Assembly (NCBI GenBank): GCA_001692895.1
Contig: KV748193.1
Coordinates: forward strand, 558,001-622,000
DNA from: Cenococcum geophilum 1.58
Taxonomy: Eukaryota > Ascomycota > Dothideomycetes > Gloniales > Gloniaceae
Direction: 5' to 3'
DNA: 64,000 nucleotides
Below, one piece after another: positions 1 through 64,000 of the stretch; position 1 is the stretch's first letter; the number at the start of each line of letters is the position of its first letter. The position numbers were made by a program, and so were the translations under genes. The notes below the pieces were generated by a model. That model was not told the DNA's origin and did not search any database. It was given only the letters and a program-made list of their open reading frames with translations.

Positions 1-1313
1 GAGGGTCTTATATCTATCTGGGTAGGGCGTCTAATATAGAAGTAGTAGGGTAAAGAACTAACGTGTAGAAAATAGGGTGGGTTTTAACCATATTAGGAAG
101 CTTTAGTTAATAGGTATAAGAGGAGATAACCTTTTTAACCTTATAAGGGCTAGCGTTCTTTTAATTAAGCTTCTTAATAAGTTATTTTATGTTTAGATTT
201 CTTATATCTAGCTAAATAAAGTTACTAATTTAATAGGCTAGTGCTAGGGTTTATTTCTTATTTACTACGGCTTTATAAACAGATTAAGCCTATATTATTT
301 TGTTAGTAAGAAGCTATTATAGTTCCTCTATCTTCTTTACGAATTTATTTACTTTTATAACTTATAAGGCATAATAAGTAGGGTAAGAAACATTACTACA
401 GGGTTTAAAACCTATTTATAAATACTAGCCGTAGAACAGTTAGGCGACGGTAGGTATTAATATATTAGGGTAGGCGATTAAATATCTTATTTTAGATAGT
501 TAGTCCATAACTACTATAATATTTATATAGTCCTTACTTACAGGGAGGTTAATAATAAAGTTAATTAAAATGTCCTTCTATCTTTGGTTTAGAATAGGTA
601 GTAGCTTTAAAAGGCCGTTATACGTCTTATATAAAGCTTTAGCTTATTAGTAGATATAGCAGCTAAAGATATACCTTTATATTATATTATATATATTTAG
701 CTAATAGTATTCTTATTAAAGCAGTTCTAGGGTTTTCCCTTAGCCTAAGTAGCTGGCTACTAGTAAATTATATATATATTTAAGGAGCTTAAGCTTAAGT
801 TTATTATAGTTAGGTATAATTAGGCGGTTTTAGTAATATAAGCGGTTTCCGCGGGCTTTATATTTACTTAAAGAACTCTTTTTAGAGCATCTAATGCTAT
901 CTTATATTAGCTTAAGCGTTTCTTAAATAAACTTATTATTTGGGTATTCGTTAACTATAATCTATTTAATTAATTAATTAGTTATTTTAAGGACGTATAC
1001 CGTAAGATCTTTAGTAGGAGAGTTAAATAGTTTAGGGCGAAGTAGGGTCTAATTTTAGTAAAAGGGCGCTTCTTTTAGGGCTAGCGCGTCTTATAAGCAT
1101 TAGGTTAGGGCATTAGGCTTTTAACCTTAAACGCCTAGGCGGTATATAATTAAGAATTAGAAACAATATAGATATTCTAACTAGCGGGCCTAATAATAAC
1201 TTAGCTATTTTATAATTGTAAAGTACTATAGGTTTTTATAGTCACTCAGGACCTTAATTAGAAATCCAGCGCCTTCTACTTTAGGTTGCTATTACTTAAA
1301 GCATCTAATAATA

Positions 1314-1651
1314 ATAATAATTCATTGCTTAACGTCCGATTTGGATCCCTATTAGGCCCACGCGGACTACTCCTTATTTACATATGGGGAGAAAACTCAA
1401 CTTAAGAAAGACTTAACTTGAGAAAACCCCGTGATCCATCTCCCTGCCTTTTGGGACTCGCCTATAAGGCGCCTGCGAGGCGCCTGCGAGTCACCTATAG
1501 TGCTCCTACTACCTTACTTTTTAATCTCCTTAGGAACTACTGCTGCCGTAACAAGCCTACGGACGCGCTAGTATCGCATACTTTACTCTACTACTATAGA
1601 GTCATCAGGGGGCGCCCGTTGCTCGCCCCCCCGCCCTCTATTATCATTTCC
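1314..1651 (-). mobile_element. 5'-truncated LINE 3' end inserted in G RNase H, 14-bp TSD
   Basis: This 338-bp segment is the reverse complement of the 3' end of the LINE at 53735-54036, sharing the GGCGCC-rich block and the GTCCGATTTGGATCC stretch, and it ends on the minus strand in an (ATT)n tail. It is flanked by exact copies of AGCATCTAATAATA at 1300-1313 and 1652-1665, consistent with target-primed reverse transcription. It lies inside the RNase H codons of G. It has far fewer RIP changes than its surroundings, so it is younger or escaped. The 80-codon open frame inside it is non-coding 3' UTR. Confidence 0.85.
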
Positions 1652-3149
1652 AGCATCTAATAATAGCTAGCAATTCTTTATCGTAGATCTTATAATTATA
1701 TTTAATAGGGCTTAGTTACTTTAAAATATATACTATAGGGTATAATACTCCTTCTTTATTATATTAAGATAGAATACCTCTAATAACGTAATTAGATAAG
1801 TTAGCTTCTATAATACTTATTTATTCTAGGTTAAAGTGTTAAAGTATAAGTATAGTAGTAAATATAACCTTTAGGTAAGTAAAGGCCTTCTTATATTCCT
1901 TATTAAAGATAAAGGCTTTATCCTTTTAGGTTAGAGCTATAAGGGGTAAAACTAGGGCGGAGAAGTTATTAATAAACTATTAGTAAAAATTGGCAAATCC
2001 TATAAAGGCTTTTATATCCTTAACGTTCTTAGGTTCTTACTAGTTTATAATTACTTTAACTTTCCTTAGGTCTATTTATATACTATTTATAGAAATAAAA
2101 AGCCTAAGGTATAGGACTTCTATTTTATATAATTTATATTTATCTATATTTAATTATAAACTAGCTCCTTATAGGGCTTATAAAACAAGATTAACGTATT
2201 TTTAGTATTTGGTTAGGTTATTACTATATATTAGGATATTATTAATATAAGCAGTATAAAAGATATCTAGGTAAGGATATAAGGTATTATTTACGTAATA
2301 TTAAAACGAGCTTAGAGCGTTTATAGAGCTAAAGAGTATTACTAAGTACCTAAATAATCCGTATTAGGTATAAAATATAACAAGCTATTTAGCTTCTTTT
2401 ATAATATAGAGGCGGTTAAATATAGAGATAATATTAAGCTTTATATAGAAGTGAGCCTTACTTAGTCGGTTTAGTGTCTCTTATATTAGCGGGATCGGAT
2501 ATTAGTTCTTAACGGTAACGGCGTTAAAAGCTTAGTAGTTTACGCAGAAGTATAGTCTGCCGCCTAGTTTCTTAACAAAGATTACTGGTACGGCTATAGG
2601 TAAAGAGCTTGCTCTAATAAATCCTTTACTTAGGTTCTCGTCTAGATACTTCTATAGTACTTAGAGTTTATTTTAAAATATCCTATATAAGGGTCTAAAT
2701 CTAGGCTGCTTTCCCTCCTTAAGTACAATCCTATAGTTATACAATTGGTATTCCGGTAGCTTATTAGCTTCCTTTTATAAAAATACCTCTAAGCGGTTAT
2801 AGTACTCTACTAATACCTTTATAGTAGGGTTGGTATACTTCTTCGGTACTAAGGCCCTTTTAATATTAGCTATAGTAACAGCAAAGATTATATATTTGGG
2901 TTTCTTGGCAAGTCGCGCTAGCGGGGTAGCTCTAATTATATAGATATCTAGGGCTTTAAGCGGGCTCTAGTTGTCTATAGTTTCTTATATAGTTCCTTAC
3001 TTAATTTTAGGTTTAGTATTAGGTATGGAGTTAATATTAGATTTAGGTTCGGGTTCTTTAAGTATACTCTTTATAGTAAAGTACTAGTCCTTCTAGTATT
3101 TTTATATAGTAAGCTTAAGCTTTTATTTAGCACGGGGCGGTATAGTACT

Positions 3150-3340
3150 TAGGGTCTATTTATGGGGTTTAGTAGAATTTTTAGATCCTTAATAGATATT
3201 AATAGAAGTCTTATATTAGTGAAATTTAGTAGAATTCTTAGGCTAGTAGAATTAGGTAGACTTCTTAGATATAGGGTAGATATTAGTAGAAATTTTAGAC
3301 TAGTAAATCTTAGTGGATTTTTTAGATTTTAGTTTAGGGT
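3150..3340 (-). repeat. Short degenerate tandem repeat in the G protease-RT linker
   Basis: The motif TTAGTAGAA with small variants recurs at least five times. On the minus strand it encodes an imperfect repeated peptide rich in K-S-T and Y-Q (for example KKSTQFYQ and KNSTKFHQ). It lies between the protease and RT regions of G and was probably a low-complexity linker in the living element. Confidence 0.5.
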
Positions 3341-3719
3341 CTAAGCAGTAAGTTATAAGGCACTTTTGCCTATAACAGGAGGCGGTAAATAGAAGCTTAA
3401 GGTTATCCTAATTAATAGTTACCTTATATAGCTTTATCTAGGGTTATTTAAAAATTACTAGATAACCTAAGGTGGTAATAAAAGGCCTAATTAGTTCTTT
3501 ATGGTTTATATATTAAAGTCTTATATATACTACGTAGGTAATTTGGCCTAAGACTGTACGTTTACTATTAAATTCAAATACATTAATATGCCGGTTAAGG
3601 GGAATTGGGGTAAAACTATTATCTTATATAAAGATCTTATTAATAAATCCTATACTACTAGCTCCTATATTAATTAGGACTTAAGTATTAGCCTATTAAT
3701 TATTCTACTAAAGATAACT

Positions 3720-5588
3720 GTTAACGGTTATACTATAATCCCAAAAGTTAGAGTTTATAATATTTAAAGTATTTAATAAGATCTTAAGGTAGAGCTATCC
3801 TAAAGAGTAACTTAACTCTAAAATATACCTTTTAGTAGCGAGCGGGAAGGGGTTCCTATAAAACGTTAATTATAGCTTTACCCTTATAAGTGGTACTTAC
3901 TAGATATAGGGCTAGAACTAAATAAAAATTAAAAATAGTAACCAGAAGATTAATATAGTAAACGGTTACTAGTATTAGCCGTTTATAAATTGTGTTTAGG
4001 TATAGGGACAAAGTAGTAGTTAAAGAGATAGGAGTTACTTTTATATTTAAAGTAGAGGCCTAGCTTAATATATTATTCTTATTTAGAGAACCTTAGTAGG
4101 GCGTATCTTAGGGTCTTAGTGTTAATACCTATAGCGTTAGGGTACTTAAACTAGGATAACTTAGTAAACGTTTACAGGGCTGTCATATTATATTAAGGAG
4201 CGTATTTTGGTATTAGGCGTAGTATATTATTATACTGTTTATTAATAATGTCTATATAGGCATTAAGGGCTTCTAGTAGGTCTACGCCTATTAGGGAGGT
4301 TTTTAGTTTAGGGCTTAGGGATTTAATAAGGTTATTAACTAGTATAGAGTCGTTCTAGCTAGTTTCCTTTACGTAATAGTTAAATTTAGAGAAGTATACC
4401 GGGAAACTTTTTATTTCTTATAGTTAGTTGCGAAATATCGTGAACTCGGGCCGAAGTAAGCCCGCGCATCCCCCACTACGATCAAAACAATATACTCCCT
4501 ATATCCCCACTAATATGGCTCTATATTTTATAAATAAAGACCTATTTTATAGCCCTATTTTAGCGCTATAAAATAAGCCCTCATTTGTATAATTTAGGGC
4601 TATTTTAGTAGAGTTATGGAGGATACTTCTTTTTAGGGGTAGACGGTTCGGATTAGTCAGCGCAGAGCCTTAATTCAAGTTTTGCAGCCATTGTAAGCAC
4701 CCTATATAATTCCGCCAATATCGGTCCAATCTATATAAATAAAGGCTGGTTTTATAGCGCTAGAATAGGCCTATAAAATAGGCCTTTATTTATAAAATAT
4801 AAAACCATATTAGTGGGAATATAGGGAGTATAATGTTTTGATCATGGTGGGGGATACGCGGGCTTACTTCGGCCCGAGTTCACGATATTTCGCAACTGAC
4901 TGTAAGCTATATAGTTTATTTTTCTCTAAGCAGTGGCTTAGTAGTTTAGGTTATTATATATAGCTTTAAGAAGTATAACTAGGCTTTATACTAAGTTTAG
5001 CTAAAGAGATTTAATAAAGTTAGCTACCTTTTCTTTTAGTTAACTTAGGGCGTAACATAATTGGTTAGCTTTAGTTAAGTAACGGTTAATATTACTAATT
5101 AGCTTATTTTTAAGCTAGCTTAGAAATAATTAGAGCTCTTATTATTTACTAGTAAATACTAGGGGATCTAGTAGTTGTTTAAATCGTTATAGTATAGTAG
5201 TTAGCTTAGGGTAAGAGACTACTATAGGTTTAAGGCTTACGTTCCGCGTATTTATCTCTAAAAATAGCGTTCGGTTTTAAGATCCTAGCGTAGGTATCTT
5301 AAGGGTACGGATTTCTTCTTAAAGGTCCTTAATTAATTACCGGTATTATGCTTCTTATTCAGCTTATTATTAATCTAAAATAGCTTAGTTTTATATAAGG
5401 GCGTCTATAAAGGACTTCTATATCCCTACTAATTATTCTTAGAGTGTAGATATAATGCTAGCGGCTATTATAGGAGTTTTAGGTTTGTTTTATATATTAA
5501 TAATAGTATAGGTAATTAATATAATATAGTGTTACGGAGTAAGTATAAGCGGCGATAATATATAGCAAGGTAGATATTATTAAGCCAT
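3720..5588 (-). pseudogene. Element G gag relic, split by a MITE
   Basis: On the minus strand from a possible ATG at 5588, the translation shows a coiled-coil-like Gln/Glu stretch followed by a capsid-like region (about 5150-4900 and 4420-4000) of the type seen in fungal gypsy gag proteins. The MITE at 4426-4897 interrupts it. Stops from RIP are frequent. No zinc knuckle was recognised with confidence. The start codon is a guess because two stops follow it closely. Confidence 0.55.
4426..4897. mobile_element. 472-bp foldback/MITE with terminal inverted repeats of 90 bp or more
   Basis: The termini AGTTGCGAAATATCGTGAAC and its inverse match over at least 90 bp. A weaker second block, rich in TATTTTATAAATAAAG, extends the symmetry to roughly 160 bp per arm around a unique core at about 4640-4720. 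No coding capacity is seen, so it is non-autonomous. It interrupts G gag. I could not identify a convincing TSD, so the superfamily is unknown. Confidence 0.75.
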
Positions 5589-5833
5589 ATATATAAACTG
5601 TGTAAGAAGGTTAAGACGTTACGTAAGGAAAGAAGGTAGAAAAATAGGAAAAAAGGGTACATATTATAGACTTAGTTGCTTAGTTAATACGTACATAAAG
5701 TAAAATAGGATTTAGGTAGTGGTTCTAGCAGAACTTAGCAGGATTTAGTAGAACTTAGTAGAATATAGCAGAATGCGGTAGGTTACCATCAGATTGCCAC
5801 AGATTGCTATTAGATTGCCGTCTTGTGGTTAGT
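5589..5833 (-). other. Leader or LTR portion of element G
   Basis: This 245-bp stretch lies between G gag and the copia A insertion. It holds small direct repeats: AGCAGAAC/TAGTAGAAC variants at about 5727-5775 and AGATTGCC three times at about 5786-5820. It continues at 17989 beyond the nest. No convincing primer-binding site was found. Confidence 0.4.
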
Positions 5834-5838
5834 CTCTA

Positions 5839-6049
5839 TGTCGGGAATGAGGCAAGTTGCCGTCACGTACGGCAAACTGCCGTCACGTGATGGCAAGTTG
5901 CCATTACGTGTCGCCGCGGCACTAGCGTGGCAAGGAGCCTTAAGTCCCTCGCCCTTCCTTATACCAATTAAAAAATAAGCCTTATTAACTAACATCACTA
6001 TAACCTACTCGAGTAGTCGTTATTGGTAAGTTACCCTATGTAACTAATA
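5839..6049 (+). repeat. 5' LTR of copia A (211 bp)
   Basis: It starts at TGTCGGG and ends TGTAACTAATA (originally CA). It carries three copies of a roughly 20-bp palindromic unit of the form GGCAAGTTGCC-GTCACGT near its start, then the family signature CGCCGCGGCACTAGCG. The following CTAATTAGTGGTT is conserved after the LTR in B, C and E and probably includes the primer-binding site. Confidence 0.9.
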
Positions 6050-6459
6050 CTAATTAGTGGTTAAATATATAGTTAACTATAGAGCAGCTAGGTTTTTAAA
6101 TAGAAGAGATAGTCTTATATAGGGGTGCTATATNCGCTTATATNGAATNGATNCNNGNAATANTNTNCTACNTTANACTTNCNNAANACTAGTAATAGAA
6201 GTGTTACTAAGTACTAGGAGATACTAAGTTGCGTCTATTATATAAAATAATCGCGTTTATAAAGATTTAGTTATACTTTAGGTTAGAAGTGTTACTAAAC
6301 CTAAAGTCCTAAGTTAACGTCTAAAACGCGTTAAATAACGTCTAAAACGCGTTAAATAACGTCTAAAACGCGTTAAACAATATCTTAAATTTCCTACCTC
6401 TTAACAGTAAACCTATAAGATCCTATAAAACCGAAAATCCTACCTATCTTTAACGTATA

Positions 6460-9400
6460 ACACCCTATCAATTTTACACCTGCTATAGCGTTAACCTACC
6501 TAAAGAAGTATAAAAATGATATTAACCTAGAGATATAAAACAAAGACATTAACCCTATAACCGCTAAGCAATAGGACCTAAACGGATTCCTATTACACCG
6601 TATAGTATACTATAAAGATAGCGAATACAATAATACTATGCTATAGTACTATATAAAGGAGGACTTTATTAGATAGATAAAGGAAATATAGGTTCCTGTA
6701 AATAAGGATATTATATAAGACTTCCGTAACTTCCTTCGGGAGTATAAAGTATTTATCCCTATAAATAGGGGAGTTATTAGAGATAACATTTAGGAGCATA
6801 TTATTAACGTAAAAGAAGAGCATAAATGGACTCTATAAAAGATTAAGCACTAACTATACACTATAAGGAAGCTTAACTTATAATAGAACCTAAGTAATAT
6901 ACTTCTAAAAACGAACCTACCTCTACCTTTAACTCCTCTATATCCAATTTAACCTATAACCTTAATGTTAGATACTATACCCTAACAAAAGTAGGCACAG
7001 GACCCTATTGCTTCGCGATTTAACGACCTTTAGACTCTACCAACTAGACCTACGTCCCTACTGCAGCCTATAATATAACCCCTACCTCCTTTATCTTAAT
7101 CTTAAATCGGAGGTAGTTTAAAATTTCTTATAGAGCTTATAAAGCTCTATTTAAATTAAAAGAAGAAGTTTAGCGGGGAATAATATAATATTCTTAACTT
7201 AAAACTATATATCTTTTATAACTATTGTTAGAAGGTAGGAATAGAGTCTAATTAATACTATAACGCTTATTCCGTTATACTTAAGGGCTAAGCTAGTACC
7301 TTCTATTATAATTAGTTAGTAGGAAAAGAATATAATTTTAACCGTATAATATATAAGTAGTAGTATATATTAGAATAAAAAGAAACTATCTTTTTAAGGA
7401 TTATTACTACAAACCCAGGCGTCCCCTAGCTTAATTGTCTTTAAAAGCTCTTTAATTAACTTTAGATAATTTAGCGTAGTTTATCCAAATCATATTTAGA
7501 GGACTTTAGCCTACGTAATTAAGTTATTAGCGTATACTAAGGTATTAAAGAATATAACCTTACTCTCTTTAACCCTATAAATACTTATAAAGGAATATAT
7601 ACTTAATTAAGATCTTCTATTAGCACTACTCTATACTCTTAAGAAGTATAGCAATTTAATACCTAACTCTAACCTACTTTAATTAACCCGCCTAACTAAT
7701 ATAATTATAACTAGACTAATTAAATATATAGTAGCCGGGGTAGGTAATACGGTAGAGGGTATAATTAACAATTATAAGGTAAAGGTGGAGGTCCTTATAG
7801 AGGTTTATTTTAAAGTAATTGCTAGAAGAAGTACTACGTTTATAAGAAACTGAATTACTAGTTAACTAGGCATTTTCTTAATAAGCGAAAGGAGGTATAT
7901 AATAAGTTTCGCTAGAGTATAAGAAATGTTAGAAATTATAAGGTTACTAAGGCCTACTTCTAAAGCTTCTTAGTTTAATATAAAGGCGTAAAATATCTTA
8001 AGGGTAAGGTTAATAAGGCCGAATAGCTCCTTATAGATATAAAAATTAAGGACTACTTACCTAACTAATACTTTACTAAGTATGGTAAGGTAGATAGTAC
8101 ACAAACCGTTACTATTCTTAATAACTAATCTACGCTCCATTTTACTATAAAGTTAGATATCTTTAATAAGCTAAGGGAGAGTTCCGCGTTCTCCTTTAAT
8201 AATAGATACTTAGCGAACATCTTCTATAGTATTATGCTAGATACTAGAGCTATAGGAGTATTTATAGTAGAAGAACCTTAAGTTTAAGCCCTTTAGTAAC
8301 TTAATAGCTCTATTTAAATTAACTATTTAACGGTAGGCTAACACACAATTCGTTTTAGTAAAGGTACTATAATATTTCTTAGCATAATTAGGGTCTAAAC
8401 CCCCTTAGGGTATATTACCTTTTATATTGTTCCCACAAATACCCTATTTTTATTTTACATTAGAAATATAAATTAATTAGGTGTTAAGCTTAATAACCTT
8501 AAGAATATACTTATTTAGGGAGATAATTAGGTACCTATTATGCGTAAATAGGGTTACCCCTAGTTGCTCCTTTATTAACTAAAAAAGAGTATTACTTAGA
8601 GCCACTTAACTAAGTTAAAGTTACGCCAACTACACCGCCGTTTTAGCCACCTATCCGTTTATTAATTACTTAGGGTTCTTTAGTAAGTAGGCTATAAAGT
8701 TAAGGCTAAGGCAATTAAGTATCTTATAAAGTACTACTATTACTACTAAATAAACTAGAAGTCCCCTAGCCAATTTAAGTTTACCCTTAAAGATAACTAC
8801 AACTTTAACTTCTATATTATTGTTAATATTATATATCTTAACGGCAAGCTAGTACTCTAAGTTATTAACTTTTTAACCTCTTTTTAAGCCGCACGTTTTT
8901 TAAAGGATATATTAGCTAGGAACGTATAGAATACCCTTTAATTATACTAGATTAATATTTACCTAAGACCCCTTAATTAAATTGTCTATAACGTAGGTAA
9001 GAACTTCTTATCTATAGAGTTCTGATAATAAATAAGGGTAATAGTAATTAAGGTTAAGGAAGTCCCTATTAAGGCATATAATAGTATTAAAAAAGTAGAG
9101 CAATATTATACGCCATTACGCCGCATATATAAGATTATCTCTTTAGAACTAGAGGATATTAGTAAAAAACTTACCTTATAAATAGCTATTAAAGCTATTA
9201 ATAATTCCGCTGGCCTAGATAGACTTATACCTATATTACTAGTTTTTAGCGCCTACCCTTAAATAACTAATAATTCTCTACTATTTCCCTCTATTATATA
9301 ATAAGCTAAGGCTATTCGTAAGGTAATAAAGAAGATGCGATATCTTTACGCTATACGCTAGGTTAACAACGCACTAGGAATAAAAAATAGCCTAAATATC

Positions 9401-11183
9401 TTAATTATACTTAATCTACTACTCTAGTCTAAGGTATGCGTATAGCGTAAAAAAGAAGGATAGTTAGGCCTATATTAACTTATTATAATTAATAGTTAAA
9501 CTTATACTATTTAGATGCCTTATAGACTCACTTAATTCCGTTTAACTATTATTAAGCCTTACTATAAAAATAATAGTTTTAAGCCTTTATAGGATACCCT
9601 AAAAAATGCCTTAAAGGAGAACTATAATTAATATGCTTTAGAAGGCGACAATAATTTTAATATAATTATAGTAGATATACCGCAACTATAATGCGATAGA
9701 GGTCGCCTAAAGGGATTATAAAATTGCTAACATCTTATTAATTTTAAAGAGTAATTTATTACCGCCATTAAGAATAGAGTTAAGTTATTAATAACCTTTA
9801 TAACAGCTAAGGAGAAGGCTAACTCTAAGCTCGTAAAACAGCTCTAAAAGGAAGGTTGTATTATAACCCCTAGAGCTCCTTTTTAAGCATTTAATAAGTA
9901 GAAGATTAATAGTCTTATTACAAGAGGAGTCTTTAAATTTAAGAAGTATAACCCTATTAAGTTTAATAAAGTTCGCATTTTTAAGTTAAGAATGGTTAAT
10001 AAGATTAAGGATAAAGCTACTAATGCCCTATTTAAGAAATTAAGGCTTATTATCTAAGGTTACAATAATAATAGTAAGGAGGTAATTCTTATATAATCTC
10101 CTATAATTTAACGAGCTAGTTAGCGAGTTATTATTGCGCTAGCTCCCTCCTTAATAAAGAATAGAATAGTGGTCTATTTATAAGATATTACTTAGGCCTA
10201 TACCTAATTAGAGATATACCTTTAGCGCTTAATACTAGCATACCTTTTAGAGTAAATTCGCCACTAATATCCCAAAGATATAATTATGGTTATGCTTAAG
10301 CCATTATATAGAATTGCAGAGGTAGGAACTTATTAGTAAGCTACCTATAGTAAGCACTATAAAGAGAAGCTCTTAATAACTACTTTTATATTTAATTTAT
10401 GCTTCCTTATTATAACTATAGGAACCCTATTTAGAATTATTAGCATATAAACTAATAATATAATTATCTTAGGAGATAACCAATTCTTAGCTCTTAAAGA
10501 AGATAAGCTAGTAAAGGCAAATCTTACGGCAAAGCTAAAGGAAAAGCTTAATTTAATAATACTATTATTTTTTAATAGATGTATTATCTCCCTAAATAAG
10601 GATTCTATTACTTTATGCCAGAAGGGTTAAAGTAAGAAGATTAATATTATTAACGTTAATTCTTTAAAGCAAGGATATATGGAGTAACGCGCTTACGGAG
10701 CTTATATTACTTTTATCTATTAACCTAAGGCCTTATTTAATCTCTCTATTACTACCTAATACTAGGAACTAACTAAGGATGACGTTCTTGCCCTAAATAA
10801 ATGTCTTTCCTAGTAAATAAACCATCTTAATTGGGGACTACTCTATATGCCTATTAATCTTCCTACCGCTAAGCTCTTTATATTTATTAATAGATTATTT
10901 TATAAATAATGAAGATTTTAGCTCCTAGTTAGGATATAAGATTATTATTATAAATAAGTCTACTAGAGAGAATGACTTTATAATCTATAGTAATCTTATT
11001 TATTAGAGCTTAACTAAAAGTAAGTATATTACTTAAAGCGTTCTAGTGTTAGAGATATATAGAATAGTTAGCGGAGTTAATATAGTAATCGCAATTAGAA
11101 CTACCCTAAAGATAATTATAGATTAACTTAAACTCCCTATTATCCCTATAATCGTATATACTAACTTATATTCCCTTTATAAG
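6460..11183 (+). pseudogene. Element A gag-pol relic (5' and central part)
   Basis: Reading through stops on the plus strand, gag covers about 6460-7900. A protease-like segment with LDTRAIGV lies near 8240. The integrase zinc region starts near 8600 (LRQLHRRF) and the core follows (YNVGKNFLSIEF near 8990-9030). The RT begins near 9890 and has ITQAYTQLE near 10190; its catalytic site near 10450 reads QTNNIIILGDN where DD is expected. The RNase H starts near 10870 and is cut at 11183 inside TNLYSLYK by element B, resuming at 17292. An antisense open frame at 6641-6823 is not a gene. Confidence 0.8.
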
Positions 11184-11390
11184 TGTTAGGAATAAGGCAA
11201 TTTGCTATCACGTACGGCAAACTGCCGTCACGTGATGGCAAGTTGCCATCACGTGTCGCCGCGGCACTAGCGTGGCGAGGAGCCTTAAGCTCCTCGCCCT
11301 TCCTCATTCCAATTAATAAGCTTTATTAACCAATATTACTATAACCTACTTAAGTAGTTGTTATTAGTAAGTCACCCTATATAACTAATA
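11184..11390 (+). repeat. 5' LTR of copia B
   Basis: TGTTAGGAATAAGG at the start and ATATAACTAATA at the end, with three GGCAA-type palindromic units. It is followed by CTGATTAGTAGTT, the conserved post-LTR motif. A 69-codon antisense frame further inside B (11945-12154) is a shadow of gag. Confidence 0.9.
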
Positions 11391-11689
11391 CTGATTAGTA
11401 GTTAAATATATAGTTAACTATAGAGCAGCTAGGTCTTTAAATAGAAGAGATAGTCTTATATAGGGGTGCTATATGCGCTTATATGGAATGGATCCTAGCG
11501 ACACTATGCTACCTTAGACTTGCGGAAAACTAGTAATAGAAGTATTACTAAGTACTAAGAGATACCAAGTTACGTCTATTATGTAGAACAACCGCGTTTA
11601 TAAAGATTTGGTTAAGTACTTTAGGTTAGAAGTATTACTAAACCTAAGGTCCTAAGTTAACGTCTAAAACGCGTTAAACAATATCTTAA

Positions 11690-14600
11690 ATTGCCTACCT
11701 CTTAACAGTAAACCTACGAGATCCTATAAAACCGAAAATCCTACCTACCTTCAACGTACGACACCCCGTTAATTCTATACCTACTATAGCGTTAACCTAC
11801 CCAAAGAAGTATAAGGAAGATATTAACCTAAAGATATAGAATAAAGCTATAATTAACCTTGCAAACGCTAATAAATAAGACTTAAATAGATTTTTATTAT
11901 ACCGTATAGCACATTACAAAGATAGTAAATATAATAATACCGCGCTATAGGAATATATAAAGGAGGGCTTTATTAAATAGATAAAGGAAACATAGGCCCC
12001 TATAAACAAGGATATCGTACAGGACTTCCGTAACTTCCTTTAGAAGAATAGAGTATTTGTCCCTAAGGACGGGGGTACTATTAGAGATAATATTTAGGAG
12101 CAGGTTCTTAACGTAAAAGAAGAGCATAAATAAACTGCATAAGAGATTAAGCACTAACTACGCACTATAAGGAAGCTTAACTCACAATAGAATCTAAGTA
12201 ATATACCATAAGAGACGCGTTCTAATTCTATTGCTCCAGGCACGAGTTCTTCCATTCTATATCTATCGCCTCTACCTCTATTTTTAGTTCCCCAAAATCC
12301 ACCAATTCAACCCATAACTTTAACTACTACCTCTTAACACAAGCAAGCACAAGATCCCCTTACTTCGCGATCTACTAACCTTTAGACTCCACCAACTAGA
12401 CCTATATCCCCACTATAGCCTATAATATAACTCCTACCTCCTCTATCTTAATCTTAAATCGGAGGCAGTTTAAAATTGCTTATAGAGCTTGCGAAGCTCT
12501 ATTTGGATTAGGAGAAGAAGTTTAGTAGGGAATTATATAATGTTCTTAATTCGAAACTATGTATCTTCTATAACTATTACTAGAAGGTAGGAATAGAGTC
12601 TAATTAATACCATAACGCCTATTCCGTTATACTTAAGGGCCAAGCTAGTACCTTCTATTATAATTGTTTGGCAGGAAAAGGATATAATTTTAACCGCATA
12701 ATATATAAGTTAAGATACTACTTTAAAATAGAAGAGAATAAGCAGCAGTATATATTAGAATGGAGAGAGACTACCTTCCTAAGGATTATTGCTATAAACC
12801 CAGGTATCCCTTGGCTTAATTGTCTTCAAAAGCTCTTTAATTAACTTTAGACGATTTAGCGTGGTTTATCTAAATTATATTAAGAGGACTTTAGCCTATA
12901 TAATTAAGTCATTAGTGTATATTAAGGTGTTAAAGAATATAACCTTGCTCTTTTTAATCCTGCAAATACTTATAAAGGAGTGTATACTTAATTAAGATCT
13001 TCTATTAGCACCGCTCTATACTCTTAAAAAGTATAGCAATTTAACGCCTAACTCTAACCTACTTTAATTAACCCGCCCAACCAATATGATTATAACTAGA
13101 CTAATTAAACATATAGTGGCCGGGGTAGGTAATACGGCAGAGGGTATAATTAACGACTATAAGGTAAAGGTGGAGGTCCTTATAGAGGTTCATTTCAAAG
13201 TAATTACTAGAAGAAGTGCTACGTTTATAAGAAACTAAATTGCTAGTTAACTAGGCATTCTCTTAATAAATAAAAGGAGGTATATAATAAGTTCCGCCAG
13301 AGTATAAGAAACGTTAAAAATTATAAGGTTACTACGGCCTATTTCTAAAGCTTCCTAGTTTAATATAAAGGCGTAGAAGATCTTAAGGGTAAGGTTAATA
13401 AGGCCAAATAGCTCCTTATGGATATAGAAATTAAGGAGTACTTACCCAACTAATACTTTACTAAGTATAGTAAGGTAGATGGCACACAAACTGTTACTAT
13501 TCTTAATAACTAATCTACACTCCATTTTACCACAAAGTTAGATATCTTTAACGAGCTAAGGGAGAGTTCCGCGTTCTCCTTTAATAATAAATACTCAGTA
13601 AATGTCTTCTATAGTATTATACCAGATACTAGAGCCGCAGGAGTATCTATAGTAGGAGAACCTTAAGTTTAAGCCCTTTAGCAGCTTAATAGCTCTATTT
13701 AGATTAACCATTTAACGGCAGGCTAACACATGATTTGTTTTAGCAAGGGTACTACAATCTCTATTGGCACAATTAGGGTCTAAACCCCCTTAGGGTATAT
13801 TACCTTTCACGTCATTCCTACAAACACCCCGTTTTTATTTTGCATTAGAGATATAGATAAATTAGGCGTTAAGCTTAATAACCTTAAGAATATACTTATT
13901 TAGGGAGATAATTAGGTGCCTGTTATACGCAAGTAGGGTCACCCCTAGTTACTCCTTTATTAACTAGAAAAGAGTATTACTTAGAGCTATTTAACTAAGT
14001 TAGAGTTACGTTAACTATACCGTTGTTTTAGCCACCTATCTATTTACTAATTGCTTAGGGTTCTTTAGCGGGCAGGCTATAAAGTTAAGGTTAAGGTAAT
14101 TAAGCATCTTATAAAGTACTACTATTAATGCCAAATAAACTAGAAGTCCCCTAGCCGATTTAAGTTTACCCTTAAAGATAACTACAACTTTAACTTTTAT
14201 ATTATTATTAACGTTATATATCTTAGCGGCAAGCCAGTACTCTAAGTTATTAACTTTTTAACCTCCTTCTAAGCTGTATAATTCTTAAAGGATATATCAG
14301 CTAGGAATATATGGGATACCCTTTAATTATACTAGATTAATGTCTACCTAGGATCCCCTAATTAAATCGTCTATAATATAGGAAAGAACTTCTTATCTAT
14401 AAAGTTTTAACAATAGATAAAGGCAATAGCAATTAAGGTTAAGGAAGTCCCTGTTAAGGCATATAATAGTATTAGAAAAGTAGAATAATATTATATACTA
14501 TTACGCCGCGCATATAAGATTATCTCTTTAGAACTAGAGAATGCTAGTAAAGAACTTACCTTGCAAATAGCTGTTAAAGCTATTAACAATTCCGCTAGCC

Positions 14601-16800
14601 CGGATAGACTTATACCTATATTACTAGTCTTTAGCGCCTACCCTTAAATAACTAACGATTCTCTACTATCTCCCTCTATTATATAATAAGCTAAGGCTAT
14701 TTATAAGGCAATAAAGGAGGTATAACGTCTCTACGCCATATACTAGGTTAACGATGCACTAGGAATAAGAAATGGCCTAAATACCTTAACTACGCTTAAT
14801 CTACCACTTTAGTCTAAGGTACGCGTATAGCGTAAAAAGGGAGGATGGTTAGGCCCATATTAACTTATTATAATTAATGGTTAAACTTATACTATTTAGA
14901 TGCCTTATAAACCTACTTAATTCCATTTAACTATTATTAAGCCTTACTATAAAGATAATAGTTCTAAGCCTTTACAGGATACCATAGAAGATACCTTAGA
15001 GGAGAGCCACAATTAACGTGCTCTAGAAGGCGACTATAATTCTAATATAATTATAGTAGATACGCCGCAACTATAACGCGGTAGAGGTCGCCTAAAGGGA
15101 TTATAAAATCGCTAATATCTTATTAATTTTAAAGAGTAATTTGTTGCCGCTATTAAGAATAGAGTTAAGCTATTAATGGCCTTTATAACAGCTAAGGAGA
15201 AGGCTAACTTTAAACTCATAAAACAGCTCTAAAAGGAAGGTTATATTATAACTCTAGGAGCTCCTTTCTAAGCATCTAATAAGCAGGAGATCAATAATCT
15301 CATTATAAGAGGGGTTTTTAAATTTAAGAAGTATAACCCTACTAAGTTTAATAAAGTTCGTATCTTTAAGTTAAGAATAATTAATAAGATTAAAGGTAAA
15401 GCTACTAACGCCCTATTTAAGAAATTAAGGCTTATTATCTAAGGCTACAACAACAATAGTAAGGAGGTAATTCTTATATAATCTCCCACGATTTAACAAG
15501 CCAGTTAGCGAGTTATTATTACACTAGCTCCCTCCCTAATAAAGAATAAAATAGCAGTCTATTTATAAGATATTACTTAGGCCTATACCTAATTAGAAAC
15601 GCACCTTTAGCGCTTAATATTAGCATACCTTCCAGAGTAAATTCGCCACTAATACTCCGAAGATACGATTATGGTTATACTTAAGCTATTATATAGAATT
15701 GCAGAGGCAGGAACTCACTAGTAGGCTACCTACAGCAAGCACTATAAAGAGAAGCTTTTAATAACTACTTCTATATTCAATCTATGCTTCCTTATTATAA
15801 CTATAGGAACTCTATTTAGAATCGTCAGTATATAAACCAATAATACAATTATCTTAGGAGATGACTAATTCTTAGCTCTTAAAGAAGATAAGCTAGTAAA
15901 GGTAAATCTTATAGTAAAGCTAAAGGAAAAGCTTAATTTGACAATACTATTACTCTTTAATAGATATATCCTCTCCCTAAACGAGGATTCTATTGCTTTA
16001 TGCCAGAAGGGTTAAGGCAAGAAGATTAACGTTATTAACGTTAATTCTCTAAAATAAGGATATGTAGAGTAACGCGCTTATAGAGCTTATATTACTTCTA
16101 TCTATTAACCTAAGGCTTTATTTAATCTCTCTGTTGCCGCTTAATACTAGGAACTAACTAAGGATAATATCCTTACCCTAAATAAGCGTCTCTTTTAGTA
16201 AATAAACCATCTTAACCGGGGACTACTCTATATGCCTATTAATCTTCCCACCGCTAAGCTCTTTATATTTGTTAATAGATCGTTTATAAATAATAAAGAT
16301 TTTAGCTCCTAGNTAGGATATAANATTATTATTNNAAANNAATCTACNNAAGAGAATAACTTTANAATNTANNNNAANNTTATCTATTAGAGCTTAACTA
16401 AGAGTAAGCGTATTACTTAAAGCGTTTTAGCGTTAGAGATATATAGAATAGTTAGCGGAGTTAACATGGTAATTGCAATTAGAACTACCCTAAAGATAAT
16501 TATAGATTGACTCGAACTTCCCGTTATCCCTATAATTGTATATACTAACTTATACTCCCTCTATAAGTGCTTAGTTAAGCTTAGTACTATAAAGGAGAAG
16601 CGCCTTATAATTGATATTATGGCACTTTATTAATCCTACGAACGGCGAGAACTCTTTAAGATTTAATAGATTAACGGTTAAGATAACCTAGTAGATATAA
16701 TAACGAAGGCAAACCCAAATAAGGCTTTAGAAATGTTTATTAATATAAATACTTTACGCGTATAAGTTAAAGGTTAGGTTAAAAGGGAGTAAGAGTATAA
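11690..16800 (+). pseudogene. Element B gag-pol relic
   Basis: The same architecture as A. Gag covers about 11690-13300; the protease region with PDTRAAGVS lies near 13625-13650; the integrase zinc region is near 13990-14130; the integrase core follows with YNIGKNFLSI near 14370-14400. The RT covers about 15250-15860, ending in the site TNNTIILGDD near 15838 (DD to NN). RNase H covers about 16260-16800. Frequent TAA and TAG codons replace Gln and Trp. It retains more C/G than A, which fits with B being younger, since it is nested in A. Confidence 0.82.
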
Positions 16801-17084
16801 CGCTCTATAGACCCTAATTTTAACTAGCCAATTAGGATTTTCCATACCCGGCATGGAAAATTGCTATTAGCTCGCTTATAGCTAGCGCCTTAGCGGCCCT
16901 AACGGCCCTAACACGATATCTACCTACAACTCCTTAGTAAGAAAGCACCACGTGCTAAGAGGCAAATTTTGGGATAGTAAGACTTATATTATAATAGCAA
17001 TAGTAAGTAAGGAGGATCTATATTTGTTATAATAGTTAAGCAGTATTTATATATAGAGGGCAACTATAAAAGAAGAGTTGCCAG

Positions 17085-17291
17085 TGTNNGGAATNAGGNA
17101 ATTTGCCNTNANNTACGGCAAACTGCCGTCACGTGATGGTAAGTTGCTATCACGTATCGCCGCGGCACTAGCGTGGCGAGGAGCCTTAAGCTCCTCGCCC
17201 TTCCTTATTCCAATCAATAAGCTTTATTAACCAACATCACTGTAACCTACTCGAGTAGTCGTTATTGGTGAGTTACCCTATGTGACCAACA
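17085..17291 (+). repeat. 3' LTR of copia B
   Basis: Preceded by the polypurine tract AAAAGAAGAG and TTGCCAG. It ends in an un-mutated TGTGACCAACA. Several bases near its start are N, probably from mis-collapsed repeat reads. Confidence 0.88.
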
Positions 17292-17520
17292 ATAAGTATT
17301 TAGTTAAGCTTAGTACTATAAAGAAAAAGCGCCTTATAATTAACATTATAGTACTTTATTAATCCTATAAATGGCAAGAACTCTTTAAAATTTAATAGAT
17401 TAACAGTTAAAATAACCTAGTAGATATAATAATAAAGGCAAACCTAAATAAGGCTTTAAAAATATTTATTAATATAAATACTCTATATATACGAGTTAAA
17501 GGTTAGGTTAAAAGGGAGTA
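17292..17520 (+). pseudogene. Element A pol C-terminus, downstream of nested B
   Basis: The sequence after the ATAAG duplication reads as the continuation of the A RNase H domain: LVKLSTIKKKRL, then an NNLVDII segment and the terminal RVKG.VKRE. The same tail is seen uninterrupted in B (16567-16800) and C (36115-36345). This shows that the A reading frame resumes exactly where B ends. Confidence 0.85.
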
Positions 17521-17983
17521 GGAGTATAATAGTCTACGGACCCTGATTCCAACCAGCTAATTAGGATTTTCCATCTCCAGGATAAAAAATCGCTATTAGC
17601 TCGCTTATAGGTAGCGCCTTAGCAGCCCTGACGGCCCTAATATAATATCTACCTATAACTCCTTAGTAAGAAAGCACTACGTGCTAGGAGGCAAATTTTA
17701 GGACAGCGAGACTTATATTATAATGGCAATAGTAAGTAAGGAGGATTTATATTTATTATAATAGTTAAGCAGTATTTATCTATAGATAGTAACCACAAAA
17801 GAAGAGTTGCTAGTGTTGGGAATGAGGCAAGTTGCCATTACGTGTCGCCGCGGCACTAGCGTGGCGAGGAGCCTTAAGTCCCTCGCCCTTCCTTATACCA
17901 ATTAAAAAATAAGCCTTATTAACCAACATCACTGTAACCTACTTAAGTAGTCGCTATTGGTGAGTCACCCTGTGTGACCAAAA
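17521..17983 (+). repeat. 3' UTR, polypurine tract and shortened 3' LTR of copia A
   Basis: The 3' UTR includes the family block TTTTCCATCTCCAGGA. The polypurine tract AAAAGAAGAG is followed by TTGCTAG, and the LTR begins at 17814. This LTR is 170 bp against 211 bp for the 5' copy, because it has one GGCAAGTTGCC unit instead of three. The end is followed by the CTCTA duplication. Confidence 0.85.
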
Positions 17984-17988
17984 CTCTA

Positions 17989-18212
17989 GTTACTAAGCTG
18001 GTAAAAATAGGTAGACGTGTATAAGGTATTATGGAGGTGTCCCGTAATACAGAGCCTTAATCCTATTAGTTCTATTAGCTAGCCCTTATTAATAACCACA
18101 AGACCTATTTTACTAGGGGAAGGAATATAAACCCTTAAGAATCTATTACTTAACTATAGCCTATATAGAGAGGAGAGAAAGAAAATATAAAGGTAACAAA
18201 GTTACCTTACCT
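17989..18212 (-). repeat. Continuation of element G leader/5' LTR
   Basis: This follows the A target duplication, so it was contiguous with 5833 before A landed. It contains GGTGTCCCGTAATACA (about 18036-18052), whose reverse complement has the TG start of an LTR, and a TATA-like region on the minus strand. LTR ends cannot be fixed because the other LTR is outside the window. Confidence 0.4.
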
Positions 18213-18213
18213 A

Positions 18214-18319
18214 TATATTAAGCTACTTAGGTAAGATTTATATATATAAAACTATAGCGCTGTAGCTTAGAGGCTATATATAGTATTATATATTATATAA
18301 TATAATATATATAAAAAAA
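18214..18319 (+). mobile_element. Short poly(A)-tailed retroposon copy, same 3' tail as the 26.6-30.3 kb insert
   Basis: About 105 bp aligns with 30157-30278, from TTAAGCTACTTAGG through TAGCTTAGAGGCTA to an A-run, with differences that are mostly C-to-T and G-to-A as expected from RIP. ATATATTAA occurs at 18213-18221 and again after the A-run at 18321-18329, a possible 9-bp TSD, although the local AT-richness weakens that. It looks like a strongly 5'-truncated copy of the same family. Confidence 0.6.
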
Positions 18320-18331
18320 GATATATTAAAT

Positions 18332-18775
18332 AGAGAAGCTAAATCGCTCCTACTTTATAGTTTTTTTACAATAATTAGACATTAAATAAAAGATCAAATA
18401 CAATAGTAAAAATGGTAGGCTTTGGGTATATTTTAGGCTTAAGTATTACTAAAGCTAGGACTATAAGCTCTTAGGCTTTCTATAGAAGATTTATTTAAAT
18501 AAGAAGTAGTATATCTATATAATCTACGGAGAGCCTAATTTATAAGATAAGCGCCTAAACGAGCCTCTAATACTACCTTATCTATATAAGGGATAGAAGC
18601 TTTACTATAATATTTTAAGATGAATAGAACTACTGGTTATTAAAAAGCTCTTTAGCCGGCGGTCCTCAGCCTAAATTTAGGTTTAAAATCCGTCTAAAAA
18701 AATCTCTTATTACTAGATTCAAGCCCTTTAATATCCTTTTATAAGTAAAATAGTTTCCTAAAAGTATTAATATTA
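18332..18775. repeat. Direct repeat, copy 1 (about 445 bp)
   Basis: It starts AGAGAAGCTAAATCGCTCC and ends AAGTATTAATATTA. It is collinear with copy 2 just downstream but lacks a roughly 50-bp block near 18620. It is more heavily RIP-mutated than copy 2. Neither strand gives a protein I recognise. The copies could be two LTRs without an interior, or a local tandem duplication. Confidence 0.75.
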
Positions 18776-18785
18776 TATATAGTAT

Positions 18786-19280
18786 AGAGAAGCTAAGGGG
18801 CTCCTACCTTATAGATTTTTTTTAATAATAATTAGACATTAAATAAGAGACGAGATACGGCAGTGAAAAAGGTAGGCTTTGGGTGTATTTTAGGCTTAGG
18901 TACTACTAAAGCTAGGACCATAAGCTCCTAGACCCCCCGTAAAAGATTCGTTTAAACAAGGAGCAGTATTCCCACATAAACTATCCGCGGAGGGTTTAAT
19001 TTATAAAATAAGCGCTTAGCCGAGCCTCTGATGCCACCTTATCTATATAAGGAATAAAAGCTCTACTATAATATTTTAACATTTAATAGGAAGAGAGAAT
19101 GAAGCAAATAAGGATACATTTTAAGGGGAATAAAACCACTGGTTATTTAAGAGCTCTTCAGCCGACGGTCTTAAGCCTAGATCTAGGTTTAGAATCCGTC
19201 TAAAAAATTCCTTATTACCAGATTTAAGCCCTGCGATATCTCTCTATAAGCAAAATAGTTTCCTAGGAGTATTAATATTA
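18786..19280. repeat. Direct repeat, copy 2 (about 495 bp)
   Basis: It begins AGAGAAGCTAAGGGGCTCC only about 10 bp after copy 1 ends and finishes GAGTATTAATATTA. It includes an extra segment at about 19078-19130 (GGAAGAGAGAATGAAGCAAA) missing from copy 1; TTTTAA at both edges suggests a microhomology deletion in copy 1. The minus strand gives a fairly long readable frame through stops, possibly continuing from the remnant at 19281-20280, but no known family was recognised. Confidence 0.75.
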
Positions 19281-20280
19281 AAGTCCTAGTTAAGCCCTAT
19301 AAGAACCTAACACTATAGACTATCCCTAATATGTTCTATTAGTCCCCTAGGGAGAGGCCTAAAGTACGAAAGTATATTAGAAAGTACTTTAACCTCTAGT
19401 AATACGCTATCTTCCAGCTCGTTATACGCGAAGATGGCCATTTTAGTAATACCGTAGATGGCCTATAATAATTACGGGACTTATATTAGTAAAAACTTTA
19501 AATTAGTACGTAAATGGAGGATCTGAGCTAGTAGGCAAGTAGAGGGGCAATTACCATAACTCTATACGACTAAATATCTAATACTTTACCCACGCGAGTG
19601 CCGGTCTAAGCTTTAGGGCTACGCTAGAGGACGTTGCCGACCTAGAAAAAGATGGCCTCTCCGTTATTTACTCTAGCGGCGTCCTTTATGTTAAATAAAG
19701 AGACGCCGTTAATCTCTTAGACGCTGTTTAGCCTGGATATATACGAGATTAAGACATTATTAGGCTTAATGTCTATACCCTAACACTAATCCATTATTAG
19801 TAATTACACTAGTTATCTAAGGTCGCGTAAATAATACTAGGGAAATTATTACTATAGTATACCTAGCTTTTGCTGTAATAAGCAGCAACGCCCTTTAGAA
19901 TATCTAAGAGGATCCGCTTAACCTATAGTCTAGAAATAGGCCCGCTCTGTATAAAACTTAAGAAGTCTTTATTATAATACTAGAAGATAAGAGCCGTGTT
20001 AGCATCGTTTCTATTAACTAGTAGGCGAATAAAGGGACTAAATGGCAAGTCCTTCTAGAGCCTGAACGCCTAACCGTACTTAAAGGTGGTAATAGGCTTA
20101 ACCACGTAGGAGTTGTTTTTAGACCTATAGTCTATTAATAAAACATCCCAGTAACTAAGCTAAAAGGTGGGAGATGCGCACTAAGCAAGCCACAGTCTGC
20201 GCATAATGTCTTTATTTTTAGTGCCTTGTTCTATCCATTTATAAAGAACCTTCTAGAGACGATAGGAAACCCCGGTTCGA
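19281..20280 (-). pseudogene. Unidentified RIP-degraded coding remnant
   Basis: A frame on the minus strand stays readable for over 100 codons with stops mostly at expected Gln positions. It includes the segment YWDVLLIDYRSKNNSYVVKP near 20145-20085 and FIRLLVNRNDANTALI near 20035-19985. I do not recognise the family. The VLLIDYRSKNN string faintly resembles the catalytic start of MULE-type transposases, but the spacing of other MULE motifs was not found. It could equally be a relic host gene. From 20281 to about 20563 I see no feature, apart from an isolated GGTTCGACC that lacks a matching upstream tRNA-like box. Confidence 0.3.
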
Positions 20281-20817
20281 CCAACAAGTATTTAGCCTAC
20301 TTGTAGGGAGGAACCTATCCTTGCCACTGTTCCTCGCATCTTTTATAAAAATTCGAAAAGTATAGAGTGATTTCGCTTCCACGAATAAGGGGTAGAGATA
20401 TCAGAAGTGGGATATAATTATTGCGTGACACTAAAAGTTTACCTAACTACGCTAAAAGTTCGGCCAACCTAGCCGAGGGTTAGGTGATCCATAAAAAGCT
20501 TAAACGACCTTAACCTTGACTAGTAAATAGTTACTATTACTAAGGTAGTAGGGAACTCCGATTCAGGTCGATAGTATGCGACGCCTTGCTCGTCATCAGA
20601 TCCAGGCCGGCGAGAAGCAGCTTTATCCTATTAAGCCCATAGCTACAAGATGGAACACGCTTGAGGCTATGATGGAGCGGTGACGCCTCAAAGGCACCGG
20701 AAAAGACCACAGATTGTTGAGAAGATGCTGTCTGACGATGACTGGGTTGTTATTACTCAATATCTTGAGCTTCTAAAACTGTTCGAGATAGCTACTAAGC
20801 GACTTGAAGGTCGCATT

Positions 20818-21948
20818 CAGTGTGTCCAACAGTCAGTCCCCAGCGAGCTTTAAGGCCCTATAGCTGACTGACTGCAGCCAACCAGATCGCTCGCTGTCCG
20901 CTGCATCAAAATAAGGTACGCTGACTGCTCCGCTGTCAGCTCGCTTTCCTAATTAGGCAATTGGTATAGATTTAATGGTGTTTTATTCCCGATTTTTAGC
21001 AGCACCTCTATATATATATATATTAATATTGTCTAATTAAAAATCTACCTTAATTTACCTAATATAGTATTTAAATATAGCTAAAATCGTCCTATACGCC
21101 TATAGAGGCCTAAAAAGAGTAAGAAGGTAGTAAGTAGTAAGGGCTCTAGAGGCTCTATTTTAGTGTTAAATTTTAATTAAATATAAAACTTTAATAAATA
21201 TAGCTTACTAAGCCGGCTTTTCTACCTCTATATTTAGCTTATAGTTAGTAAAATTAGTATTTAAGCCTATTAACTAAGGTATAGTTAACGCTCTATTAGT
21301 ATTAATATAGTTAATTAAACTACTTAATAAAAGGCCTTTAATTAGCTACTATTTTTAGCACTAATCCGCTTTAATAGTATTAGCTAATAGTTAATTACGC
21401 TTACTAGTAATAATTTTTTTTGCTTAATTAAAGACTTATTTATATATAGAGCTTATAGCTGGTATAGAGAATATATTAAAAGCGATCCTAGTAAGCGTTA
21501 GATAGAGAACTTAACTAATATTAAGCCACTAAGTAAGAGGATTAGAAACAATATTATATACCTTATTACCGTTATTAGTATAGATCTTAATAAACTTAAG
21601 GCCTATATTATAGTAATAATTAAGCTTACTAGCGAGCTTAGTCTGCTTTTAATTGCGTCTAGAAGTAAGGCTTTTATTAACAACTAATAACTGCGTATAT
21701 TTATTAGCTAAATCGTTATTGGATTTATAAGGAACCTTCCCGCGTTGCGGCTTAACTAGTTGCTTATCTTCCTTATCTTCTTAAATCTTCCTAATCTTAC
21801 CACTAAGGCAGCGAGCTTTCAGCGCGCTATAGAATTTATGCTGACTGACTGTTGACTGACTGTAACTACCCTATACGCTGACTGACTGCTTAAATTATCA
21901 GCTTCTTGGCAGCTACGCTGCCAGCGTCGCTGACTGTTGGACACACTG
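20818..21948 (-). mobile_element. hAT-II deletion derivative nested in hAT-I, 8-bp TSD
   Basis: It starts CAGTGTGTCCAACAGTCAG and ends with its inverse, and is flanked by GTCGCATT at 20810-20817 and 21949-21956. Both the TIR type and the 8-bp TSD are hAT hallmarks. Its right end (21948 down to about 21795) matches the start of hAT-II copy 2 at 25788 onward. The sequence then jumps to transposase C-terminal codons, so most of the gene is deleted. The outer 100-150 bp at each end keep CAG/CTG-rich sequence, while the interior is RIP-mutated. Confidence 0.9.
21100..21795 (-). pseudogene. hAT-II transposase C-terminal remnant
   Basis: On the minus strand, KEDKQLV..QRGKVPYKSN (about 21770-21715) matches KEDKELAKLQCRKVPYKSN at the end of hAT-II copy 2 (about 55650-55706), tying the two copies together. 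Further on, a region near 21540-21400 with WLNIS, FNIFSIPAISS and KQVFNQAKKN corresponds to the hAT dimerisation domain. It contains RIP stops and is not functional. Confidence 0.75.
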
Positions 21949-22883
21949 GTCGCATTAGGAATGGAAAAGGTGGTTCTTTGTGGGAGGTTCTTCCTACATT
22001 TGAGGTCCTACTTAAGCACCTAGAAACTGCTAAGATTCAATACGCCAACTACCCGGAGGCTTCGCATTTCAAAACAGCATCAACCTAGCCTGGACGAAGC
22101 TGTCAGAATACTATCGGCTTACCGATCGAACGCCAGCCTATATTACAGCTCTTGTCCTTGTTCCTTGGCACAAATGGAGGTGGGCAAAGTTGCACTGGAC
22201 ACCGGAATGGATTATACCCACCCAAGCCGCCGTTAAGCACCTGTGGGAGACAAACTATAAGCATCTGGAAATCAATAAGCAGCATGGCAATCCGCTGCGC
22301 GTTGCCCAACGGCTACTAGAGGTCTCTGCGCATAGTAATGACGATTTCTATTCTAATAGCTTTCGAAGTTCGTCAACGCCAGGTACACCGGCTCCCGGTG
22401 ACGAATATACACGATGGCTCGCTCGAGATGCACACGACGACGATATGGAGGCAACGGATCCAATAGAGTATTGGAAATTGAAGCTTGCTGGATCGCAATT
22501 CCCCCGCCTTGCGCGCATAGCTCTTGACCATATGTCAGCTCCTGCTATGAGCACGTCCAATGAACGAGACTTTAATAAAACAAAGTCTATGTGGGAGGGG
22601 AGATCTGCCTTGTTTGCAGATGTTGTTAGCGGGTGCATTGCTGTGGCATCATGGGATAAGGAAGGGCTAATTGATATGCTAGATGAAGGCCTTGTGCGTG
22701 GAAGTTATAAGAGACGGCGTGCTGATACGGTTGACGACGCGGTTGACAACATGGTAGTCAATACAGTAGAATCTGGGGCTGGGAGAGAGGCTGGAGACAT
22801 GGAAGAAGATAACAATTTGTACGGCTAAAACCTCAACACAAAATCTTATCTATTGCCAAGCATTGTGACTTCAGCTACTTCGA

Positions 22884-24060
22884 TCAATCGATCGAGGTTG
22901 GTCGAAATGGTTGAAGGCCTTTGATCGATCGAACGGTAGTCCTGTACAGGCCTGTTCTAGCCCACCCAGAGGCTATGTTCCCTGGGTTCATAGCAGACTT
23001 CCAAGCCCTCCAAAACAACTTAAAAAAGTTCCTCTTTATAAAGCGAGTCCAGACCTGATTCTTGAAGTTGAAAAGGGCTAGTTGTTTGTCGTAGTAGCCT
23101 GCCAAGGGAGTGAAGAGAGAGACGTCCAATGGCTGTAGTCTATGCGTCGAATGAGGGGGAAGGATAGCAAGGATGATCTTGTGATCAAAGCAGTAATTAA
23201 TGAAGCGCATCGTAACATGGCGATCCATGCCCATCTACAACTAGTAGACGCCAATCTCGGCGTGCCTTGTCTTTAGTCTCCCTTTCAAACACCGTAGTGA
23301 GCCACTGGTAGCCTATCTCGTTGTTTGTCCACCCGTTTGGCGATGATTTGAAGAAGCAAGACTGTTCTTTGGGGTCGAAATCCTGCAGCTATGTATCCTG
23401 GACGTCACCTGAGGCTGCTTGGTAGATTAGGGTGGGAGAGAGGACAGAGCCGTCTACGCAGATGCACGCTAAGCGGGTAATCCACTCTCTATTTCCATCT
23501 TGAACGACATGGCGATCGGTGGCTCCATCCTTGGCTCAGATTCAAAGCTGATCCTGGAGCACACCCATGAGAAATCATTTCTCATCCATGTTGTATTGGT
23601 TGGAGGGCTTGATATTGTATTGCTCGATCTTCTGGCCAATTAGATAAAAGTAGGCCTTGTAGTATTGCGCCGAGTCTGCCTGTTTACGGCTAGCGTCGAG
23701 GGGCTTCAAATAGCCTACTCCAATCTGATCTTTGTAGTGTTCTATCCATCGATATGCCCAGAGTTTCCCAGGCATTGTTCCGCTTAGCTCGTGGGGCAAA
23801 GTTTCTCAAAATATCGTGCGTAGGGGGCAGTCCTTTGGCTGTAAGACTGCGGATTTGGTTGAGAAGAGCTGCAGATTGGCCATCGGACAGAAGGCGTTGA
23901 GAATCATAGCCCTCGTCTCGTGACTTGGTGATTCCACGGTGGCGCTTGGAGAGTCGGGTGCGATCAACCTTGTATCACGTGGCAACGTCTTAGTATGTTT
24001 GTGATGGGTTTAAACAAAGGTCCGCGAGCGCAGTTTCAACTTGATCCATTTTTTAAGCAA
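22884..24060 (-). pseudogene. pogo/Fot1-like (Tc1/mariner) DDE transposase relic
   Basis: Minus strand, broken by a few frameshifts and stops. The N-terminal helix-turn-helix/CENP-B-like region is read at about 24000-23820 (DRTRLSKRHRGI, then LNQIRSLTAKGLPPTHD). The first catalytic Asp is in NQYNMDEKGF-type sequence near 23580; the second is in LLVVDGHGS near 23240; ILPPHSTHRLQPLDV near 23130 contains the third acidic residue. Open pieces are 23575-23799 and 22884-23234, and the latter reaches a normal-looking end (QPFRPTSID). No RIP signature is evident. I did not find matching inverted termini, so element limits are unknown. Confidence 0.85.
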
Positions 24061-24172
24061 TTTGGGTAAGAATTGGTGTGAAAATAATTGAGGCAATTCG
24101 TGGGCAACTGCTCGGTTGGCGTTGATCTGCGTGCACGAACCGTACGCGTGCACGAGCCGACCTTGGCCTCTA

Positions 24173-24317
24173 CAAGGGGGTAACATGAACGGGTCAGACA
24201 CCCACCCTGCTAGTATGGTACACAAAATAACCTAGCCCTGATATGTTACTTAGGGTTCGCCTATTTTGTGTGCAATACTAGCAGAATGGGCGTCTGACTC
24301 GTTCATGTTACCCTTGT
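24173..24317. mobile_element. Palindromic MITE/foldback of about 145 bp with TA duplication
   Basis: CAAGGGGGTAACATGAACGG and the inverse of CATGTTACCCTTG bound two arms of about 66 bp that pair over almost their whole length, including TCAGAC, CTGCTAGTAT and ACACAAAATA, around a 14-bp centre near 24239-24252. TA flanks each side, as for Tc1/mariner-class elements. It is immediately upstream of the pogo-like relic and may derive from such an element's ends. Confidence 0.75.
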
Positions 24318-24319
24318 AG

Positions 24320-25633
24320 GCCGCCCAGGATGCTGGCTGCGGACGGTTTGATGATGTCTTCAAAGGCATCCACCAGCAACGACAACGTCGTGCACCAGTA
24401 ACCGACATGATCCTCATACTCAGCTCGCTCAGGAGAACAAGATGAGGTGGAAGGAACGCTCCTTACGACAATACGAGTCGGATCATGATATTGATGTTCC
24501 TTGCAGACCTTGAGACAGGACAAGGCAAGCAAGCAAAGCTAGTAATCTTGCACCTTACGGCCTCCTTGCTTGGTCAGGGCTTCGGCACTCTGTTTTGACT
24601 TGTTTGCTTGCTTATAAGGCAGCAAGGAAGTTTAACAAGCAGGCTTGCTTATCAGCAGGTCCCTCCGGATGGCTGTCCGATGGGTTGCAGGTGATTGCCC
24701 GCATCTGGCGAGGCGCAGTCATTTCCAGACGAAGCGCTGTCCCACCTAGCGGATTTCTCTATCACTGCCTTTGGACCAGCATCCGCATCCACGTCTATTG
24801 AAGTGGGAATACCGTACATTTCTTCATGTACCCATCATCATCCCAACTCCCAAAACCTAGTTACCACACTAGACCTTCCAATCACCAACGTTTACGACTT
24901 AAGAATCGCCTCACCCGCCCAATAGGTTCTCCGGACATCCAGATCCCCTCCTAGTGAGTGGATACATCGAGGATCCCCAGGCCTACCTCATAATTTCCAG
25001 TCAGCTCGAGAGGCTAGCTCATGTCGGTGCGGTACCCCTGTCCTCCACCTGCTTGCATGAAGCTGCGCGGCTCGCCCAACCTGGAGCATCAGCCCTTAGG
25101 ACTCGGCAGTGCTTGTATGGACCCGCATCACCAGGGAACCTGTTTCTCTGCCGGTTTGCATCAATATGACTACTTCATCAATCCCTGAGGTCTTAGATCC
25201 TCCTCGTGACAAGTCAGTAGCACTTGGTATCTTGCGGTCGATCGACGTTAGCAATGGGACGTCGAGGGCGTTGTGGTGTTGACGCGAGCGGCTGCTGGCA
25301 TATGGAGCAGGCGTGTAGCTGGAAGCTACCTACGCGGTCGGCTTGAATCCTTTAATTGTACTGTTGCACGAAGGTTATAAAAGGCCAATTGGACCTTGGA
25401 AGAATCCTGCCAGCTAGATGCGTCTTGGTTAGGACACGGTAGGCGCTTAGATGAGCGCGTCGGTTTCACATCAGCCTCGTCGAACAACAATGATTCGGCG
25501 ATGCATCCCCAAATGGAACCGCGCGGTTACTTAACCATACCTTGACGTATCACCTAGCGTCTGTTCCCATTATAGCAGTCGGCGTTCGCTTGACGCCTTG
25601 CCTATAGATTTTACTGTGCCGCATTGGCCACTG
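24320..25633. other. GC-balanced, RIP-free unique region with no recognised gene
   Basis: Base composition is ordinary and CpA/TpG are present at normal levels, unlike most of the window, so this is probably single-copy host DNA. Short open frames exist (24695-24925 plus, 24308-24532 minus, 24954-25169 plus), but none shows a motif I can name and none clearly continues through an intron. One or more could be exons of a degenerate host gene. A direct and inverted cluster of GCAAGC/GCTTGC lies at about 24525-24650. Confidence 0.4.
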
Positions 25634-25641
25634 CTATATAA
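25634..25641 (+). promoter_or_regulatory. Possible TATA element before the 25750 ATG
   Basis: CTATATAA lies about 110 bp upstream of the ATG at 25750 in RIP-free sequence, with a pyrimidine/CAA-rich leader between them. Placement fits a fungal core promoter, but no experimental support is available. Confidence 0.3.
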
Positions 25642-25749
25642 TTCCCGAGAAATCAAGGTTGTCTGAACCACACCAAGACGGATTTTCTACCATCCAATTT
25701 AAACCTTTTGTTACATATTTTACTAATCACCAAGCGTCAAAACCGAATC

Positions 25750-25787
25750 ATGACTACTACCTACCTTGGACCCTTGGTTGGCGGGAG
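25750..25787 (+). pseudogene. Possible host gene start, cut at codon 13 by hAT-II
   Basis: ATG at 25750 opens MTTTYLGPLVGG, then the hAT-II terminus CAGTGTGTCC begins at 25788. The leader is ordinary host-like DNA. From memory, fungal hypothetical proteins that begin with MTTTYLGPL-like sequence exist, so this may be a real N-terminus, but twelve residues are too few to be sure. The rest would lie beyond the far end of hAT-II, outside the window. Confidence 0.35.
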
Positions 25788-26230
25788 CAGTGTGTCCAAG
25801 AGTCAGCGACGCTGTCAGCTTCGCTGCCAAGAGGCTGCTAATGTAAGCAGTCAGCTAGCTGACTGCTTTGTGACAGTCAGTCAGCTATAAGACTGCAGCT
25901 AGCTAACAGCTCGCTGTCTTAACGGTAAGATTTGGTGGTAAGTTAAAGCTTTTGGTAGAAGTTAAGGATATTCGGATAATCTAGTTGGTTAATTATACGC
26001 CAAGCAATAGGAAACCCATAGAAATCTCTTACTTAGCCATAGTAAATAAAGCATTTTCCCTAATATCTCTATTACGCGCCAAAACCCGTGCTAAAGCTTA
26101 CCATTTTATTACCTATATAAAATGCAACGTATATTGCATTTCACGCATTAGCTAGGCAGTAAAGCTTCTTTATCTACTTCCTCCTCTACTTCTTCCTTAT
26201 TTAATCTACAATCTATATATTATTTAACTC

Positions 26231-26575
26231 ACACAAAAATTTTGAAGGAGCTCTTGCTGCACCCGGCCCAAAAAGACTAAAACCAACCAAAAGAACCCTG
26301 CAAAACACCCAGAGAATCCCCCTGAGATGCATACATCATAGGGGAGGCACACGTCGAACGACGGTGGTACGCACTCGCGCGCGACCGCCGGTACCACGCC
26401 CAGCAATGGCCCTCCACAACAAAGACGGGCGAATACCACACCACAAAGCGGAAATACCTTTATTAAAAAGGCATTTAATAAAATATAAAGCCTATTAGAT
26501 GTATCTAGTACCTAGAATTATAGGGGAGTAACTATTAGCTATAACGATTTAATATAGCTAGTAGAATGGCTCCGC
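26231..26575 (+). pseudogene. LINE ORF1, piece 1
   Basis: A plus-strand frame with few stops reads a Pro/Thr/Asn-rich segment, then GNTFIKKAFNKI and YNDLIQLVEWLR at the end. EWLR recurs at 30283 on the other side of the poly(A)-tailed insert because GAATGGCTCCGC is its target duplication, and the frame then continues. Bases 26231-26450 keep normal CpA content, while 26455-26575 is RIP-mutated. The LINE may be 5'-truncated, as no clear start codon is seen. Confidence 0.65.
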
Positions 26576-26613
26576 CCGCGAAGCCCTACTGCAGCCCGCG
26601 AAGCCCTACTGCA
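26575..26613. repeat. 19-bp tandem duplication at the insert's 5' end
   Basis: CCCGCGAAGCCCTACTGCA occurs twice, separated by one G, at the very start of the poly(A)-tailed insert. Confidence 0.85.
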
Positions 26614-27027
26614 CGCGTCCACGTCGCCGCGGGTGGAAACATCATTAGGAAATTGTTCCTTATGATGGCTAAGTGCAGAGGCGATGGTAGGGAGCCGTCG
26701 CAGCGCATGCAGCGCGCTGTCGTCGCGCTGTGGTGTTGAGCCCGCGACGCGTACGAAGCATCNNACAAAGCATCGCCCTCAACAACACCAGGAGCCTCAC
26801 TGCCTCCGCTTGAGGCTCCTGTTCTACCACCTAGGGAGGCCTATCAAGGGAAACTGGGATACGAAAACCACCCGATGTACGACTACCTGGCTTGCAGCCA
26901 GGCCCGAAACTGGCCTTATCCAGCCAGTCGACGTGGACGCGCCCTAGGCGTACAACAGGACACCCTTGGGCTTGCACTAGCTCTGAGATCGCAAAGGGAA
27001 AGCGGCGAGGGCGTAGGGAACCTCTTT

Positions 27028-27145
27028 TTATAAGAACTTGTTAAGGTTAACGCGTCGCAGGTACCTCGTACGAAACTTGTTAAGGCCCCAAGGCCACCGC
27101 GAAGAACTTGTTAAGGCCCTGCCTAAAGAACTCGTTAAGGCCCCT
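27028..27145 (+). repeat. Four dispersed copies of GAACTTGTTAAGG
   Basis: Copies at about 27029, 27076, 27104 and 27128 (variants AAACTTGTTAAGGCC and GAACTCGTTAAGGCC), spaced 24-48 bp. No function is assigned. Confidence 0.7.
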
Positions 27146-27177
27146 CTACGAGGGCCTATCTGGTATCCGGTACACCC

Positions 27178-27386
27178 AGGTGACTCAGAAGAGGGTCTTA
27201 ATAGGCGTGGTGCGCGCGACCTGGACGACAGCGACGCGACAGCGACGCGACGGCGACAGACGGCTCAACGAGGGAAACACGGGCAAAGCTCTAGGCAGCG
27301 GAAACACAGGCCAGCTTCGACGGCCCCATGGCGTTTGACTAGGTGACTCACAGGAGGGTCTTAATAGGCGTGGTGCACGCAACCTG
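27178..27386 (+). repeat. Direct repeat pair of about 46 bp
   Basis: AGGTGACTCA..AGAGGGTCTTAATAGGCGTGGTGC occurs at 27178-27223 and 27341-27386 with few differences, bracketing a CGACG-rich stretch at about 27223-27260. A hairpin-forming CTAACTAC/GTAGTTAG pair follows further on, at about 27669-27701. Confidence 0.75.
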
Positions 27387-28135
27387 ACGCATATACATAT
27401 GGGGGAGGCTCTAAGGAAACATAGGCCAGTCGGACGAGGACTCCGACCAGTTTAGAGAACACAGGCCAGCTTATAAAAAGGGGGGACATAAGCTTGGTTA
27501 GTAGGAGATGACGGGGAGCAGGTTGCCTGGCACGCAGCGACCTTGGTCATAATAGCCCCCTCCTGCAAGACACCGGTCTGGCCTGTCATCCTAGAGTGAG
27601 ACCATCTTAACAGGCAACGCGAAAACGGGAACTTGGCACAGTATTAATAGGTGTGTTGCGCCCCTAAATACTAACTACTAGCCCTCCGGCGGGGCGTAGT
27701 GCGTAGTTAGCCCACTTGCTGGCTTCTTAGGGACACCTTCACCCCTCTTAGCTGGGCTCTGAGACCCCTAAGTGCACCTGGTAGGCAGGTAGGATGTATT
27801 ACGTCCTGGCCGGAGAAGACTGACCTACGTGCCTCACAAGTAACGGACATGCGAGAGAACGGATGCGCGTTGTCGGTACATCAATAGACGGAATCCGTTC
27901 GCCTAGAACGGGCCACGCCGGTGAGAATATTGCTTAAGGAGCAAAGGAGATGTTCACCGCAGGCGGGAGAGGTTTTTGGCGGGCGCCTTAACCGTAGAAG
28001 GTGGTGTGAGGTGTCACAAGAGATGTTGACGAAGCCACTGGGAAAACTGGGGTAGGGCCTGGATAAGCGCGGGCATGTCGACAGATCTACTGTATTATTG
28101 CACTACCTAGATATTAACTTTATAATAACTACCTG
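27387..28135. other. Interior of the poly(A)-tailed insert, no gene seen
   Basis: GC-balanced sequence with ACAGGCCAGCTT repeats near 27310 and 27458. No open frame with a recognisable domain, no tRNA or rRNA similarity that I can identify. Confidence 0.5.
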
Positions 28136-28262
28136 CCTCCCGTCAGACGTCTCCCCTTTGCTCCTCCGTCCGTCGCTCCCCTTTGCCTCCGTCCTGTTCG
28201 CCTCCCCTTTGCTCCTCCGTCCGTCGACCTCCCTTTTGCTCCCCGTCCGTCCGTCGCAAGGG
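28136..28262. repeat. Pyrimidine-rich minisatellite
   Basis: Tandem degenerate copies of CTCCCCTTTGCTCCTCCGTC-type sequence, with CCGTCCGTCG between units. Open frames over it are repeat artefacts. Confidence 0.75.
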
Positions 28263-28411
28263 GCCGCCGTTTATACCCCCTAAAGACACGTCCGCACATC
28301 GGACCCCTTGCTACCACAATCAACTATTCCGTCCACACCGGTCTGCCACAGAGGCAACGAGTACCTCCACTACCTCATTCTCCGCTGGCACGACCTCCCC
28401 TAGCGAAAACG

Positions 28412-28800
28412 CAGTCTGTCCGCTGGGCAGACGACCTCCTCTACAAACCGTCTGCCGTAGGCAGACGACCTCCTCTCCAACCCGTCTGCCGCAGGCAGAC
28501 TACCTTGCTCTACTACCCGCTGCCGGCAGGGTAGCCGACCTACTACAACAGTCTGCCAGCATAGGGAGACGACCTCCTGTACAACCCTCTGCGGTTGTCA
28601 TACCTGACCCTCCTCTACAACCCGTACTGCCGCAGGCAAGACGACGTCCACTCACGACCCGTCTGCTGCACCACACGCACCACAACGCCGATTCCACTGC
28701 ATAGCAGACGCAGGTCCCCACTAGCAACCTCTGCTGCAGTGCAGATAGACCGATCCTCTAACACAGCTGCTACAGGCAGACGAGCTCCTGTTAAACCAGT
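28412..28800. repeat. Minisatellite block 1, unit about 34-36 bp
   Basis: Degenerate units built of GGCAGACGACCTCCTCTACA followed by ACCCGTCTGCCGCA. Each unit junction makes a palindrome, GTCTGCCGCAGGCAGAC. About eight to ten units, some scrambled. Confidence 0.8.
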
Positions 28801-28834
28801 CTGAGGCCAGGGGGCGGGGACGACCGTCTACTCG

Positions 28835-29101
28835 CAACCGCGGTCTCACCGGCTGTCGCGCTATAGGTAAATTAAACTATAGAGAACCCGGCAGGCCGAC
28901 CGCAGGCTCGCTGCTGGCGTAACCGCAGACACGCAGCTGCTAGTTACCTATAAGTAGCGGGGATAGGGGCAGTTGCCGTGCCGGCCCTGGGTTCCTTTCA
29001 TGCAGCTTAATATATTAAGTGTATACTGGCGAATTCGGGCTTCTCCTGTGAGCATACACGACAGACCTCGTGATCTTTCACTATGGGATGGGTTTAAGTG
29101 T
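28835..29101. repeat. Inter-block cassette, copy 1
   Basis: Starts near CGCGCTATAGG and ends near CTATGGGATGGGTTTAAGTG. It aligns collinearly with 29480-29728 (shared GCGCTATAGGTA, GGGGATAGGGG, GGCGAATT and CCTCGTGA blocks), although the two have diverged. Confidence 0.65.
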
Positions 29102-29199
29102 CGACGATCACCGTTACTGACCCTGACACTCGGGAGACAGTTACGATTTTTTACATCTACAACCGTCTCATTGCGCGCCCGCATGGGCAAGACAGAGGC

Positions 29200-29480
29200 T
29201 CTTCCTCTACCACCCGTCTGAGCCGGAGCACTCTAGTAGCAGACGTACCTCCTCTCATCAAGCCCGTGCTGGCGCGCAGGCCAGACGACCTCCACCTACA
29301 ACACCGTCTGCTGCAGGGCCAGACGACCTCCAACTACAACGCGTCCTGCTGCATGGCAGACGACCTCCACATACAACCCGTCTGCTGCAGGGCAGACGAC
29401 CTCCTCTAACAACAGTCTGCTGCAGGGCAGACGACCTCCTCTAATAACCAGTCTGCTGCAGAGCAGACGACCTCTACTTG
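29200..29480. repeat. Minisatellite block 2, unit about 35 bp
   Basis: Cleaner copies of the same unit (GGGCAGACGACCTCCTCTAA and CAACAGTCTGCTGCA), about seven units, each junction GTCTGCTGCAGGGCAGAC. Differences between adjacent units are mostly in the linker. Confidence 0.85.
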
Positions 29481-29728
29481 CAACCGGTCACGGGTGTTCG
29501 CGCTATAGGTATTAACTATAGAGGGAACCGCAGGCGTACCGCAGGCGCACCACGCAGGGCGTACCGCAGACGATGCACTGCTAGGGTAGCTATAGTAGGG
29601 GATAGGGGAAGGGGGCGGGCCCCGTGTTACTTTAGCACTGTTAAATATAAGGTGTCATAGGCGAATTTGGTGTATACCCTATACAAGACAACCTCGTGAA
29701 AATTTCCTATGGGAGTGGGTTTATGTAA
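29480..29728. repeat. Inter-block cassette, copy 2
   Basis: Second copy of the 28835-29101 cassette. Together with blocks 1 and 2 it forms a higher-order [minisatellite + cassette] x 2 array. From 29729 to 30156 I see no further feature. Confidence 0.65.
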
Positions 29729-30202
29729 CGAGGTTCGCCTTATTATAAAATACCCGTTTTCTAGAGCGTAAATCTAGGATTAGTAGGTTACTTTTGGGGA
29801 GAGTACCTACTAATTACTAATTTCCCTACCCATTTCTTTAGCAAGGAAAGGAATAGGTGTACAGAATTAAACAGTCGTATGGGGTAATTGGGTAGCTACT
29901 TTCAAGCTAGTAAGCTATATGGTTTCTCTTATTCTTATATGCAAAACTACGTTAAAAATCTACCTTTTTAGAGCGCTTTTTTCTACTCTAGGAACGGCAG
30001 AATACGGCAGAAATAGATAAAAGAGCCAGGATTTTCGTGTGATTTTCTTGGTGTTAAACTGGACCATAGTAAGCAAAAATATCAGGAACAAACACCAATA
30101 GGCTAGGACTCCCCTAGTATTTAAAAACGGGCCGGAGTGTCCACTTAGCTACTAGTACATGTTAAGCTGCCTAGGAAGGATTCATGTATATTAGAACTAT
30201 AG

Positions 30203-30229
30203 GCGCATTAGCCTAGAGGCTGCATGCGC
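30203..30229 (+). other. Stem-loop just before the poly(A) tail
   Basis: GCGCAT and AGCCT pair with AGGCT and ATGCGC around a 2-base loop. The region recurs, with RIP-type changes, in the 18214-18319 copy. Its position 30-50 bp before the A-run resembles 3' structures recognised by LINE reverse transcriptases. TAGCCTAGAGG also resembles a pol III box A, but no box B follows. Confidence 0.5.
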
Positions 30230-30291
30230 AGTATTGTACGTAGTATAATACAATGGATATAAAAAAAAAAAAAAAAAAAGAATGGCTCCGC

Positions 30292-30876
30292 TAGTCTAGT
30301 AAACCTTAGGCGCCCCTTTAATAAACTCTTAATTAAATCCTCTAATAGCTAAGTAAAATTAAAAATAAATAAAATCCCTTTTTACTAGCGAACTGCACCT
30401 AGGCCGCTATAGCTATACTTCTATAGCATAGGGAACTTACCCCCCTTAAAATAATAACCGAGTATATAATTATAATATAACTAAATATAGAAAAAGTAAA
30501 GGGGCTTAGGGGATAATTAGAAATAGAAGTCCTTATAAAAATCTATAAAGAGGTTTATAACGCTATTATAGTCTAATACCTTAGGAGTGGAGATATTAGA
30601 GTTACCCTAAAAGACTAATAGGTAAAGTAATAAGCTATAAGGGTAGGGGATAGGCTAGGAGAACGTATTAGTATAAAAGTACTCTATAAGGATTACTTAG
30701 TTAAAGTTTTAGCAGTTCCTATAAGCCTTAGGGTAGAAAAGGAACACTAGGCGAATAATATAGCAATTATATAGAAAATAGTAAGATAAATAGAACGCCT
30801 TATACTAGGACTTAAGATCACCTAAATCTAATAGCTTTAATAGGAAAATACAAACTAAGTAAATAATAAGAGTAAT
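30292..30876 (+). pseudogene. LINE ORF1, piece 2
   Basis: This reads LRSGDIRVTLKDQQVKQQA (about 30585-30640), then DYLVKVLAVPISLRVEKEH and a further segment with ERLILGLKIT. The pattern fits the conserved central part of ORF1 proteins of fungal Tad-type LINEs. It stops at the GTAAT duplication of copia C. Confidence 0.75.
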
Positions 30877-31091
30877 TGTTGGGAATAAAGGCAAATGGTC
30901 ACCATATAAGGCATATTGCCGTCATGTATAGCAAGTTGCCGTTACGTGCGGCAAGTTGCCATTATGTGTTGCCGCGGCACTAGCGTGGCGAGGAGCCTTA
31001 AGCTCCTTGCCCTCCCTTATAAAGATATATAGAACAATTATTATACTATCTATAAACCGTAGCTATATAATATTACCTTATATAACCAACA
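30877..31091 (+). repeat. 5' LTR of copia C
   Basis: TGTTGGGAATAAAGGCAAATGG to TATATAACCAACA. A variant of the family LTR with GGCATATTGCC, AGCAAGTTGCC and GGCAAGTTGCC palindromic units. Confidence 0.92.
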
Positions 31092-31447
31092 CTAATTAGT
31101 GGTTAACTTTACTATTATACTATAGAACAGCTAGGTATTCCACTAAGAAGAGATAAGCTACTATACTAGTGCTACTTATACTAGAGGAAGCTGTCTTTTA
31201 AGGTTAAAACTGGTCCTAAACCTTAAATAAAACTCTTTTATAAATTTAAGGATTTAAAGGCCAGAACTAGTCCTAAGCCTTTTTAAGATTATAAATTCTT
31301 GCGTCTATTACGCAGAACAACACGCTTTATAAGTCTTTGCGATTTAAGGCTAGAACTAGTCCTAAGCCCTATAACCGTAAATATACGTTACAAACGCGTA
31401 CTAAACAATAATCCCTATACTAATAACACTTCCCTCCCTCCGAAAAC

Positions 31448-34400
31448 ATGGCTACGCCTACTTTAAATAACTAGAAAGACTTCTTACCACTAGGGGTAGC
31501 TAAGCACGTAAAACTTATTAATAAAGATTAGGACAAATTCACCTTTAATATAATAACTTATACCGTAAAATAAGTTAACGGCTTTCTCCTATACTGTATT
31601 ATATTCTACTAAAATAGATACTACGCCGATTTACAACTATGGGAGTATTTTAGGGAGGATTTTGTAAGATGGACTGCTAATACCTAGGCACTTAGCAACG
31701 TTAATATTATTTAGGATTTTTAAGACTTTCTCTATAGGAATAGGGTATACGTTACTAAGAACGGTAACCTAATTGCTAGTAATATTTAGGCCGTTATTAC
31801 TAGTATAGAAGAACTAATATAGATGGAAGCTAAGATTATATATTAACTACGGAAACCTAAAAATAACCCATATTCTTTAGAAAGCAACTTTAATTTATAT
31901 TAAAACCCCTAGAATACTAACCCCCTACCTAGAGCTGCTCTTCTACCTAAAGGTGCTCTCCTACTTAGAGTTACTCTACTTTTACCTCCTCTACTCTAAC
32001 TAACTGGTAAGCCTTTACTATAAGAAGTTACGAATCTAATAAAGGTATATTTGGACGAAGAGAAGAAGTTTAGAAGAGAATTATATAATATACTTGGAGC
32101 AAAACTATAGGTCTTTTATAACTGTTATAATAAGGTTAGAATTTAATACTACTAGTATTATTACGCTTTCTCTATTATATTAAAGGGATGGGTGGTAACA
32201 TTCTATTATAACTATATTGTGGGTAAAAACTATAACTTTAATGTAATACTTTAGCTTACTAGAGCCCACTTTAAGACTAATAAGAATCGCTAACTTTATA
32301 TGCCCGAATGGCGGGAGACTATATTCTAAAGAGTTATTACTTCTAACCTAATAAAGACTTATTTAGAGTGCCTTTAACTACTCTTTAATAAACTTTAGAA
32401 AATTTAATGTAGCCTTACTAAAACTTACTAAAATAAGAACAGTTTAAGGGACTAGGTTATCTTAGCCTGCTATAGCGTTCCTAAGTATAATTTAGCGCTA
32501 TATAAACTTATAGATACGTTTAAAGGAGTATATACTAAGCTACGCTTTGCTATAGGTACTATAATATAAATATAAGAATCTTAATAGTTCTATACTGAAA
32601 ACTCTACCTAACTAAGTATTCCTAACTAATATAATTATAACTAGACTAATTAAATATATAGTGGCCGTAGTAGGGAATACGGAAGAGAATATAATTAATG
32701 TTGACTATAAGGTAATTATAAAGGTCCTTGTAGAGGTTTATTTTGAAGTAATTGCTAAAAGAAGTGCTATGTTTATAAGAAGCTAAATTACTAGTTAACT
32801 AGACACTCCCTTAATAAGCGAAAGGAGGTATATAATAAGTTCCGTTAAAGTGTAAGAAACGTTAAAAATTATAAGATTACTATAGCCTACTTTTAAAGCT
32901 TCCTAGTTTAATATAAAGGCGTAAAAGACTTTAAGGGTAAGGTTAATAAGACTAAACAGCTCCTTATAGATATAGAGATTGAGGACTACTTACCTAACTA
33001 ATACTTTACTAAGTATAGTAAGGTAAATAGCATATAAACTATTGCTGTTCTTAATAACTAATCTACGCTCTACTCTATTATAAAGTTAGATATCTTTAAT
33101 AATCTAAGGGAGAGTTTTACATTCTCCTTTAATAACAAATACTTAGCAAATATCTTTTATAGTATTATACCGGATATAGGAGCCGCAGGAGTATCTATAG
33201 TAGAAAAACCTTAACTTTATGCCCTTTAGCAGCTTAATAGCTCTATTTAAATTAACTATTTAACGGTAGGCTAATATACGATTTATTTTAGCAAAGGTAC
33301 TATAAATTTTTTTAGTATAATTAGGGTTTAAACCCCCTTAGGGTATATCACTTTTTATATTATTCCTATAAATACCCTATTTTTATTTTATATTAGAGAT
33401 ATAGATAAATTAGGCGTTAAGCTTAATAACCTTAAAAATATACTTATCTAAGAAGATAATTAGGTGCCCGTTATATGTAAGTAGGGTTACCCCTAGTTGC
33501 TCCTTTAATAACTAAAAAAGAGTATTGCTTAGAGCTATTTAACTAAGTTAAAGTTACGTTAACTATACCGTTGTTTTAGCTACCTATTCGTTTATTAATT
33601 ACTTAGGGTTCTTTAGTAAGTAGGCTATAAAGTTAAGGTTAAGGCAATTAAGCATTTTATAAAGTATTACTATTACTACTAAATAAACCAGAAGTCCCCT
33701 AGCCGATTTAAGTTTACCCTTAAGGATAACTATAACTTTAACTTCTATATTATTATTAACGTTATATATTTTAGCAGTAAACTAGTACTTTAAATTATTA
33801 ACTTCTTAACCTTTTTCTAAGCCGCGCGTTTCTTAAAAGATATATTAGCTAGAAATGTATAGAATACCCTTTAGTTATACTAGATTAATATCTATTTAGG
33901 ACCCCCTAATTAAATTATCTATAATATAGGAAAGAACTTCTTATTTATAGAGTTCTGATAATAGATAAAGGCAATAGCAATTAAGGTTAAGGAAGTCCCT
34001 ATTAAGGTATATAATAGTATTAAAAAAGTAGAGCAATATTATATACCATTACGCCGCGTATATAAGATTATTTCTTTAAAACTAAAGGATGCTAGTAAAG
34101 AACTTACCTTATAAATAGCTATTAAAGCTATTAACAATTCCGCTAGCCTAGATAAACTTATACCTATATTACTAGTCTTTAGCGCCTACCCTTAAATAAC
34201 TAATAATTTTCTACTATCTCCCTCCGTTATATAATAAGCTAAGGCTATTTACAAGGTAATAAAGGAGGTATAATATCTTTACGCTATATGCCAGGTTAAT
34301 AACGTACTAGGAATAAGAAATGGCCTAAATACCTTAACTACGCTTAATCTGCCACTCCAGTCTAAAGTATATGTATAGCGTAAAAAGGGAGAATAGTTAG

Positions 34401-36350
34401 GCCTATACTAACTTATTATAATTAATAGTTAAACTTATACTATTTAGATGCCTTATAGACCCACTTAATTCCATTTAACTATTATTAAGCCTTACTATAA
34501 AGATAATAATTCTGAGCCTTTATAGGATGCCCTAGAAGATGCCCTAAAGGAGAACTATAATTAACGTGCTTTAGAAGGCGACTATAATCCTAATATAATT
34601 ATAGTAAATATGCTATAACTATGATATAATAGAGGTCGCCTAAAGGGATTACGAAATTGCTAACATCTTATTAATTTTAAAGAATAATTTATTACCGCCA
34701 TTAAGAATAGAGTTAAGTTATTAATGGCCTTTATAATAGCTAAAGAGAAGGCTAACTTTAAGCTCGCAAAACAGCTCTAAAAGGGAGGTTATATTATAAC
34801 CCTAGGAGCTCCTTTCCAAGTATCTAATAAGCAGGAGATTAATGGTCTTATCGTAAGAGGAGTTTTTAAATTTAAGAAGTATAACCCTACTAAGTTTAAT
34901 AAAGTTCGTATCTTTAAGTTAAGGATAGTTAATAAGATTAAGGGTAAAGCTACTAACGCCCTATTTAAGAAATTAAGGCTTATTATCTAAGGTTATAATA
35001 ATAATATTAAAGAGATAATTCTTATATAATCTCCTATAATTTAACGAGCTAGTTAGCAAGTTATTATTATATTAGCTCCCTCCTTAATAAAGNATAGAAT
35101 GGCGGTTTATTTATAAGATATTACTTAAGCCTATACCTAATTAGAGACGCACCTTTAGCGCTTAATATTGGCATACCTTCTAGAGTAAATTCGCCACTAG
35201 TATCCTAAAAATACGATTATGGTTATACTTAAGCTATTATATAGAATTATAGAAGTAGGAACTTACTAGTGGGTTACCTATAGCAAGCACTATAAAGAGA
35301 AGCTTTTAATAACTACTTCTATATTTAATCCCTACTTCCTTATTATAACTATAGGAACCCTATTTAGAATCGTTAGTATATAAACTAATAATATAATTAT
35401 TTTAGAAGATGACTAATTCTTAGCTCTTAAAGAGGATAAGCTAGTAAAGGTAAATCTTATAGTAAAGCTAAAGGAAAAGTTTAATTTAATAATACTATTA
35501 CTTTTTAATGGATATATCCTTTCCCTAATTAAGGATTCTATTACTTTACGCTAGAAGGGTTAAGGTAAGAAGATTGACGTTATTAATATAAATTCCCTAA
35601 AGTAAGGATATGTAGAGTAACGCGCTTGCGGAGCTTATATTGCTTCTATCTATTAACCTAAGGCTTTATTTAATCTCTTTATTGCCGCTTAATACTAGAA
35701 ACTAAGTAAGGATAACGTTCTTACCCTAAATAAACGTCTTTTTTAGTAAATAAACCATCTTAATTAGGGACTACTCTACGTATTTATTAATCTTCCTACC
35801 GCTAAACTCTTTATATTTATTAATAGATCGTTTATAAATAATAAAGATTTTAGCTCCTAGTTAGGATATAAGATTATTATTACAAATAAATTTATTAGAG
35901 AGAATAACTTTATAATCTATAGCAATCTTATCTATTAGAGCTTAACTAAGAGCAAGCGCGTTACCTAAAGTGTTTTAGCATTAGAGATATATAAAATAGT
36001 TAGCGGAGTTAATATAGCAATTACAATTAGAACTACCCTAAAGATAATTATAGATCAACTCGAACTTCCTATTATCCCTATAATTATATACACTTACTTA
36101 TATTCCCTCTATAAGTATTTAGTTAAGCTTAGTACTATAAAGGAGAAGCGCCTTATAATTAATATTATAGCACTTTAGTAATCCTATGAGCGTTAAGAAC
36201 TCTTTAAGATTTAATAAATTAATAGCTAAGACAACCTAGTAGATATAATAACGAAGGCGAACCCAAACAAGGCACTAAAGATGTTTATTAATATAAATAC
36301 TCTATATATACGAGTTAAAGGTTAGGTTAAAAGGAAGTCCTTAGAAATTT
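31448..36350 (+). pseudogene. Element C gag-pol relic
   Basis: ATG at 31448 opens MATPTLNNQKDF-like gag sequence once the early TAG is read as Gln. Gag continues to about 32700, then protease (PDIGAAGVSIVEKP near 33173), integrase zinc region (33540-33680), integrase core (33720-34150), RT (about 34800-35420) with the site QTNNIIILEDD near 35385 (DD to NN), and RNase H (35790-36350) ending RVKG.VKRK. It has RIP stops throughout. C preserves the cleanest candidate start codon in this family within the window. Confidence 0.83.
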
Positions 36351-36735
36351 CTTAGTTATATAAGGTCTTAAGATATCTAGAAACTTTAACTAGCGGTTAA
36401 AGTTATCTAATTAGTTAGATTCTCTTACTAAGACTTTTTTTAAAGGGGGGAGTATAACATTCTATAAACCCTAACTTAAACCAGCCAATTAGGATTTTCA
36501 ATCCCCGGGATAGAAAATCGCTATTAGCTCGCTTACCGCTAGCGGCTTAGCGGCCCTACTAATAAGATACCTACCTATAACTTATAAGCAAGAAAGCACT
36601 ATATACTAAGAGGCAAATTTTAGGACAGCAAGACTTATATTATAATGGCAATAGTAAATAAGGAGGATTAATTTTTGTTTCGCTAGTTAAGCGGTATATA
36701 TATATAGATGGCAACTATAAAAGGAGAGTTGCTAG

Positions 36736-36950
36736 TATTGGGAATAAAGGCAAATGGTCACTATATAAGGCATATTGCCGTCACGTATAGCAAGTTGCCG
36801 TTACGTGCGGCAAGTTGCTATTACGTGTCGCCGCGGCACTAGCGTAGCGAGGAGCCTTAAGCTCCTTGCCCTCCCTTATAAAGATATATAAAATAATCAT
36901 TATACTATCTACGAATTGTAGCTATATAATATTACCTTATATAACTAATA
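36736..36950 (+). repeat. 3' LTR of copia C
   Basis: Begins TATTGGGAATAAAGG, the TG having become TA, and ends ATATAACTAATA. Confidence 0.92.
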
Positions 36951-36955
36951 GTAAT

Positions 36956-37015
36956 AAGAGGATATAAGGGTTACTAAAGACTTACTAGGGAGATATTAAA
37001 TAAACGTATAGCTTT
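36956..37015 (+). pseudogene. LINE ORF1, 60-bp piece 3 between copia C and copia E
   Basis: Only 60 bp separate the C duplication (GTAAT, 36951-36955) from the E LTR at 37016, and the last five bases (GCTTT) are the E duplication. The frame RLTREILNKRIAF fits the ORF1 segment that precedes the zinc knuckles in this LINE class. Confidence 0.65.
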
Positions 37016-37181
37016 TGTTGGTCATATAGGGTGACTTACTAATAACGACTACTTAAGTAGGTTATAGTGATATTAGTTAATATACTTATTTAATTAGAAT
37101 AAAGAAGGGTAAGGAGCTTAAGACTCCTCGCCACGCTAGTGCCGCGGCGTTACGTAATAACTACTTGCCTTATTCCCGACA
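37016..37181 (-). repeat. 3' LTR of copia E
   Basis: Reads TGTTGGTCATATAGGG to ATTCCCGACA on the plus strand, which is the family LTR inverted. On its right the inverse of AAAAAAAGAG plus TTGCTAG is the polypurine tract. Confidence 0.9.
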
Positions 37182-37526
37182 CTAGCAACTCTTTTTTTAT
37201 AGTTGCCATCTATATATAAATACTGCTTAACTAGTATAATAAATATCGATCCTCCTTACTTACTATTACTATTATAATATAAGTCTTACTGTCCTAAAAT
37301 TTGCCTCTTAGCATATAGTGCTTTCTTACTTAGAGTTATAGGTAGATATTATATTAGGGCCGCTAAGGCGCTAGTTATAAGCGAGCTAATAGCGATTTTC
37401 TATACCGGGTATAGAAAATCCTAATTAGCTGGTTAAAATTAGGGTCTACAGAATATTATACTCTTACTCCCTTTTAACCTAACCTTTAACTTATATATAT
37501 AGAGTATTTATATTAACAAACGTTTC

Positions 37527-37796
37527 TATATAATTACAGCACCTATTATACCAACCGCGTGCTTACGCGTTCGGTATACCAGGTACGCGTTTACGCGTTT
37601 AGTATACTAACCACTTACTTACGCGTCTGGTGCACTTATAAAGCACTAACTAATTAGGGGGAGGTGTATTAGTATATAGACCACGTAGTCTGCTTTATAT
37701 AATCGTCAGTTACTATTATCTAAAAGAGTATATAATACTATACGTATTTCGTGCCCCTAGATCTAACTCACTTGTGCTATTAAGTTAGTATAAACA
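37527..37796 (+). repeat. 5' LTR of copia D
   Basis: Contains three or four imperfect units around GCGTGCTTACGCGTTYGGT (about 37556-37625), each with an inverted CGCGT core, followed by a block with GGGGGAGGTG. Post-LTR sequence is CTAATTAGTAAGCGCGCAC. Confidence 0.92.
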
Positions 37797-38239
37797 CTAA
37801 TTAGTAAGCGCGCACAGATTAGTAATTACTTAACACCTCCCACTAAGCGATACACGACAGCAACCACCTATTTAGACTCCTAGTACGACCTACTAGAAGG
37901 TTAGAAGTTAGGGATTACGGACTTATCTCTAACTCTATATACTTATTTAAGTCTTAATACGGTTTACCGGAAATATAATAGATGTAAATATAGACCTATA
38001 TAGAACCCCTACCCTTAAACCTTAAACCCCTATTCCTACTATACCTCCCCTAACCTCTTTTTAGACCCCTTATAGAGACCTCTTACCCTTCTACAAACCG
38101 TTACGGACCCGTTAATTACCTTTACGGACCGTTATAAAACCTCTTACCCTTCCGCGAACTGTTATAGACCCACTAACCGCCTTTATGGACCACTATAAGA
38201 CCTCTCTTACCTACTACGTACTACACTATATAATATAGT

Positions 38240-41200
38240 ATGGCAGACCTAAGAAAGCAAGTTGATAAAGGTTAGGAAAAGTGGAGGTAGGGAGCCGACC
38301 TTACGTCTATACCTGACGTTAACAACTATATTAAATTTAAAGTTCTTAAATATGAATATTTTAAGCTTATAAACGTCGACCTATAGGAGTAATACTAGGA
38401 AGACTTCGCGGACTTTATGGAAGCCATCTTTAAAGCATATAACCCTACTACTATCCGTAACCTACGGACCCTCTTATATAACTAAGGTGTATAGGTTAAA
38501 AGGAATAAACGAGTTACTGTTATATAGTCCTTATATAATATAATACACGAGAAGGACCAAACGGAATAGACTAAAGAGGAAATCCTAGACCAGTTTTAAG
38601 AAACTAAGGAACTCTTTACTTCTTCTAAACTTAATATAATCGCTAGCCTTATACCTAACCTACTTAACTAAATTTATCCTATAGACCTAAGCGGCTTTAG
38701 AGCTAACCTTACTGGCTAAAATATACCCTACTCTTAAGTTACGGACCACGCTACGGACTATAATACCCCTATAACCCAAATTACGGACTATAATACCCCC
38801 GTAAACCAAAATACGGACCAAATTACCCCTATTATTTAAGTCACAGATCCGTAAGCTATATATTCGCAAACTATATATCCGTAAACTATATATCCGTAAG
38901 CTATAGATCTGTAAACTATAGATCTATAACCTACCTAAGTAAAGACCTATAGTAAGGAGCTAGCTAACCTAGCTAAGCTCTACACCGACAAATCTAAGTA
39001 TAGCGGTGAAAACGATAACTTTAACTTTAAACTAACTATCTTTACGGACCTCTGCTAGAAGGCTAATATTCCTAAATAGGAATTCAGCTAAGCCTACTCT
39101 ACTATGCTGCGCGGCCTAGTACTTAACCACTACTACACTAACTTTAAGAGTAACCCCCTTGGTGTTCCCTTTGATAAGCTATATAAAGCTACCCGTAATT
39201 ACTTTAAAGGACTGGAATATAAGCGTAATATCCTTACCTAATAGAATGCGACTAAGCTACGGACCGTAATTAATAAGAATACTAAAAAATCGACTATAGA
39301 GTGCCTGTAAATTCTTATTAAAGACCTCTGGCACTTATAGCACGGCCTTAACGCTAAGCTTTAAACAGACGACTTCCTATATAATAAACTTATTACAGCC
39401 TACTAGGAAGTAGAGCCCTATAAGTACACCTACTATAAGCCTGCAGATACCTTAGCTGGCCTTATTAATAATCTACGCTTCTCTATTATAATGTACGAAG
39501 TCTTAAACCTACTAGGCAGCACTTAAGCCTTTGTTATGGATATTTAATATTTATAAATAGACTTAGACGTCTACTTTATAGACCGCTGCTACCGCTAGCA
39601 GTACCCGCATCGACTAGGTCCTACCTATAACCCCTACAGCAACCCCTATATAAAAATATACCCCCGTAAACAAACCAGCTAGAAGTGCTTTGTGTGTGGT
39701 AAGGAAGGATATTAGTCTATAAGGTATACCTAGGAAGAACGCAATAAGTCTAGGAAGAGATTGGATAGCCGGATTAACCAGTTTATTTTGGAATACGAAG
39801 GAGAGGAAGTAGAGGAGCCTCCTAATAAGTTAATAGAAGCCCTTATAATTGACTTTAACTTAGACGCCTAGGAATAGAAGACCTTAGAGATATTCCTAAT
39901 TACTTTTAGACCTTTTACGGACAGCTACGCCTTTAATATTACAACCGTATTAGCCGACCGCTTATTTATACACTTAATTATACCCGAAAACTAATTTATA
40001 AGTATACCCGCTAGACCCGTTATAGATATTACGGACTATAAATAGGACCTATTTATATATATTACTACAGAACGCTATACCTCTAAAGAATTTTATGGTG
40101 TTATGATTGATATAGGTGCCTTAAAGAAGTCTACCGCGGGCTATAGACAATACCTTATATATAGGACCACCATAAATGACAATACGGACATTGATATTAT
40201 GTAAACTGGGGCCGTAAACGTCTAATTCGGCATTAGCTTAATTGTATTAATTAGATTAGTTAAAGTTAAGACTCTAATTAGCCTAGTTAACTTCCACGTG
40301 GTAAAAGCGGATACCCCCTTCCTACTCTGTCTTGTAGATATGGATAGGTTATAGGTATACTATAATAATGTTACGGACACCCTAATAGGCCCTATAACTA
40401 CCCTAGAAAGCAAGTATATTACCTTGCCAATTATATAACGATTTGGACACCCGTTCCTTATATAAGGAGAGACTCTATAGACGTATATTTAGGAATCTTT
40501 TGACTACAACCTGTGCTACCTCACTAGTACTGAAATCCACCGCCTATACCGCCATTTCGGCTACTTGTTAGCCGAAAAGCTATATAGAGTCCTTAAACGC
40601 TCTAGACACGACGATGTTAATAGGAAGGTAATCGACCACCTGACTAAATACTGCTCCTTTTACTAGAAATACGCACGTTCCCTAGGCCGATTTAAGTTCA
40701 CCCTTTATAAGGACCTTAACTTCAACCACTTAGTATACGTGGACATTATGTATATTAACGGCAGTTTAGTATTATATATAATCAACGAGGTAACCCGCTA
40801 TTAAGCCGCCTATTAGTTATAAAATATATCTATAAAATATACTTAGGATATTTTATAGACCTGCTAGATCGATATATACGTTAGACCTCCGCAGTATATC
40901 ACCCACGACGCCGGTAAGAACTTTATTAGTAAGGAATTCTAGTAGTATACTATGGCCATGGCTATATTAATAAAAGCTGTTCTAGTTAAGGCGTATTAGT
41001 CCGTTAGGCTTATTAAGTAAGCTTACCTAGTCTTATAGAGAGCTTATTAGATTATTATAGACGAATATAAGGACATTTAAAAGGAACTGGCTCTATAGAT
41101 GGCCGTAAAAGCCGTTAATAATACCGCTAGCCCTGACGGACTAGTACCTACCCTCTTAGTCTATAGAGCCTACCTAAAAATAAGCAACCTAGGCCCTCCT

Positions 41201-43320
41201 GCCCTATCTATTACGGAACGAGCAGCTGTAATACGGAAGGCAATAGCTGAAATAGTTAAATTATGGGCCAAATAAGCAGTTAATAGCGCCCTATATTACC
41301 GTAACGGACTAAATATAACCTTAGTTTATAACCTCCCGCTTAATTCTAAAGTCCTTATATAGCGTAAAAGCGGTAATTGGACGGGACCTTACCGTTTACT
41401 GGCCGTAGAAAATGAAACGTATTGCGTATAACTCCCTAGCGGACCGACTAGCTTTAGGAGCACGTCCATAAAACCCTACTTTCGGCCTAAAAATATCTAT
41501 AACGTCGAACTAGACGGACTGGAAGCACCCGTTAAACTAGACGAACTAAAAGTACCCGCCGAATTAGATGAACTAGAAGCACCCTTACCTACCCTAGAAG
41601 TCCCCTAAAAACCTATTAAACCTACTAAACCTACTATAAAGCGTGGCCGAGAACGCCCCCGTAAGAACCCCGTAATAGAGAATTACCTAACCTCTATAGG
41701 TATATCCGTAAGGCAATCTCCGCCTACAGATATATTAGTTCTAGTATAGGAAACCCCTTTTACGGACTTATGACGTAAAGAGATTAACGGACTACTTAAA
41801 AAGGGCGTCTTTGCGGTTATAATAGAGAGAGACGTTCTGTAAGGCGTCTGTGTATTTAACTCGCGCTTTATTAACGAAATTAAGCACCCTAGTACTAATA
41901 AAGCCTTTAAAAAGTTAAGGCTTGTTATATAAGCTTATAAGGACTAGGGAAAGGACTTAGTCCTTACGTAATTGCCTATAATCTAACAAGTTAGCTAACG
42001 GATTATACTTATACTTACGCCCGGCCTACAGCAAAGTAAATCCGTAGCTCTTTACCTACGGGATATCTCGCAAGCCTATATGTAGTCTAATACCTACCTA
42101 AGCAGAGATATCTTTATACGACCACCCCACGAGCTTAACCTATAACTAGGAACAATTTTATAGGTCGTAAAACCTCTTTACGGAGTACCAGAAGCTAGAA
42201 ACCATTAGTTTAAAATATACTACTAATACTACGTTAGTAAACTTAAAATGGAATAGTTGACCTACGACCCCTGCCTTCTATATAGCCTATTAAACGGCCT
42301 TGGTATTGTTAGACTCTAAATAGACGATACCCTCTTCCTAGTAGATTAGACCTTTGCGGATACTAAAGAAACTAAACTATAAAAGGTAAAGTTCTTAGTA
42401 AAGCTATAAGAGTAGTTAGCTAAGTAGACTATAATTAAGTTTAATAGAGGCTTAATTATATAAAAGGGTAACCTAATTAAGCTGACTTAGGAACGCTAAG
42501 CTTAAAACCTAAAGCCTATTATAGTAAAGCCTATAGACCTTACTAGTTCCTATAAAGAGACCTATAAGACCGTAAATATAAAGGACTAATACGCTGCATA
42601 GCGTATAAGAGGCGCTTATATTGCTATAGTCTGCCAACCTAAATCTGCCTATAACTTGTCCTTTGCGGCCTAGGTAGTAGATCTATAAGAAGAAAATGTT
42701 AAGTAGCTTAATAAGCGTATTTAATGGCAAATTAACAACGTAATAAGAGAACTTACTTTTGTACCACTAGACCTAAATTCCCTTAGCCTACTAGCATTTA
42801 CGGACACCTCCTTTGTTAATAATAAAGACCTATTATTATAAATCGGCTTTGTAATTGTACTTACGGACCGTAATTAGGACGTAAATATACTGTACTAGTC
42901 TTTAATTAAGTGTAAATAAGTAACCCGTAGTGTACTAGCTTCTAAACTATACGTACTAGCTTATGGATTTGATATAGCAGCCGTAATTAAATTAATGGTT
43001 TAGAAGATTCTATAACTAAAGCAGTTACCCCTGGTTTTATGCACTAATTTAAAGTCCCTTTACGACTACCTAGTTAAACTAGGTACGACATAAGAGAAGA
43101 GGCTTATGGTCGACCTAATGTGCTTATATTAGGCCTATAAACGACGTAAGATTATAGAGGTTAAATAAATTAGTAGCGGAGATAACCTAGTAGACGCCAT
43201 AACTAAGGCAAAGCCGTGTTAAGCTTTTAAAACCCTAATTAACACAAATAAGCTTAACCTAAAAGTTATAGAATAGGTAAAACGGGACTAACAGAGTACC
43301 TATGGTACGCCTACAGCCCG
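38240..43320 (+). pseudogene. Element D gag-pol relic, the best preserved copia here
   Basis: ATG 38240 opens MADLRKQVDKG. Gag ends with a damaged zinc knuckle (CFVCGKEGY near 39687; His and the last Cys are now Tyr). A protease-like region is near 40100. The integrase zinc region is near 40530-40670 and the core has VYVDIMYING (40735) and HDAGKNFISKEF (40905). The RT has LRDISQAYM (42055), KPLYGVPEARN (42170) and the catalytic LQIDDTLFL near 42315, with both Asp retained. RNase H has LAFTDTSFVNN near 42790 and ends near 43320. Stops at Gln/Trp positions disable it. Confidence 0.88.
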
Positions 43321-43748
43321 TTAGAAGGCCGTACGGCTTATTATACGGCCTATTCTACGGACCGTAAGCTATTAGGTAGAAAACGGTAGAAAGCTACGGT
43401 AGAACTTAGCGGACTTACGTAACCTGCCGAATTCTATAGGGTAGTTAAACTGACCAATTACGATTTTTCATCCCCGGGATAGAAAATCGCCATTAGCTCA
43501 CTTAGTACTAGCGCCTTAGCGGCCCTTAAGATCTGACTTACGGCTCGTCTACTGCCCGTTAAAAGGCCGTACGGTTTATTTTACGGATCGTAAGTAGAAC
43601 TTACGGCTAGCTTAGGGCGCCGTTTAGAAGGCAGCCTAGACGGCACCTTAGGGGAGATTTTCTATATATTTTCCTTTATATTTTATGGTTTTATTAAAGC
43701 AATTACGGAGGCTGTATACAGGTGGTTTCATTTTTTAAGTACTGCTAG
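43321..43748 (+). other. Element D 3' UTR
   Basis: Contains several ACGGCCCGT/CCGTACGG-like inverted motifs and the block TTTTTCATCCCCGGGATAG, which resembles the 3' UTR of the A family. A homologous minus-strand copy lies at 55982-56180. Confidence 0.7.
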
Positions 43749-44018
43749 TGTATAATTATAGCACCTGTTGTACCAACCGCGTGCTTACGCGTTTGGTACA
43801 CCAGGTACGCGTTTACGCGTTTAGTGCACTAACTACTCGCTTACGCGTTTAGTGCACTTATAAAGCACTAACTAATTAGGGGGAGGTGCATTAGTATATA
43901 GACCACGTAGTCTGCTTTATATAATCGTTAGTCACTATTATCTAAAAGAGCATACGATACTATACGTATTTCGTGCCCCTGGATCTGACTCACTCGTGCT
44001 ATTAAGTTAGTACGAACA
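43749..44018 (+). repeat. 3' LTR of copia D
   Basis: Same length as the 5' LTR with few differences, mostly transitions. It is less mutated than the 5' copy. Confidence 0.92.
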
Positions 44019-47000
44019 GTTTCTAAAGCCTTATTTAGGTTTGCTTTTATTATTACATCTACTAGGTTATTTTAACCGTTAATTTATTAAATTTTAAAAA
44101 GTTTTTGCCGTTTATAGGATTAATAAAGTGCTATAATATTAATTATAAGGCGCTTCTTCTTTATAGTACTAAGCTTAACTAAATACTTATAGAGGGAGTA
44201 TAAGTTAGTACACATGATTATAGAGATAATGGGAAATTTAAGTTAATTTATAATTATTTTTAGGGTAGTTCTAATTGCAATTACTATATTAACTCCGCTA
44301 ACTATTCTATATATCTCTAACGCTAAAACGCTTTAAGTAACGCGCTTACTCTTAGTTAAACTCTAATAGATAAAATTACTGTAGATTATAAAGTTATTCT
44401 CTCTAGTAAATTTATTTATAATAATAATTTTATATTTTAACTAGGAGCTAAAATCTTTATTATTTATAAATAATCTATTAATAAATATAAAGAGCTTAGT
44501 AGTAGGGAGATTAGTAGGCATATAGAGTAGTCCCCAATTAAGATGGTTTATTTACTAGGAAAGACGCTTATTTAAGGCAAGAATATTATCCTTAATTAGT
44601 TTCTAGTATTAAGCAGTAATAGAGAGATTAAATAAAGCCTTAGGTTAATAAATAGAAGTAATATAAGCTCCGCAAGCGCGTTGCTCTATATATCCTTACT
44701 TTAGAGAATTATCGTTAATAACGTTAATCTTCTTACCTTAACCCTTCTGGCAAAAAGTAATAAAATCCTTATTTAGGGAGAGGATACATCTATTAAAGAG
44801 TAATAGTGTTATTAAATTAAGCTTTTCCTTTAGCTTTACTATAAGATTTACCTTTACTAGCTTATCTTCTTTAAGGGCTAAGAATTAGTCGTCTCCTAAA
44901 ATAATTATATTATTAGTTTATATGCCAATAATTCTAAATAGGGTTCCTATAGTTATAATAAGGAAGTATAAATTAAATATAGAAGTAGTTATTAAAAGTT
45001 TCTCTTTATAGTGCTTACTATAGGTAGCCTACTAATAAGTTCCTGCCTCTGCAATTCTATATAATAGCTTAAGTATAACCATAATTATATCTTTAGGATA
45101 TTGGTAGCGAATTTACTCTAAAAGGTATACTAATATTAAGCACTAAAGGTACATCTCTAATTAGGTATAGGCTTAAGTAATATTTTATAGATAGACCACT
45201 ATTTTATTCTTTATTAGGGAGGGAGCTAGTATAATAATAACTCGCTAACTAGCTTATTAAATTATAGGAGATTATATAAGAATTACCTCCTTACTATTAT
45301 CGTTATAGCCTTAAATAATAAGCCTTAATTTCTTAAATAGGGCATTAGTAGCTTTGCCCTTAATCTTATTAACTATTTTTAACTTAAAGATACGGACTTT
45401 ATTAAACTTAGTAGAGTTATACTTCTTAAATTTAAAGACTCCTCTTATAATAAGACTATCGATCTCCTACTTGTTAGATACTTAGAAAGGAGCTCCTAGA
45501 GTTATAATATAACCTTCCTTTTAGAGCTATTTTATAAGTTTAAAGTTAGCCTTCTCCTTAGCTATTATAAAGGCTATTAATAGCTTAACTCTATTCTTAA
45601 TAGCGGCAATAAATTACTCTTTAAAATTAATAAGATATTAGCAATTTTATAATCCCTTTAGGCAACCTCTACCGCGTTATAGTTACGGCGCATCTATTAT
45701 AATTATATTAGAATTATAGTTACCTTTTAGAGTATATTAATTATAGTTCTCCTTTAAGGCCTCTTCTAGGGCATTCTATAAAGGCTTAGAACTATTATCT
45801 TTATAATAAGGCTTAATAATAGTTAAATGGAATTAAGTAGGTCTATAAGGCATTTAAATAGTATAAGTTTAACTATTAATTATAATAAGTTAATATAGGC
45901 CTAACTACCCTCCCTTTTTATACTATACGCGTACCTTAGACTAGAGTGGCAGATTAAGCGTAGTTAAGGTATTTAGGCCATTTCTTATTTCTAATATATT
46001 GTTAACCTAATATATAGCGTAGAGATATTATACCTCCTTTATTGCCTTATAAATAGCCTTAGCTTATTATATAATAAAGGGAGATAGTAAAGAATTATTA
46101 GTTATTTAAGGGTAGGCGCTAAAGACTAGTAATATAGGTATAAGTCCATCCAGGCCAGCGGAATTATTAATAGCTTTAATAGCTATTTATAAGGTAAGTT
46201 CTTTACTAGCGTCCTCTAGTTTTAAAGAGATAATCTTATATACGCGGCGTAATAGCGCGTAATATTACTTTACTTTTTTAATACTATTATATGCCTTAAT
46301 AGGGACTTCCTTAACCTTAATTGCTATTACCTTTATTTATTATTAAAACTCTATAAATAAGAAGTTCTTTCTTATATTATAGACAATTTAATTAAAGGGT
46401 CCTAGGTAGATATTAATTTAGTATAATTAAAGGGTATCCTATACATTTCTAGCTAATATATTCTTTAAGAATTATACAGCTTAGAAGGAGGTTAAAAAGT
46501 TAATAACTTAGAGTACTGGCTTGCTACTAAAATATATAACGTTAATAATAATATAGAAGTTAAAGTTGTAGTTATCTTTAAGGGTAAACTTAAATCGGCT
46601 AGGGAACTTCTAGTTTATTTAGTAGTAATAGTAGTACTTTATAAGATGCTTAATTACCTTAACCTTAACTTTATAGCCTACTTACTAAAGAACTCTAAGT
46701 AATTAGTAAACGAATAGGTGGCTAAAACGACGGTATAGTTAACGTAACTTTAACTTAGTTAAATGGCTTTAAGCAATACTCTTTTCTAGTTATTAAAGGA
46801 GCAGCTAAAGGTGACCCTACTTATATACAATAGGTACCCAACTATCTCCCTATATAAGTATATTCTTAAGGTTATTAAGCTTAACGCCTAATTTATCTAT
46901 ATCTCTAATGCAAAATAAAAATAGAATATTTATAGGAATAACGTGGAAAGTAATACACCCTAAGGGGGTTTGGACCCTAATTATGCTAAAAAAGATTATA

Positions 47001-49312
47001 GTGCCCTTACTAAAATAAATTGTATATTAGCCTGCCATTAAATAGTTAATCTAAACAGAGTTATTAAGCTACTAAAGAGCTTAAACTTAAGGTTTTCCTA
47101 CTATAGATACTCCTGCGGCTTTAGTATCTGGCATAATACTATAAAAGACATTCGCTAAGTATCTATTATTAAAGGAGAACGCGGAGCTCTTCTTTAGCTT
47201 ATTAAAGATATCTAACTTCGTAATAGGATGGAGTATAGATTAGTTATTAAGAATAGTAACGGTTTATATACTATCTACCTTACTATACTTAGTAAAGTAT
47301 TAGTCGGGTAAGTAGTCCTTAATTTCTATATCTATAAGGAGCTATTCGGCCTTATTAACCTTACCCTTAAAATCTTCTACGCCTTTATATTAAACTAGAA
47401 AGCTTTAAAAGTAGGCTATAGTAACCTTATAATTTCTAATATTTCTTATACTCTAGCGAAACTTATTATATACCTCCTTTTATTTATTAAGAGAATGCCT
47501 AGTTAACTAGCAATTCGGTTTCTTATAAATATAGTACTTCTTTTAGCAATTACTTCGGAATAAACCTTTATAAGGACCTCTACCTTTACCTTATAGCCGT
47601 TAATTATACCCTCTACTATATTACCTACTACGGCTACTATATATTCAATTAGTCTAGTTATAATTATATTAGTTAGGTGGGTTAATTAAAGTAGGTTAGA
47701 GCTAGGCGTTAAATTGCTATACTTCTTAAGAGCGTAGAGCAGTGTTAATAAAAGATCTTAATTAAGTATATATACCTTTATAAGTATTTATAGGATTAAA
47801 GAGAGTAAGGTTGCATTCTTTAACACCTTAGTATGCGCTAATAACTTAATTATATAGGCTAAAGTCCTCTTAATATAATTTAGATAAACTACGCTAAATT
47901 ATCTAAAGTTAATTAAAGAGCTTTTAAAGATAATTAAGCCGGGGGACACCTAGGTTTGTAGCAATAATCCTTAAAAAGGTAGTCTCTCTCTATTCTAACA
48001 TATACTACTACTTATTTTCTTCTATTTTAAAATAGCATCTTAACTTATATATTATGCGGTTAAAATTATATCCTTTTCCTATTAAACAATTATAATAAAA
48101 GGTATTAGCTTAGCCCTTAAGCATAACGGAATAGGCGTTATGGTATTAATTAGACTCTATTCTTACTTTCTAGAAATAGTTATAAAAGATACGTAGTTTT
48201 GAATTAAGGATATTATATAGTTCCCCGCTAAACTTCTTCTCCTAATCTAAATAGAGCTTTGTAAGCTCTGTAAGCAATTTTAAACTACCTTTAATTTAAG
48301 ATTAAAATAGAGGAGGTAGGAGTTATATTATAGGCTATAGTAGGGACGTAGGTCTAATCGGTGGAGTCTAAAGGTTATTAAATCGCGGAGTAATAGGATC
48401 CTGTGCCTGCTCTCATTAGGGTATAGTATTTAACGTCGAAGTTATAGGTTAAATTAGATACAGAGGAGTTAAAGGTGGAGGTAGACTCGTCTCTAAAGGT
48501 ATATTACTTAGATTCTATTATAAGTTAAGCTTTCTTATAGTGTATAGTTAGTGCTTAATCTCTTATAGAGTCTATTCGTGCTCTTTTTTTGCGTTAATAA
48601 CCTACTCCTAAATGTTATCTTTAATAATACCCCTATCCATAGGTATAAAGACTCTATACTCCCGCAAGAAGTTACAGAAGTCTTATATAATATCCTTTTT
48701 CACAGAAGTCTATATTCCCTTTGTCCATCTAATAAAGTCCTCCCTTATACAGTACTATAGTATAGTATTATTATATTCGCTGTCTTTATAGTATGCTATA
48801 TAGTGTAATAAGAATCCGTTTAAGTCTTGCTAATTAATATTTTCAAGGTTAGTTATATCGGCGTTCTATATCTCTAGGTTAATGTCATCCTCGTACTTCT
48901 TTGGGTAGGTTAACGCTATAATAGGTATAGAATTGACGGGGTATCGTACGTTGAAGGTAGGTAGAATTTCAGTTTTGTAGAATCTCGTAGGTTCGCTGTT
49001 AAAAGGTAGGCAATTTAAGATATAGTTAACGCGTTTTGGACGTTAACTTAGGACCTTAGGTTTAGTGACACTTTTAACCTAAAGTACTTAACTAAATCTT
49101 TATAAATGTGGTTGTTCTATATAATAAACGCAACTTAGTATCTCCTAGTACTTAGTAACACTTCTATTACTAGTTTTCCGTAAGTCTAAGGTAGTATAGT
49201 ATCGCCGGGATCCATTCTATATAAGCGCATATAGTACCCCTATACGAGACTGTCTCTTCTATTTAAAAACCTAGCTACTTTATAGTTGACTATATATTTA
49301 ACCACTGATCAG

Positions 49313-49478
49313 TATTAGTTATATAGGGTAACTCACCAATAACGACTACTTAAGTAAGTTATAGTGATGTTGGTTAATATGCTTATTTAATTAGAATAAG
49401 GAAGGGCGAGGAGCTTAAGACTCCTCGCCACGCTAGTGCCGCGGCGTTATGTAATAACCGCTTGCCTCATTCCCAACA
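49313..49478 (-). repeat. 5' LTR of copia E
   Basis: Inverse of TGTTGGGAATGAGGCAAG to ACTAATA. The preceding plus-strand CCACTGATCAG is the inverse of the conserved post-LTR motif, here un-mutated as CTGATCAGTGG. Confidence 0.9.
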
Positions 49479-49483
49479 GCTTC

Positions 49484-50330
49484 CTTATTATTAGCATATA
49501 TATACCAGAAATGCAAAAACTCCTTATCTAAAAAGAATAATTATAAACGGCCTTATATATAATATAAGGCTATATAACCATAGACTACGCCTAAAATAAT
49601 GCCATTGCTACGCGTAATAGGGACACACCTAATCTATATACGCAGCATAGGTGTGCTACGGCCACTGTATAGGCCCCTATAATATAAGACACTGCTTAAA
49701 TTAAAACTAAATAAAATATATAAACTGCTACCGAAGTATATATAAGGCGTAGAAGAGAGAAGACTGCATTAAATATAGGAGATAAAAGGTAAGGGCTTAA
49801 TAGCTACGGGAATAACTATACGCGAGGTTATATGAATAGAAATAATAGGCAATAAGCTAGGGGGGCGTAGGTGCCTTTCTAGCGTTTCCTACCTTTAATA
49901 CTAGGGGGCTAGGCTAGCTATCCCAAGCCTTAATAGGCTGAAAGTAATGCCGCGTGATATTACTAAACTATATAGGGATATAAGGGTTACAGGGGATATA
50001 AGGGAGAGGACACTCTATAGGAAGACCCTTATAGACAGCTATAGTAAGCTTAAGACCAGAACAATTAAGAATTAGACTTAATGCGGTAAATATAACATTT
50101 ATAGCCAACTTTTAAAGGGTATATAGCTAACTAGTAAGAATAGGGGAAGAACTAGAGATAATAACAGATTTAGATATAGAAGCGCTAGTAAAAACACAAG
50201 ATATAGAAATAGAAAGCTCTATATAAAATAAGTAGTAACTAAAATATAGATATAAGAGATAGAAGTTCTAAATATCCTAAAGAAAATAGAAATAGAAGAA
50301 GCGAGAAATAATAAAAAGGCAAAGGACCCT
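49484..50330 (+). pseudogene. LINE ORF1, piece 4 with zinc-knuckle region, and inter-ORF sequence
   Basis: After the E duplication GCTTC the frame continues with a degraded CCHC zinc-knuckle array at about 49545-49680 (YIIQGYITIDYAQN and IATRNRDTPNLYTQHRCA), with several Cys changed to Tyr or Arg as RIP predicts. A C-terminal tail with KQNIQTATEVYIRRREERT follows near 49705-49770. ORF1 proteins bind the element RNA in LINE particles. Confidence 0.65.
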
Positions 50331-53300
50331 CGCCAGAGGTCCGCCACCTATCCATTATATAGTATAACTATAGCAATACAAACCACTGTCTTATAAGGCC
50401 CTTACTAGATAGTTTAGACCTAGAGAAATACTATATCCTTGCTATATAAGAGCCGTACTATAATACCTATATATAATTAATATACTGCCCCTAAGGATTC
50501 TAGCTCCTATATAAACCAAAAGCAGCTATATATATATGCTTTATAATTAGCAAGACTATTAGCTTATCTTTATAGTTATAGCAGGCAATTAATCTAGATA
50601 TTATAGTTATAATAATCCAAATATATAGAGGACTAGTATAAATTATTAATGTGTATAACTCTAGGGTTAGAGGGGTCCTATAAACAGAGAATATTATATT
50701 AGTAATAAGCTTACTTAAAACCAAAACCAAAGGTATAGAGTCTATCCTATTAGGAGACATAAACCTCTACCACCTATAGTGGGGGGGTATCTACGTCGCT
50801 GCTAAATAATAGGTAGAGTGCCTACTAAAAGCTATAGATACCTAGGGTCTTAAGCTAGCCACCCCCCCTAGAGCAATTATATAGTAACGAGGATCCGCTA
50901 AAAGTATAATTGACCTTATATTTATAAACGAAGGCCTATACTAGAGACTTAAAAGGTATAACCCTAAAGAAAAATAGGCACTTACTTTAGACCATATCCC
51001 TATCCAGATATAGCTAGATTTAGATATTAAGGCGTAACTAAATAGTAAAAGATATGTAATAAGGATGCTTAAGGTAAATAGCTTCCTTAATATAATTAAA
51101 CAACAACTTTAAGACCTAGAAGAAATCCACCTAATACTAAATAAGTAAGGCTTATTAGCCACCCCTAAGGAAATTAACTAAAGACTAGAAAGGATCTAGG
51201 CAGCAATTAAAAATAGGCTAAAAAAGCACTGCCCGGTCTTAAGACTGGGCCCCTATACGTAATACGCATGGTCCGTATAATACGCAGTTCTTATAGCTAG
51301 CCAATAACGAGTAAGAAGGAAATACTTAAGTAGCCATAATCTTAAAGATAAGAGACGATATAAAGATATAAGAAACCAGTTAAAGAATACCCTAAAAAAA
51401 GAAGTAAGGAACAACTAGAGACGATTTATAAATAAGTATACTTTTAACCTAAGCCTCCCCTATAATAAGGGCCTGTANGCTATAGCAAAATAGGTAAAGA
51501 AAAAGGTAGGGCGATTAGTAGAAGATCTATACCTATTACCCATATAAAGAGCAGGGGAATTACAGGCCACTAATAATAACGATAAGAAGGTAAAGATCCT
51601 TATAGAAAAGTTCTTCCCTTAACCAGCCCTAGTAGACCTTAGTAATATTACAGGTAAAATACTAGTAACTCGCCTACGGGTTAATAGCGATATAATAACA
51701 AAGAAAATGGCCAGAACTATTAGCCGGCTTTTAAATAATATAGTACTAGGACTAGATAGGATTTTAAATAAGGCCTTAAAGACCTATAGACTACTTATAG
51801 CACCCTAGCTTATAGATATAGCTAAAGTATACTTTACTATAGGCTACTACCCGTGACTTGGAAGATCTATAATAATAGTTATCCTATAAAAAGAAGGTAA
51901 AGCAGATTACTTAATTCTAGAAAGCTACCGCCCTATTACCTTAGAAAATACCCTTAGTAAGATTTTAGAAAGAGTAATAATGGACTATATAGCAGATATA
52001 GCTAAGGAACACGCCCTACTACTATAGAGCTAAATAGGGGTAAGAAAGAACCGCTCAACACTATTAGTACTTACGCTACTCGCTACTACTATTAAATCTA
52101 TATAGGCGATGCGAAGGGACTTTATAGTATTAATGCTTAGCCTAGATATTAGTGGCGCCTATAATAATATACCCTATAAGCGTCTCCTATACATCTTTAG
52201 GGCAAAAGGCTTCCTAGAATAGATTATATAATTTATTTAAGGGTTTATAGGTTAGAAAGAAATATTAGTCTTTAATAGATACCAGAGCCCCCCTATTATA
52301 GTTATAACAGAAATACTATAAGGATAAGGATTACCCCTCTCGCCTATACTCTTCCTTTTCTTTATAAGTAACCTACTTAACTTCTTTAAGAAAGGGACGA
52401 CCTAGGGGATAAGCTTTATTAATAATATAAACCTAATTATATACGGGCTAATAGCCGCAAAGAATTGCAGAATACTAAAAAAGCTTAAAATACCTATATA
52501 GAATAGGCAAGACAATATAGAGTCTAATTCTTATTAGAGAAATACTAGCTAATCTATTTTATAAGAAAACGCAACTAATCTATAGATCTTTAGTATATAA
52601 TTTATATCTAAGGCTTTAGGGGTTAACTAGTTTAGGGCCTAAGGGTATTAGGAGTATAGGTAGATAGTAAGCTCCGGTAGAGCGTATATACGGCATAAGC
52701 GGCCTATAAGGGTTAAGTATAGTATATCGCATTATCTAGGATTGTTAATTCTATATAAGGTCTATACTTTTAAAGGTCACGCCTACTATATATAGTAGTT
52801 ATTTGGCTAACCATAATATATAGGTCTAGTATTTGGGCCGTTAGAGAATCTAAAAAAGGCCCCCCTAAGTCGCTTCTTAAACTACTCTAAAAGGTCTAAA
52901 TAGCCTACCTTTAGAGTATAATAGGCGGATATAAGCGAATAGCTATAGTACTGCTTAAGAAGGAAGCTAATATTCCCCCTCTATAACTATATATTAAAGC
53001 CGCTGTAATATAAAGGGCGTAAAATAAATATAACTTTAATATTATAAAGTATATTAAGACATGCCTAAATAAACTATAAAGGGACCTTAGGGCGCCCTAT
53101 AGGAGAATAAACTAATAACCCTAAAGTAGGGAAGATATATTAAAGAAATAGGTAAAGAAAGTAAAAGAAGAATAGTGCTACTTTAGGGCCCAGGCCTATA
53201 TAGAGGAGGAAGGGAAACACATAAGAGGCCAGTAAAGATAATAGTAAGAGAGAGAAAGGAGCTAAAGTAAAGTATAAAAGAATGCTAGGAAACTATCTAC

Positions 53301-53735
53301 CGCTATATAATACTGATTGGACTAATGCTAAAGAGGTATATAGGAGTTAAAAGTATAGAGGTTAACTAAAGTAAGAGGAACCTAAGCTATAGTATAGTTA
53401 ACGCTATAGGGGGTAAACATTCTAGGGCTCTAAGAAGGCCTAATAAAGGTAGAAAATATAATAGTAATACTTTTAAGAATAGGAATAATAGGACTAAAAG
53501 ACTAGCTCTACTAGGTGGGTATCTTAGTAGATAGCCTAAGATAGACACTAAAATACGTAATACTATTATACCCCTTACATACTAACTAAGAAGTAATACT
53601 CTTAGTAGCTAGTATAGAGAACTATAATATACTACTCTTAATATAAAAAGGCCTTAAGGCGGTTACCTAGTGGCTTATTAGCTAAAATATACTAAACTAG
53701 TTCTAGGTTATAAGGGAAATAGTAATAGAGGGCGG
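50330..53735 (+). pseudogene. LINE ORF2: endonuclease, reverse transcriptase, C-terminal region
   Basis: The apurinic-type endonuclease covers about 50390-51050, with LLGDINLYH..WGG near 50747-50790 and TLDHIPI near 50985. The RT covers about 51700-52560 with YLILESYRPITLENTL (near 51908), LSLDISGAYNNIP (near 52137), GLPLSPILFLFFISNLL (near 52330) and a catalytic box FINNINLI near 52415 where FVDD is expected, so both Asp are lost. The C-terminus near 53560-53720 shows YVILLYPLHTN and KGLKAVT.WLIS, typical of fungal LINE RNase H tails. Stops are abundant. The minus-strand open frame at 50500-50760 is an antisense shadow of the endonuclease. Confidence 0.88.
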
Positions 53736-54036
53736 GAGGGCGAGCAATAAGCGCCCCCTAATAACTCTATAGTAGTAGAGTAAAGTTTGCGATACTAGCG
53801 CGTCCGTAGGCTTATTACGGCAGCAGTAGTTCCTAAAAAGGTTAAAAAGTAAGGTAGTAGGAGCACTATAGGTAATTCGCAGGCGCCTTATAGGCGCCTT
53901 ATAGGCGAGTTCTAAAAGGCAAGGAGATAGATTACAGGGTTTTCTTAAATAGAGTTTTCTCCCTATATGTATATAAGGAGTAGTCCGCGTAGGCCCAATA
54001 GGGATCCAAATCGGACGTTAAGCAATAAATTATTAT
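53736..54036 (+). other. LINE 3' UTR and (ATT)n tail
   Basis: Contains repeated AGGCGCCTTAT units near 53883-53905 and GGGATCCAAATCGGACGTTAAG near the end, then ATTATTATTAT. The same sequence in inverse orientation forms the fragment at 1314-1651. Confidence 0.85.
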
Positions 54037-54099
54037 TATATTATTTAACTCTAGCACCACATAGGGTTTATAGATTAACTTTTTCCTCTCCCCTTTTAA

Positions 54100-55706
54100 T
54101 TAATAATAATACTAAATTGGGTAATTAAGATTCCGTATCGCAAGAGCCTCCTCTAATAAATTAAAACTATAGCTATATCTTTCCTATTAATTAGGACAAT
54201 CTCTACTTAATAATATATAGTAAGCTTACTAGTAAATATAGATACTAGGTTATTAATAAGCGGTTACTATTAAGTAAAGCTCCTATATCACTAATATAGA
54301 AGTATAGAGTAGACCTTTTTTAGGATAGTCCTTTAGGTAAAAAGAGGCTCTAGCTATATAAGCTTTACTATCTAGCTTAAAGACCAAGTGCTTTACTTAT
54401 AATTAATAGTAATAATTATATTAACGGCCATTTAAAGTTAAAGCATAACCTTATTATTAACCCTAAAAGTTATAATAGTAGAATATAACTACTAAGTACA
54501 GAAGCTTTTACTTCCGCTAGTAGTTATAAATACTAGCCGTTCTAGGCAGCTGGCTATATTTAAGCCTATATTAATTAGACAATTCTATAAGATATTACCT
54601 TCCGTTAAGCTATAATTCCTTATACACGCGTTCTACTAACCTTTAACCGTTTTTAGATTTAGAACTATCTTATAAAGGCGCCTATATTACTAAGCAATTA
54701 AATTAAAACCGCATTTAAATAGCAACGCGTTAATATTAAAGACCTCCTCCTTACTACACTTAGTAAAATTAATCTTACTTATAATATCTAGATATTTATA
54801 AACGGAATATTACTACTTAGTATAGTGGCCCATTTTATTAATAAAGGTAGAAAGCTTTAATTAGTACTTTTAGGCCTTCTATAACTATAAGGATTACACT
54901 TTACTAAAAATATAGTAACAGCCCTAGCGTTAGTAATTTAATCTTATATAGTAGAGAAGCTTTATAGGTAAGGTTTATAATATTATTAAATATATTATAC
55001 GATTAATAAGACGCTGTAAGGACTTTACTAAGAACTAGGCTAAGGCCTACATTAAAAACAAGCTCTTTAATTAAGTAGAGCTTCTACTTATTAAGGACGG
55101 AGGCGTTTATTAGAATTTAACCTACTTTATATTCTACTATGCCTACCTTCTTTATAAAGCAATTAATAAATATCTACTAGCTTAGAGGAAGCCCGCTAAT
55201 AATAGCTACGATCTATTACAGGACGCGCTTACTAATAAAGGTTAGCAGTAAGTAGAGTAGCTTATTAAAATCCTAAAGCCTTTTATATTAGCTACTAAGC
55301 GTATAAAAGGCAACGCTAATAGTCCTAGTATTAAAGGCTTATATAGTGCTCTATAGTAGTTAATTACTAATATAGAGCTACTTTATTAAATCCTCTAGCG
55401 AACTTAGTAAAGCCTTAAGAATAAATATAACCCCTTCCTTAAATTAGGCGTTAATATAGCTATCTAAAAAATTAATAAATATTTTAATAAAATAAAGGCT
55501 AAGAGCCCTTACTATTTTGTTATAGTAATTCTTTATCCGTCTTTTAAACGCGCCTACTTTCGCAATAAGTAGAAACGGTAGCCCTTATAGTAAAAGCACG
55601 CCAAGCGGTACATGGAGACTTTATTTAATAACTATATTAATAAGTAAGTAGATAAGGAAGATAAGGAACTAGCTAAGCTATAATGTAGGAAGGTTCCTTA
55701 TAAATC
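54100..55706 (+). pseudogene. hAT-II transposase relic
   Basis: Read through stops on the plus strand. LQLVLLGLLQLQGLHFTKNI near 54855-54915 corresponds to the start of the hAT catalytic core. The segment QVEQLIKILKPFILATKRIK near 55253-55312, then YYFVIVILYPSFKRAYFRNK near 55510-55570, are typical of the hAT C-terminal half. The frame ends in KLQCRKVPYKSN at about 55706, just before the dimerisation domain, cut off by the D' LTR. The missing C-terminus is represented in the hAT-II derivative at 21100-21795. Heavily RIP-mutated. Confidence 0.8.
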
Positions 55707-55710
55707 TAAT

Positions 55711-56180
55711 TGTTCGTACTAATTTAATAGCACGAGTGAGTTATATCCCGGGGCACGAAATACGTATAGTATCGTATGCTCTTTGGGATAGTAGTGACTG
55801 TCAATTGTATAAAGCAGACTACGTAGTTTATATACTAATGCGCCTCCCCCCTAATTAGTTAGTGCTTTAGAAGTGCACCAGACGCGTAAGCGGGTGGTTG
55901 GTGCACCAAACGCGTAAATGCGTACTCGGCGTACTAAACTCGTAAGCACACGGTTAGTACGATAGGTGCTATAATTATACACTAGCGGTACTTGGAAAAT
56001 GAAACCACTTGTGTATAGCCTCTGTAATTGTCTTAATGGAACTATAAAACATATAAGAAAATACATAAGAAATCCCTCCTGAGGTGCCTTCTGGGTTGCC
56101 TTCCAAATGGTACTCTAAGCTGGCCGTAAGTCCTGCTTACGGTCCGTAAAATGAACTATACGGCCTTTTAACGGGCCGTA
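55711..56180 (-). mobile_element. Element D': 3' end of a minus-strand D-family copia, cut by F
   Basis: The LTR (55711-55981, 271 bp) is the inverse of the D LTR, from TGTTCGTACTAATT to ATAATTATACA. The 3' UTR follows to 56180, where the F LTR starts. It sits in the hAT-II transposase after CTAAT (55706-55710). It carries fewer RIP changes than D. The rest should lie to the right of F, outside the window. The minus-strand open frame at 55851-56066 is LTR, not a gene. Confidence 0.88.
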
Positions 56181-56474
56181 TGTAACGGAACCTTGTAGCA
56201 AGAACTACGGTGGGCTCGTTATTGGGCTAGGTGTGTAGGAAATGCAAGTATAAAAGTCAACAACGTAATAATAACTGGTGGAGTGGTTGCCCAATAGATT
56301 AACTCTAATTATATTCTGAGAATTACTACAAGGAAGGAACTATTTAGGTAGGGACTAAGGGTCCTTAAATACACAACCGTACTCCTATGAAATCCTTCTT
56401 GTACGTGATGTACGTCTTATATATAAGGTACGTAAGTTCCTCTTATTCCTTTTGTTTAATATGTAGTATATTAT
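56181..56474 (-). repeat. 3' LTR of gypsy F (at least 294 bp)
   Basis: Matches 63707-64000 throughout, with scattered transitions. The true right end is not determined because the other copy leaves the window. Confidence 0.88.
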
Positions 56475-56559
56475 GTGACCTTGGTTACCATTCCTCGTTA
56501 TATGGTTTTATTGGCTCTATTTTGGACCGTGCCTAAATTAACTAACTAGCTTCTTCCGT

Positions 56560-59500
56560 CTCTTCTTTAAGTAGTTATAATATTGTACTTAAAGCGTCTA
56601 TAATACTATCTCCCTCCTCTTTATCTTCGTCCTTAAAGATTTAAAATATCTCTAAGTCGTTTATTAGAGGTATAATATCCGTCTAATTAATTTGGTTAAT
56701 ATTATTGCTTATTATGCCTAAAGCAATTTCTTCTTTATACGCCCAACGTCGTGCTTACACTGTTGCTGTAATATTATTTTTTAGTGAGATTATACTGTCT
56801 CCGTGTTCTTATTGTTTGAAAGAGGGGTTAGTTTGTGTTACGTTAGCGAACCCATTTTCACAATAACTATTCTTTTGCTTAAAGTGTACTAAAGTAAATA
56901 TTTATTCGTTTTATGACGTTTGCTTTACTTCTAATGCTAAATATATATAACCTATTACTCTTAATAGTTATCTGGTTCCCTAATTAATTTATCTTAAGGT
57001 CTTATGTTTAATCTACTACTGCGCGGCTAGATAGTAAACTGTTGTAAGCCCTTGCTAAGTTGGAATGTTTCCATGACGCGGAACAGAAGGCCCTAAATGC
57101 TTAAATTACGGCGTCTGCTTGTCTGCTTTGTCTTAAGAAGGTTTATAAGAAGGTTTATTCTAAGGAGTGGAAACTTATAAAATAAGGTCTGTAAGAACTA
57201 GGTAATAAAAAAACGGATTCTCTTCTAATAAAGAAGGAAATAGATCTAAGTAGTTCGGTAACTGCTCTTCTTGGGTCCCCCTTAGGTGACTTATTCTTTA
57301 GCAATTTTTTTTATTAATGCTACCTAACCTAATCTCTTCCGATACTCCTATACCTTTCCTATAGTATTCTTTAAATTCTTTAGTGGCTTTTAGGTAGTCT
57401 TAGTATAGCCTATCTACTTAACCTCGTACTATATCTTGTTGTTAATGTTCTTATAATTAACAATCTTTAATACTTGCTATTTATCTTCTTCTTATCCTCT
57501 ATACGTGTCTGCTTTATAAACTGGTAGCTTAATATTCCTATATACTAGCTCTAGCATTGCGATGTGCTATATAGGGTAGATCTTTATTTTAACTGGTAGG
57601 TTTAACTTAAACGTAATTGGTGAAATCCTTTGCGTAATTTTAAAAGGTCCTAGTCTAACATAGTCCAACTTCTTGCTTAGTCGTTAACTTTTAAAATTTT
57701 TGTATAGTAACTACACTTTATCTCCCTCCTTAAGATCTAGTCCCTTAGATCTCTTAGCATTATAGTACTTTTTTATTCTCTCTTATACTTTCTTTACTAA
57801 TTCTATAAGGTCTATATAAAGATTTATTAATGTCTTTATTCTCTCTTTAGCTATATTACTTATTTTCTTTACTTACCGTAGTGATAATAATGTTCTTAGC
57901 TCGTATCCGTAATTTGCCTTAAATGGTAATATGCCTATTCCTTTCTAAGGTGTTATATTATATATAAACTATATAACTGGTAATAGTAATACCCAATTGT
58001 TCTGTATATAATTGATATAATGCCTTAGATACTATTCTAGCGTCTAATTTAATCTTTCTGTTTAACCGTCTGTCTGCGGATAGTATACGGTAGAAGTTAC
58101 TACTTAAACTCCTTACTCTGCTAAAAATACTTCCTAGAATGCTGTTATAAATCTTAGATCTCTATCCGATATAATCTTACTTAGTACTCTATGTCTTATA
58201 AATACTTCTTTAACGTAAATTCTAGTGATATCTTCTGCCGAGATTTCTTCTGTATATGCTATAAAGTATCCCCACTTTATAAGCTTGTCTACTATTATTA
58301 AGATCGCGTTATAATCTTATTTAGTAATAGGATCTTTTAATTTTAGTAACTTAATAATAAAGTCCTATAATATGACCTCCTATGGTCTCTCTAGTATTTT
58401 GATAGGTTATAGCCCTCTGTATAGCTTATGCCTTATCGGTTTGTTCCTTTAGTAATCTAAATATTCCTTTATAACTTTTCTAGCTATTCTCTAGATTCCG
58501 TTAATAATATACTCCTCCTAGAGTCTTAACACTAAGCCTATAGCTCTATTATGTTTTTAAGTTAGTCCCTTATAGAAGTCTTTTATAAACTGCTCTGCTA
58601 TGCTTCTTAGGATGTACTTTACTTCTTAATTTTTGTATATATCCATTTGTGGATCTTCTAGCTGTGCCTTTAGAATTTCTTATGCCTAAAAGCTTTCTGG
58701 TATCTCGTAGACTTTCTCTAGTTTGTCGTCTTCTTAAGTTGCTATAATTTTCGGATAATTGTACCTAATTAATCCGTCTATATCTTTTCGCAATAAAGCC
58801 CCTAATGGCTTTTCCTTATTTTATAGTTTAGCTTTACGGCTTAGAGTATCTGCCCTTATATTGTCTGTACCTTTGGTATACTAAATCTTGAAATAGTATT
58901 CTGTAAGCATCTCTGCCTATTTAACCTATTTTTAGTTAAGTTCCTTTATTATTAGGAATCCTGTTAGGTTCTTATAATCCGTCTTAACTATAAATAGTTT
59001 CTCTATGCCTTATAAGAATGCTCTCTATTTCTTTAATGCTATAACTATACCTAATAATTCTTTATTATAGATGTTATAGTTTAACTCTAGTAGTGTTATC
59101 TTCCGACTATAGTATGCTACTAGGTACTATCCATTTTAATGCCTTTATATAAAGTACGCCCCTAGTATATAGTTTAATATATCTATTTCTATAACCGTCT
59201 CTAGTCCTAGTTAATAGATCTTAAGAACTGGCTCCTAGGTGAATAACTCTTTAACTTTCTTAAAGAGTTCTCTTTGCTCTTCCCCCTATACCTATAGTTC
59301 TTCTTTCTTTATTAACCGCGTAAATGGCTTAATGTTCTTTAACTACTGCGCTATAAACCTTCTATAGTAATTATAAAACCCTAGGAATGATCTTAACTAT
59401 ATAACATTCTCTAGTTTCTGCTAATTTACTATAGCCTTAATCTTTTTTAAATTTATACTAAGTTAGCCTAGTTTAATGATAAATTTAACGAAATCGGTCT

Positions 59501-60990
59501 TCCTGGTAAAGAACTTACATTTTTTAATTGCTACTAGCATCTATTCTTCTTGTAGTCTCTTTAAGACCTATTTAATATGTTCCCTATATTCTTCCTTAGT
59601 TATTAAGTAGATAATAATATCGTTAAAATATACTATAACAAATTCATCTAGGTGTTCTCCTAATACATTATTAATACGCTTTTAGAACATTGCTAGTATG
59701 TTTATAAGTCCGAATTATATAACTAATGGTTTATATAGTCCTTCTTTTAACCTAAAGGCTGCCTTCTATTCGTTACCTTCCTTAATCCTAATCTAATGGT
59801 ACGCCCATCTTAGATCTATCTTTGTAAAGATTTACATATTACCTATTCTGTCTTAGATTTCGCTAATTAAGGGTAAAAGATACCTATCTTTCCTAGTAAT
59901 GCTGTTTAACTGTCTATAGTTAATACATAGCCTTAGTTTGCCATTTTTCTTTGGTATAAATAGTACTGGATAACCTGCTAATGACTGCGATGGTCTAATA
60001 TATCCCTTTTATAGATTTTCCTAGATAAACTCTTTTAACGCTCTACCTTCTTCTTTAGTAAGCTTATAGATTGGAAAGAACTTTAGATTTATTTCTGGTT
60101 CTAACTCTATTTTATAGTCCCATGCTGTATATTCTAATAGCTTCTTACTTTTTAGTGACTATAGTTTCTTGCCGTACTTATGGTATCTCTTTGGTATATA
60201 ACTTAGTCCTTTTTCTGTTTCTTTGTAGGTTGCTCCTACTTAGTACTATACTAACTTGGCTTATTATTACATCTTGCGGCGTTAAGTATTTTTAATATTA
60301 ACCTGACCTGTAATTTAATTAATCCTTAGATTGTATTCCTGTAACTAAGGCATGCCTAATACTGCCTTGTCCCGTCCTAATAGTAGGATATTAAAAGACA
60401 TCTTAATTTATCTTCCTTTAATAGTTATCCAAATAGGTCCTGTTTTAAGATTAATAATCCCTCCTTTATAGGTTATTAGATCTCCTAAAATTATAACTAA
60501 TAGGTAAGGTTACTCCTTTTGTTTATAAGGTAGCCCTATTCTCTTAACTACTACTAGTGAGATATGGTTTCGCGTTGCTCCACTATCTATTAGCGCTTTA
60601 AACTGCTAATCTTACTAATTGATTTATAAATTTAGGTGTTGTCCTTAAATTCCTTTAAGGGTCTAAGGCTCTACTACTAGCTCCCTTTAGTCCTATAGGC
60701 CTCTACTTTTCCTAACTATTAGCTGCTTAATCCTAGTGTACTTAGCTTACTCTTTAGCTAATGCTTAGTTTGCTTTTTATCTTTAATATACTATAGATAT
60801 ATATTTTCTAAGTATTCCCACTACTGTTATCCGTCTAAGTATTCTTCTATAAGGAATCTTTCTGGTTAAAGTACTAAACTCCCTTCCTCTTAGACCTCTG
60901 CTGGATGCTATCTATGTATATATTTGGCATTCCTATACTATTGCTTGTCTATTATCTAGTATATCCTTATAGAGTATTTCCGATTTTTTT
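56560..60990 (-). pseudogene. Element F pol: protease, RT, RNase H, integrase
   Basis: Minus strand. Protease DSGATRNHIS near 60590-60560 keeps its catalytic Asp. RT runs from about 60060 with [20 protein letters not shown] near 60000-59940, and the catalytic site VYFNDIIIY near 59630-59605, where the first Asp is Asn. RNase H covers about 59210-58850. The integrase zinc region near 58560-58460 has lost both Cys (YLDY), but Asp, Asp and Glu of the core are visible (IIVDKL, ISDRDLRF, TERLNQTLEQYLR; about 58310-58030). KLDYVRLGPFKI near 57690-57650 is the GPY/F module. No chromodomain was recognised. Stops at Gln and Trp positions are scattered. Confidence 0.9.
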
Positions 60991-63662
60991 TCCTTTGGAT
61001 TCTTATGCATTTTATATATATTGTTTATGTACGCAATCTATGATAATATATAGTGTGCTAGGTGCTTTAGGTTAACTCTTGGCTTATCTTTATTCTTAAG
61101 TTTAAACCTTTATTATGCTAATCTAAACGTTATAACTTTATTTATAGGTACTAAGATGCGCCTCTCGCTTCTTTAGTCATCTGAACGTTCCTCTAGATCC
61201 TTTAATATTATAATTAAGGCTCTTTTAATATACGTTATGGCCTTCTCTATAATTAGGTAGTTTTAGATAACTTTTTTATCTAACTATATATAGAAATCTT
61301 CCTACTTATTATTATGCCTTTGCCTATACTACTTTTGGTATAGCTACTAGAGTATATATAGTCTGTCCGTAAGGAAGTATCTTCTTATTACTGTATTGTG
61401 ATAGCCCTTTATATATCGTTCCTTGAACCTAGTTAGAATCCCTAAATCCTCTTTATCTTCTAGTTTAGTAAGCCACTTAGCTCTTAGTATGCCTGCTCTT
61501 AGCCTATTAGTAATTCTTTATACTAGTGCTCTGTCCTTTATACGTCCTAATATACTAGATCTCTTGTCTAGTTTCTGTTCTTGCTATATAATAATTCTTT
61601 GCCTAAACTCTTTTATGGTTTCTTTTGGTTTATACCTTACGCTCTAATCCTTAAAGTCGTCTTGCTTCTTAATCTTAGTATTAACTTTTTAATCTTTAGT
61701 CTGAATACTTCGTTTAACTAGTAAATCCTCTAGGTCTATATATTTGTCTTTTAGTCTAATTACTGTTTATGCCGTAGATTTTTTAATCTATAAAGAAGCT
61801 CCTTGCCTCTTATCTATGGGTGTCCTAATTTGTACCCCGAATTCTTAACCCCTTAGGTTCTTTAATCCCGAGCTCGCTTCTAACTTAAGCTTAGCTCCAG
61901 CCTTAGTCTAACTAGGCTTACTTAGTGTTCTTATCTTATCTTAAGAGTCTTAAATCTCACTTATCTCGTCTTAAGAATCTTGTGCCTGTAGGAACTTCTG
62001 TCCTAAGCTTATTTATATGTTTTTAAACTAAGCTACTGCTCTGCTTTATTGGTTATTGTCTATTATAGGTCCTTAAGCTTGCCTTATCTTATTTTAAGAA
62101 TCTTGGTTATCTCTTATCTCGCTATAAGAATTTTGAGCCTTTGGCCTTTTGCCTTTATTAAGTGCCGAAGTGGTTTACTATCCTACTTCTCTTATATCTT
62201 GTAAAGCGATAGATATCGTATCTAGTGGGGTTTTAATCCCTATTAATGTTTCCTATTCTATAGTAGAATTATCCTCTGTCTTTGGTATAATATCTCTAAG
62301 GTCTGCTTGCTTCTAGTAAGCGGCCCTTATTGCCTTATTGTTATGGAATATTTCGCCTAGGTTGAATTTATTGTCCTTAATATCCAATCTGCGAACTAGT
62401 TTGTTAGTTCCTCTGTATCCTATAGGTGCTGGCTTTTATAGCTAATAGCTTGCGCCGTACTTAGCGTCTTTATAAATTTGGTATGCGTTGTTATAATAAA
62501 ACGTAAAACTTCTAATTAAACATTCTTTTGTTCCTTGTAGTATATTATTGTTCCTTTATATATATATATTGTCTACTAGTCTTGTGCCTTTTACTATATA
62601 GTAACTCTGCCCACTTCTACAGTCTCTGATGTAATAACCCTATTTTCCGCAATTTATGTAAGCTCCTTCTTTAAACCATTTTTCTTGTTGTGGAGTCCGC
62701 CTAAATGTCTTCTACTGTTGAGATCCCTGATTCGGCCTCTGCTTCTTAGACCTTTAATTACCTAATTTTTATCCTTTAGGTTTCTATAGTTTGCTCCATC
62801 TCTTATAGGCTTCTTTAGTACCACTTAGGTCTATTGGCTCTGCGCTATACCATAGTTTTTAACTTAGCTTTTGTCGTTGCGTATTCTGCGCCTTATATAA
62901 CTGTGGAACTCTATCCTAGCCTCTTTTAGCCTGTTCCCTTTAGTAGATCTAATTGTTAATCTTAATTGCCTAATCTATTAGTTCCCTTAGGGTGTCCGTA
63001 TCTTCTATTAAGATAATTATATCCTAGACTTTAGCCTTAAGTCCCTGTTTATACTGTGCTATAAGCGCCCTATTATTTCACTCTACTTATATTGCTAGTG
63101 TCTGGAACTATATTATATACTTAATTACTAAAGTTTATTGTATGAGGTTTTAGAGTTTTTTTTTTGCTATAGTTATTTCTTCTAGGTCTCTAAATATCTA
63201 TGTTAGTTGCTCTGTAAATCCTTCCTAACTTAAGAATATAAATCGCACGTCTTGGTTAGTGGTTGTTATTCCGTTTGCCTGTATCTCCGTAAGGTAAGGT
63301 TTAAACTACTTAAGTGCTTTTCCTGATAAGAATAGTCCTGTATAGGCTATCCGATCCACGGGTATAGGTAACTTTACTCCCTTCTATAAGACCTTAAAGT
63401 GCATCTATGTAAGGAATCCTTTAAGCTTTAACCTTTCTCCTATAAATCTCTTAATTGATAGTAGCTTGATTTTTACTGCTTTTATCCCGTTAAGTCTTTC
63501 TTCTAATACTATATTGTTAGCTGTTAGCTAGTTAACTATTTCCTATAGCTGTTTGACCGTCATAGGTTGCTATAAGTTAGTATCTACTATACTAGTATTA
63601 CCTTCTGTCCTTAAAGTAGTTGCTGCCGTCGATGGCGTTATAGTGGCTGCTTTTGGTGGCAT
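60991..63662 (-). pseudogene. Element F gag and linker
   Basis: ATG on the minus strand at 63662 opens MPPKAATITPSTAATTL. Capsid-like sequence follows (AYTGLFLSGKALKQFKPYL near 63350-63290). A zinc knuckle near 62670-62620 reads YINCGKQGYYIRDC, with one Cys and the His changed to Tyr by RIP-type transitions. After it comes a long Gln/Lys/Ser-rich linker with repeated QDSQ motifs (about 62110-61920) before the protease. Whether gag and pol were one frame cannot be told. Short plus-strand frames at 60071 and 61423 are antisense. Confidence 0.8.
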
Positions 63663-63706
63663 GTTGTTTAACTTCTTGTATTAATACTATAATTAGGTAG
63701 TGATTG

Positions 63707-64000
63707 TGTAACGGAACCTTGTAGTAAGAACTACGGTGGGCTCGTTATTAGGCTAGGTGTGTAGGAAATGTAAGTATAAAAGTTAACAACGTAATAATAA
63801 CTGGTGGAGTGGTTGCCTAACAGATTAACTCTAATTATATTCTGAGAATTACTATAAGGAAGGAACTATCTAGGTAGGGACTAAGGGTCCTTAAATACAC
63901 AACTATACTCCTATGAAATCCTTCTTGTACGTAATGTACGTCTTATACATAAGGTACGTAAATTCCTCTCGTTCCTCTTGTTTAATACGTAGTATATTAT
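63707..64000 (-). repeat. 5' LTR of gypsy F, truncated by the window end
   Basis: TGTAACGGAACCTTGTAG onward, repeating 56181-56474. The LTR reads TG to unknown on the plus strand. The transcription start of F would lie in or beyond this LTR. Confidence 0.88.

Follow-up and report, generated by a model that had tools for sequence, protein, structure and literature searches.

The window analysed here is a stretch of 64,000 nucleotides from Cenococcum geophilum 1.58 (assembly GCA_001692895.1, contig KV748193.1, positions 558,001 to 622,000), in which an insert lies between two copies of a 13-bp target-site duplication, AGAATGGCTCCGC, at 26563..26575 and 30279..30291; all features given below are on the plus strand. 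Read 5' to 3', the insert comprises a non-coding RNA copy at 26594..28136 (the module), a minisatellite-rich part at 28137..30260 (the body), and a poly(A) tail of 19 A at 30261..30279, the last A of which possibly belongs to the target duplication. The final GC of the left duplication copy is equally assignable to the element. As a query for empty sites, the two flanks were joined into 600 bases with the 13-bp repeat kept once, and 40 of 802 first-look candidates were scored; all 40 genomic relatives are empty at the insertion site, their matches crossing the join with 88-91% identity, from positions 1-5 to positions 596-600 of the 600 bases. Because all 40 scored places are paralogous empty sites, the ends of the insert and its target duplication are exact. 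The insertion at this site is genuine, with the 13-bp duplication proposed in the initial annotation borne out. The start assigned there, 26576, requires correction: the 5' end of the element is G26594, and 26574..26593 is a stutter in which the 20 bases that open the element (GCCCGCGAAGCCCTACTGCA) stand once more, detected by tandem repeat finder and in a comparison of 5' flanks, and absent before 31 other distinct 5' ends.

Several further properties had been ascribed to this segment. Its GC richness holds (GC fraction 0.557 in the module and 0.528 in the body), as does its non-coding character; among 29 other module copies, the longest module frame is disrupted in 28 by a gap whose length is not divisible by 3, and in 21 by an in-frame stop ahead of the frame's own stop, and a coding insert was rejected since this frame is not conserved. 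The insert has a (CA+TG)/(AC+GT) index of 0.84-0.90. Its surroundings had been called RIP-mutated, which is correct for the right side (0.31-0.44, as also in window 1-20 kb) but not for the left flank (0.88); the index is 0.72 at 20-22 kb and 1.25 at 22-26 kb, and by the TA/AT index the insert cannot be told apart from mutated DNA. A LINE ORF1 frame was said to stop and restart at the insert; however, the joined flanks hold no open frame longer than 24 aa across the join, and none of six flank translations, made by reading through stops, has a Pfam match that would support a flanking ORF1. The suggestion of a single-copy insert is contradicted by 83 genomic matches to the insert and 269 to the core of the predicted ribozyme at its 5' end, and the genome search for further copies that had been recommended found other chimeras with target duplications of their own. 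The insert is a chimera of two retroposed RNAs, neither a single element nor single-copy.

By copy comparison, the module begins with GCCCGCG and ends in ...ATAACTACCTGC. Among the best 40 of 396 candidates retrieved with its first 385 bases, all 39 matches outside the window begin at query positions 9-20. These starts fall on the first ribozyme base, give or take chance extension. GCCCGCG forms the 5' end of 31 of 32 distinct copies, which were picked for reaching that end. At the 3' side, 33 copies were examined, two of which are loci that stop short of the terminal motif; 26 of the 31 testable copies end in ...AACTACCT, while four break off early (L042 at 506, L065 at 791, L056 at 1459, and L067 38 nt short) and the remaining one, L059, is split by another insert. 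What follows the motif in these 26 is varied: the body in six, an RT/RNase H LINE in five (at four points), an ORF1-3'UTR derivative in two (one by coordinates only), another module in two (L004 and L048), a RIP-mutated repeat without a name in two (at two points), another multicopy repeat in one, and unassigned sequence in eight. The tail of L002 is multicopy, with matches ending near 1025, which is the limit of the query and not of the repeat. In L003 and L005 the module adjoins a repeat that is LINE-like by eye; with stops read through, that of L003 had no Pfam match, and the repeat was left unnamed.

Module copies measure 1.44-1.79 kb. Target duplications of 11-13 bp flank all seven other chimeras for which the two ends are available, and that of L002 is 14 bp. 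For L081, a module-LINE chimera, the duplicated motif was predicted from the 3' flank and found at the predicted place; it adjoins a module start once in 177 Mb. There are also 5'-truncated copies (L036 and L074), and the position of the module-body join differs between chimeras. Copies L001-L005 form a group with a common internal deletion (support 1.000), fused to four partner kinds, while other copies are marked by a second common gap; because of these two markers, more than one source lineage of the module can be recognised. The fold of the module was compared with those of 12 shuffles for each of three copies, and was the more stable in all three (z of -5.6, -2.3, and -3.4). We infer that the module terminates, on its 3' side, at a genuine end of the RNA.

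The first base of the module is also the first base of a predicted HDV-like double-pseudoknot ribozyme (26594..26683), for which the evidence comes from Rfam, pair counts, descriptor scans, and a core pattern; the ribozyme-like fold starts exactly at the module 5' end. Its predicted helices are P1 (26594-26600/26628-26634), P2 (26606-26614/26673-26681), P3 (26615-26617/26625-26627), P1.1 (26619-26620/26635-26636), and P4 (26640-26667), with C26669 in J4/2 as candidate catalytic residue. The J4/2 C, C76 of alignment A1, is invariant in 20 of 20 sequences, and its catalytic role is one that we assign by analogy. Cleavage is predicted between 26593 and 26594, and the RNA may cleave itself there in vivo. 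At this spot RF02682 scores 32.7 bits (E 0.0021; gathering cut-off 44) and RF00094 31.9 bits (E 0.067; gathering cut-off 50), both below cut-off, and the ribozyme is not among the matches listed by a whole-window Rfam scan; HDV-class families were found at the module start in four of six other copies, with no HDV match in two. Across 19 distinct sequences, pairing is 100% in P1, P3, and P1.1, 99.3% in P2, and 90.4% in P4, i.e., 96.4% of cells paired overall versus 35-58% when the pattern is slid. Covariation support for the fold is thin, with one compensatory change in these sequences and an observed score reached by 82 of 500 shuffles. A structure descriptor, composed after inspection of the sequence, has its match at base 1 in 30 of 32 distinct copies. 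L054, L055, and L071 fail it; elsewhere in 298 kb of loci it finds only one further module start, and in 6 Mb of Markov sequence nothing. The 269 core matches were obtained with up to 3 mismatches (the reversed pattern gave none), and all 100 of those listed are exact. A control 43-mer within the module gave 130 matches, with 30 exact, an exact count lowered because the 43-mer represents the copy in the window rather than the majority. Mean pairwise identity is 99.4% over the first 46 alignment columns and 74-96% in 100-column blocks.

The body is a copy of a separate non-coding, non-autonomous retroposon, as indicated by copies in which a target duplication stands directly before the body and by the variable module-body join. 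Its minisatellites, already noted in the earlier description and recovered here by tandem repeat finder, have units of 26-27 bp near the body 5' end (28140..28257), 34 bp (28390..28670), and 36 bp (and 71 bp; 29276..29489). A duplication stands directly before the 5'-most match in 21 of 29 body loci; 11 of these 21 start at or within 2 nt of GTCCGTCGCC, and one, L036, is a 5'-truncated chimera. The last ~118 bp of the body (30143..30260) match, at ~89-94% identity, the 3' UTR tail of a LINE of the same genome that encodes reverse transcriptase and RNase H (RVT_1, E 1.6e-12; RNase_H, E 3.2e-12) and is itself present in 5'-truncated copies. By this tail held in common with the LINE, the body would be a LINE-dependent, SINE-like non-autonomous retroposon. 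Rfam shows no Pol III head (tRNA, 7SL, or 5S) up to E 1 in 26300-30600; a SINE in the strict sense was rejected for lack of such a head match and for a length of ~2.1 kb.

Taken as a whole, the insert is in our judgement very probably a bipartite chimeric retroposon that arose in one LINE-driven insertion with a template jump from body to module. The target duplication, the A tail, and the LINE 3' tail support the view that LINE-type machinery reverse-transcribed polyadenylated non-coding RNA-derived sequence here; the initial annotation had proposed as much, although its assumption of one RNA is not supported. As we picture the order of events, the LINE machinery would nick the target and prime on the poly(A) of the body RNA, recognised via its LINE-like 3' tail. 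Nearly the whole body would be copied before the reverse transcriptase jumps, taking up the module RNA at its 3' end and copying it up to a 5' end made by the self-cleaving HDV-like ribozyme, at which the cDNA would be joined to yield the 13-bp duplication. Module RNA would thus serve as a jump acceptor for several partners, and it is because of this that copies would have a common 5' end, a mostly common module 3' end, and differing downstream parts. A bolder and tentative extension, which we hold to be possible though not probable, is that the module is a 'template-jump parasite', spreading only as acceptor of LINE template jumps, with 3'-end recognition given up and the HDV-like ribozyme releasing its 5' end from read-through transcripts; WEIRD (see below) and similar RNAs of filamentous fungi would be further members. 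This would account for the full-length 5' ends and missing source gene of WEIRD-like RNAs, and replication by jumps only would amount to non-autonomous retrotransposition independent of LINE 3'-end mimicry.

Could the module instead be the 5' UTR of a ribozyme-bearing LINE, with the insert being that LINE minus its coding part? The R2 SIDEs and R2/R1 hybrid SIDEs offer a precedent, in that a ribozyme on the 5' side is linked to a 3' end according to the available text of PMC3414825, and a LINE starting with the module would be compatible with our partner LINE sequence, which was read to a point short of its 5' end. We nonetheless regard this as unlikely, given that a single recurrent module end has no fewer than five kinds of partner, joined at many points, a second module included. 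In the 9 kb upstream of 40 LINE copies with an RT region, a known module start occurs in one case only, where it is part of a module-body insert of its own, although this is a weak test in that 120 module starts were used and the LINE copies are mostly 5'-truncated.

Far less probable still is that the module represents, in linear form, a viroid- or HDV-like circular RNA captured by LINEs, both of its ends stemming from the same ribozyme cut. A ribozyme at one end, a recurrent other end, a non-coding length of 1.44-1.79 kb, and no recognised solo copy would suit such an RNA; however, circular folds of three copies are branched and not rod-like (29, 30, and 38 hairpins versus shuffle means of 29, 31, and 34), 177 Mb contain no exact head-to-tail module junction, and descriptor scans detect no minus-strand ribozyme. 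A spliced leader, trans-spliced onto LINE transcripts ahead of reverse transcription, would likewise fit a constant 5' part with varied 3' parts, but at the four LINE junctions whose donor could be read the LINE side shows no AG directly before the join, and the module-to-module joins of L004 and L048 also speak against it, such that we give this explanation next to no credence.

The template-jump chimera that we favour is of a known kind, the MINE type, first described, reportedly, by Fudal in 2005. The insert had been said to match no fungal SINE or LINE, which is correct for the insert as a whole but overlooks these chimeras, which in Magnaporthe grisea/oryzae combine WEIRD, a highly expressed non-coding RNA of 1113 nt without solo copies, with the MGL LINE or with Mg-SINE (PMC2104539). 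As far as the available text of that source describes them, the likenesses are (i) a constant full-length non-coding RNA on the 5' side, (ii) a 5'-truncated LINE or LINE-tailed non-autonomous element on the 3' side, with varying join points here, (iii) target duplications of 10-20 bp, against 13 bp in the window and the 11-13 bp given above, and (iv) double jumps (PMC2104539). The differences are the several partner families, the larger number of copies, and the predicted HDV-like 5' ribozyme, which appears to be new for such chimeras: the word 'ribozyme' does not occur in the available text of PMC2104539, and no paper in the literature searched, in which subscription journals are thinly covered, links an HDV-like ribozyme to MINE- or WEIRD-type chimeras. 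WEIRD as 5' partner of fungal LINE chimeras was left unexplained in 2007 (PMC2104539, available text), and a predicted ribozyme exactly at the 5' end offers a concrete explanation, open to testing, of why the start is so precise; the 269 core matches, moreover, constitute a large natural record of in vivo template jumping by LINE enzymes. Two published WEIRD primers, the only ones compared, differ from the module at 6-9 of 20 positions, a fit not above that of shuffled sequence (7-9). In a small sample of four LINE donors that could be read, none has the strict GCC*A/U switch motif of MINE. The L051 donor, GGTC|T, resembles switch-motif variants tabulated in PMC2104539.

In vivo, the R2 enzyme jumps to snU12 and tRNA, and the R2 and R2/R1 hybrid SIDEs of Drosophila, as described in the available portion of PMC3414825, resemble our insert in being non-coding and in combining a 5' HDV-like ribozyme with another LINE's 3' end. 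In contrast to SIDEs, which lie in rDNA with the ribozyme directly joined to one 3' end (PMC3414825), the C. geophilum chimeras have a 1.5-kb module, many partners, and dispersed sites. Fungal HDV ribozyme variants, with 230 representatives in 26 species, have the HDV-class fold in common with ours, and their extra C between P2 and P3 has a counterpart in C21 of alignment A1; 'transpos' does not occur in the main text of that source, so far as available (PMC5640933). They differ in the cleavage-site pair, which is G-U here and not C-G, and no loop E was recognised by eye in our P4.

The Pr77 ribozyme of trypanosomatids has a 5' position and is also found in NARTc. In the L1Tc/SIDER case, too, an HDV-like ribozyme occurs in a LINE and related elements, to the extent covered by the available text of PMC4035085. 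There the ribozyme is on the LINE itself, whereas here it is seen only on the module, the LINE sequence having been read short of the LINE 5' end. In the human U6-L1 chimeric retrogenes the acceptor is U6 snRNA, and they are not known to carry a ribozyme. These retrogenes resemble the present chimeras in the jump from a truncated LINE RNA onto a second, abundant RNA (PMC2104539, available text).

The insert at 26563-30291 has the structure of a MINE-type chimera, here from a fungus other than Magnaporthe, with a 5' module (26594-28136) joined to a minisatellite-rich body (28137-30260); its Magnaporthe counterpart is the WEIRD-MgSINE chimera (PMC2104539). In the window sequence, the 13-bp repeat AGAATGGCTCCGC stands at 26563-26575 and again at 30279-30291, with a run of 19 A residues (30261-30279) at the 3' side of the insert. 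For an empty-site query, 300 bases per flank were joined with the 13-bp repeat kept once, and these 600 bases were searched against the genome from which the window comes (177.2 Mb in 162 contigs). In 40 of 40 scored places (of 802 first-look candidates) the match spans the join, starting at query base 1-5 and ending at 596-600 of 600, with 88-91% identity; the insertion thus lies in a repeat that is multicopy in its own right. Unoccupied copies of that repeat bear out both insert ends, upholding the 13-bp target duplication proposed in the initial annotation. The assignment of the flank to a LINE ORF1 was not confirmed, and the RIP-mutated surroundings described there are clear on the right side only. 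That the insert might be single-copy is refuted by at least 83 matches in its own genome, a count that comes from the 40 candidates scored out of 1770.

Copies of the insert share a defined 5' end. When the first 385 bases were searched, all 39 non-window matches among the best 40 (of 396 candidates) began at query positions 9-20, which places their start at G26594, where the second unit of a tandem 20-mer begins, and GCCCGCG was read in 31 of 32 distinct copies chosen for reaching the 5' end; 5'-truncated copies are also present (loci L036 and L074). Most of 35 listed 3' ends, chosen for reaching the end, are followed by an A-rich tail, with a TA run in its place at L035. Target duplications measure 11-13 bp in all seven other chimeras for which both ends were available, and 14 bp in the L002 chimera. 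The latter has no poly(A) at its end, before the duplication.

At this 5' end lies a predicted ribozyme. In sensitive mode, Rfam placed two HDV-class families at 26592-26685, its sole matches across 26300-30600 up to E 1. The same spot was matched in four of six other copies by RF00094, RF02682 or RF01788 (the last likewise an HDV-like family), with no Rfam match in the other two; all scores, including those in the window, lie below the gathering cut-offs, and a whole-window Rfam scan did not list the site. A hand-built fold contains P1, P3, P1.1, P2 and P4, with the G-U pair of P1 at the predicted cut, and pairs 96.4% of cells versus 35-58% when slid; its one compensatory change, in P4, was equalled by 82 of 500 shuffles. 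A double-pseudoknot descriptor, composed with the sequence already known, (i) found 26594 alone in the window, (ii) matched exactly at the start in 30 of 32 distinct copies (failing in L054 and L055), (iii) matched one of two further module starts (L070, not L071), (iv) hit module starts exclusively in 298 kb of loci, and (v) gave no match in Markov sequence totalling 6 Mb. For the 43-base core, the genome contains 269 matches with ≤3 mismatches (reversed pattern, 0), and 100 of the 100 matches listed are exact, compared with 130 matches, 30 exact, for a control 43-mer picked inside the window's module, a control understated by being drawn from one copy and not the majority. Pairwise identity among 21 modules is 99.4% over the first 46 columns versus 74-96% in 100-column blocks. 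Since copies begin at the ribozyme's first base, the 5' end of inserted copies coincides with the predicted cleavage site, and cleavage at the module 5' end is predicted from this fold. HDV ribozymes are already known in fungi (PMC5640933) and on animal (PMC3414825) and trypanosomatid (PMC4035085) LINEs; the single parts are thus not new, and the novelty lies in their combination. Relative to the papers compared, the new features are the predicted ribozyme heading the element, the presence of several partner families and the number of copies.

While 26594-28136 recurs in all copies examined, the sequence downstream differs between them. The module end was surveyed in 33 copies (the 32 reaching the 5' end plus L081), in two of which (L044, L068) the locus stops short of it. 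In 26 of the other 31, the module ends at ...AACTACCT; one module (L059) is interrupted by another insert, and four (L042, L056, L065, L067) break off elsewhere, before the usual 3' end, which may reflect subsequent damage, template jumps onto fragmented module RNA, or an error in the model. Partners of the 26 fixed-end modules are the minisatellite body (6), a LINE (5; L043, L047, L051, L062, L081), an ORF1-3'UTR derivative (2; L050, and L045 by coordinates), another module (2; L004, L048), a RIP-mutated repeat without a name (2; L003, L005, the former given none by Pfam), a different multicopy repeat (1; L002), and sequence without class assignment (8). The L001-L005 modules have a large internal gap in common and group together with support, yet their partners are of four kinds.

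Template jumps yield one recurrent 3' end with many partners, and jumps of a LINE enzyme onto module RNA would fit this pattern; splicing and internal deletion fit it less well. Such jumps are reported for R2 onto other RNAs (snU12, tRNA; PMC3414825) and inferred for MGL (PMC2104539). The fusion of a truncated module to a complete one in L004 and L048 resembles the product of a double jump. L051 and L062 have the same LINE junction point and are sister modules in different flanks, which suggests that a completed chimera can be mobilised again as a whole; the pattern would equally follow from a hot spot for jumps. For the module-LINE chimera L081, the duplication was predicted from its 3' flank alone, and the predicted motif directly precedes a module start once in the genome, at L081 itself.

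The body is a retroposon in its own right. A target duplication directly precedes the 5'-most match in 21 of 29 body loci, 11 of these starting at or ≤2 nt from GTCCGTCGCC; among the remaining eight are two known chimeras for which the locus does not extend to the 5' side. The final ~118 bp of the body are shared with the 3' UTR of a LINE with RVT_1 and RNase_H domains, whose copies show a typical series of 5' truncations. As the body has this LINE's 3' tail, the two stand to each other as Mg-SINE and MGL do in Magnaporthe. The LINE-type tail recurs as a diverged copy (75-77%) at 18212-18317, overlapped by a TA-rich stretch (18275-18332). In L059 (1-565), an ORF1 end judged zinc-knuckle-like by eye passes straight into the LINE 3' UTR and tail, with ORF2 missing; searching with 260 bp of this sequence gave 603 first-look candidates, and it may represent an ORF1-only LINE derivative.

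Elsewhere in the window, assembly N occur singly or in short runs at 26763-26764 and scattered at 6134-6187, 16313-16379, 17088-17113, 35093 and 51478. A dispersed 20-21-bp unit like GGCAAGTTGCCGTCACGTGAC forms short tandem arrays at 5851-5910, 11196-11255, 36775-36827 and, just downstream of the insert, 30916-30960.
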